From contig NZ_JAFEWE010000002.1 in NCBI RefSeq assembly GCF_017355785.1, positions 46,618-110,617 on the forward strand: 64,000 bases of DNA. The letters are read 5' to 3'. Below are positions 1-64,000 of the stretch, piece after piece. The translations under genes and the position numbers were made by a program. Each line of letters starts with the position of its first letter. Positions within the stretch are counted from its first letter, which is position 1. The stretch comes from Desertivirga arenae (lineage in GTDB: Bacteria > Bacteroidota > Bacteroidia > Sphingobacteriales > Sphingobacteriaceae). The notes under the pieces were generated by a model that saw nothing but the letters and a program-made list of their open reading frames with translations, had not been told where the DNA came from and did not search any database.

Positions 1-947
1 TTTCGGGCAACAGACTCAAAGTCTTCCTGCTTGAATATCAGCTTATTTTCCACCCAGGAAGTCTCTATGGCAGTAGTATCACTATCCTTAAAATAGGTGA
101 TGGTTGTAAGCTTTGATATTTTATTAGTTTCTCCTTTTTGCGATAGTTTATTTTCAGCACTCGATATATCCCTGCTGTTCATGATCACTAGTTTCTGTGA
201 TGGTTTTAATACAACCCGCTCATCGGGATGATCATTCATTGAAACTGCGATAGAACCTCTTATAAGCGTGGCTTCAGAGGTTTTATCTCCCTTGTATGAT
301 TTAACATTAAATGCAGTCCCGAGAACCTTAATATTCATCTCGTCAGCATGGATGATAAAAGGATGCTTCTTGTCCTCCCTCACATCGAAAAAACCTTCTC
401 CGGTAAAATAGACCTCCCGGGTTTTGCCATCAAATTCCTTTGGATATTCCAGTTTACTTCCGGCGTTTAAGATTATGCGGGTACCATCAGGCAAAATAAA
501 CGAAGACTTAACTCCACGCGGCGTAACTTTTACCAGCCAATTCTCACCTCTCTTACTTGTATTTTCGTCATTTACATAATTATAGGTAAGCATTGAAAGG
601 ACTGCAATTGAAACTGTAGCCGCTATTTTTAACCCAGCAGTGAACCAACGATTCAAAAATGGGCCTTTTACCTTGCTTTCTTCAAAAACTTCAGGCTCTT
701 CAAAGAACGAAACTGAAGGCTCTTCTAAACTCTCCCGCTCCTTTATCTTTCCCAGAACTTTACTAAAAACGGCTTGGCTATCTATCTTTTTCTCATAACT
801 TCTCCCCCAGTACATCCGGTATAGCTCAGCTTCCTTGCGGTATGATTCATCCTCTCCCATCAGATAAGACAACTCCTGCCTTTCCTGATCGGAGATTTCT
901 CCTGCGAGGTCCTTTGTAAGAAGTTCTATAAATCTTTCTTTAATCAT
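1..947 (-). CDS. FecR family anti-sigma factor (3' end beyond window)
   Basis: An inner-membrane anti-sigma factor of the FecR type, which relays an outer-membrane TonB receptor signal to an ECF sigma factor. Read from an ATG at 947, the N-terminal cytoplasmic part (about residues 1-100) begins MIKERFIELLTKDLAGEIS and is followed by one membrane segment near residues 102-123. The periplasmic FecR domain follows, with the family-typical LPDGTRIILNAGS and TGEGFFDVREDKKHPF. The last visible codons reach the window edge, so the C-terminus is missing. A GGAGG lies about 17 nt before the ATG. In Bacteroidota a sigma factor gene usually precedes fecR. Here the upstream neighbour on the same strand is a fucosidase instead, so the sigma partner is not adjacent on this side. 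The family call is firm; the specific signal is unknown. Confidence 0.9.
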   Translation of the reverse strand, partial: MIKERFIELLTKDLAGEISDQERQELSYLMGEDESYRKEAELYRMYWGRSYEKKIDSQAVFSKVLGKIKERESLEEPSVSFFEEPEVFEESKVKGPFLNRWFTAGLKIAATVSIAVLSMLTYNYVNDENTSKRGENWLVKVTPRGVKSSFILPDGTRIILNAGSKLEYPKEFDGKTREVYFTGEGFFDVREDKKHPFIIHADEMNIKVLGTAFNVKSYKGDKTSEATLIRGSIAVSMNDHPDERVVLKPSQKLVIMNSRDISSAENKLSQKGETNKISKLTTITYFKDSDTTAIETSWVENKLIFKQEDFESVAR

Positions 948-1074
948 TTGTAAACGTGAAACACCTCCGTTTAATAGAAGGACAATAATTTCTTAATATA
1001 TGCTTACAACAATATTATTTTTTTTTGAATTTCTAAACGAACTGCCCAATTAGCATTGAGTTGGGTTGACAAAG

Positions 1075-2535
1075 CTATTTTGCCGTATTAAAAGAAATAG
1101 CAATGGCGGCCCTGAAAAGAGCATCTTTATCTTTAAGCGAAGTTGGCAAGTAAACTTTCGTCGACCCGTTCTCCTTAGTCCAACGTAAAGTTTCACCTGT
1201 ACTTAAGAGCTTCATTTTAGATCCTGCACGAGGCGCATTACCGTTCCATGAAATATATTCAGGCATAGATTGACTTGCAGGAGCATAAAGGGCATAAAGA
1301 GTTTTTGAATCCTTGCTCCTGGTAAACCAAACATCACCCTGCTTATAGTTATCAACTGCTCTGGTATTGTAGATCGCTGAACCGTTCCACTTCATCCATT
1401 TCCCGATATCTTCCAGTCGCTCAACGACAGCTTCTGGCAAAGTGCCATCAGCGCGAGGCCCGACTCCCAGTAATAAACTTCCGCCCTTTGCTACTATCTC
1501 TATCAAAGACCGGACAACTGTTGCTGCGTCTTTATACTGATCATTTGGAACATATCCCCAGGCACCGCCTAGTGTCATACAACTCTCCCATGGGTTATCG
1601 ATTTTATGATCAGGAATCCTTTGCTCAGGTGTTTGATAGTTCTCATATGGACCATGCACGGTTCTGTCAACTACAAGTAAACCTGGTTGCGCTTGCCTTG
1701 CCATTGCAGCAATACGGGGAATATCAATTTCCTGATTTCCTTCCGGAATTTTGGCACCCCAACTTCTTACCTCGTCATTAACGGTTGAAAGGGGCCTTAC
1801 CCAGCCCCCGTCAAGCCAAAGGATATCAACCGAACCATAGTTATGCATTAGTTCAGAGATCTGGTTGTAACTGAACTGCTTGAACTTATTCCAGCGCCAG
1901 GAATACTTACGGATATCATAGTTTGCATTTCGATCCGCCGTCGCATATTTGGGCCACCAGAAATATTCAGAATGCCAATCGGGTTTCGAGAAATACGCCC
2001 CGATCATAAAGTCTTGCTTCCTGAAGGCATCAAAAACATGACGGGCAACATCGGCACGGGGATTTGAAGCGAAAGGGCCGGCAGATATTTTAAAGTCGCT
2101 TTCTTTTGTATCGAACATAGAAAATCCATCATGATGCTTAGTAGTAAATACCAGGTACTTCATACCCGCATCCTTTCCCGCTTTTGCCCATTGCTCCGGA
2201 TTAAATTTTACCGGATTGAATAGTTTACTCTGTCCCCAGTACCAGTTTTTATAATCCTCATAAGCAATAGTGCTATCACGCTCAATCCAGTCTTCAGAAC
2301 AAATGGACCATGATTCTATAATCCCAGGAACAGCATAAAGTCCCCAGTGGATGATCATTCCAAACTTTTGATCCTGCCATTTGTCCAATTTCTTCTTTAC
2401 CAGCGGATCTGTAGGCCATTCGTATAATTTCGATTGCTGGTGTACACCCTGCTCTTGTGCAGTTACGGCACAATAGGACAGTGTGGTCAATAAAAAAGCT
2501 AATATTTTTTTCTTAGGAAAATTTCGATTCATCAT
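1075..2535 (-). CDS. Secreted alpha-L-fucosidase, GH29
   Basis: Predicted retaining alpha-L-fucosidase that removes terminal fucose from glycans in the periplasm or outside the cell. It has 486 residues, usual for GH29. A signal peptide covers about residues 1-26 (KKKILAFLLTTLSYCAVTAQ). GH29 motifs visible are KFGMIIHWGLYAVPG at residues 57-71, TTKHHDGFSMFD from 131, and DILWLDGGW at 237-245, in which Asp242 fits the catalytic nucleophile. A C-terminal beta-sandwich-like part follows. It lies upstream of, and on the same strand as, the FecR gene, 127 bp apart, so a shared role in host or plant glycan use is possible but not shown. MM at the start leaves a one-codon ambiguity. Confidence 0.92.
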   Translation of the reverse strand: MMNRNFPKKKILAFLLTTLSYCAVTAQEQGVHQQSKLYEWPTDPLVKKKLDKWQDQKFGMIIHWGLYAVPGIIESWSICSEDWIERDSTIAYEDYKNWYWGQSKLFNPVKFNPEQWAKAGKDAGMKYLVFTTKHHDGFSMFDTKESDFKISAGPFASNPRADVARHVFDAFRKQDFMIGAYFSKPDWHSEYFWWPKYATADRNANYDIRKYSWRWNKFKQFSYNQISELMHNYGSVDILWLDGGWVRPLSTVNDEVRSWGAKIPEGNQEIDIPRIAAMARQAQPGLLVVDRTVHGPYENYQTPEQRIPDHKIDNPWESCMTLGGAWGYVPNDQYKDAATVVRSLIEIVAKGGSLLLGVGPRADGTLPEAVVERLEDIGKWMKWNGSAIYNTRAVDNYKQGDVWFTRSKDSKTLYALYAPASQSMPEYISWNGNAPRAGSKMKLLSTGETLRWTKENGSTKVYLPTSLKDKDALFRAAIAISFNTAK

Positions 2536-2980
2536 TATCTATGCAAAAGGTACCCGATGATAAAGACAGCGCATTTATAGAAAATGCTTACATCGTAAAA
2601 AATTAATCTTAAACCTGCGTTTCCTAAGTTGATGTAGTTCTGTAGAAAAAGAACCTCATTCAAGTAAAATCAAGAGCAAAGAATTCCACAGATAAATTTT
2701 TCCAATACTGAACAAAAAAGCCAATAAGTCAATTATTAAAATTTTCTTTTTAGACTTTTATAGTTAACTAATGTGAATTAAAATTACCTTAAAGCACCTC
2801 TCGCTTTTAATAATCTTGCTTTTACTTATTAAAAACCTCGCAGCTGAAATGAAACCAAAATAATTGGAAAAAAAATTGCACCAAATGAATTGAGTTTAGG
2901 AAAGTATTTCACACTTAACCTTTAACAAATTAACGCTCTCGACTTATTCACATAAGTGAATTAGATTTTATTAACGCTAA
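2536..2980. other. Intergenic region between divergent genes
   Basis: About 450 AT-rich bases separate the fucosidase gene (minus strand) from the giant secreted protein gene (plus strand). No coding potential was recognised. It must hold the promoters of both genes. A short inverted repeat, ATTCAC-ATAA-GTGAAT (2946-2961), lies just upstream of the stronger hairpin at 2981-3009. Confidence 0.5.
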
Positions 2981-3009
2981 AGTGCATTCTGCCAATGGCA
3001 GGATGCACT
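2981..3009 (+). promoter_or_regulatory. Hairpin at the 5' end of the giant secreted protein gene
   Basis: AGTGCAT-T-CTGCC-AAT-GGCAG-G-ATGCACT forms a 13-position stem (12 Watson-Crick pairs and one T/G) with a three-base loop. It covers the first in-frame ATG (2995), which makes that ATG a poor start and favours the ATG at 3025, 16 bases past the hairpin. The hairpin may affect translation or mRNA stability of the 6-kb message; that role is inferred. Confidence 0.55.
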
Positions 3010-3024
3010 CTAAAATCTAAGTTG

Positions 3025-6000
3025 ATGGGTTTCTCTCTCAAAAAATTAATGTTGTGCGCAGCGGCAAGTATTATCTTATTGCCCTTAAAAAGCGCTTTTG
3101 CTCAAACCTCTGGTGATTACAGGACCAGAACAACAGGAAACTGGAATACGGTGAGTACCTGGGAACGGTACGACGGTAGCAATTGGATTGCCTCCCCTTC
3201 ACAAGGCACTCCTACAAACGCAATGGGAGCGATTACAATTCAAGCTTCTCATACCGTAACGATTACTGCTAATGTAAGTGTTGACCAGGTAACTGTTGCT
3301 ACAGGCGCACAAATGATCCTGAACAGCGGTGTTACTCTTACTATACCAAATGGCGCAGGCACTGACCTTACAGTCGCAGGAACATTTCGAAGTGCAGGAA
3401 CAATCAACAGAACAGGTACCATTGTGATCAATAATGGAGGGAAATACCAACATAACTTCACAACCACAGCGGGATCGATTCCTACAGCCACCTGGAGCAC
3501 AGGATCCACCTGTGAAATAATCGGATACACCACTTTAGCCACTTTAGGGAATGCTGGCTTCGGCCAGAGTTTCTATAACTTCACATGGAACTGTCCCGGA
3601 CAAACTAATACATTAAGCATGGCAGGGGGACTTACAACAGTAACCGGAAATTTTTCAATTGCCTCTACCGGAACCGGTGTTCTTCAACTTGCAAACACAT
3701 TAGCGGCTAACAGAACGTTAAATGTTGGCTCGTACTCGCAAAGTGGCGGAACATTAACTTTGTTAGGCACTAACGGTTCCTATTATTCTTACTTAAATGT
3801 AAAAGGCAATTTTTCAATTTCTGGCGGTATCCTCCAAAAAGGAAACGGAAACGGACGTATCTATTTTACCGGAACGTCAGAGCAGACGTATACTAAAACA
3901 GGAGGAGCCTTTTCTGGTGCAATCCCCATTACTATTAATAATGGGGCGATAGTTAATTTTGGCAACTCAGTTATGGATGGCTCTTCGGGTCCATTCTCTC
4001 TGGGAAGTGGTGCAACAATCATCACATCTCATCCAAACGGACTGGGAGCAAGCGGTACAATTCAAACGACAGGCACGAAGAGCTTTAGCAGTGGTGCAAA
4101 CTACCAATTTCGTGGTGCTTCTACGGGTGCATTTACAACTACAACCGCTAACACCATAAATAATCTAACAATTAATAGTGTTGGAACCACTCTTGGCCAG
4201 AACCTCACAGTAAATGGTTCACTTACGCTTACTGCGGGATCATTAATATTAGGCAATAACAACCTAACAATTGCGTCAGCCGGATCAATAAGTGGATATA
4301 AGTCGACTTCTTATATTAAAACTGATGGTACAGGTCAGTTAAAAAGAACTGTTTCCAATACAGCTGTACTCTTCCCGGTCGGTAACTCAAGCTACAACCC
4401 TATAACCTTTACTAATTCCGGAACTTCAGACATTTTTGGCGTAAGAGTAATAGACGGAATTATTCCTGCAACAATTGCAAGTGCCAGTCAAACTGTTAAC
4501 CGTCGATGGGCGGTCACTGAAACTACAGCTAATGGGAGTAATTTATCAGTTGTAGCCCAATACAATTCAGGTGAAGAGGGAGGCAGTTTCGTAAGCGCTA
4601 CTTATAACTTCATCGGTTTTTATAATGGTACTTATTGGACTCAGAATACCGCTAACAAAGCCGGAAACAATCCTTATACTTTCTCATCATCCACTAGCTT
4701 CAATACCCTGGGTGATTTAAGTACCGGGACCAAGTATTTTGCAATAGGTCGCGATAACGGGTTTATCGCACCAACAAAGCTGGTCATAACTTCCATTTCT
4801 CCCTCAACGCCTGTTTCTGGCACCCCATTCAGTGTTACAGTTCAGGCACAAGACGCAAATAATCAACCCGCAATGGTTGCAACGAACACAGCCTTCAACC
4901 TTACCAGCAGTGGGACTGCCGGAGCTTTGTCCGGAACAATTTCCGGAACGATTTCCTCCGGTACAAACTCCGCTACGATTAGTGGTACAAAATACAATTC
5001 GTTCGGAACAGGAACACTTACTGCAACACGGACGTCTGGTCTAAGTCTCATTGCCGGTTCAAGTTCCCAATTTAATGTTCTTGCCTCTGAACCAGAAACA
5101 CAAGCTTCAGCTATTACATTTTCTGATGTAGATGGCGGAGCGATGACCATTAATTGGACGCCTGCTCCTGGTACTAACAGTATCGTATTTATAAAATCAA
5201 CGGGAGTAGTCAACTTTATTCCTGTTGATGGGATTTCGTATCCTACAAATACAACTTATGGTTCCGGAAGTGCATCAGGCAGTGGCAATTATGCCATTTA
5301 TAGTGGTTCAGGAAATAATGTAAGAGTTAGCGGACTTGCCGCGGGTACTACCTACTATGTTGCCATATATTCCTATAACGGTTCCTCCTCCTTTACAAAT
5401 TATTTATCAACTGATCCTGCCACAGAAAACCAGCGCTCCCTTGCTATTGGGGATTACAGGAGCAAAGGTAACGGCGACTGGGGCACTATCAGCACATGGG
5501 AGCGTTGGGGTGGGAGTACCTGGGCGACACCAACTACAGCACCTACCAATTCAAACGGAGTAATTACTGTCCGGGGCGGACACACGGTAAATGTAGCGAC
5601 AAGCCTAACAGTTGATCAACTTGTAATTGAAACAGGCGGAACAGTGATAGTAAACAGCAACCGGACACTAACATTAAACAACATAGCTGGGACTAATGTA
5701 GACGCAGAAGTTAATGGAAGTTTAAATATTCTTGGAACGTTAGAGAATGCCAATGGGACGGCCACGTTATGGATCAATGGAGGATCTCTTAAAAACGCGG
5801 GCTCAGCCAACCTTCCAACAATAAACTATCTTTTCGACAATGCCGCCCTTTATGAGCATGCCAGAAACGGTGGTACGATTCCCAATGCCATTTGGGGCGA
5901 AGAAACGACTTGCCTTGTTACTGGTATTACCAGTGCAACTACCCTCACAGGCCTGACAGGCGAAACCTTCTATAATTTCACATGGAATTGCCCCTCTCAA

Positions 6001-9000
6001 ACTTCAGCTTTGGTAATGGGAGTAGCTACCATGGGTGTTAGTGGTAATTTCAAGATTGCCTCCACAGGTACAGGCTCAATGATGTTAAATAACACCACGG
6101 CAGCGTTAACAATTTCCGGAGATTATATTCACACTGCAGGGATTTTCAATGTGGTTTCAGCAGGCACCGGTACAGTTAATATTGGAGGGAACTTCTCTCA
6201 TACGGGCGGCACGCTCAGCGCTGCAACAGGTGGAACAGCAAAAATAATTTTCAACAAAGCGGGTAACCAGACTTTCACTGCTTCTAATAACACTATAGGC
6301 TCAGTTGTTGACTTCGCTGTAAACAGTGGCTCTACCCTTTCACTGGGAACAAGCGTTGTGACTGGCCGAAGTTTCACCCTTTCTTCAGGTGCTACTTTAG
6401 AGACCGCTCATCCTGCTGGAATTTCTTCCTCCGGAAATACGGGTGCAATTCAAACAAGTTCCCGCATTTTTAATACTGGTGCCGATTATATCTTCAATGG
6501 CACTGTTGCTCAGATCACCGGCAACGGGTTACCTGCAACCATCAGTGATTTAACCATAAATAATCCTGCAGGTGTTGTGCTCTCCTCTAATTGCACAGTT
6601 AGCGGAGCACTTAGTCTCAAAACAGGCTTGTTTAATGTTAACACCTCTACCCTGACCTTAAACTCTGATATAAACAAAACGGAGGGCAGTTTGGGTAGTG
6701 CATCCGCGGGAACTGTAATTTACAATAAGCAGAGCGATGGACAAACAGTAATTAGTGGCACTTATGGGAACCTTAGTTTCTCAAATTATAATAAAGTTTT
6801 TGAGAGTGCCCCATATAAAACTGACGGCACTCTTGATGTGGCAAATATTTTTATTGCAGGAGTACTAAGCCCTGGTACAGCTATTGGGCACAACACAGCT
6901 GAAAGTATTATTTCTTTCAATGGAAATAGCAATCAGGAAGTTCCGGCAAGTATGGAATATTTCAGTCTTTATCTGGCAGGAACAGGAACAAAAACTATAA
7001 AAGCAAGCAGTGAAGGACAGCTACGTATCAACTGGAACCTGGACGTAAACGCTGCTGTAGCTTTTACTAATATTTCTTCGATATACGTTGTAAAGAATGT
7101 CTGGGGTAGCCAGGCCCTCTTTACAGGCGCTATTCCTGTCACGATAGGCGGCGACTGGAAAAATTCAAGTACAGGAACTACCGTCACTGGTTTGTACACC
7201 TATAATGGGGAATCTTCAACAGTTCAGGAGGTGGGTGCTCTAAACTATAAAGATCTGACAATTACTGCCAGTAGAGGTGAATCTTTTCCTGTTACGGCCA
7301 ATCTCGCAAGAGGACCTGTTACCGTAGCCCGCACCCTTACCGTAGGTCCAGGTTGTGAACTAGCCTCGAATGGAAACCTTACGCTTCTTGCTGCAGAAAA
7401 CTCAAATGCAAATGTTGCACCGCTAATTGGCGACGCTACCATAACCGGCGATGTAAACGTTCAATCCTTTATAAAGGGTGGAGCATCTACTTTAAGAGGA
7501 ACCCGGGCCATGAGTGCACCAATCAGCAGTACTAATATTTATGAGCAGCTACAAGCATTTATGCTAGTAACGGGCCCCACAGGTGTAGCCGGAGGATTCG
7601 ATGCCGGTGGAAAAGGTCAGCCTTATGCTGTTACGATCACCAACTACAATGAAGCTGCCGGAGCTTCTCAATCAGCATTCATTCCAATTGAAACCCTTGA
7701 TGATGCAGCTAATCCTCCTGGAATGGGCTTCATGCTATTCTTTCGCGGAAATCGTACAAATCCATCTACGAAATTAAACTCTCCATTCGCTCTTCCTGAA
7801 AGTGTCACAGTGATATACAAAGGACCGTTGAACCAGGGAGATATTGAGATTCCGGTACCGAATAGCAGCAATCCGGGGGATCCGTATAACGGATATTTGT
7901 TAGCAGGGAATCCCTATGCATCAACGATAGACATTCAGGAAGTGAGAGATGCATCCACTGGGATAAATCCTGTTATCACCATTGTTAAAGCCGGCCAGGC
8001 AGCTGCAACTTACCATACAGTTCTTAATGTATCTGTTAATTCAGGATCAAGATATATTCAGCCTGGACAGGCATTTTACGTTAGCGCAATTGAAGGAGGT
8101 GGCATATTGCGATTTAATGAAAGTGTTAAGAAAAACGGTGACGACATTATTCCGGGTAGACTTTTAAACCGGCCTGAAGAAGCAATTTCAAATAAGTCAC
8201 TTAAGCTTAACTCTGCTTCTCTAACCACTTCAATCAATTCGAACGCCGCTAAGATCCTTAGGATGAGTTTGGCAGACGAGAAAAACACAGAAGAAGCTTT
8301 GATTGCATTCAGGGATGACTTCTCCAAAGCCGCAGACGAAAATGATGCAACTTATTTTTCAGGTACATCTGTGAACTTGTCATCGCTCTCCTCTGATAAT
8401 ATCTCTCTGGCCATAAACACGCTACCCTGGGAGGACCTGAAGGAGATCCCTCTTAACGTGAATGCTTCGTCCTCAGGTCAATTAACGTTGCACTTTACAG
8501 AAGTCCCTCAGAGCTCTCTTTACGAACTAGCTTTAAAAGACAAGCTTCTGGGTACAATAACACCAGTGGTTAGCAACAGTGATTATAATTTTCAAATTGA
8601 CGCAAGTAATTCGAGTACTTACGGTGCAGATCGACTTTCATTATTGATCAACCCGGCAAAAACTCTGGCGGTAAATTTTAAAGACTTTAGGGTATCAAGG
8701 ACCTCTACAGGGGCGGCTTTAAACTGGACTACCGCTCAGGAAATCAATAGCAAAAGTTTCGAAATAGAAAGATCAACAGATGGTAGAACGTTCAGTACCA
8801 TTGCCTCCATTACTGCAGCAGGTAATTCTTCAACAGCTCAAACATACTCCTTTGTCGACAACGATCCCGTGATTGGGATAAACTATTACAGAATAAGGGA
8901 GGTCAGCCTTAGTGATAATACCTACTCTGAAATTACGAGTATAACCTGGCAATTAAGTAAAGACTTAGAAGTTTCAGTTTACCCTAATCCTGTCGAAAAG

Positions 9001-9195
9001 GTACTTTTCGTAAAGGCTAGTGCTTACGAGGGGGAATTAGAACTCGCCGTATTTGATTTACAAGGCAGGAGACTACAGTCCGTCGAAGGGGACCAGGTGA
9101 ACGTGGGGAACTTACTGAGTGGGACTTACCTCCTTAAGATTAAGGACCGCAGGCATGGGAATGTAATAGGAACTAAAAAATTTGTTAAGAAATAA
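3025..9195 (+). CDS. Giant secreted type IX secretion cargo protein with duplicated modules
   Basis: A surface or secreted protein of about 2056 residues with unknown ligand. From the ATG at 3025 it has a signal peptide (LKKLMLCAAASIILLPLKSAFAQ, here described from residue 5). Two homologous modules follow, opening with GDYRTRTTGNWNTVSTWERY and, about 780 residues later (DNA near 5450), GDYRSKGNGDWGTISTWERW. Each continues into Thr/Ser/Gly-rich beta-helix-like repeats rich in TLT, GNFS and GTG. Between them lie an Ig-like stretch (KLVITSISPSTPVSGTPF) and a fibronectin-III-like stretch. The last 80 residues are a Por-type sorting domain (VYPNPVEKVLFVKA ... LSGTYLLKI), which marks export by the type IX system. 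An upstream ATG at 2995 would add ten residues but lies inside a hairpin. An adhesin or matrix role is inferred from composition only. Confidence 0.9.
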   Translation: MGFSLKKLMLCAAASIILLPLKSAFAQTSGDYRTRTTGNWNTVSTWERYDGSNWIASPSQGTPTNAMGAITIQASHTVTITANVSVDQVTVATGAQMILNSGVTLTIPNGAGTDLTVAGTFRSAGTINRTGTIVINNGGKYQHNFTTTAGSIPTATWSTGSTCEIIGYTTLATLGNAGFGQSFYNFTWNCPGQTNTLSMAGGLTTVTGNFSIASTGTGVLQLANTLAANRTLNVGSYSQSGGTLTLLGTNGSYYSYLNVKGNFSISGGILQKGNGNGRIYFTGTSEQTYTKTGGAFSGAIPITINNGAIVNFGNSVMDGSSGPFSLGSGATIITSHPNGLGASGTIQTTGTKSFSSGANYQFRGASTGAFTTTTANTINNLTINSVGTTLGQNLTVNGSLTLTAGSLILGNNNLTIASAGSISGYKSTSYIKTDGTGQLKRTVSNTAVLFPVGNSSYNPITFTNSGTSDIFGVRVIDGIIPATIASASQTVNRRWAVTETTANGSNLSVVAQYNSGEEGGSFVSATYNFIGFYNGTYWTQNTANKAGNNPYTFSSSTSFNTLGDLSTGTKYFAIGRDNGFIAPTKLVITSISPSTPVSGTPFSVTVQAQDANNQPAMVATNTAFNLTSSGTAGALSGTISGTISSGTNSATISGTKYNSFGTGTLTATRTSGLSLIAGSSSQFNVLASEPETQASAITFSDVDGGAMTINWTPAPGTNSIVFIKSTGVVNFIPVDGISYPTNTTYGSGSASGSGNYAIYSGSGNNVRVSGLAAGTTYYVAIYSYNGSSSFTNYLSTDPATENQRSLAIGDYRSKGNGDWGTISTWERWGGSTWATPTTAPTNSNGVITVRGGHTVNVATSLTVDQLVIETGGTVIVNSNRTLTLNNIAGTNVDAEVNGSLNILGTLENANGTATLWINGGSLKNAGSANLPTINYLFDNAALYEHARNGGTIPNAIWGEETTCLVTGITSATTLTGLTGETFYNFTWNCPSQTSALVMGVATMGVSGNFKIASTGTGSMMLNNTTAALTISGDYIHTAGIFNVVSAGTGTVNIGGNFSHTGGTLSAATGGTAKIIFNKAGNQTFTASNNTIGSVVDFAVNSGSTLSLGTSVVTGRSFTLSSGATLETAHPAGISSSGNTGAIQTSSRIFNTGADYIFNGTVAQITGNGLPATISDLTINNPAGVVLSSNCTVSGALSLKTGLFNVNTSTLTLNSDINKTEGSLGSASAGTVIYNKQSDGQTVISGTYGNLSFSNYNKVFESAPYKTDGTLDVANIFIAGVLSPGTAIGHNTAESIISFNGNSNQEVPASMEYFSLYLAGTGTKTIKASSEGQLRINWNLDVNAAVAFTNISSIYVVKNVWGSQALFTGAIPVTIGGDWKNSSTGTTVTGLYTYNGESSTVQEVGALNYKDLTITASRGESFPVTANLARGPVTVARTLTVGPGCELASNGNLTLLAAENSNANVAPLIGDATITGDVNVQSFIKGGASTLRGTRAMSAPISSTNIYEQLQAFMLVTGPTGVAGGFDAGGKGQPYAVTITNYNEAAGASQSAFIPIETLDDAANPPGMGFMLFFRGNRTNPSTKLNSPFALPESVTVIYKGPLNQGDIEIPVPNSSNPGDPYNGYLLAGNPYASTIDIQEVRDASTGINPVITIVKAGQAAATYHTVLNVSVNSGSRYIQPGQAFYVSAIEGGGILRFNESVKKNGDDIIPGRLLNRPEEAISNKSLKLNSASLTTSINSNAAKILRMSLADEKNTEEALIAFRDDFSKAADENDATYFSGTSVNLSSLSSDNISLAINTLPWEDLKEIPLNVNASSSGQLTLHFTEVPQSSLYELALKDKLLGTITPVVSNSDYNFQIDASNSSTYGADRLSLLINPAKTLAVNFKDFRVSRTSTGAALNWTTAQEINSKSFEIERSTDGRTFSTIASITAAGNSSTAQTYSFVDNDPVIGINYYRIREVSLSDNTYSEITSITWQLSKDLEVSVYPNPVEKVLFVKASAYEGELELAVFDLQGRRLQSVEGDQVNVGNLLSGTYLLKIKDRRHGNVIGTKKFVKK

Positions 9196-9204
9196 TCTCC
9201 TAAC

Positions 9205-9420
9205 GTGAACTCTCTCAAAATATTTTTATTAGCAGCTTTATTATTAGCTACATACACAAAAACGTTAGCCGATGAATGCGATAATAAGCTTGACCCTTTC
9301 GCAGAATGTCCCGATACGGATGAAGCTAGCCCTCTTGATAGTGGTGTTTGGTTCTTACTGATTGCAGCCGGTCTTTACGGAGCCAAAACAATACAAAGAC
9401 AAGTAAACAGTGCAGAATAG
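9205..9420 (+). CDS. Small PID-CTERM-like membrane protein
   Basis: A 71-residue protein that starts with GTG, 9 bases after the stop of the giant secreted protein gene, so the two are probably co-transcribed. It has an N-terminal signal peptide (LKIFLLAALLLATYTKTLA), a short acidic linker with two cysteines, and a C-terminal hydrophobic segment opened by SPLDSGVWFLLIAAGLYGAK and followed by a few charged residues. The Pro-x-Asp-Gly plus hydrophobic tail resembles the PID-CTERM sorting signal found in small Bacteroidota proteins that often sit next to large type IX cargo genes. The function is unknown; a part in anchoring or sorting of the neighbouring protein is a guess. The family call is from memory of the motif. 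Confidence 0.65.
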   Translation: MNSLKIFLLAALLLATYTKTLADECDNKLDPFAECPDTDEASPLDSGVWFLLIAAGLYGAKTIQRQVNSAE

Positions 9421-9423
9421 TAA

Positions 9424-9695
9424 TCGTATACTCCAGCGGGATATCCGGGATACTTCCTCACCATTATTGGAATATGGAAGATATTGGGAGTAATCGCTGT
9501 ACTCATTCCCCGGCTCCCACTATTAAAAGAATGGGCATATGCAGGCTTTTTTTTATCATGACAGGGGCAATTTTTTCTCATGCAGCGATGGGAGATCCTT
9601 TAATAGAATTCTTCGGTCCCGCACTATTAACCGTGCTGACAATAGTGTCCTGGTATCTGAGACCCAGTGATAGGAAATTAATAGGTGGTAGTTGA
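9424..9695 (+). pseudogene. DoxX-like family protein, truncated and frameshifted
   Basis: Reading from 9424 gives GYPGYFLTIIGIWKILGVIA and LIPRLPLLKEWAYAGFF, then the frame is lost. The continuation IMTGAIFSHAAMGDPL ... VSWYLRPSDRKL lies in another frame. The two halves together match the C-terminal two thirds of DoxX-like membrane proteins. The break falls in a run of eight T at 9547-9554, where nine would restore the frame. The first roughly 40 residues of the family are missing, because the sequence upstream is the tail of the preceding gene and a stop codon. The gene therefore looks dead through both 5' loss and a homopolymer slip. A sequencing error could explain the slip but not the missing start. 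Confidence 0.75.
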
Positions 9696-9745
9696 AACAA
9701 CAGAAGATCCTTCCGTAAGCATTTACCATATTACCTGGTAAATCA

Positions 9746-9782
9746 AAAAGAGCCTGAATTCAGGGAACTCAGGCTCTTTTCA
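9746..9782. terminator. Bidirectional intrinsic terminator
   Basis: AAGAGCCTGA and TCAGGCTCTT form a perfect ten-base stem (9748-9757 with 9769-9778), flanked by an A run on the left and a T run on the right. It separates the convergent DoxX remnant and the beta-propeller gene. Confidence 0.85.
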
Positions 9783-9800
9783 GATAATTTTCTTGTTGCT

Positions 9801-10727
9801 CTACAAAGCTTCAATTTCAAGAATATTTCCAGGAGTTTTTGTTCCCTCATTGGAAACAAACAAACTTGCATCTGGCCTGAAGATAATGCCTTCAGGCTGA
9901 TTAAAGTCAGACTTATTTAACTTTCTGAGATCTTTAATATTACCATTCTTATCCATTATAAGAAGTTTCGGCTTAGTGCCTTCGGTGATGTAAATGTCAC
10001 CCGTTTGAGGATGGATAGCAATGGCTGAAGGAGCAATAACGGATTCCTGCTTCTTCGCTTTCACTTTTTCAAAAACAGGATGGTCAAAATTGATTTTATA
10101 GGTTGGTTCCTTAGCCATCTTAAAGCTTTTTAGATCGAAACTATAAATACCCTTATAGCCAACATCACTTCCTTCAGACCCTTTTACCGCTACTAATAGG
10201 CGATTATTCTTACTATCATAACACATTGCTTCGGTATCGTGCTTTACTGTAAGATGGGTTTTGTGAAGTACAGTCTCCGGCTTTCCCGACAAATAATTTT
10301 TGACTTCGAATATCTGTCCGTCCGCTCTCAACACATAGGCTGTTTGATTAACGATCGCCAAACCTTCATAATCACCTGTCCCTGCAAAAGGAATTTCTTT
10401 TTCTACTTTCTTTGTTGAAGTATTGTAAATGAAGATCTTGCCTATTTCATCCTGAACGCATCCAAACCTATCTCTATCAATATAGGTAAGCGCTGATATT
10501 TCCTTTAAAACATCTGGCATATCCCATTTTTGCCTTATAACAATACCTTCAGAGGGCTCATCGTCTTTGCTCTTGTCTTTCTTTTTCTTTTTGTCCTTTT
10601 TGCTTTCTTTCCCCTCTTCGGTCTGAGCTGACACCGAACTTCCAGAAAAGGCTCCCATACTTCGTACAACGAATGCGCCGATTACTACTGTTATAATAAA
10701 TGCTGATATAATAAATGCTTGTTTCAT
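9801..10727 (-). CDS. SdiA-regulated-like beta-propeller protein
   Basis: Predicted membrane-anchored or exported beta-propeller of 308 residues, similar to the SdiA-regulated/YjiK and SMP-30/NHL-like groups. It has an N-terminal hydrophobic segment (residues 4-24), a very lysine- and aspartate-rich linker (EGKESKKDKKKKKDKSKDD), and then propeller repeats such as EISALTYIDRDRFGCVQDE, GDYEGLAIV, DTEAMCYDSKNNRLLVAVKG and APSAIAIHPQTGDIYITEG. The repeated E-x-hydrophobic blades and lack of enzymatic motifs do not reveal a substrate; phytase-like or esterase-like activities have been suggested for relatives. It is a single gene with its own terminator downstream. Confidence 0.75.
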   Translation of the reverse strand: MKQAFIISAFIITVVIGAFVVRSMGAFSGSSVSAQTEEGKESKKDKKKKKDKSKDDEPSEGIVIRQKWDMPDVLKEISALTYIDRDRFGCVQDEIGKIFIYNTSTKKVEKEIPFAGTGDYEGLAIVNQTAYVLRADGQIFEVKNYLSGKPETVLHKTHLTVKHDTEAMCYDSKNNRLLVAVKGSEGSDVGYKGIYSFDLKSFKMAKEPTYKINFDHPVFEKVKAKKQESVIAPSAIAIHPQTGDIYITEGTKPKLLIMDKNGNIKDLRKLNKSDFNQPEGIIFRPDASLFVSNEGTKTPGNILEIEAL

Positions 10728-10846
10728 AATTTTAAATCCTGCTTATCCCTAAAGAATAAGATCCTATAAAATAACTCAGTTTCAGGTCTCAGGTTTTCTC
10801 TTTTTTGGGATAACTCACACCTCTTCAATTTATATCTTTACAAATT

Positions 10847-11629
10847 ATGCATCTTCAAGTCCATAAAATCTTTCCCGAACTTCAGCAATATATTAAACTA
10901 ATATGTTCAATGGAGTGCGAAGGAGATGCAGACAATCAAGGCATCCTTGTACTTCCGGACGCATGTGTGGAACTTTTTATCAATTACACCAGTACCCCTA
11001 TTGCAATAATAGATCGGAAGGTTTTTAATTCCAGTATTGTTAACTCACGCATGAGTAAGCCTAATAATGTAAAGATGCGCAAAGGCTCGGGCTGTATTGC
11101 TGTTTGCTTTTATCCAGGAATGGCCTATAAGTTTTTCCATCTGCCTATGCATACGATAACTGATCAAACAGTAGAATTATCAGAGCTTTGGAAACATCAC
11201 ATGAATGAGCTGGAAGATCAACTTCTGAATCAGATTAACAATGAAGACCGAGCTACAGTAATTCAAGAATTCCTATTAAAGGAACTGGAGAAATGTGAAG
11301 GAGATAATCATATTGATCTATCCTTAATATTAAATGTAGCCTCCACTCAACTGCTGTCTGTAAAGCAAGTAAGCGAAGCGATGGGTATTACACAACGTCA
11401 TTTATCGAGAAAATTTCAGGAAATTATAGGCTTATCTCCAAAAGAATACTTCCGCGTCAACAGGTTTCTCTACTCTTTGCACTATTATAAACAGTATCCT
11501 TCAAATCAACTTACAAGAGTAGCGCACGAAAGCGGTTATTACGATCAATCGCACTTCATACGAGATTGCAAAGAGTTTAGCGGAGTATCACCAAAGGAAC
11601 TATTTTCCTCTTCCCATATATTATATTAA
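10847..11629 (+). CDS. AraC family transcriptional regulator
   Basis: A 260-residue regulator. The N-terminal half (residues 1-150) resembles the DUF6597-type sensor domain common in Bacteroidota AraC proteins (DACVELFINY near residue 38). The C-terminal half carries the two helix-turn-helix motifs of AraC/XylS (LLSVKQVSEAMGITQRHLSR and VAHESGYYDQSHFIRDCKEF). The DHFR-like gene follows 61 bp downstream on the same strand and may be its target, though that is inference. The inducer is unknown. Confidence 0.9.
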   Translation: MHLQVHKIFPELQQYIKLICSMECEGDADNQGILVLPDACVELFINYTSTPIAIIDRKVFNSSIVNSRMSKPNNVKMRKGSGCIAVCFYPGMAYKFFHLPMHTITDQTVELSELWKHHMNELEDQLLNQINNEDRATVIQEFLLKELEKCEGDNHIDLSLILNVASTQLLSVKQVSEAMGITQRHLSRKFQEIIGLSPKEYFRVNRFLYSLHYYKQYPSNQLTRVAHESGYYDQSHFIRDCKEFSGVSPKELFSSSHILY

Positions 11630-11690
11630 TGTCCGTTTTATACAATTCAAATTTGTTGGAGCTATGCAAATTGCATGAAAATTAATACAA

Positions 11691-12224
11691 ATGAGAAAAG
11701 TAATTTTAGGATTAGCAGTTAGCCTTGACGGCTATATAGAAGGGCCTAATGGTGAATATGACTGGTGCTTTACAGACCAGGATTATGGACTTGACGAATT
11801 TTTTGCAGGAATCGATGCCCTCTTCATGGGTAGGAAAAGTTATGAAATGGCTCTGCAATATGCGGAAGCAAACGGAGGAGAGTTAGTTCCAGGGATGCCT
11901 CCTGTAAAGGAGTATATTTTTTCAAACACCTTACAAAGTGTGAAAAAGGGAGCAGTGCTTATATCAGGAGATAGTATAAAAGAAATTCAAAAAATAAAAG
12001 AACAGCCGGGTAAAGACATTTGGCTTTTCGGCGGAGCATCGCTTACGGATTGGCTAATGCAGGGAGGTCTGATAGATGAACTTTGGCTTTCTATTCATCC
12101 TATCCTTCTCGGTAGTGGCAAATTATTGTTCCGGGAGCTGGATCAGCGTATTCACCTCACTCTACTGGAAAGTAAAACATATGAGACCGGGCTCGTATCA
12201 TTAAAATATAGTATCAGCAAATAA
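11691..12224 (+). CDS. Dihydrofolate reductase family protein (RibD C-terminal fold)
   Basis: A 177-residue single-domain protein of the RibD C-terminal/DHFR fold, like Bacillus YwjB and YyaP. It begins MRKVILGLAVSLDGYIEGPN, contains DALFMGRKSYEMAL and the nucleotide-binding DIWLFGGASLTDWLMQGGLI, and ends with a strand-rich tail. Such proteins are probably NADPH-dependent reductases, but their substrates are mostly unknown and true folate reduction is not implied. It lies between an AraC gene and a DinB gene on the same strand. Confidence 0.85.
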   Translation: MRKVILGLAVSLDGYIEGPNGEYDWCFTDQDYGLDEFFAGIDALFMGRKSYEMALQYAEANGGELVPGMPPVKEYIFSNTLQSVKKGAVLISGDSIKEIQKIKEQPGKDIWLFGGASLTDWLMQGGLIDELWLSIHPILLGSGKLLFRELDQRIHLTLLESKTYETGLVSLKYSISK

Positions 12225-12329
12225 ATGATAAATGAATGGTCCATCTTGATTATTCAAGCAGCCTGTCTTACTAGCGAACGGGAAACTTTTCAGACTTCCA
12301 GAGGTTTTTATATCTTAAAAAAACACGTC

Positions 12330-12836
12330 ATGATACTACAATCTTTGATTGCTGAATTTGAACATGAAGTAAACAGCACAAGAAAGTTGCTGCAGGCTAT
12401 TCCAGAAAAAAATGTTGATTTTAAACCCTCGGAGATTTCGTGGACCATGGGTGAATTAGCACAGCATATCGCCACCATTTACTACTGGTATGTTGGTACC
12501 CTCACCCAGGATGTCTATGATATTGCTGCTGATGATCTGGAACGAGCAGATCCAGGAAACATTCAAGCTACGCTCGACCTTTTTGAAAGCAACGTAGCGA
12601 AAGCCCGGACTGCCCTGCAAGCCACAACAGAAGAAAGCCTGCAATCAATGTGGACAATGAAAGTCGGTGACCGAACTGTTCTGGGACCAATGCCGAGGGG
12701 CGCGGTAGCACGTGGCTTCCTGTTCAATCACCTTTATCATCACCGGGGAGAAATGATCGTTTACCTTCGGGCAAGTGGAAATAAAGCTCCCGGTCTTTAT
12801 GGTCCTACCTACGAGGAATCAGTTGGCAAATTTTAA
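12330..12836 (+). CDS. DinB family protein
   Basis: A 168-residue four-helix DinB/YfiT-like protein, a family of putative metal-dependent enzymes of mostly unknown substrate, some of them thiol transferases. Metal-ligand histidines appear in MGELAQHIATIYYW and in FLFNHLYHHRGEMIVYLR. The open frame extends back to an ATG at 12225 that abuts the previous stop, but the first 35 residues of that form (MINEWSILIIQAACL...) are unlike the family. The ATG at 12330 gives the usual length and is chosen here. Its stop codon lies inside the palindromic terminator at 12821-12848. Confidence 0.85.
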   Translation: MILQSLIAEFEHEVNSTRKLLQAIPEKNVDFKPSEISWTMGELAQHIATIYYWYVGTLTQDVYDIAADDLERADPGNIQATLDLFESNVAKARTALQATTEESLQSMWTMKVGDRTVLGPMPRGAVARGFLFNHLYHHRGEMIVYLRASGNKAPGLYGPTYEESVGKF

Positions 12837-12848
12837 AATTTGCCAACT
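12821..12848. terminator. Perfect 28-bp palindrome, likely bidirectional terminator
   Basis: AGTTGGCAAATTTT followed directly by AAAATTTGCCAACT forms a perfect 14-base inverted repeat between the convergent DinB and TolC-like genes. It includes the DinB stop codon and ends 4 bases before the TolC-like stop. The T-rich centre would leave a small loop and A/U flanks in both directions. Confidence 0.7.
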
Positions 12849-12852
12849 GCGC

Positions 12853-14259
12853 TTACTCAGTTACGTCAAGATCATTCACCAACCATTTGAGACTTTGGAT
12901 CACCTTTATACGTTTACTGTATAGGTCATACAGTTTCTCCTGAGTTTCCAGCACTTTTTGCTCGCGACTGTTTATCATGAAGATGGAACTGTCGCCATAC
13001 CTGAATTTCATTTCTTCACCTTGTAAAAGCTGCTGATTACTTTTCTGTATCGTCGTATTAGATGCAAGCAGGTTATTAAGCGTCGAGTATTCGTTTACGT
13101 AGTTATTCCATTTAACAGCAACTGTGTTCTGCTTATCAGAAAGAGAGTACTCAGCTTCCCGAATCTTTAATCTGCTTAAACTATAAGCAGCTCTCTGCTT
13201 CGTGAAAGTTAAAGGCAAAGCTACAGTGAAGCCAATTTTCTGATTATTGGCAAAGTAGTCGGGATCCAGATTACTAACAGGATTAAAACCCTTATTCAAC
13301 ACACCTAGATTTACATTTAATTCCGGCTTCACCTCTTCCAGTTTCAACCTCCGTTCTATATCCAGCTGTTCGATCTTCAATCTTGACAATTGTACGTCCA
13401 GGCTCCTTTGAAGCACCTGATTCACCTCCCTGCGAAGGAGATCCTCAGGTGCCTTCTCATAAATAAGTGCGGTATCAGGATAGACTGCCAGCTTTTGCGG
13501 ATCTACAGGAGCAAGGTTTTCTACCCATAAATAGGAAGCTAATTCATTATGCTTATTGGCCAGTGCCAAAGTGTACTCTGCGAGCTTTTGCTCCCTTGAT
13601 TGCAGCAGAACAGAGGCCTCAATAGTATCGATGGCAGGTTTATCACCATTCTTAAACAACGTTTTTGTTCCTTCCAGTCTTACTTGTGCAAGCTTAACTG
13701 CCTCCTCATACACCCTCCTGTTCAGCCAGGCATTCATCCATTCAGTATAGACCTGAGATGCAGAAATAAATAAATTATTCAGAATCTGCTGCTGCTCAGC
13801 CTTCGCTTGTTTACCAAATACAGCTGCCTGCTTTAAAGCTGCGCGGCGTTCGTCAAGGAACAGACCCTTACCAAGGGGAACAGATAACCCAAAATAACTT
13901 AATCCTTCCTCGGGCACCTTATTTTCCGGGTTCACATAATTCCCTTTATATTGAGTATGGTTTGCTTTTAAATCAATACCATACCAAAGAGGCAGCTTCA
14001 CCTCAGGGATTACATAATTATAATATTCCTTACCATCGTATGTTTTCTGGCCACCGTTGACCTCTATTTTCGGATCGAAACCTCCCAGGGCCTGACGCCT
14101 TTGCAAAAAAGCGCGTTGGGTATTTAATCCAGCCTGCAGTGCCACGGGGTGATATTCTTTTATCAGGCTAAGATACTCGGTCATCGAAAGTTTTCGTTCC
14201 TGCCCCTGTAAAAGCTTCCCGAAAGAACAAATCAAAATAATTAAAGCGATCTTTTTCAT
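12853..14259 (-). CDS. TolC-like outer membrane efflux protein
   Basis: Outer-membrane channel component of a tripartite export system, 468 residues, the usual size. A signal peptide covers about residues 1-19 (KKIALIILICSFGKLLQGQ). Two long helical repeats follow, each with the alanine-, leucine- and glutamine-rich heptads of the outer membrane efflux family (RRAALKQAAVFGKQAKAEQQ; RAAYSLSRLKIREAEYSL). It is the last gene of an operon: the HlyD-like gene ends two bases before this ATG. The cargo is not known; none is encoded in the operon. Confidence 0.9.
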   Translation of the reverse strand: MKKIALIILICSFGKLLQGQERKLSMTEYLSLIKEYHPVALQAGLNTQRAFLQRRQALGGFDPKIEVNGGQKTYDGKEYYNYVIPEVKLPLWYGIDLKANHTQYKGNYVNPENKVPEEGLSYFGLSVPLGKGLFLDERRAALKQAAVFGKQAKAEQQQILNNLFISASQVYTEWMNAWLNRRVYEEAVKLAQVRLEGTKTLFKNGDKPAIDTIEASVLLQSREQKLAEYTLALANKHNELASYLWVENLAPVDPQKLAVYPDTALIYEKAPEDLLRREVNQVLQRSLDVQLSRLKIEQLDIERRLKLEEVKPELNVNLGVLNKGFNPVSNLDPDYFANNQKIGFTVALPLTFTKQRAAYSLSRLKIREAEYSLSDKQNTVAVKWNNYVNEYSTLNNLLASNTTIQKSNQQLLQGEEMKFRYGDSSIFMINSREQKVLETQEKLYDLYSKRIKVIQSLKWLVNDLDVTE

Positions 14260-14261
14260 CT

Positions 14262-15599
14262 CTACTTTTTTGAATCCTTCTTAGGCTTTTCAACTTTATA
14301 GAAATCTGCAGGGAATCCATTCAACTGCCGCCATAGCTCGTACCAAACAGGAACATTATTTAAAAGGGCTATGGCCTGACAGCCAGTTCCAAACTGTAGA
14401 TTCTTTGGCCAGGGCTTTTCGCCTTCCATCTGACTTATCCAAACCCGGAACTTTCCATTTTCTCCTATACTATTATCAACCGCAGCAATTTCACCGGAGA
14501 AAACTCCATAAGAGGCCTGTGGCCATCCTGAAAACACTATTGCCGGAAACCCGTCAAACTGGATCCTGACTAGCTGTCCTTTTGATAAAAGCGGAAGATC
14601 ATTAGGACTTACATACATCTCTACTGCACGATCAAAGTTTTGAGGAACAATACTTAAAAGTTTTTCTCCGTCTTTCACAATCTCGCCGATCCCTGCCTTA
14701 ACGTTCTGTACTACCTGGCCACTCTGAGGAGCTAATATGTAGTGAAATCCCCGACGGGTCCTGTAATTGTGCAGCTGATTCTGAAGCTTTGATACTTCTG
14801 CTTGTCCGGTAGCAGCCTGAGATAAAGCTGAAAACTTTTCACCGGAAACCTTCGACATCTTCTCGGCGTAATCCTGTTTCACGGAAGAAAGCTCAAGCTG
14901 GATATTCAAAAGTTCGTTCCGACTGTTGTAATACTTATTTTCAGCACTCATTTTCTTTGCCAGGGCATCCTGGTAATACTGCTGGCGTTGCTCGTATTCA
15001 GTAAGCGATTTCAACCCTGCAGTATAAAGCTCTTTCTGCCTCTTAAGCTGCTCATCAGAAATCTTTAACTGGCTATTTGCAGCAATCATTGCCATACTAT
15101 CTGTCTTAACTTGCAAGGTATATTGCTTCAACTTATTTCTCAACTGCTCCGTCTTCAGCGAGAGGGCTTGTTGTAAAGCCGTCATTTGCGATTCTGTAGT
15201 TCCAGCCTTTCCACTATAGTACTTCATAGCTTCTGTCTTGGCTTGCAGCTGTTCGGCAGTACGATCAGCTAACTGAGGATCCAGGTAATCGTCTTTTACT
15301 TCTGCTAATTGCAGCAGTGTATCACCTTCTTTTACCATAGCTCCATCTCTTACATACCATTTCAGGATCCGGCCCGGAATAATGGTATTAACTTCCTGTG
15401 TACGCTGTTGCGGATCAATCGAAGATACCTCTCCCCTGGATTTAATGTTCTGCGTCCACGGCAGGAACAGGGCCAGAATAAGAATAATGACAATAATAAT
15501 TGGCCATTTTTTATTAGAATGATGTTTACCCAGCATTGCCTTCCGGAACGACTCGTACTGCATCAGTTTCTTGTTGTCTATATTTTTCTCTAAGAACAT
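14262..15599 (-). CDS. HlyD family secretion protein (membrane fusion protein)
   Basis: Periplasmic adaptor that joins the inner-membrane ABC transporter to the TolC-like channel. It has 445 residues. A short cytoplasmic N-terminus precedes one membrane segment near residues 33-50 (PIIIVIILILALFLPW). Next come the first half of a biotinyl-lipoyl-like domain (IIPGRILKWYVRDGAMVKEG), a long alpha-helical hairpin (about 120-290), the second lipoyl half (ILAPQSGQVVQNVKAGIGE) and a beta-barrel domain. It is the middle gene of a three-gene operon, 13 bp after the ABC gene. Confidence 0.92.
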   Translation of the reverse strand: MFLEKNIDNKKLMQYESFRKAMLGKHHSNKKWPIIIVIILILALFLPWTQNIKSRGEVSSIDPQQRTQEVNTIIPGRILKWYVRDGAMVKEGDTLLQLAEVKDDYLDPQLADRTAEQLQAKTEAMKYYSGKAGTTESQMTALQQALSLKTEQLRNKLKQYTLQVKTDSMAMIAANSQLKISDEQLKRQKELYTAGLKSLTEYEQRQQYYQDALAKKMSAENKYYNSRNELLNIQLELSSVKQDYAEKMSKVSGEKFSALSQAATGQAEVSKLQNQLHNYRTRRGFHYILAPQSGQVVQNVKAGIGEIVKDGEKLLSIVPQNFDRAVEMYVSPNDLPLLSKGQLVRIQFDGFPAIVFSGWPQASYGVFSGEIAAVDNSIGENGKFRVWISQMEGEKPWPKNLQFGTGCQAIALLNNVPVWYELWRQLNGFPADFYKVEKPKKDSKK

Positions 15600-15612
15600 C
15601 GCTTTCCTTTAT

Positions 15613-17265
15613 CTAATTAAGAGATATCACCTTATCACACTTCGAACAAAGCTCCTCATTTTCTGTCACCACCAGCAGGCTAAAGCTCTTGTCGTCAATT
15701 AACTTATTAATGATTTTAGTCCTGTATTCCGGTTCAATACTTTGCCAGCCATTTTCAAGGATAAGCAAAGAAGGCCTGTTTAAAAAACAACGAGCCATCA
15801 GGATCTTGGACACGATGCTGTTTGAAAGCCTTTGCCCCATGGGGTCTAACTGCACCTGATAACCGTCTTTATGACTTTCTACAAATTCCCTCAATCCTAC
15901 CAGTTCACAAACTTCTACAATTTGAGGCAAAGAGATGTCTGCATTACCAATGGTTAAGTTATCAATCAGGGTTCCACCAAACAGTTCTTCCTGGGCAAAG
16001 AAAACAGCCACTCTCTTCCTCCAATGCTCTACCGGAATATTTTTAAGAGGAATACCATTCACAATGATGGATCCGGTAAACTCAGGATATAAGCCTGCCA
16101 GGATCCTTAAAAGAGTAGTTTTACCTACCCCCTGCTTTCCTGCAACCCGCACTTTTTCACCTGGGGCAATATCAAAAGACAGATTATCGAAAATTGGATT
16201 GGAGCCTGGATATGCGAAACGGAGATTACGCACAGCAACGTTTAAAGGTTTACCAAGAATACTGTCTAGTCCCTGTTCCAATTCACGCTCCTGTTCATGT
16301 GGCTTTTGCAAAACCTTATCCAGCTTTTCGATAGAGGTTAAAATATCATATACCGTTTCAAGGCTAACTATTAGTTTCTCAACGGAGTTCAGTATCACAA
16401 TGATAATGATCTCGGCTGCTACAAACTGCCCCAGGTTTATTTGCTGTTGGGTTAAAAGGAATGCCCCCATAATAAGCATTGAGGCTGTTATAAGAACCTT
16501 AAAGGCTATTAAAACCTTGTATTGCATTAAAAGTATTTTGAAATGAGCCGTTCTGGCATCAAGGTAACCTGCTGTTAACTTATCCGTTCTCCGAAGGTGT
16601 AATTCGCTATGGGAGAACTTAAAAGTTTTAATAGTTCTGGATATCTCCTCCAGCCAATGAGCTACCTCATATTTATAATCGCTCTCCTGCAAGCTTGTTT
16701 TAAAGCCTCTGCCACTACTAAAATAAAATAACAGATAGACGATCAGGATTAAAATAAGACCAAAGGCAATAAAGATGGGATGATAAAAACTTAGTAATGT
16801 TAAGCCAAAAACGATCTGAATAGTGGCGGCAGGAAAATCTAGTAAAAGCTTAGACAAGCCTTTCTGTAAGCTTGCCGTATCAAAGAAACGGTTAACTAGT
16901 TCGGGAAGGTAATAGCTGTCTACACTAAGCAAATCAATTTTCGGTATCCGGTTCGCATAGGCAAAAGTTAAACGGGCAAAGATGCGTTGCTGGATACTCT
17001 CAGTTACCCTCATCTGAAAAATCTGAAACACTCCTGCGAGTAAAACACCCCCTACAACAAATGATATCAACACTACTAAAGAAGCTGTGATAATACCCCC
17101 AAAAAGCAAACCGATGATTGCCTGGATGCCGAGGGGCAAAGACAATTGAATAAGTCCCCCTAATGTTGCAAATAAATAGATCCTGCTAACTTCTTTTCTT
17201 TCAAGGCTGATAAGCTGAAGTAACTTCGCGCCTGCAGCTCTTATAGATATATTCTGTTCTGCCAT
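15613..17265 (-). CDS. ABC exporter half-transporter with degenerate ATPase motifs
   Basis: A 550-residue fused membrane/ATP-binding exporter subunit, without an N-terminal peptidase domain. Residues 1-310 hold about six membrane helices; residues 335-550 are the nucleotide-binding domain. Walker A is intact (VAGKQGVGKTTLLRILAG). The rest of the catalytic set is eroded: the signature reads RLSNSIVSK instead of LSGGQ-type, Walker B reads LLILENG so the catalytic Asp-Glu pair is Glu-Asn, and the switch His is replaced in VVTENEEL. Similar degenerate exporters paired with HlyD/TolC genes occur in Bacteroidota, so this may be a family trait and not decay. It is the first gene of the export operon, divergent from a LysR gene. 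Confidence 0.88.
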   Translation of the reverse strand: MAEQNISIRAAGAKLLQLISLERKEVSRIYLFATLGGLIQLSLPLGIQAIIGLLFGGIITASLVVLISFVVGGVLLAGVFQIFQMRVTESIQQRIFARLTFAYANRIPKIDLLSVDSYYLPELVNRFFDTASLQKGLSKLLLDFPAATIQIVFGLTLLSFYHPIFIAFGLILILIVYLLFYFSSGRGFKTSLQESDYKYEVAHWLEEISRTIKTFKFSHSELHLRRTDKLTAGYLDARTAHFKILLMQYKVLIAFKVLITASMLIMGAFLLTQQQINLGQFVAAEIIIIVILNSVEKLIVSLETVYDILTSIEKLDKVLQKPHEQERELEQGLDSILGKPLNVAVRNLRFAYPGSNPIFDNLSFDIAPGEKVRVAGKQGVGKTTLLRILAGLYPEFTGSIIVNGIPLKNIPVEHWRKRVAVFFAQEELFGGTLIDNLTIGNADISLPQIVEVCELVGLREFVESHKDGYQVQLDPMGQRLSNSIVSKILMARCFLNRPSLLILENGWQSIEPEYRTKIINKLIDDKSFSLLVVTENEELCSKCDKVISLN

Positions 17266-17355
17266 TAATAAACTACACTTTTAATAGGGTAAATTTACCA
17301 GTGCTATCTCATTTGTTTTTATTTATATTCGCTATGCTATCCATAAAAAGTATTT

Positions 17356-18279
17356 ATGAAGTACACATTACATCAGCTCCAGGTATTTTCCAAAATAGTT
17401 CAGACCCAAAGCGTTACTAAGGCTGCTGAAGAACTTTTTTTAACTCAGCCAGGCGTATCCATTCAGCTGAAGAACTTTCAGGACCAGTTTGATATTCCCT
17501 TAACAGAGGTAATCGGCCGGCAACTGCACATAACCGACTTTGGAAAAGAGATAGCAGAACTAGCCGAGCAGATCCTTACACAGGTGGAAGAGATCGACTA
17601 TCGTACGAGTGCTTATAAGGGTCGATTATACGGGCGACTACGAATAGCAATAGCCTCAACAGGGAAATATGTAATGCCCTACTTCCTTTCCACTTTCATA
17701 CAAGATAAGCCGGCCATAGAACTAAAAATGGACGTAACGAACCGGGCTTCAGTGATCCGGTCGCTGGAGAATAACGAGGCAGATTTTGGCCTTGTATCAG
17801 TACTGCCCGACAAACTTAAAGTACAGGACGAACCTCTCATCGAAAATAAACTCTTCCTGGTAGGGAACAGGGAAAGCGAGATAGATGTAAATCAGAAAAA
17901 CATTAGCTTGCTGGAAGAATTACCCATGATCTACAGGGAGGAAGGTTCAGCGACGAGGCTTGTCATGGAAAATTTTTTGGAGAAGAAAAAAATACGCATG
18001 AAAAAACGGCTTGAACTAACATCGAATGAGGCGGTAAAGCAAGCAGTATTGGCGGGACTGGGATATTCAGTTATGCCGCTTATTGGGATCAGGAATGAAA
18101 TATTGGATGGGGATTTGAAAATCATTCCAGTTCCAGAGCTGCCTATCAGATCCACTTGGCGTCTCATATGGCTCAGGAACAAAAAATTACCACCAGTGGC
18201 ATCAGCCTATCTTGAACATGTTCGAAACCATAAAACAGAAATTATACAGAAACATTTCTCCTGGATTGAAACGCTTTAG
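17356..18279 (+). CDS. LysR family transcriptional regulator
   Basis: A 307-residue LysR-type regulator. The winged helix-turn-helix lies at residues 1-60 (LHQLQVFSKIVQTQSVTKAA, then LTQPGVSIQLKNF). A periplasmic-binding-like effector domain fills residues 90-300, with PMIYREEGSATRLVMENF in its ligand-binding half. It resembles CysB/CbbR-like members, but the effector cannot be read from sequence. It is divergent from the ABC/HlyD/TolC operon with 90 bp between start codons, the usual arrangement for a LysR protein and its target. A strong terminator follows. Confidence 0.9.
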   Translation: MKYTLHQLQVFSKIVQTQSVTKAAEELFLTQPGVSIQLKNFQDQFDIPLTEVIGRQLHITDFGKEIAELAEQILTQVEEIDYRTSAYKGRLYGRLRIAIASTGKYVMPYFLSTFIQDKPAIELKMDVTNRASVIRSLENNEADFGLVSVLPDKLKVQDEPLIENKLFLVGNRESEIDVNQKNISLLEELPMIYREEGSATRLVMENFLEKKKIRMKKRLELTSNEAVKQAVLAGLGYSVMPLIGIRNEILDGDLKIIPVPELPIRSTWRLIWLRNKKLPPVASAYLEHVRNHKTEIIQKHFSWIETL

Positions 18280-18380
18280 AAATAACTCCTCATAAGCAGG
18301 TACAAAAAAATTAATCGGACTCTTGACAAACAAATTTTCGGCTATTATTTTTGTCTCAAATTGTGATAAGGTTTAGGTTA

Positions 18381-18417
18381 CTCTTCAGGGTTCCCATAAC
18401 CCTGAGGAGTTTTTTTA
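18381..18417 (+). terminator. Intrinsic terminator of the LysR gene
   Basis: CTCTTCAGGGTT (18381-18392) pairs with AACCCTGAGGAG (18398-18409), a 12-pair stem with one G/U, closed by five bases and followed by a run of T. It overlaps the stop codon of the convergent OsmC gene. Confidence 0.88.
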
Positions 18418-18828
18418 GTGTTTTTCGTTTATTATTTCTATTGGTTGTGTCAATAGCTTTTCTACGGGACAGGCTTCAGCAATTTTATACATCCGGGATC
18501 TTTGTTCATCCGTAAGATTTCCAGTTATCTCCAACTTACAGAAAAAAGAATTTACAACAAACGAAGGATCTTCCGTTTTTCTAAGTTTCACTTCTACTCT
18601 GATAGATTCAACATTCCAACCCTTTCGCCTTGCATACATTCTAAGCGTAATAGCTTTACAAGAAGCAAGAGAAGCACATAGATAGTCTATGGGTGAAGGA
18701 GCTTCATCCTGCCCGCCAACCTCTTCCGGTTCGTCAGCAATAAAGAAATGATTACCTGCAACAATATCAGTTTCATAGATTTCACCTTTATTATCTGCAA
18801 TTGCTGTAGCTATTATTTTTTCATTCAT
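18415..18828 (-). CDS. OsmC family protein
   Basis: A 137-residue OsmC/Ohr-fold protein, a family of thiol-dependent peroxidases that reduce organic hydroperoxides, though many members are uncharacterised. The conserved cysteines are in DYLCASLASCKAITLRMYAR and in IAEACPVEKLL. The open frame reaches back to 18867, but that extension (MKVCSNLWFNFKA) overlaps the upstream lipid kinase gene. The ATG at 18828 gives the usual family length and a 10-bp gap to that gene. The two genes are probably co-transcribed. Confidence 0.88.
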   Translation of the reverse strand: MNEKIIATAIADNKGEIYETDIVAGNHFFIADEPEEVGGQDEAPSPIDYLCASLASCKAITLRMYARRKGWNVESIRVEVKLRKTEDPSFVVNSFFCKLEITGNLTDEQRSRMYKIAEACPVEKLLTQPIEIINEKH

Positions 18829-18838
18829 TGCTTTAAAA

Positions 18839-19726
18839 TTAAACCATAAATTCGAGCATACCTTCAATTAATTCAATTCTCACCTCGGCCTGTTGATGGA
18901 TCTCTACCGTTTCATCATCTACGTGAGCAAGCAGATCATGACATTTAATCTTTATATTCTTCGCCTTGCAAATGTCAAATAAATTTGGAGCTTCTATTCC
19001 CTGGAGTTTATTTCCCACATAATTAAGCAATTTTTCCTTCTGACTTTCAGGGATCAGTACTACTTCAAATTCACCGTCTCCCGGATTTGCATGCGGAGAA
19101 AGAACAAGATTTGGGCCTATCGACTGGGTGTTCATGATCTCTACCAGTAGAAATTTCCCCGAGTGATCAATTCCGTCCACCTCCAGCTCACAATAAGCTG
19201 GTTCATAACTTTCGATGATCTGATGTAAAATTTCGACAGCAAGCTTCAGTTTCTTCTCGGGCGTATCCTTCAAACCTTCCTCCTGTTTACCCATTTCCGT
19301 CATTAGAACAGGAAATACCCCGTAGCCGAAACTTTCAAGGAAAAATGAAGAGCCTTTTAAATTATGGATCCGTCCTACATCGTACTTTTTGATCTTCGGA
19401 TTTTGCCAGTGGCTGATCACCAGGTCTTCGTCATCAGAAAGACTAAGAGTTCTTGCAATATTATTTGCCGTGCCTGAGGGGAGCAAGGCAATAGGATAAG
19501 TTTGATGAAGATCCAGCTCCAGAAGTGTTTCTGTAACTTTCCTTACGGTTCCGTCGCCCCCGGCAACTATTAAAAAATCAGTCTGCTCATCTATTTTTGT
19601 CCAGTCATCTCTAACAGATCTATAAACGCAATCTATATTTTGAGCCTCTATTTTTGAAACGAGTTCGTTTGGTGTAAAAGCCTCTTCTCCGGCTTTGGGA
19701 TTATGCAATAATGTTGCTTTTGGCAT
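18839..19726 (-). CDS. Diacylglycerol kinase family (YegS/BmrU-like) lipid kinase
   Basis: A 295-residue cytosolic lipid kinase of the DAGK catalytic-domain family, which phosphorylates diacylglycerol or a related lipid. The ATP-binding motif is FLIVAGGDGTVRKV, followed by ALLPSGTANNIARTL, both diagnostic for this family. A C-terminal beta-sandwich contains SPHANPGDGEFEVVLIPE. It is the first gene of a pair with osmC and is divergent from surE, 71 bp apart. Confidence 0.9.
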   Translation of the reverse strand: MPKATLLHNPKAGEEAFTPNELVSKIEAQNIDCVYRSVRDDWTKIDEQTDFLIVAGGDGTVRKVTETLLELDLHQTYPIALLPSGTANNIARTLSLSDDEDLVISHWQNPKIKKYDVGRIHNLKGSSFFLESFGYGVFPVLMTEMGKQEEGLKDTPEKKLKLAVEILHQIIESYEPAYCELEVDGIDHSGKFLLVEIMNTQSIGPNLVLSPHANPGDGEFEVVLIPESQKEKLLNYVGNKLQGIEAPNLFDICKAKNIKIKCHDLLAHVDDETVEIHQQAEVRIELIEGMLEFMV

Positions 19727-19797
19727 ATTCAGAATCAGTTAAACATTCAAACAGCCCTAGTGTTAATAAGTTGACTTTTTAACGAAATATTTGATTT

Positions 19798-20532
19798 ATG
19801 AGGATTCTGATAGCAAATGATGACGGAATATACAGTCCGGGAATTGCTGCACTAGCGAAAGTAGCGAAGAAATTTGGAGAGGTTCGAGTAGTAGCTCCGG
19901 ATGTTGAGCAATCTTCTATGGGACACGCAGTTACGCACTCCCGTCCTCTTACCTATAAAAAATCCCCAATAGAATTTCCCGGTATTGAAGCTTACCGGGT
20001 AAACGGAACTCCAGCAGATTGTGTGGCCCTTGGAACCCACCTGTGGAGTAACACAGATGTTGTATTATCCGGAATAAACATGGGACCAAATCTTGGTAAC
20101 GGGATGTGGCATTCAGGAACCCTTGCAGCAGCTAAGCAAGCAGTCCTTCTTGGGATCAAAGGGATCGCTTTAAGTACTCCGGTGGGGAAAACCGAACCTG
20201 ATTTCGAAGCTCTTGCACCCTATGTGGAACAGACACTGGCGTTACTGCTTGAGAAAAAGGAGCTAGGGCTTTACAATGTTAACTTTCCGCCAGAACCAAC
20301 AGGTATCAAATGGACCAGGCAATCAGTAAGGCTATATGATGGAACTATTATTCCGGGTACCGACCCGATGGGAAGAAAACATTATTGGTTTACTGTAACA
20401 CCACTCGAACCTGCAGAAGAAGGCACTGATCGCTGGGCTGTAGAGAATGGATTTGTCTCTGTTACTCCGTTAAGGCTCGACCTTACTAATGAGATGGAAT
20501 TGCAAAAACTATCAAAAGAGCATCCTTTATAG
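19798..20532 (+). CDS. surE: 5'/3'-nucleotidase SurE
   Basis: Survival protein SurE, a metal-dependent phosphatase that hydrolyses nucleoside 5'- and 3'-monophosphates in the cytosol. It has 244 residues. The metal ligands are visible: the Asp pair in ILIANDDGIYSPG near the N-terminus, Ser in DVEQSSMGHAVT, and Asn in LSGINMGPNLGNGMWHSGT. Lengths match the family. It is followed after 27 bp by an antiporter gene on the same strand. Confidence 0.96.
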   Translation: MRILIANDDGIYSPGIAALAKVAKKFGEVRVVAPDVEQSSMGHAVTHSRPLTYKKSPIEFPGIEAYRVNGTPADCVALGTHLWSNTDVVLSGINMGPNLGNGMWHSGTLAAAKQAVLLGIKGIALSTPVGKTEPDFEALAPYVEQTLALLLEKKELGLYNVNFPPEPTGIKWTRQSVRLYDGTIIPGTDPMGRKHYWFTVTPLEPAEEGTDRWAVENGFVSVTPLRLDLTNEMELQKLSKEHPL

Positions 20533-20559
20533 GCAGCGATAAAGGCAGAACGCTCTCGA

Positions 20560-21801
20560 ATGAACATTTACATTATTGGTATCAGCATCGTAGGGCTGGC
20601 TTCCCTTGCTATGGCATGGATGCCTGCCCTTACCGAAAAAACAGGAATATCCTATTCGGTGTGGTATATCCTGGCAGGAATTCTTCTTTACACCTTTTTC
20701 GATTTCTTCCCTAATCCCGACCCAATCCGAAAAGAATCGTATACCATTCACCTTTCCGAGTTGGTGGTCATCATTTCATTAATGGGAACGGGACTCAAAT
20801 TAGACGAACCATTCTCTCTGAAAAGTTGGCGACTCCCCTTTCGACTGGTGACTATCACCATGCTCCTTTCTATAGGCTTGGTAACCCTCCTGTCCTATTA
20901 TTCTCTGGGATTTGGTTTGGCGGCCGCTTTACTTTTAGGAGCTGTTCTTGCGCCAACCGATCCGGTGTTAGCTTCCGACGTTCAGGTTGGTCCACCGCTG
21001 GAAAAAGATCAGAACAAGGTGCGATTTGCATTAACGGCGGAAGCGGGAATGAATGATGGAATGGCCTTCCCTTTTACCTGGCTTGCCATAAGTGCGGCTT
21101 TAGGAGGAGTACTAACCAAGGAGAATTTTCTGGAATGGCTTTGGGTGGACATTATTTACCGAATTCTAGCTGGACTCGTAATAGGTTATGTGATAGGCCG
21201 GATTCTTGCCTGGTTACTATTTTATCTTCCCAAAAAAGGAATAACAGTGGAAATCAGGGACGGCTTCGTCGCCATTTCAACCACATTGACTGTGTATGGT
21301 TTAACTGAATTAGCTCATGGTTACGGCTTCATTGCTGTTTTTGTTGCAGCTGTAACCATGAGGAATTACGAGCTTGATCATCACTATCATACCAAAATGC
21401 ATTCCTTCACCGATCAGATCGAACGTATCTTGCTTGCTATTGTCCTGATCTTGTTTGGGGGAAGTCTGGCTACTGGGATTCTGGAAAAGCTAAACTGGCA
21501 GATGGTCGCCTTTGCACTTGTTTTCCTGTTCATTATCCGGCCGGTAACAGCCTACATCTCTTTGTTCTCCTCCGGCCTTACAGTAAAAGAAAAGTTAGGG
21601 ATCAGTTTTTTTGGAATAAGAGGGATCGGCTCCTTCTTTTACCTCTCCTTTGCGCTGAGTAAGGCAGAGTTTAGCCATGTTGACGAACTCTGGGCTACAC
21701 TTGCATTAGTAGTGTTACTCTCGATTGTATTTCACGGTTGCACAGCAGCACTAAGTATGAAGTATATTGAAAAAGACCAACAACAAGGGGAAGAGACTTG
21801 A
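20560..21801 (+). CDS. Cation:proton antiporter (CPA1, NhaP-like)
   Basis: A 413-residue inner-membrane antiporter with about 12 hydrophobic segments, of the Na+/H+ exchanger superfamily. The core shows ALLLGAVLAPTDPVLASDVQ, which carries the CPA1 Asp-Pro motif, and TAEAGMNDGMAFPFTWLAIS with the Asn-Asp pair expected at the ion site. A late segment has GIRGIGSFFYLSFAL, also typical. It exchanges Na+ or K+ for H+; the ion cannot be read from sequence. It is probably co-transcribed with surE. Confidence 0.9.
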   Translation: MNIYIIGISIVGLASLAMAWMPALTEKTGISYSVWYILAGILLYTFFDFFPNPDPIRKESYTIHLSELVVIISLMGTGLKLDEPFSLKSWRLPFRLVTITMLLSIGLVTLLSYYSLGFGLAAALLLGAVLAPTDPVLASDVQVGPPLEKDQNKVRFALTAEAGMNDGMAFPFTWLAISAALGGVLTKENFLEWLWVDIIYRILAGLVIGYVIGRILAWLLFYLPKKGITVEIRDGFVAISTTLTVYGLTELAHGYGFIAVFVAAVTMRNYELDHHYHTKMHSFTDQIERILLAIVLILFGGSLATGILEKLNWQMVAFALVFLFIIRPVTAYISLFSSGLTVKEKLGISFFGIRGIGSFFYLSFALSKAEFSHVDELWATLALVVLLSIVFHGCTAALSMKYIEKDQQQGEET

Positions 21802-21821
21802 TTACCAGAAACTAAGGATCG

Positions 21822-22751
21822 CTAGTCAGATTGTTTATTCTGCCTTTTCAAGGAACTTGGTAATACACCATATTTCTTTTTGAAGGCAGCTGTAAAGTGG
21901 TGAGGATTTTTATATCCTACTTCGTAAGAAACTTCATTAACAGGAGCGCCATTTTCTAAAAGGATCCGTGCCTTTTCCATACGAAAGTCGTACAGGTACC
22001 CGAATACGGTAGTCCCAATTACCTCCTTGAATCCCTTTTTCAGTTTAAAGTCATTCAACCCAACTTTATGAGCAAGTTCAATTAAAGAACAGGGACTTTG
22101 TATATTCCGTTCAATAAAGTCCTTTGCCTGATAAATTTTGTTCAAGTCATAAGTCTTAATAGAAATAAAGCTGTTCTGTTTACGTCGCTTGGTCTCGTTA
22201 CTGATCAGAAGAAGAAGTTCAAGCATTTTAGCCTCATAGAATATCCTTCTGGAATACCCAGTGTGCCCGCAGCGAATAATACTATCAAGGACTGAACCCA
22301 GGGAAGGAGTAATTGGAAGCGACTTTAGCAAGCCATCATCCAGGTCTTCCATCAGCTCCGCCACTATCCTCTCATCAAAACTCAAGGCAACTAGTTTAAG
22401 GGGACCGTCTGCCTCCATTAGAAGCGACAAAGGAGTTCGTGGCAACACCATATACTGATTTTCCAATGAGCCTATTCGAATGTTGGCAGTATAGATCTCA
22501 GCCTTTCCCCTAAGGATGAATAAAATTCCACTGCATTGAGCATGCTTCTCTAAAATTAAAGAGGCAGTACTTCCCGGTTCAAAGCCAGCAATAAGAATAT
22601 GTTTATCATCAAAATCAACCTCTTCAGTTTTCAACACTTTGCTGTACAGGGAAGCATGAGCATTTTCATAAACAGAAACAGCGTTAATGGTCTGCTTATA
22701 ATGCTCCGGTAACTGATGGCTATAGTCTGCTATCTTAATTTCAATTCTCAA
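21822..22751 (-). CDS. AraC family regulator next to a heme/iron uptake operon
   Basis: A 309-residue regulator whose C-terminal 110 residues form the AraC/XylS DNA-binding domain (SLIELAHKVGLNDFKLKKGF, and VSYEVGYKNPHHFTAAFKKK). The N-terminal 190 residues form an effector domain without a recognised enzyme motif. It is divergent from the TonB receptor/HmuY operon with about 155 bp between starts, and resembles PchR-like iron-uptake activators. Control of that operon is therefore likely but inferred. Confidence 0.88.
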   Translation of the reverse strand: MRIEIKIADYSHQLPEHYKQTINAVSVYENAHASLYSKVLKTEEVDFDDKHILIAGFEPGSTASLILEKHAQCSGILFILRGKAEIYTANIRIGSLENQYMVLPRTPLSLLMEADGPLKLVALSFDERIVAELMEDLDDGLLKSLPITPSLGSVLDSIIRCGHTGYSRRIFYEAKMLELLLLISNETKRRKQNSFISIKTYDLNKIYQAKDFIERNIQSPCSLIELAHKVGLNDFKLKKGFKEVIGTTVFGYLYDFRMEKARILLENGAPVNEVSYEVGYKNPHHFTAAFKKKYGVLPSSLKRQNKQSD

Positions 22752-22797
22752 GTCTTTCGCTGATAATGTCCGGTGAGCAAAAATGCAAATAGTTTAA

Positions 22798-22818
22798 GAA
22801 TAGAATTAATCTAAATAA
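22798..22818. promoter_or_regulatory. Candidate iron-responsive operator
   Basis: TAGAATTAATCTA at 22801-22813 is an imperfect inverted repeat (TAGA...TCTA) in the divergent region between the AraC gene and the heme uptake operon. It resembles Fur/DtxR-type boxes with TTAGA...TCTAA half sites. Only one flank extends the symmetry, so this is a weak call. Confidence 0.35.
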
Positions 22819-22906
22819 ACTTTATCCCTCTCGCGTTGATTATAATCCTTCTGCAATTGACGCCTGGTTTTGTAACACCTTTACTTTGTGGCTTTTAAAA
22901 TCAGCT

Positions 22907-25171
22907 ATGAATTTGTTCTGTTCGTCCTTATTTCTTTTACTTGGATTACAAATAGGCTTTGCACAGAAAACAGGAACCGTTACCGGGAGATTAATTACGC
23001 CAGAGGGGCAACCACTACCTTATATTGCCTTAAAGCTGGAAGGTTCAAAATCGGAGGCTAACACCAAAGAGAACGGAACTTTTTCGTTCACCGCCCCAGC
23101 AGGGCAGTATCACTTACAAATCCTTTTACCAGGCGTAAAATCTCCCGGATATCCTGTAGAGGTAATTGCAGGGCAAACGTTAAACATTCCCGACATTTCT
23201 GTCGCCACTTCTTCACTACAACTTCAGGATGTTGTTGTAACCGGACAGTATGAACCGCAGTCGCTGAAGAACGCCGTACAGAAAGTGCGGGTGATCTCTG
23301 CAGAACGGATCAGGCTTCGCGCAGCTACAGACATTCCTTCTTTGCTGAATACTGAGTTGGGTATTCGTTTTAACAATGACCTGATCCTTGGAGAATCAGA
23401 CGTACAGATCATGGGCATGTCGGGACAAAATGTAAAAGTGCTGTTAGACGGAATCCCTCTGGTAGACAGGGGTGCATCCAGACAAAGTCTTAGTCAGATC
23501 GATATTAATACCATTTCCCGCATTGAAATTATTGAAGGGCCCATGTCTGTTAGCTATGGTACTGATGCACTTGCAGGTGTTATCAATATCATCACCAGGA
23601 AAAGTCAGGGAGAAAAGCTATCTGTTACAGCCAGATTGCAGGAAGAAACCGTAGGCAAGGAATACAAAGGTTTTACCAATAAGGGACTGCACAACCAACA
23701 CATCAGCGCTAATTGGGCTAACAAACAGTGGGAGGTTCAAGGTGGCTTCAGCCGGAATGACAATGGCGGGTGGCAGGGGGACTTCCAAGGTAGAGCCAAG
23801 CAATGGCGACCTAAAAACCAGGGACTTGCTAACGGGAGGTTGGGATTCAGGATGAAGACCCTGTCCCTATCCTATCGTCTCGACTATCTAAATGAAGCTA
23901 TTGACTCTCCTGGAGATATTAATACAGCCACCAACAAAACGACTGATGTTGAATATCTTACTGATCGTTATACTCACCAGGCCCAGGCAGAGTTGAAGGT
24001 CAACGAGCGCTTAACCGCAACAGGAGTAGCATCCTACCAGGATTACAAACGCAGGACTTTAACAACAGATATCGACTTTAGCACAGGGAAAAGAACCTTA
24101 AACACTAATGCGGGAACTCAGGATATATCGGCTTTCAACAGTAGATTATTTCGTGGAAACGTGCAGTACAAATTGACCTCCGGGATAGCTCTGCAAACTG
24201 GTGCTGAGGTAAAATTGGACGAAGCTTCAGGAGACCGGATCAAAGGCTCTCCTGCCATTAATGATTATTCAATTTTTGCTACTTCAGAGATTCATGTCAA
24301 ACCTAAGGGAATCATCGGCAGGATCACCCTTAAGCCAGGATTAAGATTTAACATTAATTCAGTTTATGATGCTCCTCCTGCTATCCCCTCCTTGAGCCTT
24401 AAATTGGATCTGCCAGCATCCTTTGATCTTCGTCTCTCCTATGCAAGAGGCTTCAGAGCACCTGCTTTACGCGAACTGTATTTCAACTTCTTCGATGCCA
24501 ATCACTCTATCCGGGGTAACGAAAACCTCAAGGCAGAGGAGTCTGATAGCTTTACGGGCTCTTTGTCCTGGGAAACAAACAATGTCTCCGTACCCCAATT
24601 TAAGTCCATTATCTCTGGTTTCTACAATCACTATAAAAACCAGATCGACTACGGCACAGACCCTGAAGATCCTTCAGTTTTTGTCCTTATCAATATTGGA
24701 AAATATAAAACCCAAGGCTACACGCTGGAAAACAGCCTGCAGTTCAAGAAATTGCAAGCCAGCGCGGGATTCGCTTATATCGGCAGATACAATCTTTATA
24801 ATGAAACGAATGCGGAACTCCCGGCTTTTCTGTGGACACCTGAGCTAAATGGTAATCTTACCTGGAAGGCGAGTTCAAAAACCTCAGCCAACCTGGCTTA
24901 CAAATATTCCGGCCGCCGCCCTAATTATATTGTAAACGGTGATGATCTTGTTCAGAGCAGCACTACAAGTTATCACATGGCTGATTTTAATCTCAGCAGG
25001 AAGATCACCGGGAATATTAATCTTAATGGGGGAGTTAAGAACATCTTCAATGTAACTAGCCTGACCAGCTCATCGCAATCTTCGGGTACCCATAGCAGCT
25101 CATCAGGAACACCCATAAGCTATGGCCGCTCTTACTTCCTGGGACTAAGTTTCCAATGGACAAAAATTTAA
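22907..25171 (+). CDS. TonB-dependent receptor, heme/iron uptake
   Basis: Outer-membrane active transporter of about 754 residues, probably for heme or a siderophore. A signal peptide ends near AQKTGTV. A carboxypeptidase-like regulatory domain (GRLITPEGQPLPYIALKLEG) precedes the plug (LQLQDVVVTGQYEPQS as TonB-box-like region; VLLDGIPLVDRGASRQSLSQ; IEIIEGPMSVSYGTDALAGV), and a 22-strand barrel follows, with FRAPALRELYFNF and an aromatic C-terminus. Start: the frame opens with TTG at 22886, but the ATG at 22907 directly precedes the signal peptide. It heads an operon with HmuY (30 bp) and DUF6607 genes, which points to heme. Confidence 0.92.
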   Translation: MNLFCSSLFLLLGLQIGFAQKTGTVTGRLITPEGQPLPYIALKLEGSKSEANTKENGTFSFTAPAGQYHLQILLPGVKSPGYPVEVIAGQTLNIPDISVATSSLQLQDVVVTGQYEPQSLKNAVQKVRVISAERIRLRAATDIPSLLNTELGIRFNNDLILGESDVQIMGMSGQNVKVLLDGIPLVDRGASRQSLSQIDINTISRIEIIEGPMSVSYGTDALAGVINIITRKSQGEKLSVTARLQEETVGKEYKGFTNKGLHNQHISANWANKQWEVQGGFSRNDNGGWQGDFQGRAKQWRPKNQGLANGRLGFRMKTLSLSYRLDYLNEAIDSPGDINTATNKTTDVEYLTDRYTHQAQAELKVNERLTATGVASYQDYKRRTLTTDIDFSTGKRTLNTNAGTQDISAFNSRLFRGNVQYKLTSGIALQTGAEVKLDEASGDRIKGSPAINDYSIFATSEIHVKPKGIIGRITLKPGLRFNINSVYDAPPAIPSLSLKLDLPASFDLRLSYARGFRAPALRELYFNFFDANHSIRGNENLKAEESDSFTGSLSWETNNVSVPQFKSIISGFYNHYKNQIDYGTDPEDPSVFVLINIGKYKTQGYTLENSLQFKKLQASAGFAYIGRYNLYNETNAELPAFLWTPELNGNLTWKASSKTSANLAYKYSGRRPNYIVNGDDLVQSSTTSYHMADFNLSRKITGNINLNGGVKNIFNVTSLTSSSQSSGTHSSSSGTPISYGRSYFLGLSFQWTKI

Positions 25172-25201
25172 TTCTATCAATATATATTCAAAAACACCAT
25201 C

Positions 25202-26611
25202 ATGATTCGTTTTTTCAAACTTCTATCGATCCCTGTCTTCTTTTTTCTGGCAACGGCCTGCCAGCAAGATGATCCTCCCCTTCCGGATAACACTTCAAAC
25301 TTTGAAGCCTCGCTCCAGGGTTTTGACGGTAACGAAACAACTGTAAAAGTTAAACTAGACCGGGTAGCAGAGGTGAGTACCCCAATTACAGTTTCATTTC
25401 AAGCTACAAGACTTAATTATAGTTCAGAATTCTCCATCAGCCAAGCAACTGGAGCTGAATCTGTAACCGTTCAGCCGGATAATATAAACGGAACGGTTGC
25501 TCTCACTATCCCTGTCGGAAGCGATAATGCGTCCTTTAAGGTTAGCAAGCTTCCTGCTGCATTTTTCAATGGTGATGAAAGCATCAGCTTCAAAATTACA
25601 GCTGTTGGACAACCGGCCCTTATTGGAAAAACTGCCGAGCTTAAATTAAGCTTCGCCTCAATAACCTCTCAAGGGAGTCAACTTACGCTTGAAGGGAAAA
25701 CGAGCGAATCTGCCTATACTAATTCCGTTTTTGCAGACTTAAGCGCTAATAAACAAGTTCCCGTCAACCGTAAAAGCTGGAACCTCGGTTTTAGCAGTGG
25801 TTCCTTGTTCCGGGTAGTGTTAAATCATGCATATCAGACAACAGCCGTAGCTACAACAAAAACAGATATCAGTACAGTTACTCTTGCTGATGCCGACCTG
25901 GTCCTTAATCTGGATCATGATATTTCCAATACGGCAACCAGTGTTCTTACCGATGCCTGGACCGGAGAATTGAATAAAACTGTGTTTGCTGAAGTATCTG
26001 CCAATGCTAATGAGAATAAAGTATACCTGGTCAGTTTTGAGGGAAGCAAGACTAAAGACAAATGGTATAAGGTGAAGGTAAACCGGAATGGAGATAATTA
26101 CCGGGTTCAGTACGCCAGGATTGGTGAAACTACCATTAAAACAGTTGATATAGATAAAAAAGCCGACTATAACTTCAGCTTCTTATCACTTGAAAATAAT
26201 GTAGTTGTTGAAGTAGAGCCTCGTAAGAACAACTGGGACGTTGAGTGGAGCTACAGTACTTACAACTCGGGACTAAACACGCCCTATTGGTTCCAGGACT
26301 TTATCCTGATCAATCATCTAGCAGGAGTACAGGCCGCAGAGGTACTAGAGGCTACAGTAAAATATGATGATTTTGCAGAGAGCAACCTTAGCGCTGCCAC
26401 CTGGTTAAGCACGCGTGATGCTATCGGAAGCAAATGGCGATCCACCGCACCAGGAGGTACCACAGGCATCAAGAGAGATCGCTATTACCTCATCAAAGAT
26501 CCACAATCAAACATCTACAAAATGAAGTTTGTAAGTATGGGCCTGGGAGCTGATGGCGGAGAACGTGGAAGACCTGTTATTGAATATAAATTAGTTAAAA
26601 AAGGAAATTAA
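25202..26611 (+). CDS. HmuY-like heme-binding lipoprotein
   Basis: A 469-residue lipoprotein with a lipobox (PVFFFLATACQQ, Cys near residue 20). The N-terminal 150 residues form a Calx-beta-like sandwich (VSTPITVSFQATRLNYSS), and residues about 160-469 match the HmuY domain, with NRKSWNLGFSSGSLFRVVLN and WSYSTYNSGLNTPYWFQDFI. HmuY proteins capture heme at the cell surface and hand it to the TonB receptor encoded just upstream. Axial ligands differ among HmuY homologues, so heme binding here is inferred from family and operon context. Confidence 0.88.
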   Translation: MIRFFKLLSIPVFFFLATACQQDDPPLPDNTSNFEASLQGFDGNETTVKVKLDRVAEVSTPITVSFQATRLNYSSEFSISQATGAESVTVQPDNINGTVALTIPVGSDNASFKVSKLPAAFFNGDESISFKITAVGQPALIGKTAELKLSFASITSQGSQLTLEGKTSESAYTNSVFADLSANKQVPVNRKSWNLGFSSGSLFRVVLNHAYQTTAVATTKTDISTVTLADADLVLNLDHDISNTATSVLTDAWTGELNKTVFAEVSANANENKVYLVSFEGSKTKDKWYKVKVNRNGDNYRVQYARIGETTIKTVDIDKKADYNFSFLSLENNVVVEVEPRKNNWDVEWSYSTYNSGLNTPYWFQDFILINHLAGVQAAEVLEATVKYDDFAESNLSAATWLSTRDAIGSKWRSTAPGGTTGIKRDRYYLIKDPQSNIYKMKFVSMGLGADGGERGRPVIEYKLVKKGN

Positions 26612-26624
26612 TCAGACCAACACC

Positions 26625-27539
26625 ATGACAAGAACATATCTATTACTACTTATAGTAGCTTTTCTTTCCGGCACGAGCATGGCCCAGACAAAACTTGATC
26701 AGGACCGGAAATCAATAAAAGAAATGGCGGGCTTTTATAAAGTCACTTTCAATTATGCTGAAACCTTTGCTCCCGACAGCGCCTACAAATTCCACCCCAG
26801 GTATCAATCATGGGGTCACGAATGGGTCACGGTTGTTGAAGACAGTCCGAAGAAGATCTCCCTGCAACATCTATTGGTTGTTGGAGATAGTATGGTGATC
26901 AAACACTGGCGTCAGGACTGGTCCTATGAAGATCCTACCCTGCTCGTATTTGACAAAGAGAACACCTGGAAAAAGCTTCACCTAAATGCGGCAGATGTAA
27001 AAGGAAAATGGACACAAAGGGTATTCCAGGTAGATGATAGTCCCCGCTACGAAAGCACCGGTACCTGGGTACATGTAGACGGGCGGCATCAGTGGCAGAG
27101 TGAAACAGACTCTCCTCTTCCACGCCGGGAATTTACGAAACGTAACGATTACAATGTGCTTCGCAGGGGTAACAGGGTGTATTTTACTGAAACAGGCTGG
27201 ATGTTTGAACAGGATAACAAAAAGATCGTCCGCGGTGAAAAAGGAGATAAATTACTCGCAATGGAAAAAGGATATGAGGAATTTATAAAAGCAGATCCTT
27301 CAAAATTTACCTATGCACAAAAATGGTGGAACGAGCAAGGGACTTATTGGAAAGACATCCGCTCTGTGTGGGATGAAGTCTTCGCAAAAAATGACAAGAT
27401 CCATTTGCAAAACAAAAAAGATGGGAAGACCTTATTTGAGCGACTTTTCGAACTAGGCGACCAGTCAAGCAAAGAAAAATGGGCTTCCACAAAGAATAAA
27501 AGCGAAAGCAGAGCTGTTATTGCCTCTTATTTACAATAG
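26625..27539 (+). CDS. DUF6607 family secreted protein
   Basis: A 304-residue exported protein with a signal peptide (TYLLLLIVAFLSGTSMAQ). The mature part is rich in Trp and Tyr (HPRYQSWGHEWVTVVEDSPK; IKHWRQDWSYEDP; YAQKWWNEQGTYWKDIRSVW). It matches the DUF6607 family, which regularly accompanies HmuY and TonB receptor genes. Function is unknown; periplasmic handling of heme or iron is a reasonable guess. It is the last gene of the operon, 13 bp after hmuY. Confidence 0.85.
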   Translation: MTRTYLLLLIVAFLSGTSMAQTKLDQDRKSIKEMAGFYKVTFNYAETFAPDSAYKFHPRYQSWGHEWVTVVEDSPKKISLQHLLVVGDSMVIKHWRQDWSYEDPTLLVFDKENTWKKLHLNAADVKGKWTQRVFQVDDSPRYESTGTWVHVDGRHQWQSETDSPLPRREFTKRNDYNVLRRGNRVYFTETGWMFEQDNKKIVRGEKGDKLLAMEKGYEEFIKADPSKFTYAQKWWNEQGTYWKDIRSVWDEVFAKNDKIHLQNKKDGKTLFERLFELGDQSSKEKWASTKNKSESRAVIASYLQ

Positions 27540-27592
27540 GAAAAGAACGTCCATGCTGAAATAACCTCTTTACTTTTAATATACTTCATTTC

Positions 27593-27650
27593 CCTGGGGA
27601 GTTTTCTGAAAAGAAGCTCCCTTTGTTGCTTTCGGTTTTTGCTCCCCAGG
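27593..27650. other. Long-range hairpin downstream of the heme operon
   Basis: CCTGGGGAG (27593-27601) and CTCCCCAGG (27642-27650) form a perfect nine-base stem around a 40-base loop, just after the DUF6607 gene. It could help end the heme operon transcript or mark an intergenic repeat. No gene is convincing in 27540-27740. Confidence 0.4.
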
Positions 27651-27743
27651 CCGTAAAAAAGTCAGAAAAGAAAGCGTTTCCTATTCGTATGCTACCCTTG
27701 CCCCTTTCATAAGCAGGCTTTTCTTTAGCAACAAAATAGATAG

Positions 27744-27910
27744 ACTTCGGGAGTAGCAAAAGGAAACTACAATAAGAATAGCTGGATAGACACGAAGACT
27801 GGCAACAAGGTTCCCGCAGCAAGCATCAGATCTGATAATGCTGAAAAACTTGTCAGGTTCAGGGCTCCCAACGTGGATACAGACTGGGTACTGATCTTAA
27901 GAGGCGACTA
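27744..27910 (+). pseudogene. C-terminal remnant of a glycoside hydrolase (collagen-binding-like domain)
   Basis: An open stretch with no start codon reads GNYNKNSWIDTKTGNKVPAA followed shortly by FRAPNVDTDWVLILRGD and a stop at 27908-27910. This fits the final beta-sandwich found at the end of several Bacteroidota glycoside hydrolases (pattern W-x(5)-TG, then F-x-P, then DWVL-x-L). Upstream in the same frame is a stop at 27741-27743 and no further homology was recognised. It is probably the last trace of a lost hydrolase gene. Its stop codon lies inside the hairpin at 27895-27928. Confidence 0.55.
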
Positions 27911-27928
27911 GTTCTCCGCCTCTTAAGA
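27895..27928. terminator. Strong hairpin, likely bidirectional terminator
   Basis: TCTTAAGAGGCG (27895-27906) pairs perfectly with CGCCTCTTAAGA (27917-27928), with a ten-base loop. It lies between the hydrolase remnant and the convergent DUF6266 gene. The trailing T run is weak. Confidence 0.65.
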
Positions 27929-27962
27929 CAATTAGTATTGTAATTTATTTCGAATAAATAGC

Positions 27963-28703
27963 CTATGCTCCACCAATCCGCTTAATTAAGGAACCGGTAA
28001 GTCCAGAAGATTGACAATAAATACTGACCGTATTTTCGACTTCGAGCACTCCAGTATTACTGGTTTCAAGGAAATTAATAGAACCTGCATACTGACTAAT
28101 GGAAGTCTTTTCATTTAACACCGACTTAAAAGCTATTTGAACATGTACTAAGCCTCTCCTAAAAGGCTCAGGGAGTCCCACTTCAACTTCGCCATCTCTT
28201 CTCGAACCTTTTATATCCGTAATAAATGTATGATCAAGTGCAGGGGCGACAATAATATAGATTAAGGCATCTGAATCGTGCGCCTTTTCCTTCATCTCAG
28301 TACTCCACTTGATCACAATGGTCTCTTCATTTTTCTTTGCCACAGTTACTTCCTGCACCCCCGGAAGATCTCCATAACAAAAACGAGCCGCCCGATAATC
28401 AATATCAAAGCCATCGGTCGTTCTTATTAATGCATTTTTGTAATTATAAGATTGCGCGGAGAGCCTTCCATCCCAACTTAGATTGTAGTCCTTAAAATGA
28501 ACCAGGAGAAATTTGTGCATACTGCTCAGCCAACTGCTTACAAAGCCAAAACCTTGCTGACCGATCTTTTGCTTCTCCGATGCTTCCTTGGTCGATCGTT
28601 TTGATTTGGCTTTTATGTAATAGATGTCCCGCCAGTTACTGGCTACAAGGTTGCCCATTTTACCTCTCAGTGGGCCTAGAGGTCCTGGAATATATTTTGC
28701 CAT
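27963..28703 (-). CDS. DUF6266 family protein
   Basis: A 246-residue protein with the DUF6266 signature at its N-terminus (MAKYIPGPLGPLRGKMGNLV, then NWRDIYYIKAKSK). The middle and C-terminal parts look like beta-sandwich sequence (VTVAKKNEETIVIKWST; VEVGLPEPFRRGLVHVQIAF). There is no signal peptide or catalytic motif. The family is common in Sphingobacteriia and its function is unknown; the start resembles proteins bound to phage-like or structural roles, but that is not established. It stands alone, with 329 bp to the next gene. Confidence 0.8.
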   Translation of the reverse strand: MAKYIPGPLGPLRGKMGNLVASNWRDIYYIKAKSKRSTKEASEKQKIGQQGFGFVSSWLSSMHKFLLVHFKDYNLSWDGRLSAQSYNYKNALIRTTDGFDIDYRAARFCYGDLPGVQEVTVAKKNEETIVIKWSTEMKEKAHDSDALIYIIVAPALDHTFITDIKGSRRDGEVEVGLPEPFRRGLVHVQIAFKSVLNEKTSISQYAGSINFLETSNTGVLEVENTVSIYCQSSGLTGSLIKRIGGA

Positions 28704-28813
28704 ATCCGTGATAATTATTTAAGGTTTAAAAAGAAGTTAAATTTCTACTGAGTTAAATATAAATACTTTCCATGACAATACCAAAACAAAAACAAGTTCG
28801 AATAAAGACCGCT

Positions 28814-28883
28814 TCCAGCTGGTTCAACCCGGTGTAATACCGGCGCTTATCCGGCGCTGAACCGGTTCTGGTGAAAAATTCAC
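28814..28883. other. GC-rich structured intergenic element
   Basis: Within the 329-bp gap between DUF6266 and the outer-membrane barrel gene is an unusually GC-rich patch. CCAGCTGGTTCA near 28815 can pair, with one bulge, to TGAACCGGTTCTGG near 28858. Inside lie CCGGT-GTAAT-ACCGG and a direct repeat of CCGGCGC. GTGAA-AAA-TTCAC at 28871-28883 adds a small hairpin. It may be a small structured RNA, a repeat element or a 5' leader. Confidence 0.4.
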
Positions 28884-29032
28884 CTACATTTAGACACTTT
28901 CGTATAGGTTAACGTGCACTCCAGAACCTAATGGCAATAGATATTCAATAAGCCGGGCAAAAAATCAAAGAGATGGTACCGGATATTTATAAATAAAATC
29001 CTAAGTTTGATGGTAATCTTCATCTTATCCAG

Positions 29033-31870
29033 TTGAAAAAAGTATACTGCCTAAGTCTCATTCTGATTTGCTCGGTACTTCAGCTATATGCCCAGAAAAA
29101 CACGAGAGTATTTGGTTTTGTCGCAGATTCAGCGAAAGCCGGAATAGCAGGAGTGGATGTATTTCTTATAATCGATAAGGACACTTTGAGAACCGTTACT
29201 ACCGAGGAAGGGAACTTCAGCATTTCAAAAGTGTATTCTGAGAAATTCACTCTGCAGTTCAATGCTCTTGGTTACTATCGCTCCAGTATTGCATATTCCT
29301 TTTCACAAAAAGAAAGACAAAGACGACTGGATACTATTTTCCTCAAAAAATCAAGCAGGATGTTAAATGATGTAGTTATTAAGGCCAAACTTACACCTGT
29401 TCGATATATGCAGGATACTGTTGAATTTAACGCTGCAGCTTTCGAAGTAAGGGAGGGTGATAATGTTTCTGATCTGCTAAAGAAATTGCCGGGAATGGAG
29501 GTTGATAACCAATACAATGTTAAAACTTCCGGGAAGGAAATGATCAAGCTGAGGGTGAATGGTGTTGACTTTTTCACAAATAATATCAAAGACTTTATTG
29601 GCAAATTACCTGCAGGCATCGTTTCAAAAATTCAGGTGATAGACCATTTTGGTGATGATGCAAATTTTACGGGTATAAAAACTGGGCAGCCTGTTAAGAT
29701 GATGAATATTGTAACCAAGCCGGGGATGGACAAGGGTAAGTTTGGAGGCTTTAATGTGAGCGCTGGTACAAATAATATGCTAGGTAGTAATGCTTCGGCC
29801 AATTTGTGGAATGGCAACAAGCAAAGTTCGGCAAACCTAAACATGAACACTTCCAATAATGGTGCAGGGAAAAGTCACTCCACAGGTCTGGGGTTTTCAA
29901 ATCGTGATAAATTCGGGAAACATGGTTATCGCAGCATTAATTATCATTTTAATGATAATGGGAATGCCTATTCGAGCGAGCAGTTTAGCGAGACCCTTAA
30001 TCCCGAGGGAAACTTTATAAACAATTCTAAGAATGACGGAGAAAGCAGGAACAATAGTCATTTTTTAAATTATTCGATGGATTTTAATAATAAGAAATGC
30101 TTTATCATGGCTTCGATTGTTGGAAGTTTTAATGGTTCTAATAATGAGGGTACAGGTTTAAGCAATCAGTATGGTGTGATCCGGCAGGATTTACAAAATA
30201 ACAACAAATCGAACAGCACTTCTCCTCACCTGATGACTGATTTTTCCTTTTCGAAAAGACTAAAGAATAAGAAAAATTCGTTCAGCATTAATAGTTCCAT
30301 ACAACTATCGGGATCAAATAATGAGCAAACCATCGGAACCAATACCATCTATTACGACAAAGGAACGGGTGAACTTCTCAAAGATTCTTTGCTGAACAGG
30401 GACCTTAACAGCAGTACGCGCAATGAAAATTTCAATTTGGGCTTTAATTACAGCATCGGCTTAAAAAGACCAAAAGACACCCTTGCGTTGCGAAGTCTCA
30501 ACATTAGCTACCAGGGCTCTTCTTCGCAATCCTCCAATACCATTTCAACTATCGTATTGGATAACATCAGTAAAGCGCCAACCTTTGTCGATTCCCTCAG
30601 CAGTTCCTTCAGGTCGATTACGGTGCAGCATTCCCTGGGTTTAAATTACAATTACAATTCACGCAAATTGCGCTACAATATTAGTCTCAATGCGAAACCC
30701 AATATGTTGCGTAACCGGGATATTCGAAACAAGGAGACGATAGCAAATAATACATTTAACTATTCCCCCGGGCTGAACTTCAGTAAAACTTTTTCTGAGG
30801 GAAAATCTTTTTCCGCCAACTATCAGGGTGCTAATAATAACCCTTCCATTGAACAATTGCAGCCCGTAAGAAGAGCCCAGAGTTTACAAAATATCATGAT
30901 TGGAAATCCTGATCTAAAACCTTCTTTCACGCATTCCTTAGGTTCAAACTACAATTATAACCATAAAAAATCCCGAGTTTCCGTTCAGGTGGGAGCAAAT
31001 GCCTCAACAACTCAGAGAGAGATTGTCAGCGCGGTTAGTCTTCTGCCAGATACTTTAAATAGTTTGAAGCAAGTAACCCGTTATGAAAATGTAAACGGCA
31101 ATTACCAGGCTAATGGTAATTACTACGTTTATATTCCGTTTAAGCAACAAAAACTCTCACTTAGATATTCAGGAACTATAGGATTCTCTAACCGCACCGT
31201 TCTCTTCAACAGTCAAAAGATATCGGGTAATGGCACTAATTTGAATCAGCAAGTCGAGGGTACGCTGTCCTTAAAAAAGTTTTCCCTTAATACTAGTATA
31301 AGTTATTACCAGACCAACAATAATGATGTTAGTTCAATGTATAGCTACTACGGAATCCAGTCACTTGGAATAGGTCAGATACCCACGCCTAACTTTTTCA
31401 AGACAACAGGTATTCGAACAAGACTAAATGGGGAACTCTTCCTTAAGAACCTAAAAGCTAACGGAAACCTGAGCTACAGCAGCAGTCGTAACGATGCAAG
31501 CAGTACCCAAACCAGGCAGAATGATTTGAGCGATCTAAATATGAACTTTTCAGGTCGTTTAACAGTAAAGAAATCCTACTTTATGAATTTCAGTGTATCA
31601 AAAGGATTTCGCTATGGCTACGCTTTTAATAATGCTAACCCTATGATCATAAACGGAGGGATTGAAAAGAGTTTTTTCAAAGACCGGACAATGAGCATTA
31701 AGCTTGAGGGAAGCGATTTATTAGGACAGGGGAACAATCTGTCACGAATGATAACGGGTAATACCATAACCGATAGTCGCTATAAACAGCAAACCCGTGT
31801 TTTTTCTGTGAACCTGCAATACAATCTGTCGAAGTTTGGGGGTAAGAATTTCCGGGTGGATCAGGATTAA
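29033..31870 (+). CDS. Outer membrane beta-barrel protein (TonB-receptor-like, OMP_b-brl_3 type)
   Basis: A 945-residue outer-membrane protein. TTG is the start; it leads directly into a signal peptide (KKVYCLSLILICSVLQLYAQ). A carboxypeptidase-like domain (VFGFVADSAKAGIAGVDVFL) and a plug-like region (VSDLLKKLPGMEVDNQYNVK; KIQVIDHFGDDANFTGIKTG) follow, then a large barrel rich in Asn and Ser. It belongs to the group of Bacteroidota barrels related to TonB receptors but lacking SusD partners. The substrate is unknown. No binding-lipoprotein gene is adjacent; a serine hydrolase follows. Confidence 0.85.
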   Translation: MKKVYCLSLILICSVLQLYAQKNTRVFGFVADSAKAGIAGVDVFLIIDKDTLRTVTTEEGNFSISKVYSEKFTLQFNALGYYRSSIAYSFSQKERQRRLDTIFLKKSSRMLNDVVIKAKLTPVRYMQDTVEFNAAAFEVREGDNVSDLLKKLPGMEVDNQYNVKTSGKEMIKLRVNGVDFFTNNIKDFIGKLPAGIVSKIQVIDHFGDDANFTGIKTGQPVKMMNIVTKPGMDKGKFGGFNVSAGTNNMLGSNASANLWNGNKQSSANLNMNTSNNGAGKSHSTGLGFSNRDKFGKHGYRSINYHFNDNGNAYSSEQFSETLNPEGNFINNSKNDGESRNNSHFLNYSMDFNNKKCFIMASIVGSFNGSNNEGTGLSNQYGVIRQDLQNNNKSNSTSPHLMTDFSFSKRLKNKKNSFSINSSIQLSGSNNEQTIGTNTIYYDKGTGELLKDSLLNRDLNSSTRNENFNLGFNYSIGLKRPKDTLALRSLNISYQGSSSQSSNTISTIVLDNISKAPTFVDSLSSSFRSITVQHSLGLNYNYNSRKLRYNISLNAKPNMLRNRDIRNKETIANNTFNYSPGLNFSKTFSEGKSFSANYQGANNNPSIEQLQPVRRAQSLQNIMIGNPDLKPSFTHSLGSNYNYNHKKSRVSVQVGANASTTQREIVSAVSLLPDTLNSLKQVTRYENVNGNYQANGNYYVYIPFKQQKLSLRYSGTIGFSNRTVLFNSQKISGNGTNLNQQVEGTLSLKKFSLNTSISYYQTNNNDVSSMYSYYGIQSLGIGQIPTPNFFKTTGIRTRLNGELFLKNLKANGNLSYSSSRNDASSTQTRQNDLSDLNMNFSGRLTVKKSYFMNFSVSKGFRYGYAFNNANPMIINGGIEKSFFKDRTMSIKLEGSDLLGQGNNLSRMITGNTITDSRYKQQTRVFSVNLQYNLSKFGGKNFRVDQD

Positions 31871-31934
31871 TCTAATAAACTGTATCTTACTTGTAACAAA
31901 AGCAGCAGCAAGACTATCCAAACTTAAAAATCTT

Positions 31935-33257
31935 ATGAAAAAAAACATCCTAACCTCTATCCTACTGTCTTTCACATCGTTCCTGGGCTTTTCTCAATCT
32001 TTGGATAAGGAAAAGTTGAACTCCTACTTTGATGCTCTTGAAAAGAGCAACCGTTTTATGGGAAGTGTAGCTGTCTCGAGAAATGGTGAGGTTATCTTTA
32101 CGCGATCTGTCGGTTTCGCAGACGTTGAAACAAAAACAAAAGCTAACGAGAAGTCGCGATACCGAATAGGCTCGATAACAAAAACCTTCACGGCCACGCT
32201 GGTTATGATAGGGGTGGAAAATAAAAAGATCCTGCTGGATCAGACCCTGGACAACTATTTTCCCGACATAAAAAATGCAGCTAAAATATCGATCAGGAAT
32301 TTACTCAACCATCGGAGCGGTATTCATAATATAACCGACGATGCCTCTTATTTAGGTTATCACACACAGCCCAAAACACAGACAGAACTTTTGGATCTGA
32401 TCACCAAGGCAGGAAGTGACTTTGAACCGGACAGTAAAATGGCCTATAGTAATTCGAACTACATTCTATTGACCTTTATACTGGAGAAAAGTTTCGGGAA
32501 GCCCTATCATGAACTGCTGAAAGAGTACATTACCAAACCTATAGGTCTCGCGGATACCTATGTGGGAAGTAAGATCAATCTTCAAAACAAGGAAACAAGC
32601 TCTTACACAAGCGGTGAAAACTGGATGAAGTCAACGGAAACAGACCCTGCTATTCCACTAGGCGCTGGCTTTATCGTTTCCACCGCTACCGATCTTGTAA
32701 AGTTTCTGGACGCATTATTTGCTGGAAAAGTACTAAAGGCAGAAAGTCTGGAACAAATGAAAACGCTGAAGGATAACTTTGGGTTCGGACTTTTTCAAAT
32801 GCCTTTTTACAACAAAAAAGGCTTTGGCCATAACGGTGGAATAGACGGTTTTAGTTCTGTTGCTATGCATTTCCCCGGTGATGGTGTTTCTTATGCTTTA
32901 ACCTCTAATGGCACGAAAGTTAACAACAATGATATTAGTATTGCAGTATTAAGTGCGGTTTTTAACAAACCCTACAGCATTCCAGAATTTAAAAAAGCGT
33001 TGGAACTTAATTCTGAAGACCTGGATAAATATTTGGGCGTCTATTCTTCCGCAGCGATTCCACTTAAGGTGACCATTACAAAAAAAGACCGGACTTTGAT
33101 GGGACAGGCAACTGGTCAAGGGGCAATTCCTCTTGAAGCCACAGAAAAAGACAAGTTTAGTTTCAGTCAGGCTGGTGTAGTTCTGGAGTTTAATCCTTCA
33201 GAAAAAACGATGCTTTTGAAGCAGGGCGGCGGCGAATATAAATTCAGCAAAGATTAA
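31935..33257 (+). CDS. Serine hydrolase, beta-lactamase / penicillin-binding-like family
   Basis: A 440-residue exported serine hydrolase of the class C beta-lactamase-like family (peptidase S12, esterase EstB-like). The signal peptide is KKNILTSILLSFTSFLGFSQ. The catalytic Ser-x-x-Lys is in YRIGSITKTFTATLV, Tyr-x-Asn in MAYSNSNYILL, and a His-x-Gly-like motif in FGHNGGIDGF. The C-terminal part (from about residue 350) is a lipocalin-like beta domain. The frame is open back to 31836, overlapping the barrel gene, but the ATG at 31935 starts the signal peptide. The substrate may be a D-amino-acid peptide or an ester. Confidence 0.9.
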   Translation: MKKNILTSILLSFTSFLGFSQSLDKEKLNSYFDALEKSNRFMGSVAVSRNGEVIFTRSVGFADVETKTKANEKSRYRIGSITKTFTATLVMIGVENKKILLDQTLDNYFPDIKNAAKISIRNLLNHRSGIHNITDDASYLGYHTQPKTQTELLDLITKAGSDFEPDSKMAYSNSNYILLTFILEKSFGKPYHELLKEYITKPIGLADTYVGSKINLQNKETSSYTSGENWMKSTETDPAIPLGAGFIVSTATDLVKFLDALFAGKVLKAESLEQMKTLKDNFGFGLFQMPFYNKKGFGHNGGIDGFSSVAMHFPGDGVSYALTSNGTKVNNNDISIAVLSAVFNKPYSIPEFKKALELNSEDLDKYLGVYSSAAIPLKVTITKKDRTLMGQATGQGAIPLEATEKDKFSFSQAGVVLEFNPSEKTMLLKQGGGEYKFSKD

Positions 33258-33360
33258 TTTTTAGCTCAGCTGTCCATTAAGTAACGATTTAGAACCATAT
33301 CGGGATCGTGGTATAGTTTTTATTGGAACAAGGCAGTAAAACGCTACAAATCATCTTACT

Positions 33361-34158
33361 ATGGAAAACAATCAAAAATATGCACTGATCACTGGTGGAA
33401 CTGCTGGTATAGGGCATGAACTGGCGAAATTATTTGCGAAAGATGGATACAACCTAGTTTTGGTATCCAGGAACGAGTATGAACTGGCACGTACCCAGGC
33501 GGAGCTCCAGGATCAGTATAAGATCCAGGTTCAGACAATTGCCAAGGACCTGATGAAAATGGAAGCCCCGTTTGAAGTTTACAAGGAAGTAAGCGACATG
33601 GGAATAAAGGTAGATGTTCTGGTGAACGACGCCGGACAAGGTGTGTATGGAGAATTTGTGGATACGGATATTAATCGGGAAATTGATATTATCCATTTAA
33701 ATATTATGGCCTATGTTGTATTGGCCAAGAACTTTGCACAGGATATGGTGATCAGAGGCGGCGGAAAGATCCTTAACGTTGGTTCTATTGCAGGTGAAAT
33801 GCCTGGTCCGCTGCAATCCGTTTACCATGGTACTAAGGCTTTCGTAAATTCATGGTCTGAAGCCATTCGTAATGAACTTAAAGATTCTAATGTTTCAGTA
33901 ACTGTTCTGCTTCCTGGTGCAACAGATACAGATTTCTTCGATAAGGCAGATATGACGGAATCAAAGATAGTACAGGAAGGAAGCCTTTCAAACCCGGCAA
34001 CAGTAGCCAAAGATGGTTATGATGCTTTAATGTCAGGAGACGATAAGATCGTTTCCGGACTGAAGAACAAAGCCATGGTGGCCATGGGGAATGTGATGCC
34101 AGATAGCATAGTTGCAGAAAACATGCGAAAGCAGCAAGAGCCTGTAAATAAGAAATAA
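33361..34158 (+). CDS. Short-chain dehydrogenase/reductase (SDR)
   Basis: A 265-residue classical SDR oxidoreductase. The NAD(P)-binding glycine motif is ITGGTAGIGHELAK, followed by VLVNDAGQGVYGEF (the NAG-like motif), an active-site Ser in LNVGSIAGEMPGPLQSVYHG, and Tyr-x-x-x-Lys in SVYHGTKAF. The substrate is unknown. It is the only gene in its transcription unit as far as spacing shows, with a strong terminator after it. Confidence 0.93.
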   Translation: MENNQKYALITGGTAGIGHELAKLFAKDGYNLVLVSRNEYELARTQAELQDQYKIQVQTIAKDLMKMEAPFEVYKEVSDMGIKVDVLVNDAGQGVYGEFVDTDINREIDIIHLNIMAYVVLAKNFAQDMVIRGGGKILNVGSIAGEMPGPLQSVYHGTKAFVNSWSEAIRNELKDSNVSVTVLLPGATDTDFFDKADMTESKIVQEGSLSNPATVAKDGYDALMSGDDKIVSGLKNKAMVAMGNVMPDSIVAENMRKQQEPVNKK

Positions 34159-34164
34159 ATCAGT

Positions 34165-34204
34165 AGGCAAAGAGGAAGAAATCTATTCTTCCTCTTTGCC
34201 TTTT
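34165..34204 (+). terminator. Intrinsic terminator after the SDR gene
   Basis: GGCAAAGAGGAAGAA (34166-34180) pairs perfectly with TTCTTCCTCTTTGCC (34186-34200), with a five-base loop and four T after it. The stem is about 15-16 pairs. Confidence 0.9.
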
Positions 34205-34343
34205 CCTATTAAAGCTAACCTGCCCTCCCTTGTCCCCTCTTTTCCTAATGACTTCGGGAACCTCCATAGATTTTAGCTATCTTGTATAGAACAAAGTGAT
34301 TGTGAAAGCAAGTATTCTTGTCATAGCTTTACCTCATCAATAA

Positions 34344-36653
<2,310 letters not shown>

Positions 36654-36668
36654 TGTAAATAAATAGAG

Positions 36669-36706
36669 AAAAAAGGGGCTTTTCCAATTGGGTAAGCCCT
36701 TTTTCA
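36669..36706 (+). terminator. Intrinsic terminator of katG
   Basis: An A-rich stem strand, AAAAGGGGCTT, can pair with TAAGCCCTTTTT across the inner CCAATTGG palindrome, 13 bp after the katG stop. The T run ends the structure. Confidence 0.7.
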
Positions 36707-36855
36707 TATAACCTACTAACTCTGAAACAAGTCTTGAATTAATAACATCCGGGGTCGTCCTATCTCTGGAATAAATTAGCATAGCGATTATAATCCGGAG
36801 CAGGTATTATTCTAAATTACACTATCTTTGCACCTCATTTTAATATCCTGATTTC

Positions 36856-38490
36856 GTGATTAATGTAAATAATATTTCCGTTTCATTTGGCGGAACCACC
36901 TTGTTTAGTGATGTAACTTTTCCTATTAACGAGAATGATAAAATAGCCCTGATGGGGAAGAATGGTGCGGGCAAATCAACCATTTTAAAAATAATTGCAG
37001 GTGCTGCCAAGCCAACCACCGGTACTGTTACAGGACCAAAAGAAGCAGTGATTGCCTATTTGCCTCAGCATTTGCTCACCCAGGATAATGTTACCGTTTT
37101 TGAAGAAGCATCAAAAGCTTTTCAAGAAGTGCACCAGATGCAAAAGGAGTTGGAAGAGCTGAATGAGCAACTTACGATCAGAACAGATTACGAAAGCGAC
37201 GATTACATGAAGTTAATTGAGCGCGTATCAGAGCTGAGCGAGAAATTCTACTCTGTTGAAGAGACGAATTATGATGCTGAAGTAGAAAAAGTATTAAAAG
37301 GATTAGGTTTTCAACGTTCAGACTTTACCCGTCAAACATCGGAGTTCTCTGGGGGATGGCGTATGAGGATTGAATTAGCTAAGATCCTATTAAAGAAACC
37401 GGATCTGATCCTTCTGGATGAGCCTACCAACCACATGGATATTGAAAGTATTCAATGGTTAGAAGAATTCCTGGTTAATTCTGCCAAGGCTGTAATGGTC
37501 ATTTCCCACGACAGGACCTTTGTTGATAACATTACTAATCGTACTATCGAGGTTACTATGGGCCGGATCTACGATTACAAGGCTAAATATAGTCACTACC
37601 TTCAATTGCGTGCAGAACGCCGGGTACACCAAATTAAAGCTTATGAAGAACAACAACGCTTCATTGCCGACAACCAGGAGTTTATAGACCGGTTCAGAGG
37701 TACTTATTCAAAAACCCTTCAGGTACAATCAAGGGTGAAGATGCTGGAGAAGCTAGAAATCCTGGAGATTGATGAAGTGGATACTTCGGCATTGCGATTG
37801 AAATTCCCACCTTCACCGCGTTCCGGTCAGTATCCGGTTATCGTGGAAGAGCTAAGCAAATCCTATGGAGATCACGTAGTATTCGAAAAGGCTTCCATGG
37901 TAATTGAGCGGGGAGAGAAAGTGGCCTTTGTGGGTAAAAACGGAGAAGGTAAATCAACCATGATTAAAGCCATCATGGGCGAGATCGATTTCGAGGGAAG
38001 CTTAAAAGTTGGTCACAATGCCAAGATCGGTTACTTTGCGCAGAATCAGGCTGCCTTGCTGGATGAAAATTTAACCGTTTTTGAGACGATCGATCAAATT
38101 CCTTTAAGTGATGGATCTATCAAAATTAAAGACCTTTTAGGTGCCTTCATGTTTAGTGGCGACGATACCACCAAAAAGGTTAAAGTGCTGTCCGGAGGCG
38201 AAAGAACGCGATTAGCAATGATTAAACTCTTACTGGAACCGGTAAACGTATTGATCCTGGATGAGCCAACCAACCATTTGGACATGAAGACCAAAGACAT
38301 TATTAAAGAGGCTTTACAGGATTTTGATGGCACGCTGATCCTGGTATCGCACGATCGTGACTTCTTAGACGGACTGGCTCAAAAAGTATTCGAATTTGGT
38401 AATAAACGCGTGCGCGAGCACTTTGAAGATATAAAGGGCTTCCTTGCTTATAAGAAAATGGCTAGCCTGAAAGAGATCGAACAGGGTTAG
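36856..38490 (+). CDS. ABC-F family ATPase (ribosome-associated)
   Basis: A soluble protein of 544 residues with two ATP-binding cassettes and no membrane segments, typical of ABC-F proteins that act on the ribosome (EttA/YbiT/Uup relatives). Cassette 1: Walker A ALMGKNGAGKSTILKI, signature EFSGGWRMRIELAK, Walker B LILLDEPTNHMDI. The linker includes the Lys/Arg-rich and Gln-rich helices around HQIKAYEEQQRFIADNQEFI. Cassette 2: FVGKNGEGKSTMIKAIMG, VLSGGERTRLAMIK, LILDEPTNHLDM. GTG is the start codon. Of the subfamilies it looks nearest to YbiT, but that is uncertain. Confidence 0.93.
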   Translation: MINVNNISVSFGGTTLFSDVTFPINENDKIALMGKNGAGKSTILKIIAGAAKPTTGTVTGPKEAVIAYLPQHLLTQDNVTVFEEASKAFQEVHQMQKELEELNEQLTIRTDYESDDYMKLIERVSELSEKFYSVEETNYDAEVEKVLKGLGFQRSDFTRQTSEFSGGWRMRIELAKILLKKPDLILLDEPTNHMDIESIQWLEEFLVNSAKAVMVISHDRTFVDNITNRTIEVTMGRIYDYKAKYSHYLQLRAERRVHQIKAYEEQQRFIADNQEFIDRFRGTYSKTLQVQSRVKMLEKLEILEIDEVDTSALRLKFPPSPRSGQYPVIVEELSKSYGDHVVFEKASMVIERGEKVAFVGKNGEGKSTMIKAIMGEIDFEGSLKVGHNAKIGYFAQNQAALLDENLTVFETIDQIPLSDGSIKIKDLLGAFMFSGDDTTKKVKVLSGGERTRLAMIKLLLEPVNVLILDEPTNHLDMKTKDIIKEALQDFDGTLILVSHDRDFLDGLAQKVFEFGNKRVREHFEDIKGFLAYKKMASLKEIEQG

Positions 38491-38542
38491 TAAAAATAGA
38501 CTTTGTAAGGGCCAGCTTGCAAAAGGTGAAACGCTGGATAAT

Positions 38543-38581
38543 AAAAAAGCAGCAAGAAATGTGATTTCTTGCTGCTTTTTT
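38543..38581. terminator. Very strong bidirectional terminator
   Basis: An 18-base perfect inverted repeat (38543-38560 with 38564-38581) has a three-base loop, A-rich on one side and T-rich on the other. It serves the convergent ABC-F and permease genes. Confidence 0.93.
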
Positions 38582-38599
38582 ATTATGGAAGTTCGAAGT

Positions 38600-39904
38600 T
38601 CAGGATCTGCTCATATTCTTATTTTTGATAAATACTACAGAAATGGCGGCCAGCACAAGCATAATTCCAGCCTGTTTAATTGCCCTTCCTGGATCGCCAT
38701 GGAGCAAGGAATTATAATACAAGGGCATGGAAATATTCTGAAGCAACATAGGGATTACAATGAACATATTAAATACACCCATATATACTCCTGTACGCTC
38801 TTTCGGTATACCGCCAGCCAGTATTACGTAGGGATTCCCCATCATACTTGCCCAGGAGAGTCCCATTCCTATCATTGGAATAAACACCATTGCCGGGTCT
38901 TTAATGCCTGGCAGAATAAACAACCCGATTCCTGCAAGAGTTAAACACGCAGCATGCACATATTTCGCATGGTACCTTTTAGCCAGGGCAGCCAGGCCGA
39001 ATGCGGAGACAAAGGCAATAAAGTTGTAAAAAGCACCGATCTGTCCCGATAACAAATCAGCATTTCTGAAGGCGTCCGCCCTGCTGGCGAAGACTGTTGT
39101 GGATAAGCATTTGGCAATATAGATCCAATAAATAAACATAGCATACCAGCTGAAGAACATCATCGGTATCATTTGCTTCATAACAGGTGGCATATTTTTC
39201 AAGGCCTGCCAGATATCGGTAAATACTGCTGAAGTACCTCTGGGACTTGCCCTAATCTCGTTAAGTTCTTCCTCGCTTAAGGGTATTTCTTTGGTAGTCT
39301 TTAAGGTCCAAAGAATAGACGAAAGCGAAAAGACTGCACCTATCACGAAAGCAATAAGTGTTGTAATTGGGATATGGTTTTCATTTTCAGCGAGCTTACT
39401 TACTCCGCAAAAGATCAGAATTGAGGGCGTTAGGTAAGATAGGGTTTGTCCTAAACCGGTAAAAGCACTTTGTGTTAGAAAACCGATAGCATGTTGCGAC
39501 TCATCCAGCTTATCGCTTACAAAAGCTCTGTAAGGCTCTTGAGTGATATTGTTAGCTGCATCTAAAATCCATAAGGTACTGGCGGCCATCCAGACGGAGC
39601 TGGAATAAGGCATAATGAACAAACAAATACTGCAAAAAATTGCCCCGATCAGGAAAAACGGAGTCCGCCTCCCCCATCTGCTAACCGTCTTATCGCTCAT
39701 TGCCCCCACAATAGGCTGCAGTATCAATCCAGTGATGGGCCCGGCAAGCCATAAGTAGGGTAATTTACTTTCTTCAGCTCCGAGGTATGAGTAGATCGGG
39801 CTCATGTTAGCCTGCTGCAAACCGAAACTGTACTGCAGACCAAAGAACCCGAAGTTCATGTTTATTATTTGCCAAAAGCTCAGCTTCTGCTTAAATATCT
39901 TCAT
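38600..39904 (-). CDS. MFS sugar transporter, SLC45/maltose-sucrose permease-like
   Basis: A 434-residue, 12-helix inner-membrane permease. The N-terminal FGLQYSFGLQQANMSPIYSY and the MFS loop AMSDKTVSRWGRRTPFFLIG match the SLC45-like sugar:proton symporters, which include bacterial maltose and plant sucrose carriers. It lies immediately downstream of the GH100-like/kinase gene on the same strand (30 bp) and would bring in the disaccharide that enzyme acts on. The exact sugar is inferred. Confidence 0.88.
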   Translation of the reverse strand: MKIFKQKLSFWQIINMNFGFFGLQYSFGLQQANMSPIYSYLGAEESKLPYLWLAGPITGLILQPIVGAMSDKTVSRWGRRTPFFLIGAIFCSICLFIMPYSSSVWMAASTLWILDAANNITQEPYRAFVSDKLDESQHAIGFLTQSAFTGLGQTLSYLTPSILIFCGVSKLAENENHIPITTLIAFVIGAVFSLSSILWTLKTTKEIPLSEEELNEIRASPRGTSAVFTDIWQALKNMPPVMKQMIPMMFFSWYAMFIYWIYIAKCLSTTVFASRADAFRNADLLSGQIGAFYNFIAFVSAFGLAALAKRYHAKYVHAACLTLAGIGLFILPGIKDPAMVFIPMIGMGLSWASMMGNPYVILAGGIPKERTGVYMGVFNMFIVIPMLLQNISMPLYYNSLLHGDPGRAIKQAGIMLVLAAISVVFIKNKNMSRS

Positions 39905-39934
39905 CTTTTGTTAGCTATAAACGTTTAAAAAAGT

Positions 39935-41785
39935 TTAGCTCAGCATCTTGAAGCTACTGTCAAGAATAACGCTGGCAGAAGTTTTTTGGCCTTGAATAAT
40001 TGCGCTTTCTTTTGCCAGTACTCGCTCAATAAAATCGGTTACTTCTTCCCTGTTACGGTTTATACGGTTGCTCCTTGTGTCAAGGTAGCTTGTATCAATA
40101 AAAATCTTGCGGTCAAGATTTTCAAGTAAGGTGGTGTAAGTCCCTTCAACAATAACTACCTGAATGCCCGCAATGTTAATATCAACCTCCTCTTCTGTAT
40201 CTGTTTCCCAGTTCATCACCGGAATAGCAATAGAAGTTGCGGTCCTCTTTTTGATGGTGAGAATATGTTGCTCAATAAGATCCAATCGTACTTCCTGAGG
40301 ACCTATGTGGTCAAAGCTGTTCTCCCGTGCCAGATGGTTCTGCCTCGGCGGAAGTTTAAAATACTCATCCTGATGAAGGATCAAACTTTTTATTCCCTTG
40401 CTTGCCAGTATCTCCTGTAAAAGTTTGCTTAAAGTTGTTTTTCCGCATCCCGATTCTCCGGCTATGGAAACGGCTATAGGACAGGGCGACGTCTTTCTGA
40501 ATAAGTCGATCACTTGTTTTGCAAGCGGAAGGACTGAAATACGCAAACCTTCAAGCAAAGCATCGGGGAGGATCAGATCGTTTATAAAAGAAGGTTTGCT
40601 GATGGAGTTGTGTGCTATCAAATAACCGGATGCACTGAAGCAAAGGTTATTAACACCTCCAGGTTTGCCATTATAATAATTGTAATACTCAGCAAAAGGA
40701 TTTCCGGAATGATGGATCTTTGACTGTGCAGCCAGTGCCTGACTTAACAACTCTGCTGTATCTTGTAATCCGGCACGGATAAGTCCTGCCACAATGAAAC
40801 CATTTACCACTGGCCATATCCCTCCGTTATGAAAATGGCCAGGAGCATTCTTGAAACGGTAACTGTTATTTATCTTCAAAGCTTCAAACCAGTGTCCCTC
40901 TTCTATCACTGGCCAGAATGCAGGAATCCCCCTGTTACCAGTCTCTGAAAACGCATTTTTTAAAGCCACTTCAAGTTTTTCCGTGCTTTGAGCCGAAGGA
41001 ATACCCAACATGAGCAATAAACCAATGGACCAGCCATCAAATTGCTCCAACCGGTCTCCAGGAGAAAAGGAGGCGATAAAACGCTCAGAAATGTCGAGGC
41101 CTGCCAGCTGCTGCAACTGAACCTCGGTAAATAAAGATGGGTTAGCCTCTTCCTCCATCAAAAAATGTTTCTTGATGGCCTTCTTAACCAGTTCGGCTTT
41201 GTGCCTCCATTCTTCGTTCCTGAAATACCTTCCCGCCACATAGAGAGCCCAATACCGAAGCACTTGATCGTAAAGCACATAGCCATGAGTTACATACTCG
41301 TCGGCCCAGTTGCTGCTCATAGGAAGGTACATCAAATTTTTCCCGTTAAACTCCCATGCCTCGGCCAACTTAAAAATAGCTTCGCACTGCTCCTGTATAA
41401 GTCGCTCAAACTGGATGTTACCAAATTTATTTACCAGATGGACACTACCTATGATCCACCAGAAACTCGCATCCGTTCTTCCCGCTACCCCTCCAAAACT
41501 TACCGATATAATTTCCCCCTGCTCGTTAAGTTTAACGTTTGAAGGTATCTGACCATTTGATGCCGCTGCCTTTAATAACAGGAGATAAGATCTCTCAATG
41601 GTAGGATAAAGGTTTTCCAGAGAAGAGGCAATAATAGCTAAACCACTTACCGCGCTATCCCTAGCCCAAATGTGACCGTAATTTTCGCCAGCGCCACCCG
41701 AGGCTGAGATCCCGTAAGGAGAAGAGGCTTTTTCCAAAACTTCTTCAGCTTCCTTCAACAACCCGGTGCTTTTATTTAACTCCAT
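39935..41785 (-). CDS. Fused GH100-like glycosidase and uridine-kinase-like P-loop kinase
   Basis: A 616-residue two-domain protein. Residues 1 to about 410 form an (alpha/alpha)6-type glycosidase: GHIWARDSAVSGLAIIAS, FGGVAGRTDASFWWIIGS (Asp in the place of the GH100 catalytic acid) and FHNGGIWPVVNGFI, close to the YHNGGSWPVL of neutral invertases. Residues about 425-616 form a P-loop kinase like uridine kinase/phosphoribulokinase: SIAGESGCGKTTLSKLL at about 436-452, then ILHQDEYFKLPPRQN, VVIVEGTYTTLLENLDRKIF and RNREEV. The likely logic is hydrolysis of an imported disaccharide and phosphorylation of a product, all in one chain. The open frame starts at TTG 41836, but ATG 41785 gives a typical N-terminus. 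Neither the sugar nor the phosphate acceptor is proven. Confidence 0.8.
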   Translation of the reverse strand: MELNKSTGLLKEAEEVLEKASSPYGISASGGAGENYGHIWARDSAVSGLAIIASSLENLYPTIERSYLLLLKAAASNGQIPSNVKLNEQGEIISVSFGGVAGRTDASFWWIIGSVHLVNKFGNIQFERLIQEQCEAIFKLAEAWEFNGKNLMYLPMSSNWADEYVTHGYVLYDQVLRYWALYVAGRYFRNEEWRHKAELVKKAIKKHFLMEEEANPSLFTEVQLQQLAGLDISERFIASFSPGDRLEQFDGWSIGLLLMLGIPSAQSTEKLEVALKNAFSETGNRGIPAFWPVIEEGHWFEALKINNSYRFKNAPGHFHNGGIWPVVNGFIVAGLIRAGLQDTAELLSQALAAQSKIHHSGNPFAEYYNYYNGKPGGVNNLCFSASGYLIAHNSISKPSFINDLILPDALLEGLRISVLPLAKQVIDLFRKTSPCPIAVSIAGESGCGKTTLSKLLQEILASKGIKSLILHQDEYFKLPPRQNHLARENSFDHIGPQEVRLDLIEQHILTIKKRTATSIAIPVMNWETDTEEEVDINIAGIQVVIVEGTYTTLLENLDRKIFIDTSYLDTRSNRINRNREEVTDFIERVLAKESAIIQGQKTSASVILDSSFKMLS

Positions 41786-41860
41786 TTGATTCCAAAATTG
41801 ATAAACCCTGGCCCCTGTGCTTCTGGGAGGAAGCAAGAGGCCGAAGGGAAAGATTAAAGA

Positions 41861-44473
41861 TTAAAAATTATAAGAAAGACCAGCAGCAATAGTACGTCCT
41901 GTTACAGGCCTTGCTCTGATAATGCTTGTGCCTGTTCCTGATATCTCGCCCTCTTCAGATTCAGTGATACCAAGAGTATTGAAAACATTGTTTGCGTTTA
42001 AGGTACCTGTGAAGCGTTTGGCAAACCTATATGATACGAAAGGATTAACGAGTGTATAACCAGGTAGAACAAGTTTATTGTTATCCTGCGCATAACTCTT
42101 TGTTGTTCCAGAGATACTTAATCCAGCAGTGAGGTTATTGTATTTATAAGTTGGAGTTAGATTGAAAATAACATCTGCTTGTCTTCTTGGCCTGTTTCCT
42201 TTATTCAGGCCAGAATTGATACGGGCATGAGTATAAGTGGTGCTTCCGCGAATTTCAAATTGCTTAGAAAATTGGTGGACACCCTCAAACTCCAGACCAT
42301 AGGATACATAATCGTTTTCAATTACCCGTTGAGTAGTAGCTTCCAATCCGCCATTTTCGTTCACGTTCGCATAAAAACCTGTCAGGAATAAACCTCCTTT
42401 GTTGTATTTGTATTTATACCCTAGTTCCGCTTGCTTGATATCGTCTACCACTCCCACAGCTGAGCCGTCGGCAAGAACGTTTGGGGTAAATAAGATCCGG
42501 TCAGCTTTTGCTGTTGCACCTTTACTGTAGCGACCAAAGATAGCTTGAGCCTGAGATATCATGAAATTAGCCCCAGCCGAGTAAGAAAGATACTTATACC
42601 CGTAATCTACAGGAGAAGCGGCAGCCTGGTTAATTGTAGAAACACTTTGTTCCGCTGCTGAAATTTTTCCGTCACCATTTATATCATAAGAAGTCTGTTT
42701 GTTTCCAGCATAGCTTCCAGAAACATTTCCCATGTCATAACGGGCACTCATATCAAGGCTAAGCGCTTTAGTTACAGGAATGGACAAGCCAGCATATGGT
42801 GCAGATGTGTTATAAGTGGTGTTATAATTCCTGTGCAGGTTACCCCAAAGAGGAACCCCATAAGCAAATTGTCCATTTTCGCTGATATTAGTGCCAGAGG
42901 CTGAAACAATGTCAAGAGCCCTTGCATTTTCCCCGGATACTTCCTGAACGTAAGAGTTCCATAACCAAGAAGTCTTTATATTTTGACGGGACTGATAAAA
43001 TCCTAATGCCAGGTCTGCATTGCCCACTCGTTTCTTCAACTTAAAGTCATTTACAAGATTGTCCAGATTATTAAGTTCAGTATCGAACATGTGGACCACC
43101 ATGGCCTTGCTGCCGCTGAAGGTTGTACCATTATCTGCATAGACTAAGCGTCCGCCAGTTAGTACACGATTGGTAGCCCCGCCTACAGCACCCAGAATTT
43201 CAGATGTACTTCCAATCATTGCCGGAAAAGGCGAAATAAATCCTCCGGAATTGGCTGCGTAACGCCCCCTGTTTTCAACTGTCCATCCCAGGCCCAGCTT
43301 AAAATTGAGTTCCATTCCTACCGATTTCGATACCGGATTCATTCCATTAGAAACAGCCTGGCTGCGTAGACCGTTTAATCCCAGGCCCGCACTTCTCTTG
43401 ATAGCATCGGTCTGCATTGCCCCATTTTTAATATCAAAGCCAGGTAGTGAAGAAAATTCAGGATTATCATTAGATCCTGTAACCTGGATCGGAAGTGGCA
43501 TGTAGGCTACTGCCTTATCATCAAGATATTTGAAATATACACGCGCAAAACCTCCATTGAACGTCTTGGTTAAGTTAAGCTTGATCTGGCCCCCTTTATT
43601 TCCCGCAGAACCTGCAGTACGAGGACCCTCCCCTTGTCTGTAGAAACCTGCAGCATGAAAACTAAATCCTTTGCCCAAGGGTGCTCCATAGCTCAGATCT
43701 GTCCGAATATTCCCATAGTCTAACCCAAAGGAAGTTGCTATAGTCCCGCCAGCGGTGGAGCCGGTTTTGGAAATGAAGTTTATGATTCCCGAAGGTGAGT
43801 TGCTTGCCAGTGTAGAAGCAGAGCCTCCGCGGATTGCTTCAATCCTTGCCACAGACTGATCAGCTCTGAGAAACATATCAGAGGTACCAAAAGCAATATC
43901 GCCAAATTGAAGAAGCGGCAGGCCGTCCTCCTGCAGTTGGAGATATTTTGAGCCACCCGAGGAGATAGGCACACCGCGAACGGTAATATTGGTATTCCCA
44001 TCACCCGCAGAAGCTTCAGTTTTAATCCCCGGTATTGCCCTGAAGATCTCTGCGGTGGTACGGGGAGCTGATTGCATCACCTCTACACCTTTAAGCGTGC
44101 TAACTGATAAACTGCTGTTCAATTTGGTGCGCGGGTTGGCGGTTCCGGTAACCACTACTTCCGTTAAAGCCAAATGATCTGATTTGAGGGTAATAACCAG
44201 GTCTGTTTTGCTGCCGGCAGAAAGGTCAACTTCTTCCTGATGAGCGGCAAACCCCGTGTAAGTAACTACTAAATTAAGTTTTTTAGCCGGTAGATTTTTA
44301 AGGAGGAATTCTCCATTAGAATTAGTGTTCGTTCCAGTGCCATTCACCTTAACACTTGCGCCAGGAAGTGATTCTCCGGCAGCGCTGACAACTTTTCCAC
44401 CTAGTGTGGTGCTCTGAGCAAAGATCAGGGTGCTGCTTAGCAGAAGCAGCATGGTTAGTAAAATCCTTTTCAT
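41861..44473 (-). CDS. TonB-dependent receptor of the sugar locus
   Basis: An 870-residue outer-membrane transporter. Signal peptide KRILLTMLLLLSSTLIFAQ; carboxypeptidase-like domain GGKVVSAAGESLPGASVKVN; TonB-box-like LALTEVVVTGTANPRTK; plug motifs VEVMQSAPRTTAEIFRAIPG and VARIEAIRGGSASTLASNSP. The barrel ends with an aromatic residue (AAGLSYNF). No SusD-like gene is adjacent, so this is a stand-alone receptor of the iron-type architecture serving a sugar locus, as known for sucrose or maltose uptake in Caulobacter-like systems. The GH100-like/kinase gene starts 75 bp downstream. Confidence 0.9.
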   Translation of the reverse strand: MKRILLTMLLLLSSTLIFAQSTTLGGKVVSAAGESLPGASVKVNGTGTNTNSNGEFLLKNLPAKKLNLVVTYTGFAAHQEEVDLSAGSKTDLVITLKSDHLALTEVVVTGTANPRTKLNSSLSVSTLKGVEVMQSAPRTTAEIFRAIPGIKTEASAGDGNTNITVRGVPISSGGSKYLQLQEDGLPLLQFGDIAFGTSDMFLRADQSVARIEAIRGGSASTLASNSPSGIINFISKTGSTAGGTIATSFGLDYGNIRTDLSYGAPLGKGFSFHAAGFYRQGEGPRTAGSAGNKGGQIKLNLTKTFNGGFARVYFKYLDDKAVAYMPLPIQVTGSNDNPEFSSLPGFDIKNGAMQTDAIKRSAGLGLNGLRSQAVSNGMNPVSKSVGMELNFKLGLGWTVENRGRYAANSGGFISPFPAMIGSTSEILGAVGGATNRVLTGGRLVYADNGTTFSGSKAMVVHMFDTELNNLDNLVNDFKLKKRVGNADLALGFYQSRQNIKTSWLWNSYVQEVSGENARALDIVSASGTNISENGQFAYGVPLWGNLHRNYNTTYNTSAPYAGLSIPVTKALSLDMSARYDMGNVSGSYAGNKQTSYDINGDGKISAAEQSVSTINQAAASPVDYGYKYLSYSAGANFMISQAQAIFGRYSKGATAKADRILFTPNVLADGSAVGVVDDIKQAELGYKYKYNKGGLFLTGFYANVNENGGLEATTQRVIENDYVSYGLEFEGVHQFSKQFEIRGSTTYTHARINSGLNKGNRPRRQADVIFNLTPTYKYNNLTAGLSISGTTKSYAQDNNKLVLPGYTLVNPFVSYRFAKRFTGTLNANNVFNTLGITESEEGEISGTGTSIIRARPVTGRTIAAGLSYNF

Positions 44474-44560
44474 TTAATTTATATTTCTTGGTTTGTTATT
44501 TTTGGTGAAGTGAAGTTAGCAAGAGCAATTGACCGATTTAGTGTATTTAGGCCTTCTGCT

Positions 44561-44596
44561 TCCGCAAACATTTTCGCAAACATTTCCGCAAACGAT
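44561..44596 (+). repeat. Three tandem 12-bp repeats before the LacI gene
   Basis: TCCGCAAACATT, TTCGCAAACATT and TCCGCAAACGAT lie head to tail in the 5' region of the LacI gene, close to the divergent TonB receptor gene. CGCAAACG-type half sites are common in LacI operators. If the protein starts at the GTG at 44601, the repeats are non-coding and well placed as an operator. Confidence 0.6.
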
Positions 44597-44600
44597 TGTT

Positions 44601-45623
44601 GTGGAAAAAAGGATTAAACAAAAGGTATTGAAGGCATCAGTAACATTAAAAAAACTAGCCGATATGCTTAATCTAAGTGTATCAACTGTTTCCAGGGCTC
44701 TTAAAGACCATCCCGATATTTCTGAATCAACAAAACAAAAGATCAGAGACCTGGCGGCTGTTCTTGAATACGAACCAAATACCTATGCGATCAATCTCCG
44801 TACAAACGGTAGCCGGGAGTTTGGGGTAATAGTCCCCTCAGTATCCAATTACTTTTATCAATCGTTCATTAGTTCGCTGGAAGAGGAAGCCCGTTTATAT
44901 GGCTATAGCCTCTTGATCCTTCAATCGGGAGATGATCCTCTGATCGAACAAGAGAATTTAAAACGATGCCGCCAAACCAGGGTGGCGGGCGTTTTTGTCG
45001 CTATTACTTCTTCAACGGTAGACCTTACTTCATTTTTGAAGCTCACTGAAATTGATATTCCAGTAATCTTTTTTGATAAAGTACCATCTTATGAGGCTTG
45101 CAATAAGGTATGTGTTGGAGATACATCGGCGGCAGTTCTCGGAGCAGAGGCATTGGTTCAAAAGGGGAAACTAAATATCCTTGCGGTTTTTGGCGACCCA
45201 CGGATGTCTATAACCCGGAAAAGAGAGGAAGCATTTACCCATGTTATTGAAAAGGCTGAATTAGAAACAACATTAACGAAAGCTTATGCGGGAAGTTTTC
45301 TGGAAGCCCTTACCGTTACCGAGGAGTTGTTAACGAAGGCAGAAAGACCAGATGCGATCTTTTGTATGAGCGACGAAATACTTACAGGAGTGATGAAGTG
45401 CCTTCAAAAATTGAACTTAAAAACCCCACAAGATATTGGAGTTATCGCTATCAGTGATGGTTTTATTCCAACACTGTATTACCCTGAAATCACTTATGCT
45501 GAAACAAGCGGGACTAAATTAGCAAAACTATCATTCACCCGCATGCTCAGCTGCTTGTCTGGTAGCCCTTTTGTTCAGGAACTCCGGCTGGACTCTATTC
45601 TGGTAGAGGGCGGTTCTTTATAA
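44601..45623 (+). CDS. LacI family transcriptional regulator
   Basis: A regulator of about 340 residues, divergent from the sugar-locus TonB receptor. The LacI helix-turn-helix is VTLKKLADMLNLSVSTVSRA with the hinge helix following, then a periplasmic-binding-like sugar domain (GVIVPSVSNYFYQSFISSLE; RPDAIFCMSDEILTGVMK). The open frame begins at an ATG at 44529, but the first 24 codons are mostly made of a 12-bp tandem repeat (LPQTFSQTFPQTI). The GTG at 44601 is the better start by family length. Control of the sugar genes is likely from position. Confidence 0.9.
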   Translation: MEKRIKQKVLKASVTLKKLADMLNLSVSTVSRALKDHPDISESTKQKIRDLAAVLEYEPNTYAINLRTNGSREFGVIVPSVSNYFYQSFISSLEEEARLYGYSLLILQSGDDPLIEQENLKRCRQTRVAGVFVAITSSTVDLTSFLKLTEIDIPVIFFDKVPSYEACNKVCVGDTSAAVLGAEALVQKGKLNILAVFGDPRMSITRKREEAFTHVIEKAELETTLTKAYAGSFLEALTVTEELLTKAERPDAIFCMSDEILTGVMKCLQKLNLKTPQDIGVIAISDGFIPTLYYPEITYAETSGTKLAKLSFTRMLSCLSGSPFVQELRLDSILVEGGSL

Positions 45624-45716
45624 AAGTGCCTACAAAACCTGTTTCACCTGGTCCTGGTATGATGCTAATGAATTTATCCGGCTTTCTGAGAAACTATGTC
45701 TAAAGCCAGGTAAGGT

Positions 45717-45753
45717 TAATCCCCGGTAAACTCAGCCGAGCCTCCGGGGATTA
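45717..45753. terminator. Hairpin between convergent LacI and AztD-like genes
   Basis: TAATCCCCGG (45717-45726) pairs with CCGGGGATTA (45744-45753), a perfect ten-base stem with a 17-base loop. It is a probable terminator, although no long T run follows. Confidence 0.6.
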
Positions 45754-45757
45754 GTTC

Positions 45758-46996
45758 TTAGTGGCTGTCGTTGCTCTCAAAACCGAGCAAGGTTAGCCTT
45801 ACTGGTTTGGAAGAAACTTTGTGTTTAGTTACCCTGCTCAAGTCTTCAAGACTGATCTGATGCACCTCACCAAATGCCGGAACGGCAACATAGGCAAATT
45901 TAGATGTTGCCTCAAGTACTGGCTTATAAGTATCTGTAGCGTTAACTGGAGAAATCACCGTGCCTTCCTTTTTCAAAGTTCCGCTAGAAAGATCATAAAC
46001 GCGAAGTTTACCGTCCAGTGTAAGCACCAAAAGGTTTTTTCCAGCGTAGTCTACCTTACATTGAAAGGCATCATTACCAGCATATATCGGTGTGATCCTC
46101 TTGCCATTCACATCAATTAGGTAAGCACCTTTAGTTGCCACAAAGCCAATGAATTTTTTAGCCGAAGGAGCATAATAAACACTGCCCAGGCGGAAGGCAC
46201 CAAAACCTTCAGGATTTGGGATCATGGATTGCTCGCCCGATTGGTTCACTACTAATACTCCCCCCGCTGTTGCAGCAGCAGAAGTAAAACCACCGAAGAC
46301 CGCTACCGTACCGTCACTAGCATTCCCATGTATAGATCCGATCTCCATAGTAGAGGGATGCACCACTGCCCCACTCCTGTTAATAATCTGAATACGATTG
46401 GGAGATGTGCCGGCAGCGCTGGCAGTAGTCACCGCATAGGTGCCATTACTGAATTGCGCCATTGCGCCATGATGAGGCTGCAGGCCAGCATTTATCACCT
46501 CGAATTTAGCACCCGCTTTATTAAAGTTCTCTTCTTTGGCAACGCTCAGCGTTCCATCACCATCATTAAAGATCAGCGCTTCGGTTCCTTTGCTTTTGAA
46601 ATGGGCCGGCTTAATTCCATCAGCAGTAATAGAAGCCCATTTTGGGTTGCCCACTACATCAATATGGTCTACATGCGAGGCAAGACCGCTGTCAAATACT
46701 TCTACTAAGTTCTGGCTTTGATAGAACACAGCAGCGTACCTGCCTGATGCTGTACCATAAAGATTAGCCAGTGGATACTTGGCATTATAGGGTGTTACCG
46801 TAGCTGCTGAAGGATCAAGCAGGTTAAGTTGATTACTGAGTTCGTCGCTAACTAATACGCGCACGTACTGATACTCTTTAGAGGATTCCTGAGAGGGTTC
46901 AGGCTCGGGTTCATTGTTGTCTTTCTTACATGCGGAAAAGGCTGCCGCAATGATTAGCATTACACTTAGTTTTCTTAAGTTGTTTTTAATGTTCAT
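45758..46996 (-). CDS. AztD-like zinc metallochaperone lipoprotein
   Basis: A 412-residue beta-propeller lipoprotein. The lipobox is in LIIAAAFSACKK, after which comes a Glu/Pro-rich spacer. Propeller motifs typical of the AztD zinc chaperone group are SGRYAAVFYQSQNLVEVFDS, followed by SHVDHIDVV with two His, DGIKPAHFKSKG and IFNDGDGTLSV, then NAGLQPHHGAMAQFSNGTYA. AztD binds periplasmic zinc and delivers it to an uptake system. Its setting beside a Fur/Zur regulator gene supports a zinc role. The open frame starts at 47110, but the ATG at 46996 begins the signal sequence. Confidence 0.82.
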   Translation of the reverse strand: MNIKNNLRKLSVMLIIAAAFSACKKDNNEPEPEPSQESSKEYQYVRVLVSDELSNQLNLLDPSAATVTPYNAKYPLANLYGTASGRYAAVFYQSQNLVEVFDSGLASHVDHIDVVGNPKWASITADGIKPAHFKSKGTEALIFNDGDGTLSVAKEENFNKAGAKFEVINAGLQPHHGAMAQFSNGTYAVTTASAAGTSPNRIQIINRSGAVVHPSTMEIGSIHGNASDGTVAVFGGFTSAAATAGGVLVVNQSGEQSMIPNPEGFGAFRLGSVYYAPSAKKFIGFVATKGAYLIDVNGKRITPIYAGNDAFQCKVDYAGKNLLVLTLDGKLRVYDLSSGTLKKEGTVISPVNATDTYKPVLEATSKFAYVAVPAFGEVHQISLEDLSRVTKHKVSSKPVRLTLLGFESNDSH

Positions 46997-47184
46997 GGAT
47001 GTGTATTTATATAGATGAAAAATTATTGTTGATCGTATTTGCCTCAATAGAATAGCACGCCAGACCTTAAGGCATGGCAAAACATCGCTTACCAGATTTG
47101 CATTGTGCAATCAGATAACATGATAAAAGGATGAATTAATCCAGCATTTAGTGAAGGATCAGATGTAGTAAAGATTACTATTAA

Positions 47185-47529
47185 TTAGGAAAGACTTGGG
47201 GGACCTTTATTGGAAAAGCCTTGTAGAGTAAATTTATAGATACCAGCAACTACCGGACCTGAAAGTTCTATGGCTTTGGGCAGAGGTGCAGACAGCACGA
47301 TTGAATTGGAAACGCAGAAAGGCTCCTTCCGGGTACGAGTAAGAAAATCACAAATCTTGCACTTCTGAATAGAAACCTCAAAATGCTGCTTGGTTTTGTC
47401 TCCATTACCAGCGAGGGCATATTGATGATGAGCGTGAAATACCTCCAGTAAATGAACGCAGAGGAACAATAGCAACAGCATAGCCGAAACCAGCCTTTGC
47501 ACATGCGTAATATGTATTTTCTTCTGCAT
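47185..47529 (-). CDS. Small membrane-linked His/Cys protein of the zinc locus
   Basis: A 114-residue protein with one N-terminal hydrophobic segment (VSAMLLLLFLCVHLLEVF), followed by HAHHQYAL, a CKICDF Cys-x-x-Cys and a C-terminal SNKGPPSLS. The His cluster and Cys pair suit a metal-binding, DUF2946-like role. It has not been assigned a function. The ATG at 47529 is preferred over the frame start at 47553; the palindrome at 47537-47553 then lies only 8 bp upstream of the start, as a repressor site would. Confidence 0.6.
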   Translation of the reverse strand: MQKKIHITHVQRLVSAMLLLLFLCVHLLEVFHAHHQYALAGNGDKTKQHFEVSIQKCKICDFLTRTRKEPFCVSNSIVLSAPLPKAIELSGPVVAGIYKFTLQGFSNKGPPSLS

Positions 47530-47536
47530 CTTATTT

Positions 47537-47553
47537 ATGCAACAAAGTTGCAT
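47537..47553. promoter_or_regulatory. Candidate Zur operator palindrome
   Basis: ATGCAAC-AAA-GTTGCAT is a perfect 7-3-7 inverted repeat upstream of the small His/Cys gene and divergent from the Fur/Zur gene. TGCAAC...GTTGCA resembles Fur/Zur-family sites. A further inverted repeat TACAATC-N6-GATTGTA (47564-47583) lies in the same gap. Confidence 0.6.
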
Positions 47554-47704
47554 TTAATTATTATACAATCCAAGTTGATTGTAATTTTTAATCAAAGCGA
47601 ATTGCTTTGCTTCTAATAACGCTGCCTATTTATCAGAAGATTCTAAAGCCAGCTATTCGTTCATCTAGTTTTACCTGCAGAAATACTTAGATTTGTGTAA
47701 GCGT

Positions 47705-48136
47705 ATGAACGATGAATTGAATGACCTCCTGGAGAAACACGGCCTAAAAAAAACAGGGCCACGCGTTAAAGTACTTTCTGTGCTAAAATTAAGAGATACT
47801 GCCGCTTCTCAGCCGGAACTGGAGGAAATCATTGGCAAAGAAATCGACCGGGTTACACTATACAGAGTTTTAACCGCATTTGAGGAAAAGGGAATCATTC
47901 ATAAAGTGTTGGACATGAATGGTACAGCGAAATATGCTGTATGCGACTCATCCTGTACCGACAAGCAACACAAGGACGAACATGTTCACTTCAATTGTAC
48001 ATTATGTTTGAATGTCTATTGCATGGATACCTTGCATATCCCTCAGCTGGTGATACCTGCAGGCTTCACTTCCCAGGTAGTAAACATGATGGTTTACGGA
48101 ATATGTGATAAATGTAATTTGAAGCTCAAGGGATAG
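47705..48136 (+). CDS. Fur family transcriptional regulator, probably Zur
   Basis: A 143-residue Fur-family metalloregulator. The winged helix is in LKKTGPRVKVLSVLKLRDTA with the recognition helix near IDRVTLYRVLTAFEEKGIIH. The metal-binding C-terminal half has EHVHFNCTLC and a second GICDKCN Cys pair, and a CDSSC is also present. Divergence from a zinc chaperone-like gene pair and the palindrome between them suggest Zur and not Fur. The frame opens at a TTG four codons earlier; the ATG at 47705 is chosen. Confidence 0.88.
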   Translation: MNDELNDLLEKHGLKKTGPRVKVLSVLKLRDTAASQPELEEIIGKEIDRVTLYRVLTAFEEKGIIHKVLDMNGTAKYAVCDSSCTDKQHKDEHVHFNCTLCLNVYCMDTLHIPQLVIPAGFTSQVVNMMVYGICDKCNLKLKG

Positions 48137-48182
48137 CTTTAATTCAGCCCCAGCGGCAATCTTAAAAAACTCCTTTCGACAT

Positions 48183-48572
48183 TTATCTTATCCGTGAAAA
48201 AATAAGGACTTTTCTATTGTCTAAACTATCCACAAAAAAGTTTCCAATCCTGATTTCCTGGTTTTTCGAATCTACATTGAAGTAGTAATTATTCCCATCC
48301 CATCTACTGGACGCCATCCATTTTAAGTAAACGCTATCTTTCGCGATCTCGTAAGAATAAGGTCCGGATAAGTATTTGGGTAAAACCAATCCGTTTCTCA
48401 TTTCGCTTCCTCTGTTCAACATAAATGAAGAACCGTCGCTGTTAAAAACCAGGGTGTCTGCTTTTCGAGTTGTTTCCACCCATGTTCCGGAAATTGGAGC
48501 TTCCTCAGCAGGGTTCTTTTCGCAACTTACCAGGAAAAGGAATAATAGTCCAGATAACAGAAAATTTTTCAT
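48183..48572 (-). CDS. Hypothetical lipoprotein
   Basis: A 129-residue protein with a clear lipobox (LSGLLFLFLVSCEKN). The mature part is short and beta-rich (ISGTWVETTRKADTLVFNSD; YLSGPYSYEIAKDSVYLKW), in the style of lipocalin-like lipoproteins of Bacteroidota. The frame extends to 48623, but the ATG at 48572 begins the signal. Function is unknown. It is convergent with the Fur/Zur gene. Confidence 0.7.
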   Translation of the reverse strand: MKNFLLSGLLFLFLVSCEKNPAEEAPISGTWVETTRKADTLVFNSDGSSFMLNRGSEMRNGLVLPKYLSGPYSYEIAKDSVYLKWMASSRWDGNNYYFNVDSKNQEIRIGNFFVDSLDNRKVLIFSRIR

Positions 48573-48854
48573 GTAGCAATACTTTAATTTAGATAATAAG
48601 TTTAGTTTGTGGTTTATAATCAAGCTAATATAAGCAGAAGAAATAAAATTTCCAGGAAAATAATTATTGTGAGCGAGTAGGTCGGAGTTAGCAAATGGAA
48701 TTTTAAATAAATACCAAGTAAGCTAGAAACCACAGCAAGAAACACGAAAAATATAATTTTATCTCTTTAAGATTCAGGGCCTAAACATACGTTTGAGTTC
48801 CCATGCGATATTCCCCTGCAACTTCGTCTTCAGCATTTCGTATTGGACGCCATT

Positions 48855-49442
48855 ATGAAACTTTTCTCAACAACAGCATTATTATCGTTTCTTTTCTCAG
48901 TATCATTCTTTCATGTATTTGGCCAGCAGGTTGATAGGAAAGATCCAGCCTTACGGTTTTTAGTTCGCGGAGGTTTGGATTTTGGAGGTGATAAGGTTGC
49001 AGACATTGACTTTGAAGATGGAAGTAAGCAATCTGTACCAGCGGGTCAGGGTGGTTGGATTGCAGGCGGTGCAGAATATCAAGTTCCAGCTATAAAGAGA
49101 TTACTATTTCATGCGACCGTTGGATATAAGTATGTGACAACCAAAGCAGACAATGCACATATCCGCTTAACAAGAGTGCCACTTCAATTCGCTGCTAATT
49201 TTATGGCCACTAAGAAATTACGCGTCGGTGCGGGAGTCATGTCTCATCAGGCTGTTCGATTTAAAGCCCAAGGTTTTGCTGATGATTTGACTCTCCGTTC
49301 TACAACAGGCCCCACGTTTGAATTAGCCTATGGTGCTCTGGGTGTAACTTATACAAGCTTGAACTATAGGGATCAAACGGATGAAAAGTACTCAGCTAGC
49401 TCGCTTGGCGTTTCGCTAACTCTTGCATTTCCTAAGCGATAA
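48855..49442 (+). CDS. Hypothetical outer-membrane beta-barrel protein
   Basis: A 195-residue exported protein with a signal peptide (KLFSTTALLSFLFSVSFFHV, ending near FGQQ). The mature sequence alternates as in small outer-membrane barrels (FLVRGGLDFGGDKVADIDFE; LRVGAGVMSHQAVRFKAQGF; ASSLGVSLTLAFPKR at the C-terminus). No family was recognised with confidence. The ATG at 48855 is chosen over a TTG at 48843. It has no obvious operon partner. Confidence 0.65.
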   Translation: MKLFSTTALLSFLFSVSFFHVFGQQVDRKDPALRFLVRGGLDFGGDKVADIDFEDGSKQSVPAGQGGWIAGGAEYQVPAIKRLLFHATVGYKYVTTKADNAHIRLTRVPLQFAANFMATKKLRVGAGVMSHQAVRFKAQGFADDLTLRSTTGPTFELAYGALGVTYTSLNYRDQTDEKYSASSLGVSLTLAFPKR

Positions 49443-49531
49443 CGTTGTTCTTTCTCATGGAATGTCTCTGGCAAAGTTACAATAGACTAAAGCTTCCTGT
49501 ACTATAGGCTCTCCTACCATCCGTTCATTCC

Positions 49532-51721
49532 TTAAAGATTCACCCTTAATTTATCAAAGAGCGAATCGGGAGTGAACGGTTTCGTCAGAAAATCTGTCAT
49601 TCCGGCCTCGAACACTTTTTCCTGCACTTCTGCCAAAGCAGATGCTGAAAGTGCAATGATTGGCAGTTCCCGGAATTTAACATCTGTTAAACGACGGATC
49701 TCTACAGTTGCGGTATAACCATCCATCACCGGCATCTGCAAATCCATTAATACGAGGTCATAATCTGTTGCCTGTACTTCATTTAAAGCCTCCAGACCAT
49801 TCTTTGCGACGCCGAAGCGTATGTTCCACTTCTTTAGAAACTGCTTGGCAAGCAACACGTTCATCGGATTATCGTCTACAATAAGGACGTTCTTACCAGC
49901 CAGGAGCTTTTCGTCGGGCTTTGCGGTGATGATTATTTGCCTTTGTTGATCAGCCGCGTTTTTCAATTCCAATTGAAAGGAAAATACGGAGCCTTCGCCC
50001 GGCGTACTGCTTACACTTACATCGCTTTTCATTAAACGCAGTAGCTGTTTGGTGATCGTTAGTCCCAGTCCCGAGCCACCGAATTTACGAGTGGTATCAG
50101 CGCTGGCCTGTGTGAAGCTTTCAAAGATCTGATCAATTTTATCTGGGGCGATGCCGATTCCTGTGTCGGATATCTGGAACAGGATCTTTGTATAGTCTTG
50201 TTCCCGAATCAACGTTTCTGCTATAATTTCAACCCGGCCTTTTTCTGTGAATTTAATAGCATTGCCTACGAGGTTTACAAAGATCTGGCTAAGACGCACC
50301 GGATCTGCAAGAACGGGTGGCAGACTTTCCTCTGGTAGGGTTAGCACCAGATCAATGCCCTTTTCTGTGGCCGCATTTTTAAGAGTAGCATAGATGTTCT
50401 GGAGAAGGTTGTTAAGATCTACTGGTGTTTCTTCAATCTGAAGCTTGCCTGATTGTATTTTGGAGAAATCAAGAATATCATTGATCAGTACCAGCAAGTT
50501 TTCAGCAGAAAAACGTTGTATTCCCAGGAATTCCTTCTGATCCTCCCGGGGGTTATTCTGAAGCAGAAGGTGGGTGAAGCCGAGGATGCTATTCATAGGT
50601 GTTCTGATCTCGTGACTCATTGTGGAGAGGAACTGATCTTTGGCAACTGTTGCCTGCTCCGCAGCTTCCTTAGCCTTCAGGAGGGCAATCTCCGTCTCCT
50701 TCCGTTCAGTAACGTCATTAAACAATAGAATCTTGCCTCTGATACGATCTTTCTTATCATACAAGTCACTGATGCTTAAAGCATAAGTTTTACTCGTGGC
50801 GCCTTTATCTATAGTAATCTCGGTTTCTTTAGAAATGCGATCGATGGATTCGAGATGGGGAAGCAATTGATGTACGTCACGACCAGACAACGTACTTGCA
50901 TCAAGAGCGAGGATACTCGACATCTTGGGATTAAAATCAATTACCCGTTCTTCCTGATCAATCACCAGCACACCTTGCTGAAGCGCTTCAACGATCTGTT
51001 CCCTGGCAATTGGCAGGATGTTAAACAGCTGGTACTTCAACAGTGCAAAGGTGAAACAAAAGGAACTGATCATAAAGGCAAAGGGAGTCAGGTCGATCCC
51101 ATTATCAGGTCGAACACCCAGTAAATACAGCATGTTAAAAAACCAGGGAACCAAGGCTCCTGCTACCAAAAACCGCTTTTGCTTTTTCAGTAAGATATCA
51201 TTCGTAACCTTACTTTTCAACAGCAGTACTATGCTAAGTAAGAGTACAAGGTAGTAATAGATAGTGAATACGATATACCAGGGACCTGTTTGGAATTTGA
51301 ACAAGTTGAAATGGTCTTGTTTCTCGAGGTATACCTTTGTGTAATGTAAATGGTGCCATTCGTTCGTCCATACCAGAATGACCGTAAGTAATGGTATCAG
51401 AAAAAGAAGCGAGATGTATGGGACTTTTAAGTAGTTTTCCTTACTCAGAAACTTTAACACGAAAAGCATCCAGAACGCCGGCAGGAAGGCGATGCCCAGG
51501 TATTCTATCTGAACAATCGTGGTCATGCGGGCGAGATCGGTCTGCAGTAATTCCAGGGCGTAAGCGAAAGCCCAAAGCGCTGCAGCAAGCATTAAATAGC
51601 CCAGATACTTCCCAAGCGACCTCACTTTTGCAAACAGGTAAACCGGTAACAAAGTAGTTAAAATACCGCAGAGAAAAAGGATTATGGAATAGCTGTTTGT
51701 TTCTACAGGTAGCATCATCAA
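49532..51721 (-). CDS. Hybrid sensor histidine kinase with 7-helix N-terminus
   Basis: A 729-residue membrane-bound hybrid kinase. Seven hydrophobic segments fill about residues 10-230 (7TM histidine kinase type). A PAS domain follows (about 250-350), then the phospho-acceptor domain with FLSTMSHEIRTPMNSILG, the ATPase domain (QIFVNLVGNAIKFTEKGRVE; FQISDTGIGIAPDKID; FGGSGLGLTITKQLL) and a C-terminal receiver domain (NVLIVDDNPMNVLLAKQFL; DLVLMDLQMPVMDGYTA, with the phospho-Asp in LMDLQMP). No output domain is present, so phosphate likely passes to another protein. No partner gene is adjacent. The N-terminal MMM leaves the exact start open. Confidence 0.93.
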   Translation of the reverse strand: MMMLPVETNSYSIILFLCGILTTLLPVYLFAKVRSLGKYLGYLMLAAALWAFAYALELLQTDLARMTTIVQIEYLGIAFLPAFWMLFVLKFLSKENYLKVPYISLLFLIPLLTVILVWTNEWHHLHYTKVYLEKQDHFNLFKFQTGPWYIVFTIYYYLVLLLSIVLLLKSKVTNDILLKKQKRFLVAGALVPWFFNMLYLLGVRPDNGIDLTPFAFMISSFCFTFALLKYQLFNILPIAREQIVEALQQGVLVIDQEERVIDFNPKMSSILALDASTLSGRDVHQLLPHLESIDRISKETEITIDKGATSKTYALSISDLYDKKDRIRGKILLFNDVTERKETEIALLKAKEAAEQATVAKDQFLSTMSHEIRTPMNSILGFTHLLLQNNPREDQKEFLGIQRFSAENLLVLINDILDFSKIQSGKLQIEETPVDLNNLLQNIYATLKNAATEKGIDLVLTLPEESLPPVLADPVRLSQIFVNLVGNAIKFTEKGRVEIIAETLIREQDYTKILFQISDTGIGIAPDKIDQIFESFTQASADTTRKFGGSGLGLTITKQLLRLMKSDVSVSSTPGEGSVFSFQLELKNAADQQRQIIITAKPDEKLLAGKNVLIVDDNPMNVLLAKQFLKKWNIRFGVAKNGLEALNEVQATDYDLVLMDLQMPVMDGYTATVEIRRLTDVKFRELPIIALSASALAEVQEKVFEAGMTDFLTKPFTPDSLFDKLRVNL

Positions 51722-52087
51722 AGTTTACGAAAAACTTTTGTTTATGTTTTATTTGCCGGAAATTTCGACGTTCTTATGATTTGCCGGCAAGGGCTCGCAG
51801 TGAATTTCCTTCAGAGTTGATCTAGGCTACATTTTGTACCTCAGATCCATTATCAAGCAACGCAGGAATACTCCATCAGGACGACCTAAAGGACGGACTC
51901 ACCTTTGTACAATCTCAATAACCTTTCAAGGATTGCCCTTTCTGCCGGAAAATTAGTTTTGCTAGCTAGTACATGAACCCTATTCGCTAGCTTTTCCTCG
52001 GTTTGGCTACGTAATGCCCCGATTTCACTAAACCGGGGGGACGATGGTTGATGACCTTTGCCTATATCAAAATTTAATCTATAACAA
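51722..52087. other. Intergenic region, no firm gene
   Basis: About 366 bases between the divergent hybrid kinase and hydrolase genes. On the minus strand a frame ends at 51886 with a helical-looking tail (LRSQTEEKLANRVHVLASKT, then ERLLRLYKGESVL), but it has no credible start outside the hydrolase gene. It could be a gene remnant. Nothing else was recognised. Confidence 0.4.
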
Positions 52088-53011
52088 ATGAAAACGCAAA
52101 CACCCATCATCAGCTTCAGTCCGGTTGTATTACCTGTACAAGGACGCCACGTAGACCTTGAAATGAAAGTTTCTGCTCCTGCAAGCGGTAATAATCTGCC
52201 AATCATCCTTCTTTCGCATGGCCATGGCCCCTCTAACTTTCTTTCTTCATATAAAGGATACGCTCCCATGGTAGATTTTTTTGCGAAAGAAGGCTTTGTT
52301 GTAATTCAACCTACTCATCAAAATTCCAGGGCGCTTGCGCTTTCCTCAGACCTTCCTGAAGCACCTTTGTTCTGGAGTTCACGAGCAACGGACATGAAAT
52401 TTATCCTTGATCATTTAGACGAAATTATCTCCACCGTACCTGGTCTGGCCGAAAGGGTCGATAAAGCAAAAGTTGCTGCCGTGGGCCATTCTATGGGCGG
52501 TCAGACAGTCGCCATGCTTGCCGGCATGGAGGTAAGCGATCCGGCAACAGGTAAAATAGTGAATGCCGCCGAACCAAGATTAAAGGCATTGGTGCTTATT
52601 GGCGCCTCTGGTGGACCTGAAGGATTTAACGGAGTCAATAGACAGCACTATCCTGTGTTGGCAGCTGGCGATTTTAGCACCATGACTCTGCCCGCACTTA
52701 TTGTAAACGGGGATAAGGACATCAACCTCATGTTCTCGGATGTAGACAACTGGAGAGCAGACGCTTACTATCATAGTCCGGGCCCGAAAGACCTGCTGAC
52801 CGTATTTGGAGCAGAACATATTTTCGGTGGCATATCCGGGTATGATGCCCGCGAGACAAGTGATGAAGATCCGGAACGTGTTGCCTTTGTATGTAAAAGC
52901 ATTCTTGCGTATATTCGGAGTACATTCGATCCAAATGATCAAAGCTGGGAAGAAGCCAGGAAAACCCTTAACGGTGTAGAGGGTGCATTAGGCAGCATTG
53001 AAAGTAAATGA
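52088..53011 (+). CDS. Alpha/beta hydrolase (chlorophyllase-like)
   Basis: A 307-residue cytosolic serine hydrolase. The nucleophile elbow is AAVGHSMGGQTVAML, the oxyanion region is IILLSHGHGPSNFLSSY, and the catalytic Asp and His probably lie in LIVNGDKDINLMFSD and FGAEHIFGGIS. Fold and length are those of dienelactone hydrolase/chlorophyllase-like esterases; the substrate is unknown. There is no signal peptide. An AraC regulator gene follows 12 bp downstream and is likely co-transcribed. Confidence 0.88.
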   Translation: MKTQTPIISFSPVVLPVQGRHVDLEMKVSAPASGNNLPIILLSHGHGPSNFLSSYKGYAPMVDFFAKEGFVVIQPTHQNSRALALSSDLPEAPLFWSSRATDMKFILDHLDEIISTVPGLAERVDKAKVAAVGHSMGGQTVAMLAGMEVSDPATGKIVNAAEPRLKALVLIGASGGPEGFNGVNRQHYPVLAAGDFSTMTLPALIVNGDKDINLMFSDVDNWRADAYYHSPGPKDLLTVFGAEHIFGGISGYDARETSDEDPERVAFVCKSILAYIRSTFDPNDQSWEEARKTLNGVEGALGSIESK

Positions 53012-53023
53012 AAAACAGGCAAT

Positions 53024-53938
53024 ATGAAGAATGAAATGTCTAACCATAGATTCAGTTCTTTATCAAGGTTGCATAAGGCGCTGGACATCCCGGCACCTAT
53101 GCACCCATTGGTAAGTTTGATAAATAATGCTGCAGGAAATATTCCGCTGGCAAAACTTCCAAGTCCCCATATTTTAAATTTTTACAAGATCTCGTACAAG
53201 ATGAACTTTCAGGGAAAGTTCAAATACGGGCAACATTACTACGATTTCGAAGAGGGGGGAATGTTTTTTGTTTCGCCTAATCAGATCACAGGGGGGCACG
53301 CACCACTTAGTGATCAATCTGGTTATACTTTGCTTTTCCACCCAGATTTTTTACTGGGTCACGAACTCAGCAGAAAGATCAAAGAGTATGGATTTTTCTC
53401 CTATTCTATTAACGAAGCGCTGCACTTATCAGAAAAAGAAAAAACCACCATTATTTCTGTTTTTGAAAATATCGAAGAAGAATTAAAAGGCAGAATTGAT
53501 AATTTCAGCCAGGATGTTGTGATTTCTCAGATCGAATTGCTGCTGAACTATTCCAATCGATTCTATAACCGGCAATTCCTTACACGAAAGGCAGTAAGCA
53601 GCGATCTCCTTCAAAAAGTAGAAGAGATTTTACACGATTACTTTCAATCATCACCCAACAAAAACCAGGGGCTCCCAACTGTTCAATTTCTTTCAGAGCA
53701 GTTACATGTTAGTGCTAGTTATTTAAGCGATATGCTACGATCACTAACGGGGCAAAATACTCAGCAGCACATTCATAACCACCTGATTGAAAAGGCAAAG
53801 GAACAGTTATCGACGAGCGATGCTTCGATAAGTGAAATAGCGTATGAACTAGGTTTTGAACATCCACAGTCCTTTAGTAAACTTTTCAAGCTCAAAACCA
53901 ATGTGTCGCCTTTGGATTTCAGACGGTCTTTTAATTAA
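53024..53938 (+). CDS. AraC family transcriptional regulator
   Basis: A 304-residue AraC/XylS-type regulator. The N-terminal half is a cupin-like sensor domain (GGMFFVSPNQITGGHAPLSD). The C-terminal domain shows the two helix-turn-helix units (VQFLSEQLHVSASYLSDMLR and SEIAYELGFEHPQSFSKLF). It follows the alpha/beta hydrolase gene closely and may control that pair. Its stop codon lies 18 bp before the distal end of the Y-RNA-like array, which is read from the other strand, so transcription of the two converges. Confidence 0.9.
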   Translation: MKNEMSNHRFSSLSRLHKALDIPAPMHPLVSLINNAAGNIPLAKLPSPHILNFYKISYKMNFQGKFKYGQHYYDFEEGGMFFVSPNQITGGHAPLSDQSGYTLLFHPDFLLGHELSRKIKEYGFFSYSINEALHLSEKEKTTIISVFENIEEELKGRIDNFSQDVVISQIELLLNYSNRFYNRQFLTRKAVSSDLLQKVEEILHDYFQSSPNKNQGLPTVQFLSEQLHVSASYLSDMLRSLTGQNTQQHIHNHLIEKAKEQLSTSDASISEIAYELGFEHPQSFSKLFKLKTNVSPLDFRRSFN

Positions 53939-53956
53939 AGTATATTGGGATAATAA

Positions 53957-54087
53957 TAAAGGGTAACAGGTAGTAAATGTCTGTTTCTCCATGTTTTACC
54001 ATTAAATTATTCCCCTTAAAGGGAAGCCGGAATCGAACCGGCATCCTGGTCGTGGAATCGAAGTAACATTTATTGACGACACCTTTA
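53957..54087 (-). ncRNA. Y-RNA-like unit 5 (long, permuted tRNA mimic)
   Basis: The fifth and last unit of the array downstream of the Ro60 gene, 131 nt. Terminal stem UAAAGG/CCUUUA; internal loop with UGUCGU on the 5' side and ACCUGUUAC on the 3' side; upper stem AAAUGU/ACAUUU; then the shared UUACUUCG motif. Inside is a permuted tRNA: T-arm GCCGG-UUCGAUU-CCGGC at 54026-54042, an acceptor-like stem UUCCC/GGGAA closed by a six-base loop, then a D-arm-like UUUA-AUGG-UAAA at 53995-54006. It lacks a normal tRNA 5' and 3' end. In bacterial YrlA RNAs the tRNA-like module is built the same way. Function as a Ro60-bound Y RNA is inferred from structure and position. Confidence 0.78.
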
Positions 54088-54089
54088 GT

Positions 54090-54167
54090 TTAAAAGGCTA
54101 CAGCTAATAACAGACTGGGTTACACCCTCGTGGACAGCGAAGTATCTGTTAATCACGGCACTTTTAA
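54090..54167 (-). ncRNA. Y-RNA-like unit 4 (short)
   Basis: A short unit of 78 nt. Terminal stem UUAAAAG/CUUUUAA is perfect. The internal loop has UGCCGUG on the 5' side and AGCUGUAGC on the 3' side. The upper stem is UAACAGA/UCUGUUA (54145-54151 with 54108-54114), followed by the shared UACUUCGCU motif and a small hairpin GGGU-GUA-ACCC (54117-54127). No T-arm or D-arm is present, so it keeps only the presumed Ro60-binding stem. It is separated from unit 5 by two bases. Confidence 0.72.
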
Positions 54168-54181
54168 TTTTAAATTTCTTA

Positions 54182-54312
54182 AAAAAGAAGGGCAACAGTT
54201 TATTAGTGACATTACATGCTCTACCAACTGAGCTACCCTTTCGGGGCCGGACTCGAACCGGCGACCTTGTCGTCCCAAGCGAAGTAACACTAATATACGG
54301 CACCTTCTTTTT
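54182..54312 (-). ncRNA. Y-RNA-like unit 3 (long, best permuted tRNA mimic)
   Basis: The clearest member, about 131 nt. Terminal stem AAAAAGAAGG/CCUUCUUUUU; internal loop UGCCGUA opposite AACUGUUGC; upper stem UAUUAGUG/CACUAAUA (54288-54295 with 54201-54208); shared UUACUUCGCU motif. The enclosed module is a circularly permuted tRNA: T-arm GCCGG-UUCGAGU-CCGGC (54246-54262), then CCC-GAAA-GGG (54236-54245), an acceptor-like stem closed by a GNRA tetraloop, then a canonical D-arm GCUC-AGUUGGUA-GAGC (54218-54233). The anticodon end is opened into the upper stem. This matches the design of YrlA-type bacterial Y RNAs. tRNA search tools may miscall its halves. Confidence 0.85.
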
Positions 54313-54381
54313 AAGGAGCAATAACTGAACGGGATGGTGTTTCATTTTGAGCGAAGTATCCCAATTCCACGGCATCCTTAA
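54311..54381 (-). ncRNA. Y-RNA-like unit 2 (short)
   Basis: A short unit of 71 nt. Terminal stem UUAAGGA/UCCUUAA is perfect; the internal loop has UGCCGU on the 5' side and GUUAUUGC on the 3' side; the upper stem is GGGAU/AUCCC (54358-54362 with 54331-54335), which holds a 22-base loop opening with the shared ACUUCGCU. It contains no tRNA-like part. It directly abuts unit 3, so units may be cut from one precursor. Confidence 0.72.
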
Positions 54382-54395
54382 TCTTTAATTCCGAT

Positions 54396-54517
54396 TCAAA
54401 AAGCTACAGGTGAGCCGGGCCGGGGACCGCAAAGAGGACTCGAACCTCCATCATGATGATCCATCACAATGCCCACCCCTATTGGAGCGAAGTAACCCGG
54501 CTCTACGGCATTTTTGA
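54396..54517 (-). ncRNA. Y-RNA-like unit 1 (long, T-arm bearing)
   Basis: The first unit, 122 nt, starts 4 bases after the Ro60 stop codon. Terminal stem UCAAAAA/UUUUUGA; internal loop UGCCGUA opposite ACCUGUAGC; upper stem GAGCCGGG/CCCGGCUC (54496-54503 with 54412-54419); shared UUACUUCGCU motif. It contains a T-arm GGAGG-UUCGAGU-CCUCU (54433-54449) followed by an acceptor-like 3' strand GCGGUCCCC, and a hairpin UGAUG-GAU-CAUCA before the T-arm. No D-arm follows the T-arm, so this member differs from units 3 and 5 and may be degenerate or fold otherwise. Confidence 0.75.
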
Positions 54518-54521
54518 TTTC

Positions 54522-56045
54522 CTAGATTTCCATTTTTTCAATTTCATGCACCGCAGAATCTCCCTTTTCGAGAGCTGCAAGCACCTCGAACACCTTATCA
54601 CTCCAACCCGCAATCATAAAGACAGAGTCTTTCTCTAGCCTTACGGGTGTATTACCATAGCCCTTGAGATCGAACAGGTACAGCTTTGCTTCAGGAGCAA
54701 CTTCACTTTTATATCGCTTCCATAAAGATTCGATGTGAGTATTACCATAGCTATTCCATAGTTGACAGTCGGTAAAAAGCATTACTTTATCCATTTTCAC
54801 TCTCCTGTTTAAGATGTCTTGTACGACCAGATAACCATTGGTGGAATAGCCCACTTCACCTTCTCTTCTATAGAATTCCTGAACGCTACCAAGTATGTTG
54901 CTCTTTGAAACCGCAATTGTCTTCCAGGTATCACCGAACATACCGGTTACTACATTCTTACAGCGATTTTGCAAAAGCATAGCCAGCATCAGGCCTACGT
55001 CATACAGCAGAACCTTCGACTTAGCCGAAACAGGCATTTGCATCGAACCGGAAACATCACAGGCTAGCAGCACCTTCGTTTCGGGATCAAAGCCCTTAAT
55101 GTTGATAGCACTTGCCTGTACTGCTTTTTCCAGCGCTTCCAAAACTTCTCCCCCAAAGCCGTTACTAACGGTTAATAGCTCCCGATAGGCAGATAAATAC
55201 CTGAACGGAAATTGTTTGGCATTAGCAACCTGCTTTTCGGAGGAAAGCACCTCGCATGCTTTTCTAATGCTTTCGTAGGAGACACCTGCTTCCAGGATAT
55301 TTCTCAAATTTCGCAGCAGTGCCATATAGCCAAGTTTACCGCTGTTGATAAGCTCTTCCCACTTTGCTTTAAAAGCCTTCAACTTCACCTTATCGTTTGC
55401 GAATTGCTGCTGACCAAGAGAAGAAAATTCAGTTTCCCATGTATATGGAGTTTCTAAGTCATCCTTTACGATCTTATCGAATATCAATTGCTGCGCCTCA
55501 TCCTTAGCTTTAGGATGAACAAGAAACAGGGCATCCCGAAGTTTAATCGCAGTATTCCGGTTATATTTCGCAAACTGGTATTCGTCAAAATTGTTGAACG
55601 CCACTGATAAACCTTTCTGTAACTGTTTCGATAACCGATTCAATTTCTTTACTCCGGTCCGGTCATTCATCATCTGATAGCATGCCAGAAGTTCTGTTAT
55701 TTCATCGGCCCTGGAAACTACCTTTGGGACTACTTGTGAAATTAGATTGTCTCCCGAATGAATCTTTGCTAACTCAGTTATTAAAAGTAGTGGTACAGAG
55801 CGCATGTACATTTTATGCCTTGCATATAACGCTAACTTTGCAACAAAAAGGGGATTGTTCTTTGCAATAAGATCTCTCAGACGCAACAATCTTTCCTCAT
55901 TCTTTTCGTAAAAAGAATCGTTTAAAGACCATGTTACAACCAGCGAATACAATTCCATCCGGGCATTGACAGCGAAAGCTTTTTCACCTTCATGGTTTTT
56001 CACAATTACCGGCTTCTTTTTTCTGTTGAGTATATTAAAGATCAT
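54522..56045 (-). CDS. rsr: Ro60-like TROVE domain protein (Rsr)
   Basis: A 507-residue ring-shaped RNA-binding protein, the bacterial orthologue of the Ro 60-kDa autoantigen. It binds Y RNAs and defective structured RNAs. Residues about 25-310 are the HEAT-like TROVE repeats (ELYSLVVTWSLNDSFYEKNE; LYARHKMYMRSVPLLLITEL). Residues about 320-507 are a von Willebrand A domain with an intact metal site: DVSGSM at 330-335 and VMLFTDCQLWNS. The ATG at 56045 lies 40 bp from an operator-like palindrome. It is the gene directly upstream of the Y-RNA-like array and downstream of rtcB on the same strand (158 bp, with its own promoter region). Confidence 0.93.
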   Translation of the reverse strand: MIFNILNRKKKPVIVKNHEGEKAFAVNARMELYSLVVTWSLNDSFYEKNEERLLRLRDLIAKNNPLFVAKLALYARHKMYMRSVPLLLITELAKIHSGDNLISQVVPKVVSRADEITELLACYQMMNDRTGVKKLNRLSKQLQKGLSVAFNNFDEYQFAKYNRNTAIKLRDALFLVHPKAKDEAQQLIFDKIVKDDLETPYTWETEFSSLGQQQFANDKVKLKAFKAKWEELINSGKLGYMALLRNLRNILEAGVSYESIRKACEVLSSEKQVANAKQFPFRYLSAYRELLTVSNGFGGEVLEALEKAVQASAINIKGFDPETKVLLACDVSGSMQMPVSAKSKVLLYDVGLMLAMLLQNRCKNVVTGMFGDTWKTIAVSKSNILGSVQEFYRREGEVGYSTNGYLVVQDILNRRVKMDKVMLFTDCQLWNSYGNTHIESLWKRYKSEVAPEAKLYLFDLKGYGNTPVRLEKDSVFMIAGWSDKVFEVLAALEKGDSAVHEIEKMEI

Positions 56046-56067
56046 AAATCCTCCTTTTTATTATGCA

Positions 56068-56111
56068 TCAAAGTTGAATGCTTGCTGCGCAGTGTTTTTG
56101 CGCAGTAAAAT
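56068..56111 (-). promoter_or_regulatory. Operator/promoter of the Ro60 gene (regulon copy 1)
   Basis: CTGCGCA-N7-TGCGCAG (56085-56105) sits 40 bp upstream of the Ro60 ATG within a 28-bp stretch (56084-56111) that is identical to the one before rtcB. On the minus strand an ACTTTGA (56068-56074) lies nine bases downstream of that stretch, and is also conserved at rtcB; it fits the TTTG of the Bacteroidota -7 element. The WYL protein is the likely ligand. Confidence 0.75.
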
Positions 56112-56203
56112 TTATTTTATTTTTTTATTAATTGTGCAGATACGTGTGAGAATCAAAGCGAGAGCTGGCAATTTCAGTATCTTGAAGAACTATGTGGAAT
56201 GTG

Positions 56204-57658
56204 TCAGTCCTCAGGTCTTTCCTTAGGGTCGGCCATTTTAACTATTCTTGGTTGAAATGATGCCAATACTTCTACGAGATCTGTTTGAGCTGCCATTACG
56301 GTATGAATATCTTTATACACCATTGGCGCTTCATCCAGATCCGAACCTAAAAGAGTAATTTTCTTACTTTCAAGTTCCGCTTCCACAACTTCTTTTCGGA
56401 TCGTTTTAAAAGCTGCGCTTCGGCTCATTAATCGTCCAGCCCCATGTGACGCAGAATTTATGGACATGTCATTCCCTTTTCCACGAACCACAAAGCCGGG
56501 TGTACTCATTGACCCAGGGATGATACCCAACACTCCTTCACCTGCTGGAGTAGCTCCCTTACGATGTACCATCACTTCCGTACCATTAGCCAGCTTTTCT
56601 TTCCACGCAAAGTTGTGGTGGTTTTCAATCCGAATTACTGGTGAAACTTTCAAAGACTTTGCTATTTTATCATGGATTTCGTGATGATTTGCCGACGCAT
56701 ATTCGCCCGCGAGATTCATAGCAATCCAATATTCTTGTCCTTCTTCTGAGTTCATATCCAACCATGCCAAATGCTTTGCTTCGTGGGGCAGCTTCGTCTT
56801 CTTCATTGCTATTTCTGAATAGTAATTTGCAATACTTCCTCCAAAGCCCCGTGATCCTGAATGCGATAATAAAGCAAGGTATTTGCCTGCAGGAATTCCT
56901 TCCAGGGCTCCCTCTGTCAAAGTTAATTCACCCCATTCCACAAAATGATTTCCTGTTCCGGAAGTCCCTAATTGAGTATATGCCTTGTTCTTTAGAGACC
57001 TGATAACTTTTGTCGCATTCCACTCCGGCTTGTCGAATAAAGAAGCATCATGGTAATGACTAACTACTCCCCCCATTCCAAATACCGTATGGTTTTCCAA
57101 AAGCTTTTTCAAGTTATCCTTTTCGCTATCCACCAGCTCTGATGGAAGATCAAAAATGCTCAGGCACATTCTGCAGGCAATGTCTACCCCTACAGCAAAG
57201 GGTATAATAGTGTCAATTGAGGTGGCTAGAACTCCGCCTATAGGCAAACCATAACCATGATGAGCATCAGGCATTAAAGCCCCTGCTACTGCAATTGGCA
57301 ATTTCATTGCCGTGTTCATCTGTGCCAGGGCTCCGGCTTCTATATGTTCTTTTCCAAAAACCCGAAAATCTAGTAAGCTTTCTCTTAATGCATGGTTACT
57401 TCGTTGCTGTTTTACAAACATTCCTTCTTTACGAAGGTCCATTACCTTTTCAGCCAGGTTTTTAAACTTGCCTCCCTTTTGCATAGCATAAGGCATCGGA
57501 TCTTCAATTAGAGATTCCATGTTCGACAAGATTATTTCCTTAGTCATTACATTGTTTTTTAGCAAACCATTTGCAACGCGACTAAAGCTTACCAGTAACT
57601 CTAATTCTGTTACACCTAAAGCGCTGATTTCGCCGTTGCTGATTTTTTCTTTTTCCAT
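56204..57658 (-). CDS. rtcB: RtcB family RNA ligase
   Basis: A 484-residue GTP- and Mn-dependent ligase that joins RNA ends bearing 2',3'-cyclic phosphate or 3'-phosphate to 5'-OH, as made by tRNA-cutting toxins and stress. Metal and guanylylation residues are visible: MPDAHHGYGLPIGGV, GVDIACRM (the Asp-x-x-Cys pair), SGTGNHFVEWG, LLSHSGSRGFGG, and the His nucleophile in ASHGAGRLMSRS at about residue 405. The ATG at 57658 is preferred over a TTG 24 bp earlier; it lies 38 bp from the operator. No archease or RtcA gene is adjacent. It is divergent from the WYL regulator and upstream of the Ro60 gene. Confidence 0.94.
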   Translation of the reverse strand: MEKEKISNGEISALGVTELELLVSFSRVANGLLKNNVMTKEIILSNMESLIEDPMPYAMQKGGKFKNLAEKVMDLRKEGMFVKQQRSNHALRESLLDFRVFGKEHIEAGALAQMNTAMKLPIAVAGALMPDAHHGYGLPIGGVLATSIDTIIPFAVGVDIACRMCLSIFDLPSELVDSEKDNLKKLLENHTVFGMGGVVSHYHDASLFDKPEWNATKVIRSLKNKAYTQLGTSGTGNHFVEWGELTLTEGALEGIPAGKYLALLSHSGSRGFGGSIANYYSEIAMKKTKLPHEAKHLAWLDMNSEEGQEYWIAMNLAGEYASANHHEIHDKIAKSLKVSPVIRIENHHNFAWKEKLANGTEVMVHRKGATPAGEGVLGIIPGSMSTPGFVVRGKGNDMSINSASHGAGRLMSRSAAFKTIRKEVVEAELESKKITLLGSDLDEAPMVYKDIHTVMAAQTDLVEVLASFQPRIVKMADPKERPED

Positions 57659-57678
57659 GACTTTTTTTGTTTGACGAT

Positions 57679-57722
57679 TCAAAGTAAGACCGCCGCTGCG
57701 CAGTGTTTTTGCGCAGTAAAAT
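57679..57722. promoter_or_regulatory. Shared rtcB/WYL operator (regulon copy 2)
   Basis: The second copy of CTGCGCA-N7-TGCGCAG (57696-57716) lies midway between the divergent rtcB ATG (57658) and WYL ATG (57754), 38 bp from each. It is embedded in the same 28-bp stretch (57695-57722) as the copy before the Ro60 gene, and the downstream ACTTTGA (57679-57685, minus strand) is also shared at the same nine-base spacing. Confidence 0.8.
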
Positions 57723-57753
57723 ATTTTTTGATAATTTTCAGAAAATTTCTCCG

Positions 57754-58785
57754 ATGCCTGTTAATCGCAATGCCCTTATCCGTTACCGAACTATAGATAA
57801 CTGCCTCCGCCACAAATACAAAAAATGGACTTTAGAGGATCTTATAGAAGCTTGTTCTGATGCTCTTTATGAATTTCAGGGAATTGATAAGGGGGTAAGT
57901 CGTCGAACAGTTCAGGCAGATATTGAGATGATGCGTAGTAATAAATTAGGCTACGAAGCACCAATAATTGTTATTGACAAGAAGTTCTATACCTATTCGG
58001 ACAAGAATTACAGCATTACCAATATCCCTCTTACCAATCAGGATATGCAGGTACTTACCGAGGTGGCAGACTTGCTTAAGCAATTTAAAGGTTTCAGTCA
58101 CTTTGCTGAAGTGAACGAAATGGTAAGTAAGCTAGAAGATAAGATTTACGTACAGAAAACATCAGCAACTTCAGTAATTGACTTTGAGAAAAACGATCAT
58201 TTGAAAGGATTGGAATTTTTGGAGATGATTAGGAAAGCGATCATTTCGAAGACCGCACTCTGTTTCACCTATCGTTCTTTCCGTGCAAGGGATGAAAGTA
58301 CCTTTTGCATTAGTCCTTACTTATTGAAAGAATACCGCAATCGCTGGTTTGTGCTGTGCCTTGCACACAAAAAAAGCTCTCCTATTCTAACTCTCGCCCT
58401 TGACAGAATTGTGAGTGTAGAGAAAGCAGAAACGGAACCTTTCCGCGAAAATATTAGCCTTGATTTAGGCACTTATTATTCGGATGTTATTGGAGTAACA
58501 AAGCATCCGGGTCAAAAAGACTGTGAGGTGGTGTTTAGAATAGATCATGAAAATGCACCTTATATTATCACTAAACCACTGCATCCAACGCAGAAGCTAT
58601 TGACAGAAACCGCTGAGGGTAAGATTTTCAGCATCCGCGTTATTCTTAATTATGAGCTTGAACGGGAATTGTTGGGTTTCGGATGTAAGTTGCGGGTTTT
58701 AGGACCACGAACTTTGGTGAACCGTATCAAAGAGAATCTTGCCAAAGCGCTGGAGTGCTACGAGAAGGCTGAAGAAGACATATAG
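57754..58785 (+). CDS. WYL domain transcriptional regulator of the RNA repair island
   Basis: A 343-residue regulator with an N-terminal helix-turn-helix (NALIRYRTIDNCLRHKYKKW; GVSRRTVQADIEMMRS) and a central to C-terminal WYL domain (CFTYRSFRARDESTFCISPY; LLKEYRNRWFVLCLAHKK). WYL domains bind nucleic acid or nucleotide-like ligands and control many defence and repair operons. Here it replaces the sigma-54-dependent RtcR activator of Proteobacteria. The frame opens at 57703 inside the operator, so the ATG at 57754 is the better start. It probably controls itself, rtcB and the Ro60/Y-RNA unit through the paired palindromes; whether it activates or represses is not shown. Confidence 0.9.
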   Translation: MPVNRNALIRYRTIDNCLRHKYKKWTLEDLIEACSDALYEFQGIDKGVSRRTVQADIEMMRSNKLGYEAPIIVIDKKFYTYSDKNYSITNIPLTNQDMQVLTEVADLLKQFKGFSHFAEVNEMVSKLEDKIYVQKTSATSVIDFEKNDHLKGLEFLEMIRKAIISKTALCFTYRSFRARDESTFCISPYLLKEYRNRWFVLCLAHKKSSPILTLALDRIVSVEKAETEPFRENISLDLGTYYSDVIGVTKHPGQKDCEVVFRIDHENAPYIITKPLHPTQKLLTETAEGKIFSIRVILNYELERELLGFGCKLRVLGPRTLVNRIKENLAKALECYEKAEEDI

Positions 58786-58862
58786 AAGAGCTCCACCTAA
58801 ATTCTTCAGGACTTCTAACATTGAGAATAATGAAGGAATCCAGGTAGAGCCAAGGTACACGA

Positions 58863-59150
58863 TCAATCGCAAACTGAGATACATTGCACCTTCATACCAA
58901 ACACCTTTCGATACCTTTGATACCATTCGATCGCATAAGCAAAATCAGTCCAACTTTTAAATACAGAACCGATATTTTCAAAAAAGTAAGTACCATTATT
59001 TGCAATAACATAAAGACCTGATGCAGGCAGCTGTGTATTCACCTTATCCTGCATTTTAGAAATCCTAAGTCTTACCTCACCCTCAAAATCACATAGGAAT
59101 TCGGTGTTAGGCAGATGTTTATAGGTTAGCACCAGAAATTTGTTTTCCAT
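58863..59150 (-). CDS. Hypothetical small protein downstream of a response regulator
   Basis: A 95-residue protein (MENKFLVLTYKHLPNTEFLC ... WYQRYRKVFGMKVQCISVCD) with no signal peptide or recognised domain. It starts 16 bp after the stop of the single-domain response regulator on the same strand, which supports a real gene. Balanced composition and a clean ATG add weak support. No function is proposed. Confidence 0.5.
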   Translation of the reverse strand: MENKFLVLTYKHLPNTEFLCDFEGEVRLRISKMQDKVNTQLPASGLYVIANNGTYFFENIGSVFKSWTDFAYAIEWYQRYRKVFGMKVQCISVCD

Positions 59151-59166
59151 AGGGATAAATTATTAT

Positions 59167-59586
59167 TTACGATTCCGGCCTGTATGCCGTTCTTATAATG
59201 GTTTCCTTTTCACAGGAACCTGTCTTACAATAGCCTTTTATCAAATCCAGCAGACACCAAAGGTCAAAAGGCTTCTCCACAAAACTATCGGCGCCGTAAT
59301 TACCAAGAGATTTCAGGACTTTGGGGTAAGCAGAAAGCATAATTACCGGAATTTCACTTGTCGAAGTATTAGCTTTTACTTCATGACAAAGTTCCCCCCC
59401 GTTTCTTCTGGGTAAGATATAATCCAACAGTATAATATCAGGATTGAAATCTTTCACATCTGCAACGATATTGTCCGAGTCAGAAAGGATCTTTACTTCA
59501 AACTTCTCATCGCTGAGCATCTCGGATAGCATGTCGGAGATAAACCGATCGTCATCTATAATAAGTACTCTTTTCATATCTTTCAT
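59167..59586 (-). CDS. Single-domain response regulator
   Basis: A 139-residue CheY-like receiver domain without an output domain. The acidic pocket is VLIIDDDRF, the phospho-Asp is in DIILLDYILPRRNGG, the Thr/Ser position in IPVIMLSAYPK, and the Lys in SFVEKPFDL. A start three codons later (ATG at 59577) is equally possible. It is divergent from the NarL-type regulator gene by 164 bp and may take phosphate from the hybrid or multi-sensor kinases, though pairing is not shown. Confidence 0.9.
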   Translation of the reverse strand: MKDMKRVLIIDDDRFISDMLSEMLSDEKFEVKILSDSDNIVADVKDFNPDIILLDYILPRRNGGELCHEVKANTSTSEIPVIMLSAYPKVLKSLGNYGADSFVEKPFDLWCLLDLIKGYCKTGSCEKETIIRTAYRPES

Positions 59587-59750
59587 GGGTAGACCAAAGT
59601 TCGGGTGTGTGACGTCATCATCCGATAGGAAAAAAACGGAGTTTTATTTCGGAAAATACTCGATTTTACATTCGATGTTCCTTTTACTCCTGAAAAGGGT
59701 TTATACTAAACCTAATTAACCCATAAGGTTTAAAAATAAATTACCCGATT

Positions 59751-60401
59751 ATGGATGCTATAAAAGTTCTCTTGGCCGAAGATCACACTATCGTTCGAAA
59801 TGGAATTAGAGCCATGCTTGAGTCAGACGAGGGCTTTCAAGTTGTGGGAGAGGCTACAGACGGATTGGAAACCTTAACATTAATAGAAAAGGGACTATAT
59901 GCCGATGTGGTTTTAACGGATATTAGTATGCCTGAAATGGACGGATTAGAACTATCAAGGGAGCTCCAAAAGAACTATCCGGAGTTAAAAGTTGTAATCT
60001 TGTCTATGTTGAACACAGATCAATATATCTTTGAAGCGTTTGATGCTGGGGTTAGGGGATACGTACTTAAGAATGCCGGTCCGGTGGAGATGAAGCTGGC
60101 TATCAGCGAAGTGGCAAAAGGTAAGGAATTCGTTTGCAGCGAGATCGGCATGGACCAGATTCGCAGAGCCAGGAGGGCATTTGCGGGTAACACCTGTGTA
60201 AATGACAACCTGCTACTTACCAATCGCGATAAGGAAATTTTAGCATTAGTTGCAGAAGGTCTCACCAACAATGAAATTGCCGACAAAATCTTTACAAGCC
60301 GGAGAACGGTTGAAGGACATAGGCAAAGTTTAAAAGAAAAGGCCGGAGCAAAAAACACAGCTCAGCTGATTGCTTTTGCTATCCGGCAAGGCATTATCTG
60401 A
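59751..60401 (+). CDS. NarL/FixJ family response regulator
   Basis: A 216-residue DNA-binding response regulator. Receiver domain: VLLAEDHTIVRNGIRAML with the Asp pair position, phospho-Asp in VVLTDISMPEMDGLEL, Lys in GYVLKNAGPVEM. C-terminal LuxR-type helix-turn-helix: TNRDKEILALVAEGLTNNEI and TSRRTVEGHRQSLKEKAG. It is convergent with the multi-sensor HisKA_3 kinase gene, with only 4 bp between the stops, and the kinase type (NarX/DegS-like) normally pairs with NarL-type regulators, so they are a probable two-component pair. Confidence 0.94.
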   Translation: MDAIKVLLAEDHTIVRNGIRAMLESDEGFQVVGEATDGLETLTLIEKGLYADVVLTDISMPEMDGLELSRELQKNYPELKVVILSMLNTDQYIFEAFDAGVRGYVLKNAGPVEMKLAISEVAKGKEFVCSEIGMDQIRRARRAFAGNTCVNDNLLLTNRDKEILALVAEGLTNNEIADKIFTSRRTVEGHRQSLKEKAGAKNTAQLIAFAIRQGII

Positions 60402-60405
60402 TCCA

Positions 60406-63400
60406 CTAATCTTTCAGAGGGATAATAATATTAAAAGTTGTCCCGTTTTCGGCGCTCGAACTAAGATCTAATGTGCCGTTCATTAAATGAACCCTGTTAG
60501 ATAAGTAATCCAATCCAAAGCTTTTCTTTTTTGATTTACTTTTAGCTTCTGATATTCCAATCCCGTTGTCAGAAATATTAATTTTAATGTAATCCTCAAT
60601 TCTCACAATTTCTGCAGTTACTCTTGAGGCCTTGGAATGCTTTACTACATTATTTAATATTTCCTGAACGATGCGAAAAACGGCAATCTCCATGCTTTGG
60701 CTAACACGTATCCTAAAACCCTTTACTTCAAGTTTATAGCGAATATTAGTGCTAATGAACTTATTTTCAAATAAATCTTTTAATGCGCTCTCTAATCCAA
60801 AGTCCTGAAGAATTGGGGGCATTAGTTCATGCGAAATATTTCGTACCAGTTGAATGGCACTGCCAAGCGTTTCTTCGGCTGCAGGCGCCTTACCTTGCAA
60901 TTGTAGTTTAGCACCGACCAGCAACTGGCCAAATTCATTATGTAAAGCTTCAGCGATTCGTCTTCGTTCCTCCTCCTGGGTTTCCATCACTGCATTGAGG
61001 ATTGCCTTCTGTTTTTCCTCTTCAGCTCTACGGAGTTTTGCTTCTGCAATTCTACGTTCGGTAATATCAATGTCTACACCTAAAACCTTTTGCACTTTTC
61101 CCTCCTCATCCTTGAATATAACGGTCTTGAGTGCGAGAACTTTTTCCCGTCCGGCAACAACAACCGTAATCTCATCTTCTACTGGTGTAAAGTCCTCTTT
61201 TATTGCTTTTATAATCGCTTCTATTCTACCCCGGGAGTCTGGTAGGATGTACTCCAGATAAGTTTCAGGGAACACTTCTGTACCTGGCTCTATCTCAAAT
61301 AGATCATACATGCCATCTGACCAATACAGATGCTTTTTGCTCAAATCATACTCCCAGCTGCCCAGTCCGGCCACCTCTTCGGCTTGCTTTAACTTAGCCA
61401 GGTTCTCTACCACCGTTTGTTCGGCTTGTTTGCGTTCGGTGATATCTAAATTTGTTGCAACAAGGCCATCATCAAACTTAACGAACATTGCTGAGTACCA
61501 TTTATTGAAGTGTTCAAAGGGGTAATAGTATTCGATTCTTCCCGGCTCCCCGGTTTCCGTTACATGCAGCATCAAATCGAAAAGGCCTGTTTGTTTGATT
61601 CCGGGATACTCCTGTGCATATAATTTGCCTACTAAATCAGTCCGGCCCGTTTCTCTTTCCAACTCTTTATTTACCAAATCAATCTTAAAATCGATAATCT
61701 CAGCCCTGTCATTTCGGACGGCCTTTAGAATTGACATACTCAGAAAGGTAGTATCGAGAACCGAGCGAAGCGTTTCGTTACTTACGTTTAGTTCAGATGT
61801 TCGCTTTTGAACTTCTTGTTCGAGCCGGCTGTTGAAAGTAATCAGCTGCTTTTCGGCTTCAACCCGTTCAGTGATGTCTACAGCCATACCCACTATAAAG
61901 CGGCGGCCATCGTTAAGTGTACCAGGCGAGGATGCACTGAAGCTCCAGTAGCGAACTTCCCCGTTTCCGATGCTAACCGGAAAATCAACATTAACAGTAC
62001 GCTTTGTTCCATGGAACAGATCGTGCATATGGCTCCTTACTTCATCAGCTCCTTCGCCATATGCACGGGTAAGCCATAGATCAAAAGTGCGAATATCGGC
62101 CAGAGTAAAGCCGGTAAGTTCTGTCCAGGTACGGCTTATTTGCAAAACCTCCCCATCTTCGGCATGCATAATGACAGGGATAGGTGCATCTTCTATCGCT
62201 CTGCGAAACTGCTCTTCAGATTTCTTAAGGGCTTCTTCCGCCTTCACGCTTTCCGTTGCGGCCCAGATGCGTTCTGCTGTTTCAGCGAGAAGCTGTACCT
62301 CATGCGCTTTCCATTTTCGTGCAACGGCTTCGGTGACTGTGAGCGTGCCAACAAGCAGATTGTTTTTTACCAGCGGGATGAGCGCATAAGAAAGTATCTG
62401 AACAGCTTCCATTGCAGGCAGATCTTCTGCAGGAATTAAGTCTGACTCATAGATATTTTCTATCACTACCGGCTCACCTTTATGGTAAAGCGGCATTGCC
62501 CACGAATAAAGAGACAGCGGATGTATCCCAGCCATAGAAGGAGAATCGCCGTTGAGGTAATCGTCCGATATTTTCAGATACCCTTCTGGCTCATGTATGT
62601 CTGCGTAAAATGCGCGGTCGCATTTAAGCGCTTCTCCAAGCAACCTTGAGGCCATTCCTTCAATTTCTTTAGGGCTTGACAGGGGACGAAATGCATCACT
62701 CAGTTTCAACAGGTATTCCCGCCGCTGTTCCTGCCGCTTACGCTCTGTTGTATCTTTGAATACAGCAACGATAAAATTGTTCCCGGGCCCGCCAATACAG
62801 GAATAGTGTACATCGTACCAACGATCCAGGTCGGCAACATAATCTTCGCTTCTAAATGGCTCGCAGGTATCCGCAACCGACTGCATCAGATCGAGGAGTG
62901 ATTGTTCGAGCCCGGGCATCAGTTCAGTTCCTTTTTTTCCGACAGCATCCTGCCAGCCCGTGAAGCGTTTGAATGCATTATTCACTTCCCTGTATGTCAG
63001 GTCTCTTACTTTTCCAGCTTTGTCGCGATGCAATTCCATTAAAGCGAAACCTTCATCGATGGTTTCGAAAACAGTCCTGAATTTCTCTTCCGATCTGCGC
63101 AGCGCTTGTTCGGCTTCTTTTCTTTCTGTGATATCAAGTACGAGGGATACCCCTGTCTTCCCATCGCCAATGGTAGCGCCGGTGAAAATACCCCAGCGCA
63201 ATTTGCCGCTTGAATGGTAGAATTGTTTCTCGTAAGGGGAAATATAGCCGGTCTGTTGAAATTCTTCGATGGCCTGCAGCGTCCGGGGAATCCATTCTTT
63301 TGCCGTATAAACATCCCAGCGGACCTTTTCTGAATTAAGCTCATCCTTAGTTACACCCAGCATCTGCAGAAAGGCGTGGTTTGCCTCCACTATCGGCCCT

Positions 63401-64000
63401 CCGATATCAAAAAATGCCACCGCCACAATTCCGCTGTCGCTTAGCCTTCTGAATTTTGCTTCCGACTTGCGTAATGCTTCTTCGGCTATCGCCCTTTCTA
63501 CCGCCCTCCAGGTTCGTTCTGTTGCCTCTTCCAGCAACTGAATCTCTATAGCTGTCCAACGTCTTGGTGTTGCCGAAACTGCGCAAATTGACCAGAATGG
63601 GTTCTTTTCACCCTTTCGTATGGTGGCAACCACCAAAGCACCAAATCCAAGCGCTTTAAAATTGCGTTTATCTGTTTCTGTTAATCCTTCTTCCTCCTGA
63701 AAATCAGCAATAAACAGGGTTTCATTATTTGTAATCCGCATGGCTTCAGGAAAATCAGATAAGCGTACTCCTTCTTTGGGCATAGGTTGTACTTTGTCAT
63801 TCCCATACTGGTAAGGGAATACACCACGGTCTTCGTCGAGCAAGAATTCGCCCACATAACAACGGTCGAGCTGAAGGTGCCCGGCAAGCATTTGAAGGGC
63901 ACTATTTACTATAGCATCTGCATCTGGCTCTGCCCGCAGTACATCTGAAAACTTCAATAGAAATTCCTGGTGTTGCTCCTTTTGCTTACGTTCAGTAATG
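60406..64000 (-). CDS. Giant multi-PAS/GAF sensor histidine kinase (N-terminus beyond window)
   Basis: At least 1198 residues, open at the window edge; the visible start in the frame at 63957 is an internal TTG preceded in frame by ITERKQKEQHQEF, the tail of another PAS domain. Order seen: PAS tail, GAF (about 15-160), PAS, PAS, GAF (from YLLKLSDAFRPLS), PAS, coiled coil, PAS, PAS, then a HisKA_3 dimerisation domain (EEERRRIAEALHNEFGQLLV, His phospho-acceptor) and an ATPase domain (ILNNVVKHSKASRV; INISDNGIGIS; FGLDYLSNRVHLMNGTL). No membrane segment is visible, so it looks cytosolic. The many DITERK boundaries mark sensor duplication. Its probable partner is the NarL-type regulator next door. 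Confidence 0.93.
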   Translation of the reverse strand, partial: ITERKQKEQHQEFLLKFSDVLRAEPDADAIVNSALQMLAGHLQLDRCYVGEFLLDEDRGVFPYQYGNDKVQPMPKEGVRLSDFPEAMRITNNETLFIADFQEEEGLTETDKRNFKALGFGALVVATIRKGEKNPFWSICAVSATPRRWTAIEIQLLEEATERTWRAVERAIAEEALRKSEAKFRRLSDSGIVAVAFFDIGGPIVEANHAFLQMLGVTKDELNSEKVRWDVYTAKEWIPRTLQAIEEFQQTGYISPYEKQFYHSSGKLRWGIFTGATIGDGKTGVSLVLDITERKEAEQALRRSEEKFRTVFETIDEGFALMELHRDKAGKVRDLTYREVNNAFKRFTGWQDAVGKKGTELMPGLEQSLLDLMQSVADTCEPFRSEDYVADLDRWYDVHYSCIGGPGNNFIVAVFKDTTERKRQEQRREYLLKLSDAFRPLSSPKEIEGMASRLLGEALKCDRAFYADIHEPEGYLKISDDYLNGDSPSMAGIHPLSLYSWAMPLYHKGEPVVIENIYESDLIPAEDLPAMEAVQILSYALIPLVKNNLLVGTLTVTEAVARKWKAHEVQLLAETAERIWAATESVKAEEALKKSEEQFRRAIEDAPIPVIMHAEDGEVLQISRTWTELTGFTLADIRTFDLWLTRAYGEGADEVRSHMHDLFHGTKRTVNVDFPVSIGNGEVRYWSFSASSPGTLNDGRRFIVGMAVDITERVEAEKQLITFNSRLEQEVQKRTSELNVSNETLRSVLDTTFLSMSILKAVRNDRAEIIDFKIDLVNKELERETGRTDLVGKLYAQEYPGIKQTGLFDLMLHVTETGEPGRIEYYYPFEHFNKWYSAMFVKFDDGLVATNLDITERKQAEQTVVENLAKLKQAEEVAGLGSWEYDLSKKHLYWSDGMYDLFEIEPGTEVFPETYLEYILPDSRGRIEAIIKAIKEDFTPVEDEITVVVAGREKVLALKTVIFKDEEGKVQKVLGVDIDITERRIAEAKLRRAEEEKQKAILNAVMETQEEERRRIAEALHNEFGQLLVGAKLQLQGKAPAAEETLGSAIQLVRNISHELMPPILQDFGLESALKDLFENKFISTNIRYKLEVKGFRIRVSQSMEIAVFRIVQEILNNVVKHSKASRVTAEIVRIEDYIKINISDNGIGISEAKSKSKKKSFGLDYLSNRVHLMNGTLDLSSSAENGTTFNIIIPLKD

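Follow-up and report, generated by a model that had tools for sequence, protein, structure and literature searches.

Predicted Y-RNA-like RNAs with tRNA-like inserts in an array downstream of the Ro60 gene of Desertivirga arenae and other Bacteroidota

Introduction

Y RNAs, their association with rsr and rtcB, and the tRNA-like domain of YrlA are already known. Known Y RNAs of bacteria attach to Rsr, which they gate or tether, and the Deinococcus Y RNA tethers Rsr to PNPase in RYPER (PMC7790460, PMC4726728, PMC8394870). YrlA is encoded beside rsr, in some bacteria within an rsr-rtcB operon (PMC7790460). The Salmonella operon answers cut tRNAs, and the tRNA-like domain of YrlA has been suggested to act as a competitive inhibitor of an anticodon nuclease, although in that work the nuclease under study left Salmonella YrlA uncut (Hughes et al. 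2020, PMC7790460). Y RNAs of Bacteroides thetaiotaomicron, which belongs to the same phylum as the genome described here, were found in Ro60 ribonucleoproteins by immunoprecipitation (Greiling et al. 2018, cited in PMC11277228). Our searches of open-licence PMC papers turned up neither anticodon-arm-like Y RNAs nor mixed arrays of this kind, and the primary Y RNA papers may describe them.

Array layout and comparison with described Y RNAs

The window analyzed here is a 64-kb stretch of Desertivirga arenae DNA in which rsr, encoding a Ro60 ortholog, is preceded by an RtcB ligase gene and followed by the array (Table 1). The initial annotation placed five Y-RNA-like units on the rsr strand from 4 bases past the rsr stop codon, and we found them there, at positions 53956-54517 of the minus strand, with the outer stems that it had listed present in the sequence. 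Unit 1 begins 4 bases from the rsr stop, the adjacency to the Ro60 gene that marks bacterial Y RNAs, and successive units are separated by 14, 1, 17, and 1 bases. No tRNA gene was called by ARAGORN in the 64-kb stretch. Counted from rsr, the array consists of a class A unit, a short unit, a unit of YrlA order, a second short unit, and a decayed unit of YrlA order, units 4 and 5 both having a decayed look. Two other loci, L146 from a genome of the same genus and L019 from Desertivirga xinjiangensis, share one array sequence with each other; here the class A unit and a short unit are accompanied by one unit of YrlA order and one that combines a hairpin with a T arm.

The closest described RNA is YrlA (Rfam RF02553), found in Salmonella and others, which likewise lies beside rsr and combines a stem with a tRNA-like domain. 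Its arm order is that of unit 3 and partly of unit 5, but not that of units 1, 2, and 4. When positions 50000-60000 were searched with the Rfam YrlA model, neither unit 3 nor unit 5 reached the gathering threshold of 69 bits (Table 1), and units 1, 2, and 4 gave no match up to an E value of 5; there was also no match at the cut-off in the 15 of 81 rsr loci that were searched. The array differs from YrlA in its frame, which has a UGCCGUA/CUGUUGC loop and the sequence UACUUCG, and in setting unlike inserts side by side, including ones with normal tRNA order and ones resembling anticodon arms. The Deinococcus radiodurans Y RNA is likewise an Rsr-adjacent RNA with a stem held by Rsr, and the present units might share its tether or gate function; we know of no array of unlike tRNA mimics in that species.

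Table 1. Features of the rsr locus and its downstream array, in window positions
Feature	Position	Strand	Basis
Y unit 5 (YrlA order, D arm decayed)	53956..54088	-	Rfam YrlA 27.9 bits, E 0.012
T arm of unit 5 (GCCGG UUCGAUU CCGGC)	54026..54042	-	predicted fold
Y unit 4 (short insert)	54090..54167	-	sequence
Possible anticodon-arm-like hairpin of unit 4, UUCG[CUGUCCA]CGAG, uncertain	54127..54141	-	sequence, imposed fold
Y unit 3 (YrlA order: T arm, acceptor-like hairpin, D arm)	54185..54309	-	Rfam YrlA 44.4 bits; fold z -2.47
D arm of unit 3 (GCUC AGUUGGUA GAGC)	54218..54233	-	predicted fold; D-loop GG/T-loop UC coupling over 195 units
T arm of unit 3 (GCCGG UUCGAGU CCGGC)	54246..54262	-	predicted fold
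Y unit 2 (short insert)	54311..54381	-	sequence
Anticodon-arm-like hairpin of unit 2, UUCG[CUCAAAA]UGAA	54341..54355	-	sequence, imposed fold
Y unit 1 (class A)	54396..54517	-	sequence; class A alignment and pair counts
T arm of unit 1 (GAGG UUCGAGU CCUC)	54434..54448	-	sequence
rsr, Ro60 ortholog, 507 aa	54522..56045	-	ORF; Pfam TROVE 93.2 and vWA_Ro60 40.9 bits, both above cut-off
rtcB RNA ligase, upstream of rsr, same strand	56204..57682	-	Pfam RtcB 284 bits
WYL/WCX regulator, divergent from rtcB-rsr	57703..58785	+	Pfam WYL 47.6 and WCX 41.6 bits

Two sets of related loci were assembled. The first comprises 81 loci, the present one and 80 from species genomes (the best 80 of 229 confirmed, from 261 matched stretches). 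The second was drawn from 30 stretches and from 61 locus records of genome searches, in a few of which a single gene appears as two pieces; its 355 raw units in 85 loci were reduced to 240 in 63 loci when units identical to the first set were dropped, and it comes mostly from the family of Desertivirga arenae itself. Homologous arrays next to rsr, which had been proposed as a search target in Sphingobacteriaceae, exist in that family and beyond it. The reading of the initial annotation, a Y-RNA-like array after Ro60, is supported. Such arrays are not confined to one genome, the first-set loci holding 1 to 10 units each. The tRNA-like inserts and the anticodon-arm look of the short units of relatives did not figure in it.

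The two-stem frame

Each unit is predicted to close on a frame, the outer part of which is a stem of about 7 pairs, a bulged U, and a GC (or GU) step closing on GC (or AC). The inner part is an internal loop, CGUA / xCUGUU, followed by an inner stem of 8 pairs and then by UACUUCG and the insert. On its 5′ side the core reads UGCCGU(A/G) in units 1 to 4 and UGUCGUC in unit 5, with UACUUCG preceding the insert, and on its 3′ side it reads AxCUGU(U/A)(G/A)C, from which unit 2 deviates (AGUUAUUGC). Single-sequence folding is weak (z of -2.7, -1.4, -2.5, -1.7, and -1.5 for units 1 to 5), and the minimum-energy fold of unit 5 lacks the frame, so comparative evidence was used.

The 5′ motif occurs on the rsr strand in 80 of the 81 first-set loci, L058 alone being without it. 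A finder requiring both stems recovered 376 units on the rsr strand of the 81 loci, a count that retains false units such as L012:4431, which lies inside rsr, and L004:6146, with an insert of 224 bases; on the opposite strand it recovered 7 (80 loci, L002-L081; 734,414 bases). Because this finder relies on pairing, the 3′ end was also located by sequence motif alone, and 128 of 266 units then paired on both helices, compared with a mean of 19 and a maximum of 30 in 500 shuffles, and a mean of 62 and a maximum of 79 when 3′ sides were swapped within an array. The related loci are not independent, many being from Mucilaginibacter and its kin, and the shuffles leave kinship uncorrected. One pair is not side-matched by the finder, which favors GC or AC on the 3′ side regardless of the 5′ side, and in the 616 units of both sets (376 and 240) it is C-G in 400, U-A in 176, U-G in 33, C-A in 1, and something else in 6.

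From the first set, 35 of the 40 class A units and 39 of the 62 short units were aligned. The 39 had been picked by eye for anticodon-like tips, and the rows of the Desertivirga arenae units have ends off by one or two bases. Pair counts in these alignments lay above all or nearly all shuffles and above all slid versions, and the percentages paired in the outer and inner stems are partly built in, since units were accepted only if both stems paired. When stems were tested against the 3′ stretch of another locus, 138 of 404 paired; the similar composition of the stems and the free search inflate this control, and the fixed-position test is the fair one. On the motif-only pairing test, the covarying pair, and the alignment pair counts, and despite the weak single folds, the predicted frame structure is under selection. 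The earlier proposal that the stems covary around a fixed loop is therefore borne out in units beside rsr of other Bacteroidota (376 in 81 loci, and 240 more, distinct from these, in 63 other loci); the five Desertivirga arenae units by themselves would not have proved structure. The ends of the units pair in a conserved two-part stem with a fixed internal loop, as expected of Y RNAs, and that loop is a candidate Ro60-binding site.

tRNA-like inserts

By their sequences, the predicted tips of the frame are different pieces of tRNA. A T arm, with loop UUC(G/A)ANY and at least 4 of 5 stem pairs, is present in 259 of the 376 first-set units, a figure that we prefer to the 464 of 616 units with a T-loop-like 7-mer because the latter asks for no stem and would often arise by chance. 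Class A, the type of unit 1, accounts for 82 of the 616 units and has the order acceptor-like 5′ strand, long hairpin, T arm, linker, and acceptor-like 3′ strand, without a D arm. With its acceptor-like helix, T arm, long hairpin, and pseudoknot, and its missing D arm, it recalls the tRNA-like domain of tmRNA and the tRNA-like structures of plant viruses, but it sits on an Rsr-type frame ending in the outer stem rather than in a 3′ CCA. Each of the four T-stem pairs that were counted is formed in all 35 rows (100%), and three of these pairs show double changes. In the predicted pseudoknot, the 3′ linker pairs with three bases, namely the G of UACUUCG and the two that follow it; pairs two and three form in 139 of 164 cases (mean 104 and maximum 121 in 2000 shuffles), and on another alignment only 70% of cells pair. 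Of the 40 first-set loci with a class A unit, 33 have it at the head of their Y units, and in unit pairs of classes A and B the class A member comes earlier in 46 and later in 4. These counts use automatic classes that are rough, leave 128 of 616 units unclassed, and differ from the earlier classes. In the class A units of L026, L045, L047, L048, L063, L065, and L078 the T loop is UGCAAAU, with G at position 55.

Class B, to which units 3 and 5 belong, has the YrlA order of T arm, acceptor-like hairpin, and D arm, and the predicted fold of unit 3 displays both the frame and the arms. Across 195 units from 121 loci, the T-loop U55C56 and the D-loop GG are both present in 173, both absent in 14, and mixed in 8 (Fisher 2e-15, uncorrected for kinship, with the D arm of L016:5987 probably read at the wrong place). 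These two elements meet only in the folded elbow of tRNA, and their coupling therefore indicates that units of YrlA order keep a tRNA-like tertiary fold or lose it as a whole.

Some units have departed from these patterns. The T loop is UAAAAAU in the YrlA-order units L010:6048, L013:5988, L015:5985, L016:5987, L137:3800, L140:3544, and L145:3544, and the D loop of the same unit is without GG in all of these except L140, the one mixed case among them; L020:6050, which lies outside the T/D-loop scoring, has the same T loop. By eye, L002:6546, L003:6283, L005:6357, L006:6253, L024:6047, L049:6159, and L067:5978 resemble a tRNA whose D loop has been opened, in the order D 3′ strand, anticodon stem with shortened loop, T arm, acceptor-like hairpin, and D 5′ strand.

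Anticodon-arm-like tips of short units

Units with short inserts carry a hairpin after UACUUCG, and among the 99 whose hairpin has at least 3 pairs the commonest loop length is 7 (38 units), with U at the second place in 29 and a purine at the sixth in 30 of these 38. Reference loops were taken from own-genome tRNAs (40 distinct, giving 31 loops; Ala-GGC, Val-GAC, and Pro-GGG yielded none under the rule). Exactly such a loop, closed by at least 2 pairs, is held by 24 of the 62 short units of the first set, compared with a mean of 0.22 and a maximum of 4 in 500 insert shuffles, and none was found when the first-set inserts were reversed, complemented, or reverse-complemented. The second set, searched under the same rules after every unit identical to one of the first set had been taken out, gave 11 exact loops in 41 units (mean 0.15 and maximum 2 in 1000 shuffles).

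For the pooled sets, the reference was 74 loops from tRNAs that overlap no Y unit. Exact matches were found in 40 of 103 short units from 39 loci, covering ten anticodons in 26 distinct contexts: Asp 17, Phe 7, Tyr 4, Lys 4, Asn 2, Gly 2, and Ser, Arg, Glu, and Leu 1 each. At least 11 of the 17 Asp matches fall within one genus, being from four first-set Mucilaginibacter loci and seven second-set loci of genus g14. Insert shuffles gave a mean of 0.7 and a maximum of 4, permuted loop letters a mean of 1.7 and a maximum of 19, and permuted anticodon letters with the other loop positions kept a mean of 12.3 and a maximum of 38. When whole anticodons were swapped between loops the mean rose to 22.4 and the maximum to 43, with 40 or more in 11 of 1000 runs, and so the form of the loop gives much of the signal, to which the exact anticodons add. 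Requiring stems of at least 3 pairs leaves exact loops in 19 of 103 short units as against 4 of 513 long-insert units. Three of the four long-insert loops were rejected as mimics: that of L036 belongs to a tRNA also called by ARAGORN, and those of L148 and L211 are loops of acceptor-like hairpins. The fourth is in L077.

These counts bear on whether the units are ordinary paralogous YrlA RNAs whose anticodon-like tips are stable hairpins arising by chance. Units 3 and 5 are YrlA-like, and 63 of the 103 short units, including a group with TCCAAA... inserts, have no exact tRNA loop; the 40 matches nevertheless stand far above the first three null means, and the excess of loops was seen again in the second set, which makes this explanation highly improbable.

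Four genomes of the family have a slot in common whose units are alike except in the loop, which is CUGUCAC (Asp) in L178, CUGUAAA (Tyr) in L194, CUUUUAC (Lys) in L201, and CGGUCAC in L191. A37 is kept in all four units and U33 in three (L191 lacks it), so that in these predicted arms the form of the loop is largely kept while the identity of the anticodon is exchanged between species. Loops with U33-G34-U35, namely those of Asp, Asn, and Tyr, make up 23 of the 40 matches and 12 of the 74 reference loops.

The inserts might instead form a sponge or adaptor for enzymes that modify or mature tRNA, the modules being modified with pseudouridine, dihydrouridine, or queuosine and regulating those enzymes, or else depending on the modification for their own folding. 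U33-G34-U35, present in 23 of the 40 exact loops, is what we take to be the recognition core of Tgt. The Lys, Phe, Gly, Ser, and Leu loops are without UGU, and U55C56 is lost from some T loops, which would presumably cost them the TruB and TrmA sites. YrlA itself is reportedly modified by TruB and DusA (PMC8394870), and on this balance we consider a sponge or adaptor improbable.

In Desertivirga arenae itself, neither short unit holds an exact tRNA anticodon loop, and units 2 and 4 are near-matches only. The loop of unit 2 has 7 nucleotides with U33 and A37 and resembles that of Leu(CAA), differing from the Leu(CAA) loop of the same genome, CUCAAAC, only at position 38; with the hairpin imposed, the fold has -15.6 kcal/mol against a minimum of -15.9, or 0.3 above it. 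Unit 4 has U33 and GUC but C where tRNAs carry a purine at 37, and its imposed hairpin, at -15.7 against -18.6 kcal/mol (2.9 worse), is disfavored on its own.

A proposed role as tRNA-part mimics

Our preferred reading, to which we assign a probability of roughly 0.4, is that the five predicted Y-RNA-like RNAs are Rsr-bound mimics of tRNA parts that, beside RtcB, serve as decoys or sensors for proteins that cut tRNA or otherwise bind it. Transcription of the array would accompany or follow that of rsr, as the few bases between its parts suggest, and processing would then release the individual units. In each RNA, the part held by Rsr would be the frame, made up of the outer stem with its bulged U, the GCCGUA/CUGUUGC loop, and the inner stem; covariation shows the predicted structure of this frame, and its binding by Rsr is suggested by analogy with known Y RNAs. 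The insert would point away from Rsr and imitate a part of tRNA, an imitation that sequence, covariation, and the exact anticodon loops of relatives show for the predicted arms, with the short tips of Desertivirga arenae as near-matches only. Nucleases that target tRNA, or other tRNA-binding proteins, might bind the mimic instead of tRNA or cut it, in which case the cut would serve as a damage signal, and RtcB may reseal the cut RNA. U33-G34-U35 is, we assume, the target group of colicin E5-type nucleases as well as of queuosine insertion.

Alternatively, the units could be a set of tethers or gates, each insert docking Rsr to a different ribonuclease or RNA substrate, with tRNA-likeness serving docking rather than decoying. 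Class A, as the first unit in most first-set loci that have it under the rough classes, could then be the main tether, and tethering and gating are the functions of bacterial Y RNAs described as tested in the papers cited (PMC7790460, PMC4726728, PMC8394870). Such docking leaves unexplained why anticodon loops are exact, why there are several anticodons, and why anticodons switch in one slot, and we regard it as unlikely. A set of dissimilar tRNA parts, exchangeable anticodons, and a ligase proposed for tRNA repair are better fitted by decoys or sensors than by one tether.

On a wider scale, and more tentatively than for the single array, mimics acting as decoys might amount to a kit of Y RNAs in Bacteroidota that copies every part of tRNA, with anticodons exchanged among species, as a decoy library against anticodon nucleases kept beside Ro60 and the ligase. 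Many tRNA pieces on one frame permit a direct test of which tRNA-binding protein meets which unit, and, if the reading is true, mimicry of the anticodon arm joins the known mimicry of acceptor, T, and D arms by Y RNAs.

Genomic surroundings and distribution

RtcB was found within the fetched stretch of 37 of 80 related loci and not in the other 43, the flanks being mostly no longer than 4 kb, and it lies upstream of rsr on the same strand in only 9 of the 37. A WYL regulator is present in 27 of the 80 (flanks up to 4 kb). ARAGORN called at least one tRNA gene in 37 and at least three in 24 of the 81 first-set loci; the whole Desertivirga arenae genome has 50 tRNA matches in 6.19 Mb. Between 7 and 17 tRNA genes were called in L026, L028, L036, L040, L045, L048, L049, L057, L062, L068, L072, L075, and L079, beside or between the Y units and rsr, with Ile(UAU) recurring. 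A backup set of tRNAs in such loci would fit a response to tRNA damage.

In several loci tRNA genes alternate with Y units, and the inserts could accordingly be by-products, recombination having carried neighboring tRNA genes into Y RNA frames, where what is left of them decays without a role of its own, as the decayed look of units 4 and 5 might suggest. Against such decay stand the coupled states of T and D loops, the covariation of T stems and pseudoknot, the kept order of class A before class B, and the conservation of A37 and, in three of four units, U33 in the slot that changes its anticodon; we judge by-products to be quite improbable.

The distribution of rsr is patchy: the family has matches in 74 of 399 genomes, the order in 50 of 300 (1e-100), and the phylum in 23 of 395 (1e-60). 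The 5′ motif occurs somewhere in 340 of the 399 family genomes as against the 74 with an rsr match, and its presence in a genome is therefore uninformative; in the Desertivirga arenae genome it has 7 matches (5 in the array and 2 on contig C39) against 11 for the pattern read backwards. One genome without a listed rsr match, G061, has 12 matches on one strand and was considered as a Y RNA array, but we judged it, from the listing alone, to be a tandem repeat: in G061:C22:35028-35604, nine of the twelve are an identical 22-base match within 600 bases, mostly 68 apart. Among IMG/VR contigs with an Rsr relative, five have no Y unit above the score limit, and one (L224) has two, at 6411 and 6553, one of them of YrlA order. 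The Rsr match of many relatives falls into two pieces around residues 290-294, pointing to a variable insertion that separates the TROVE part from the vWA part. On the Tannerellaceae contig of L058, an Rfam BTncRNA_FopS match lies close to rsr (L058:5875-5946, minus strand).
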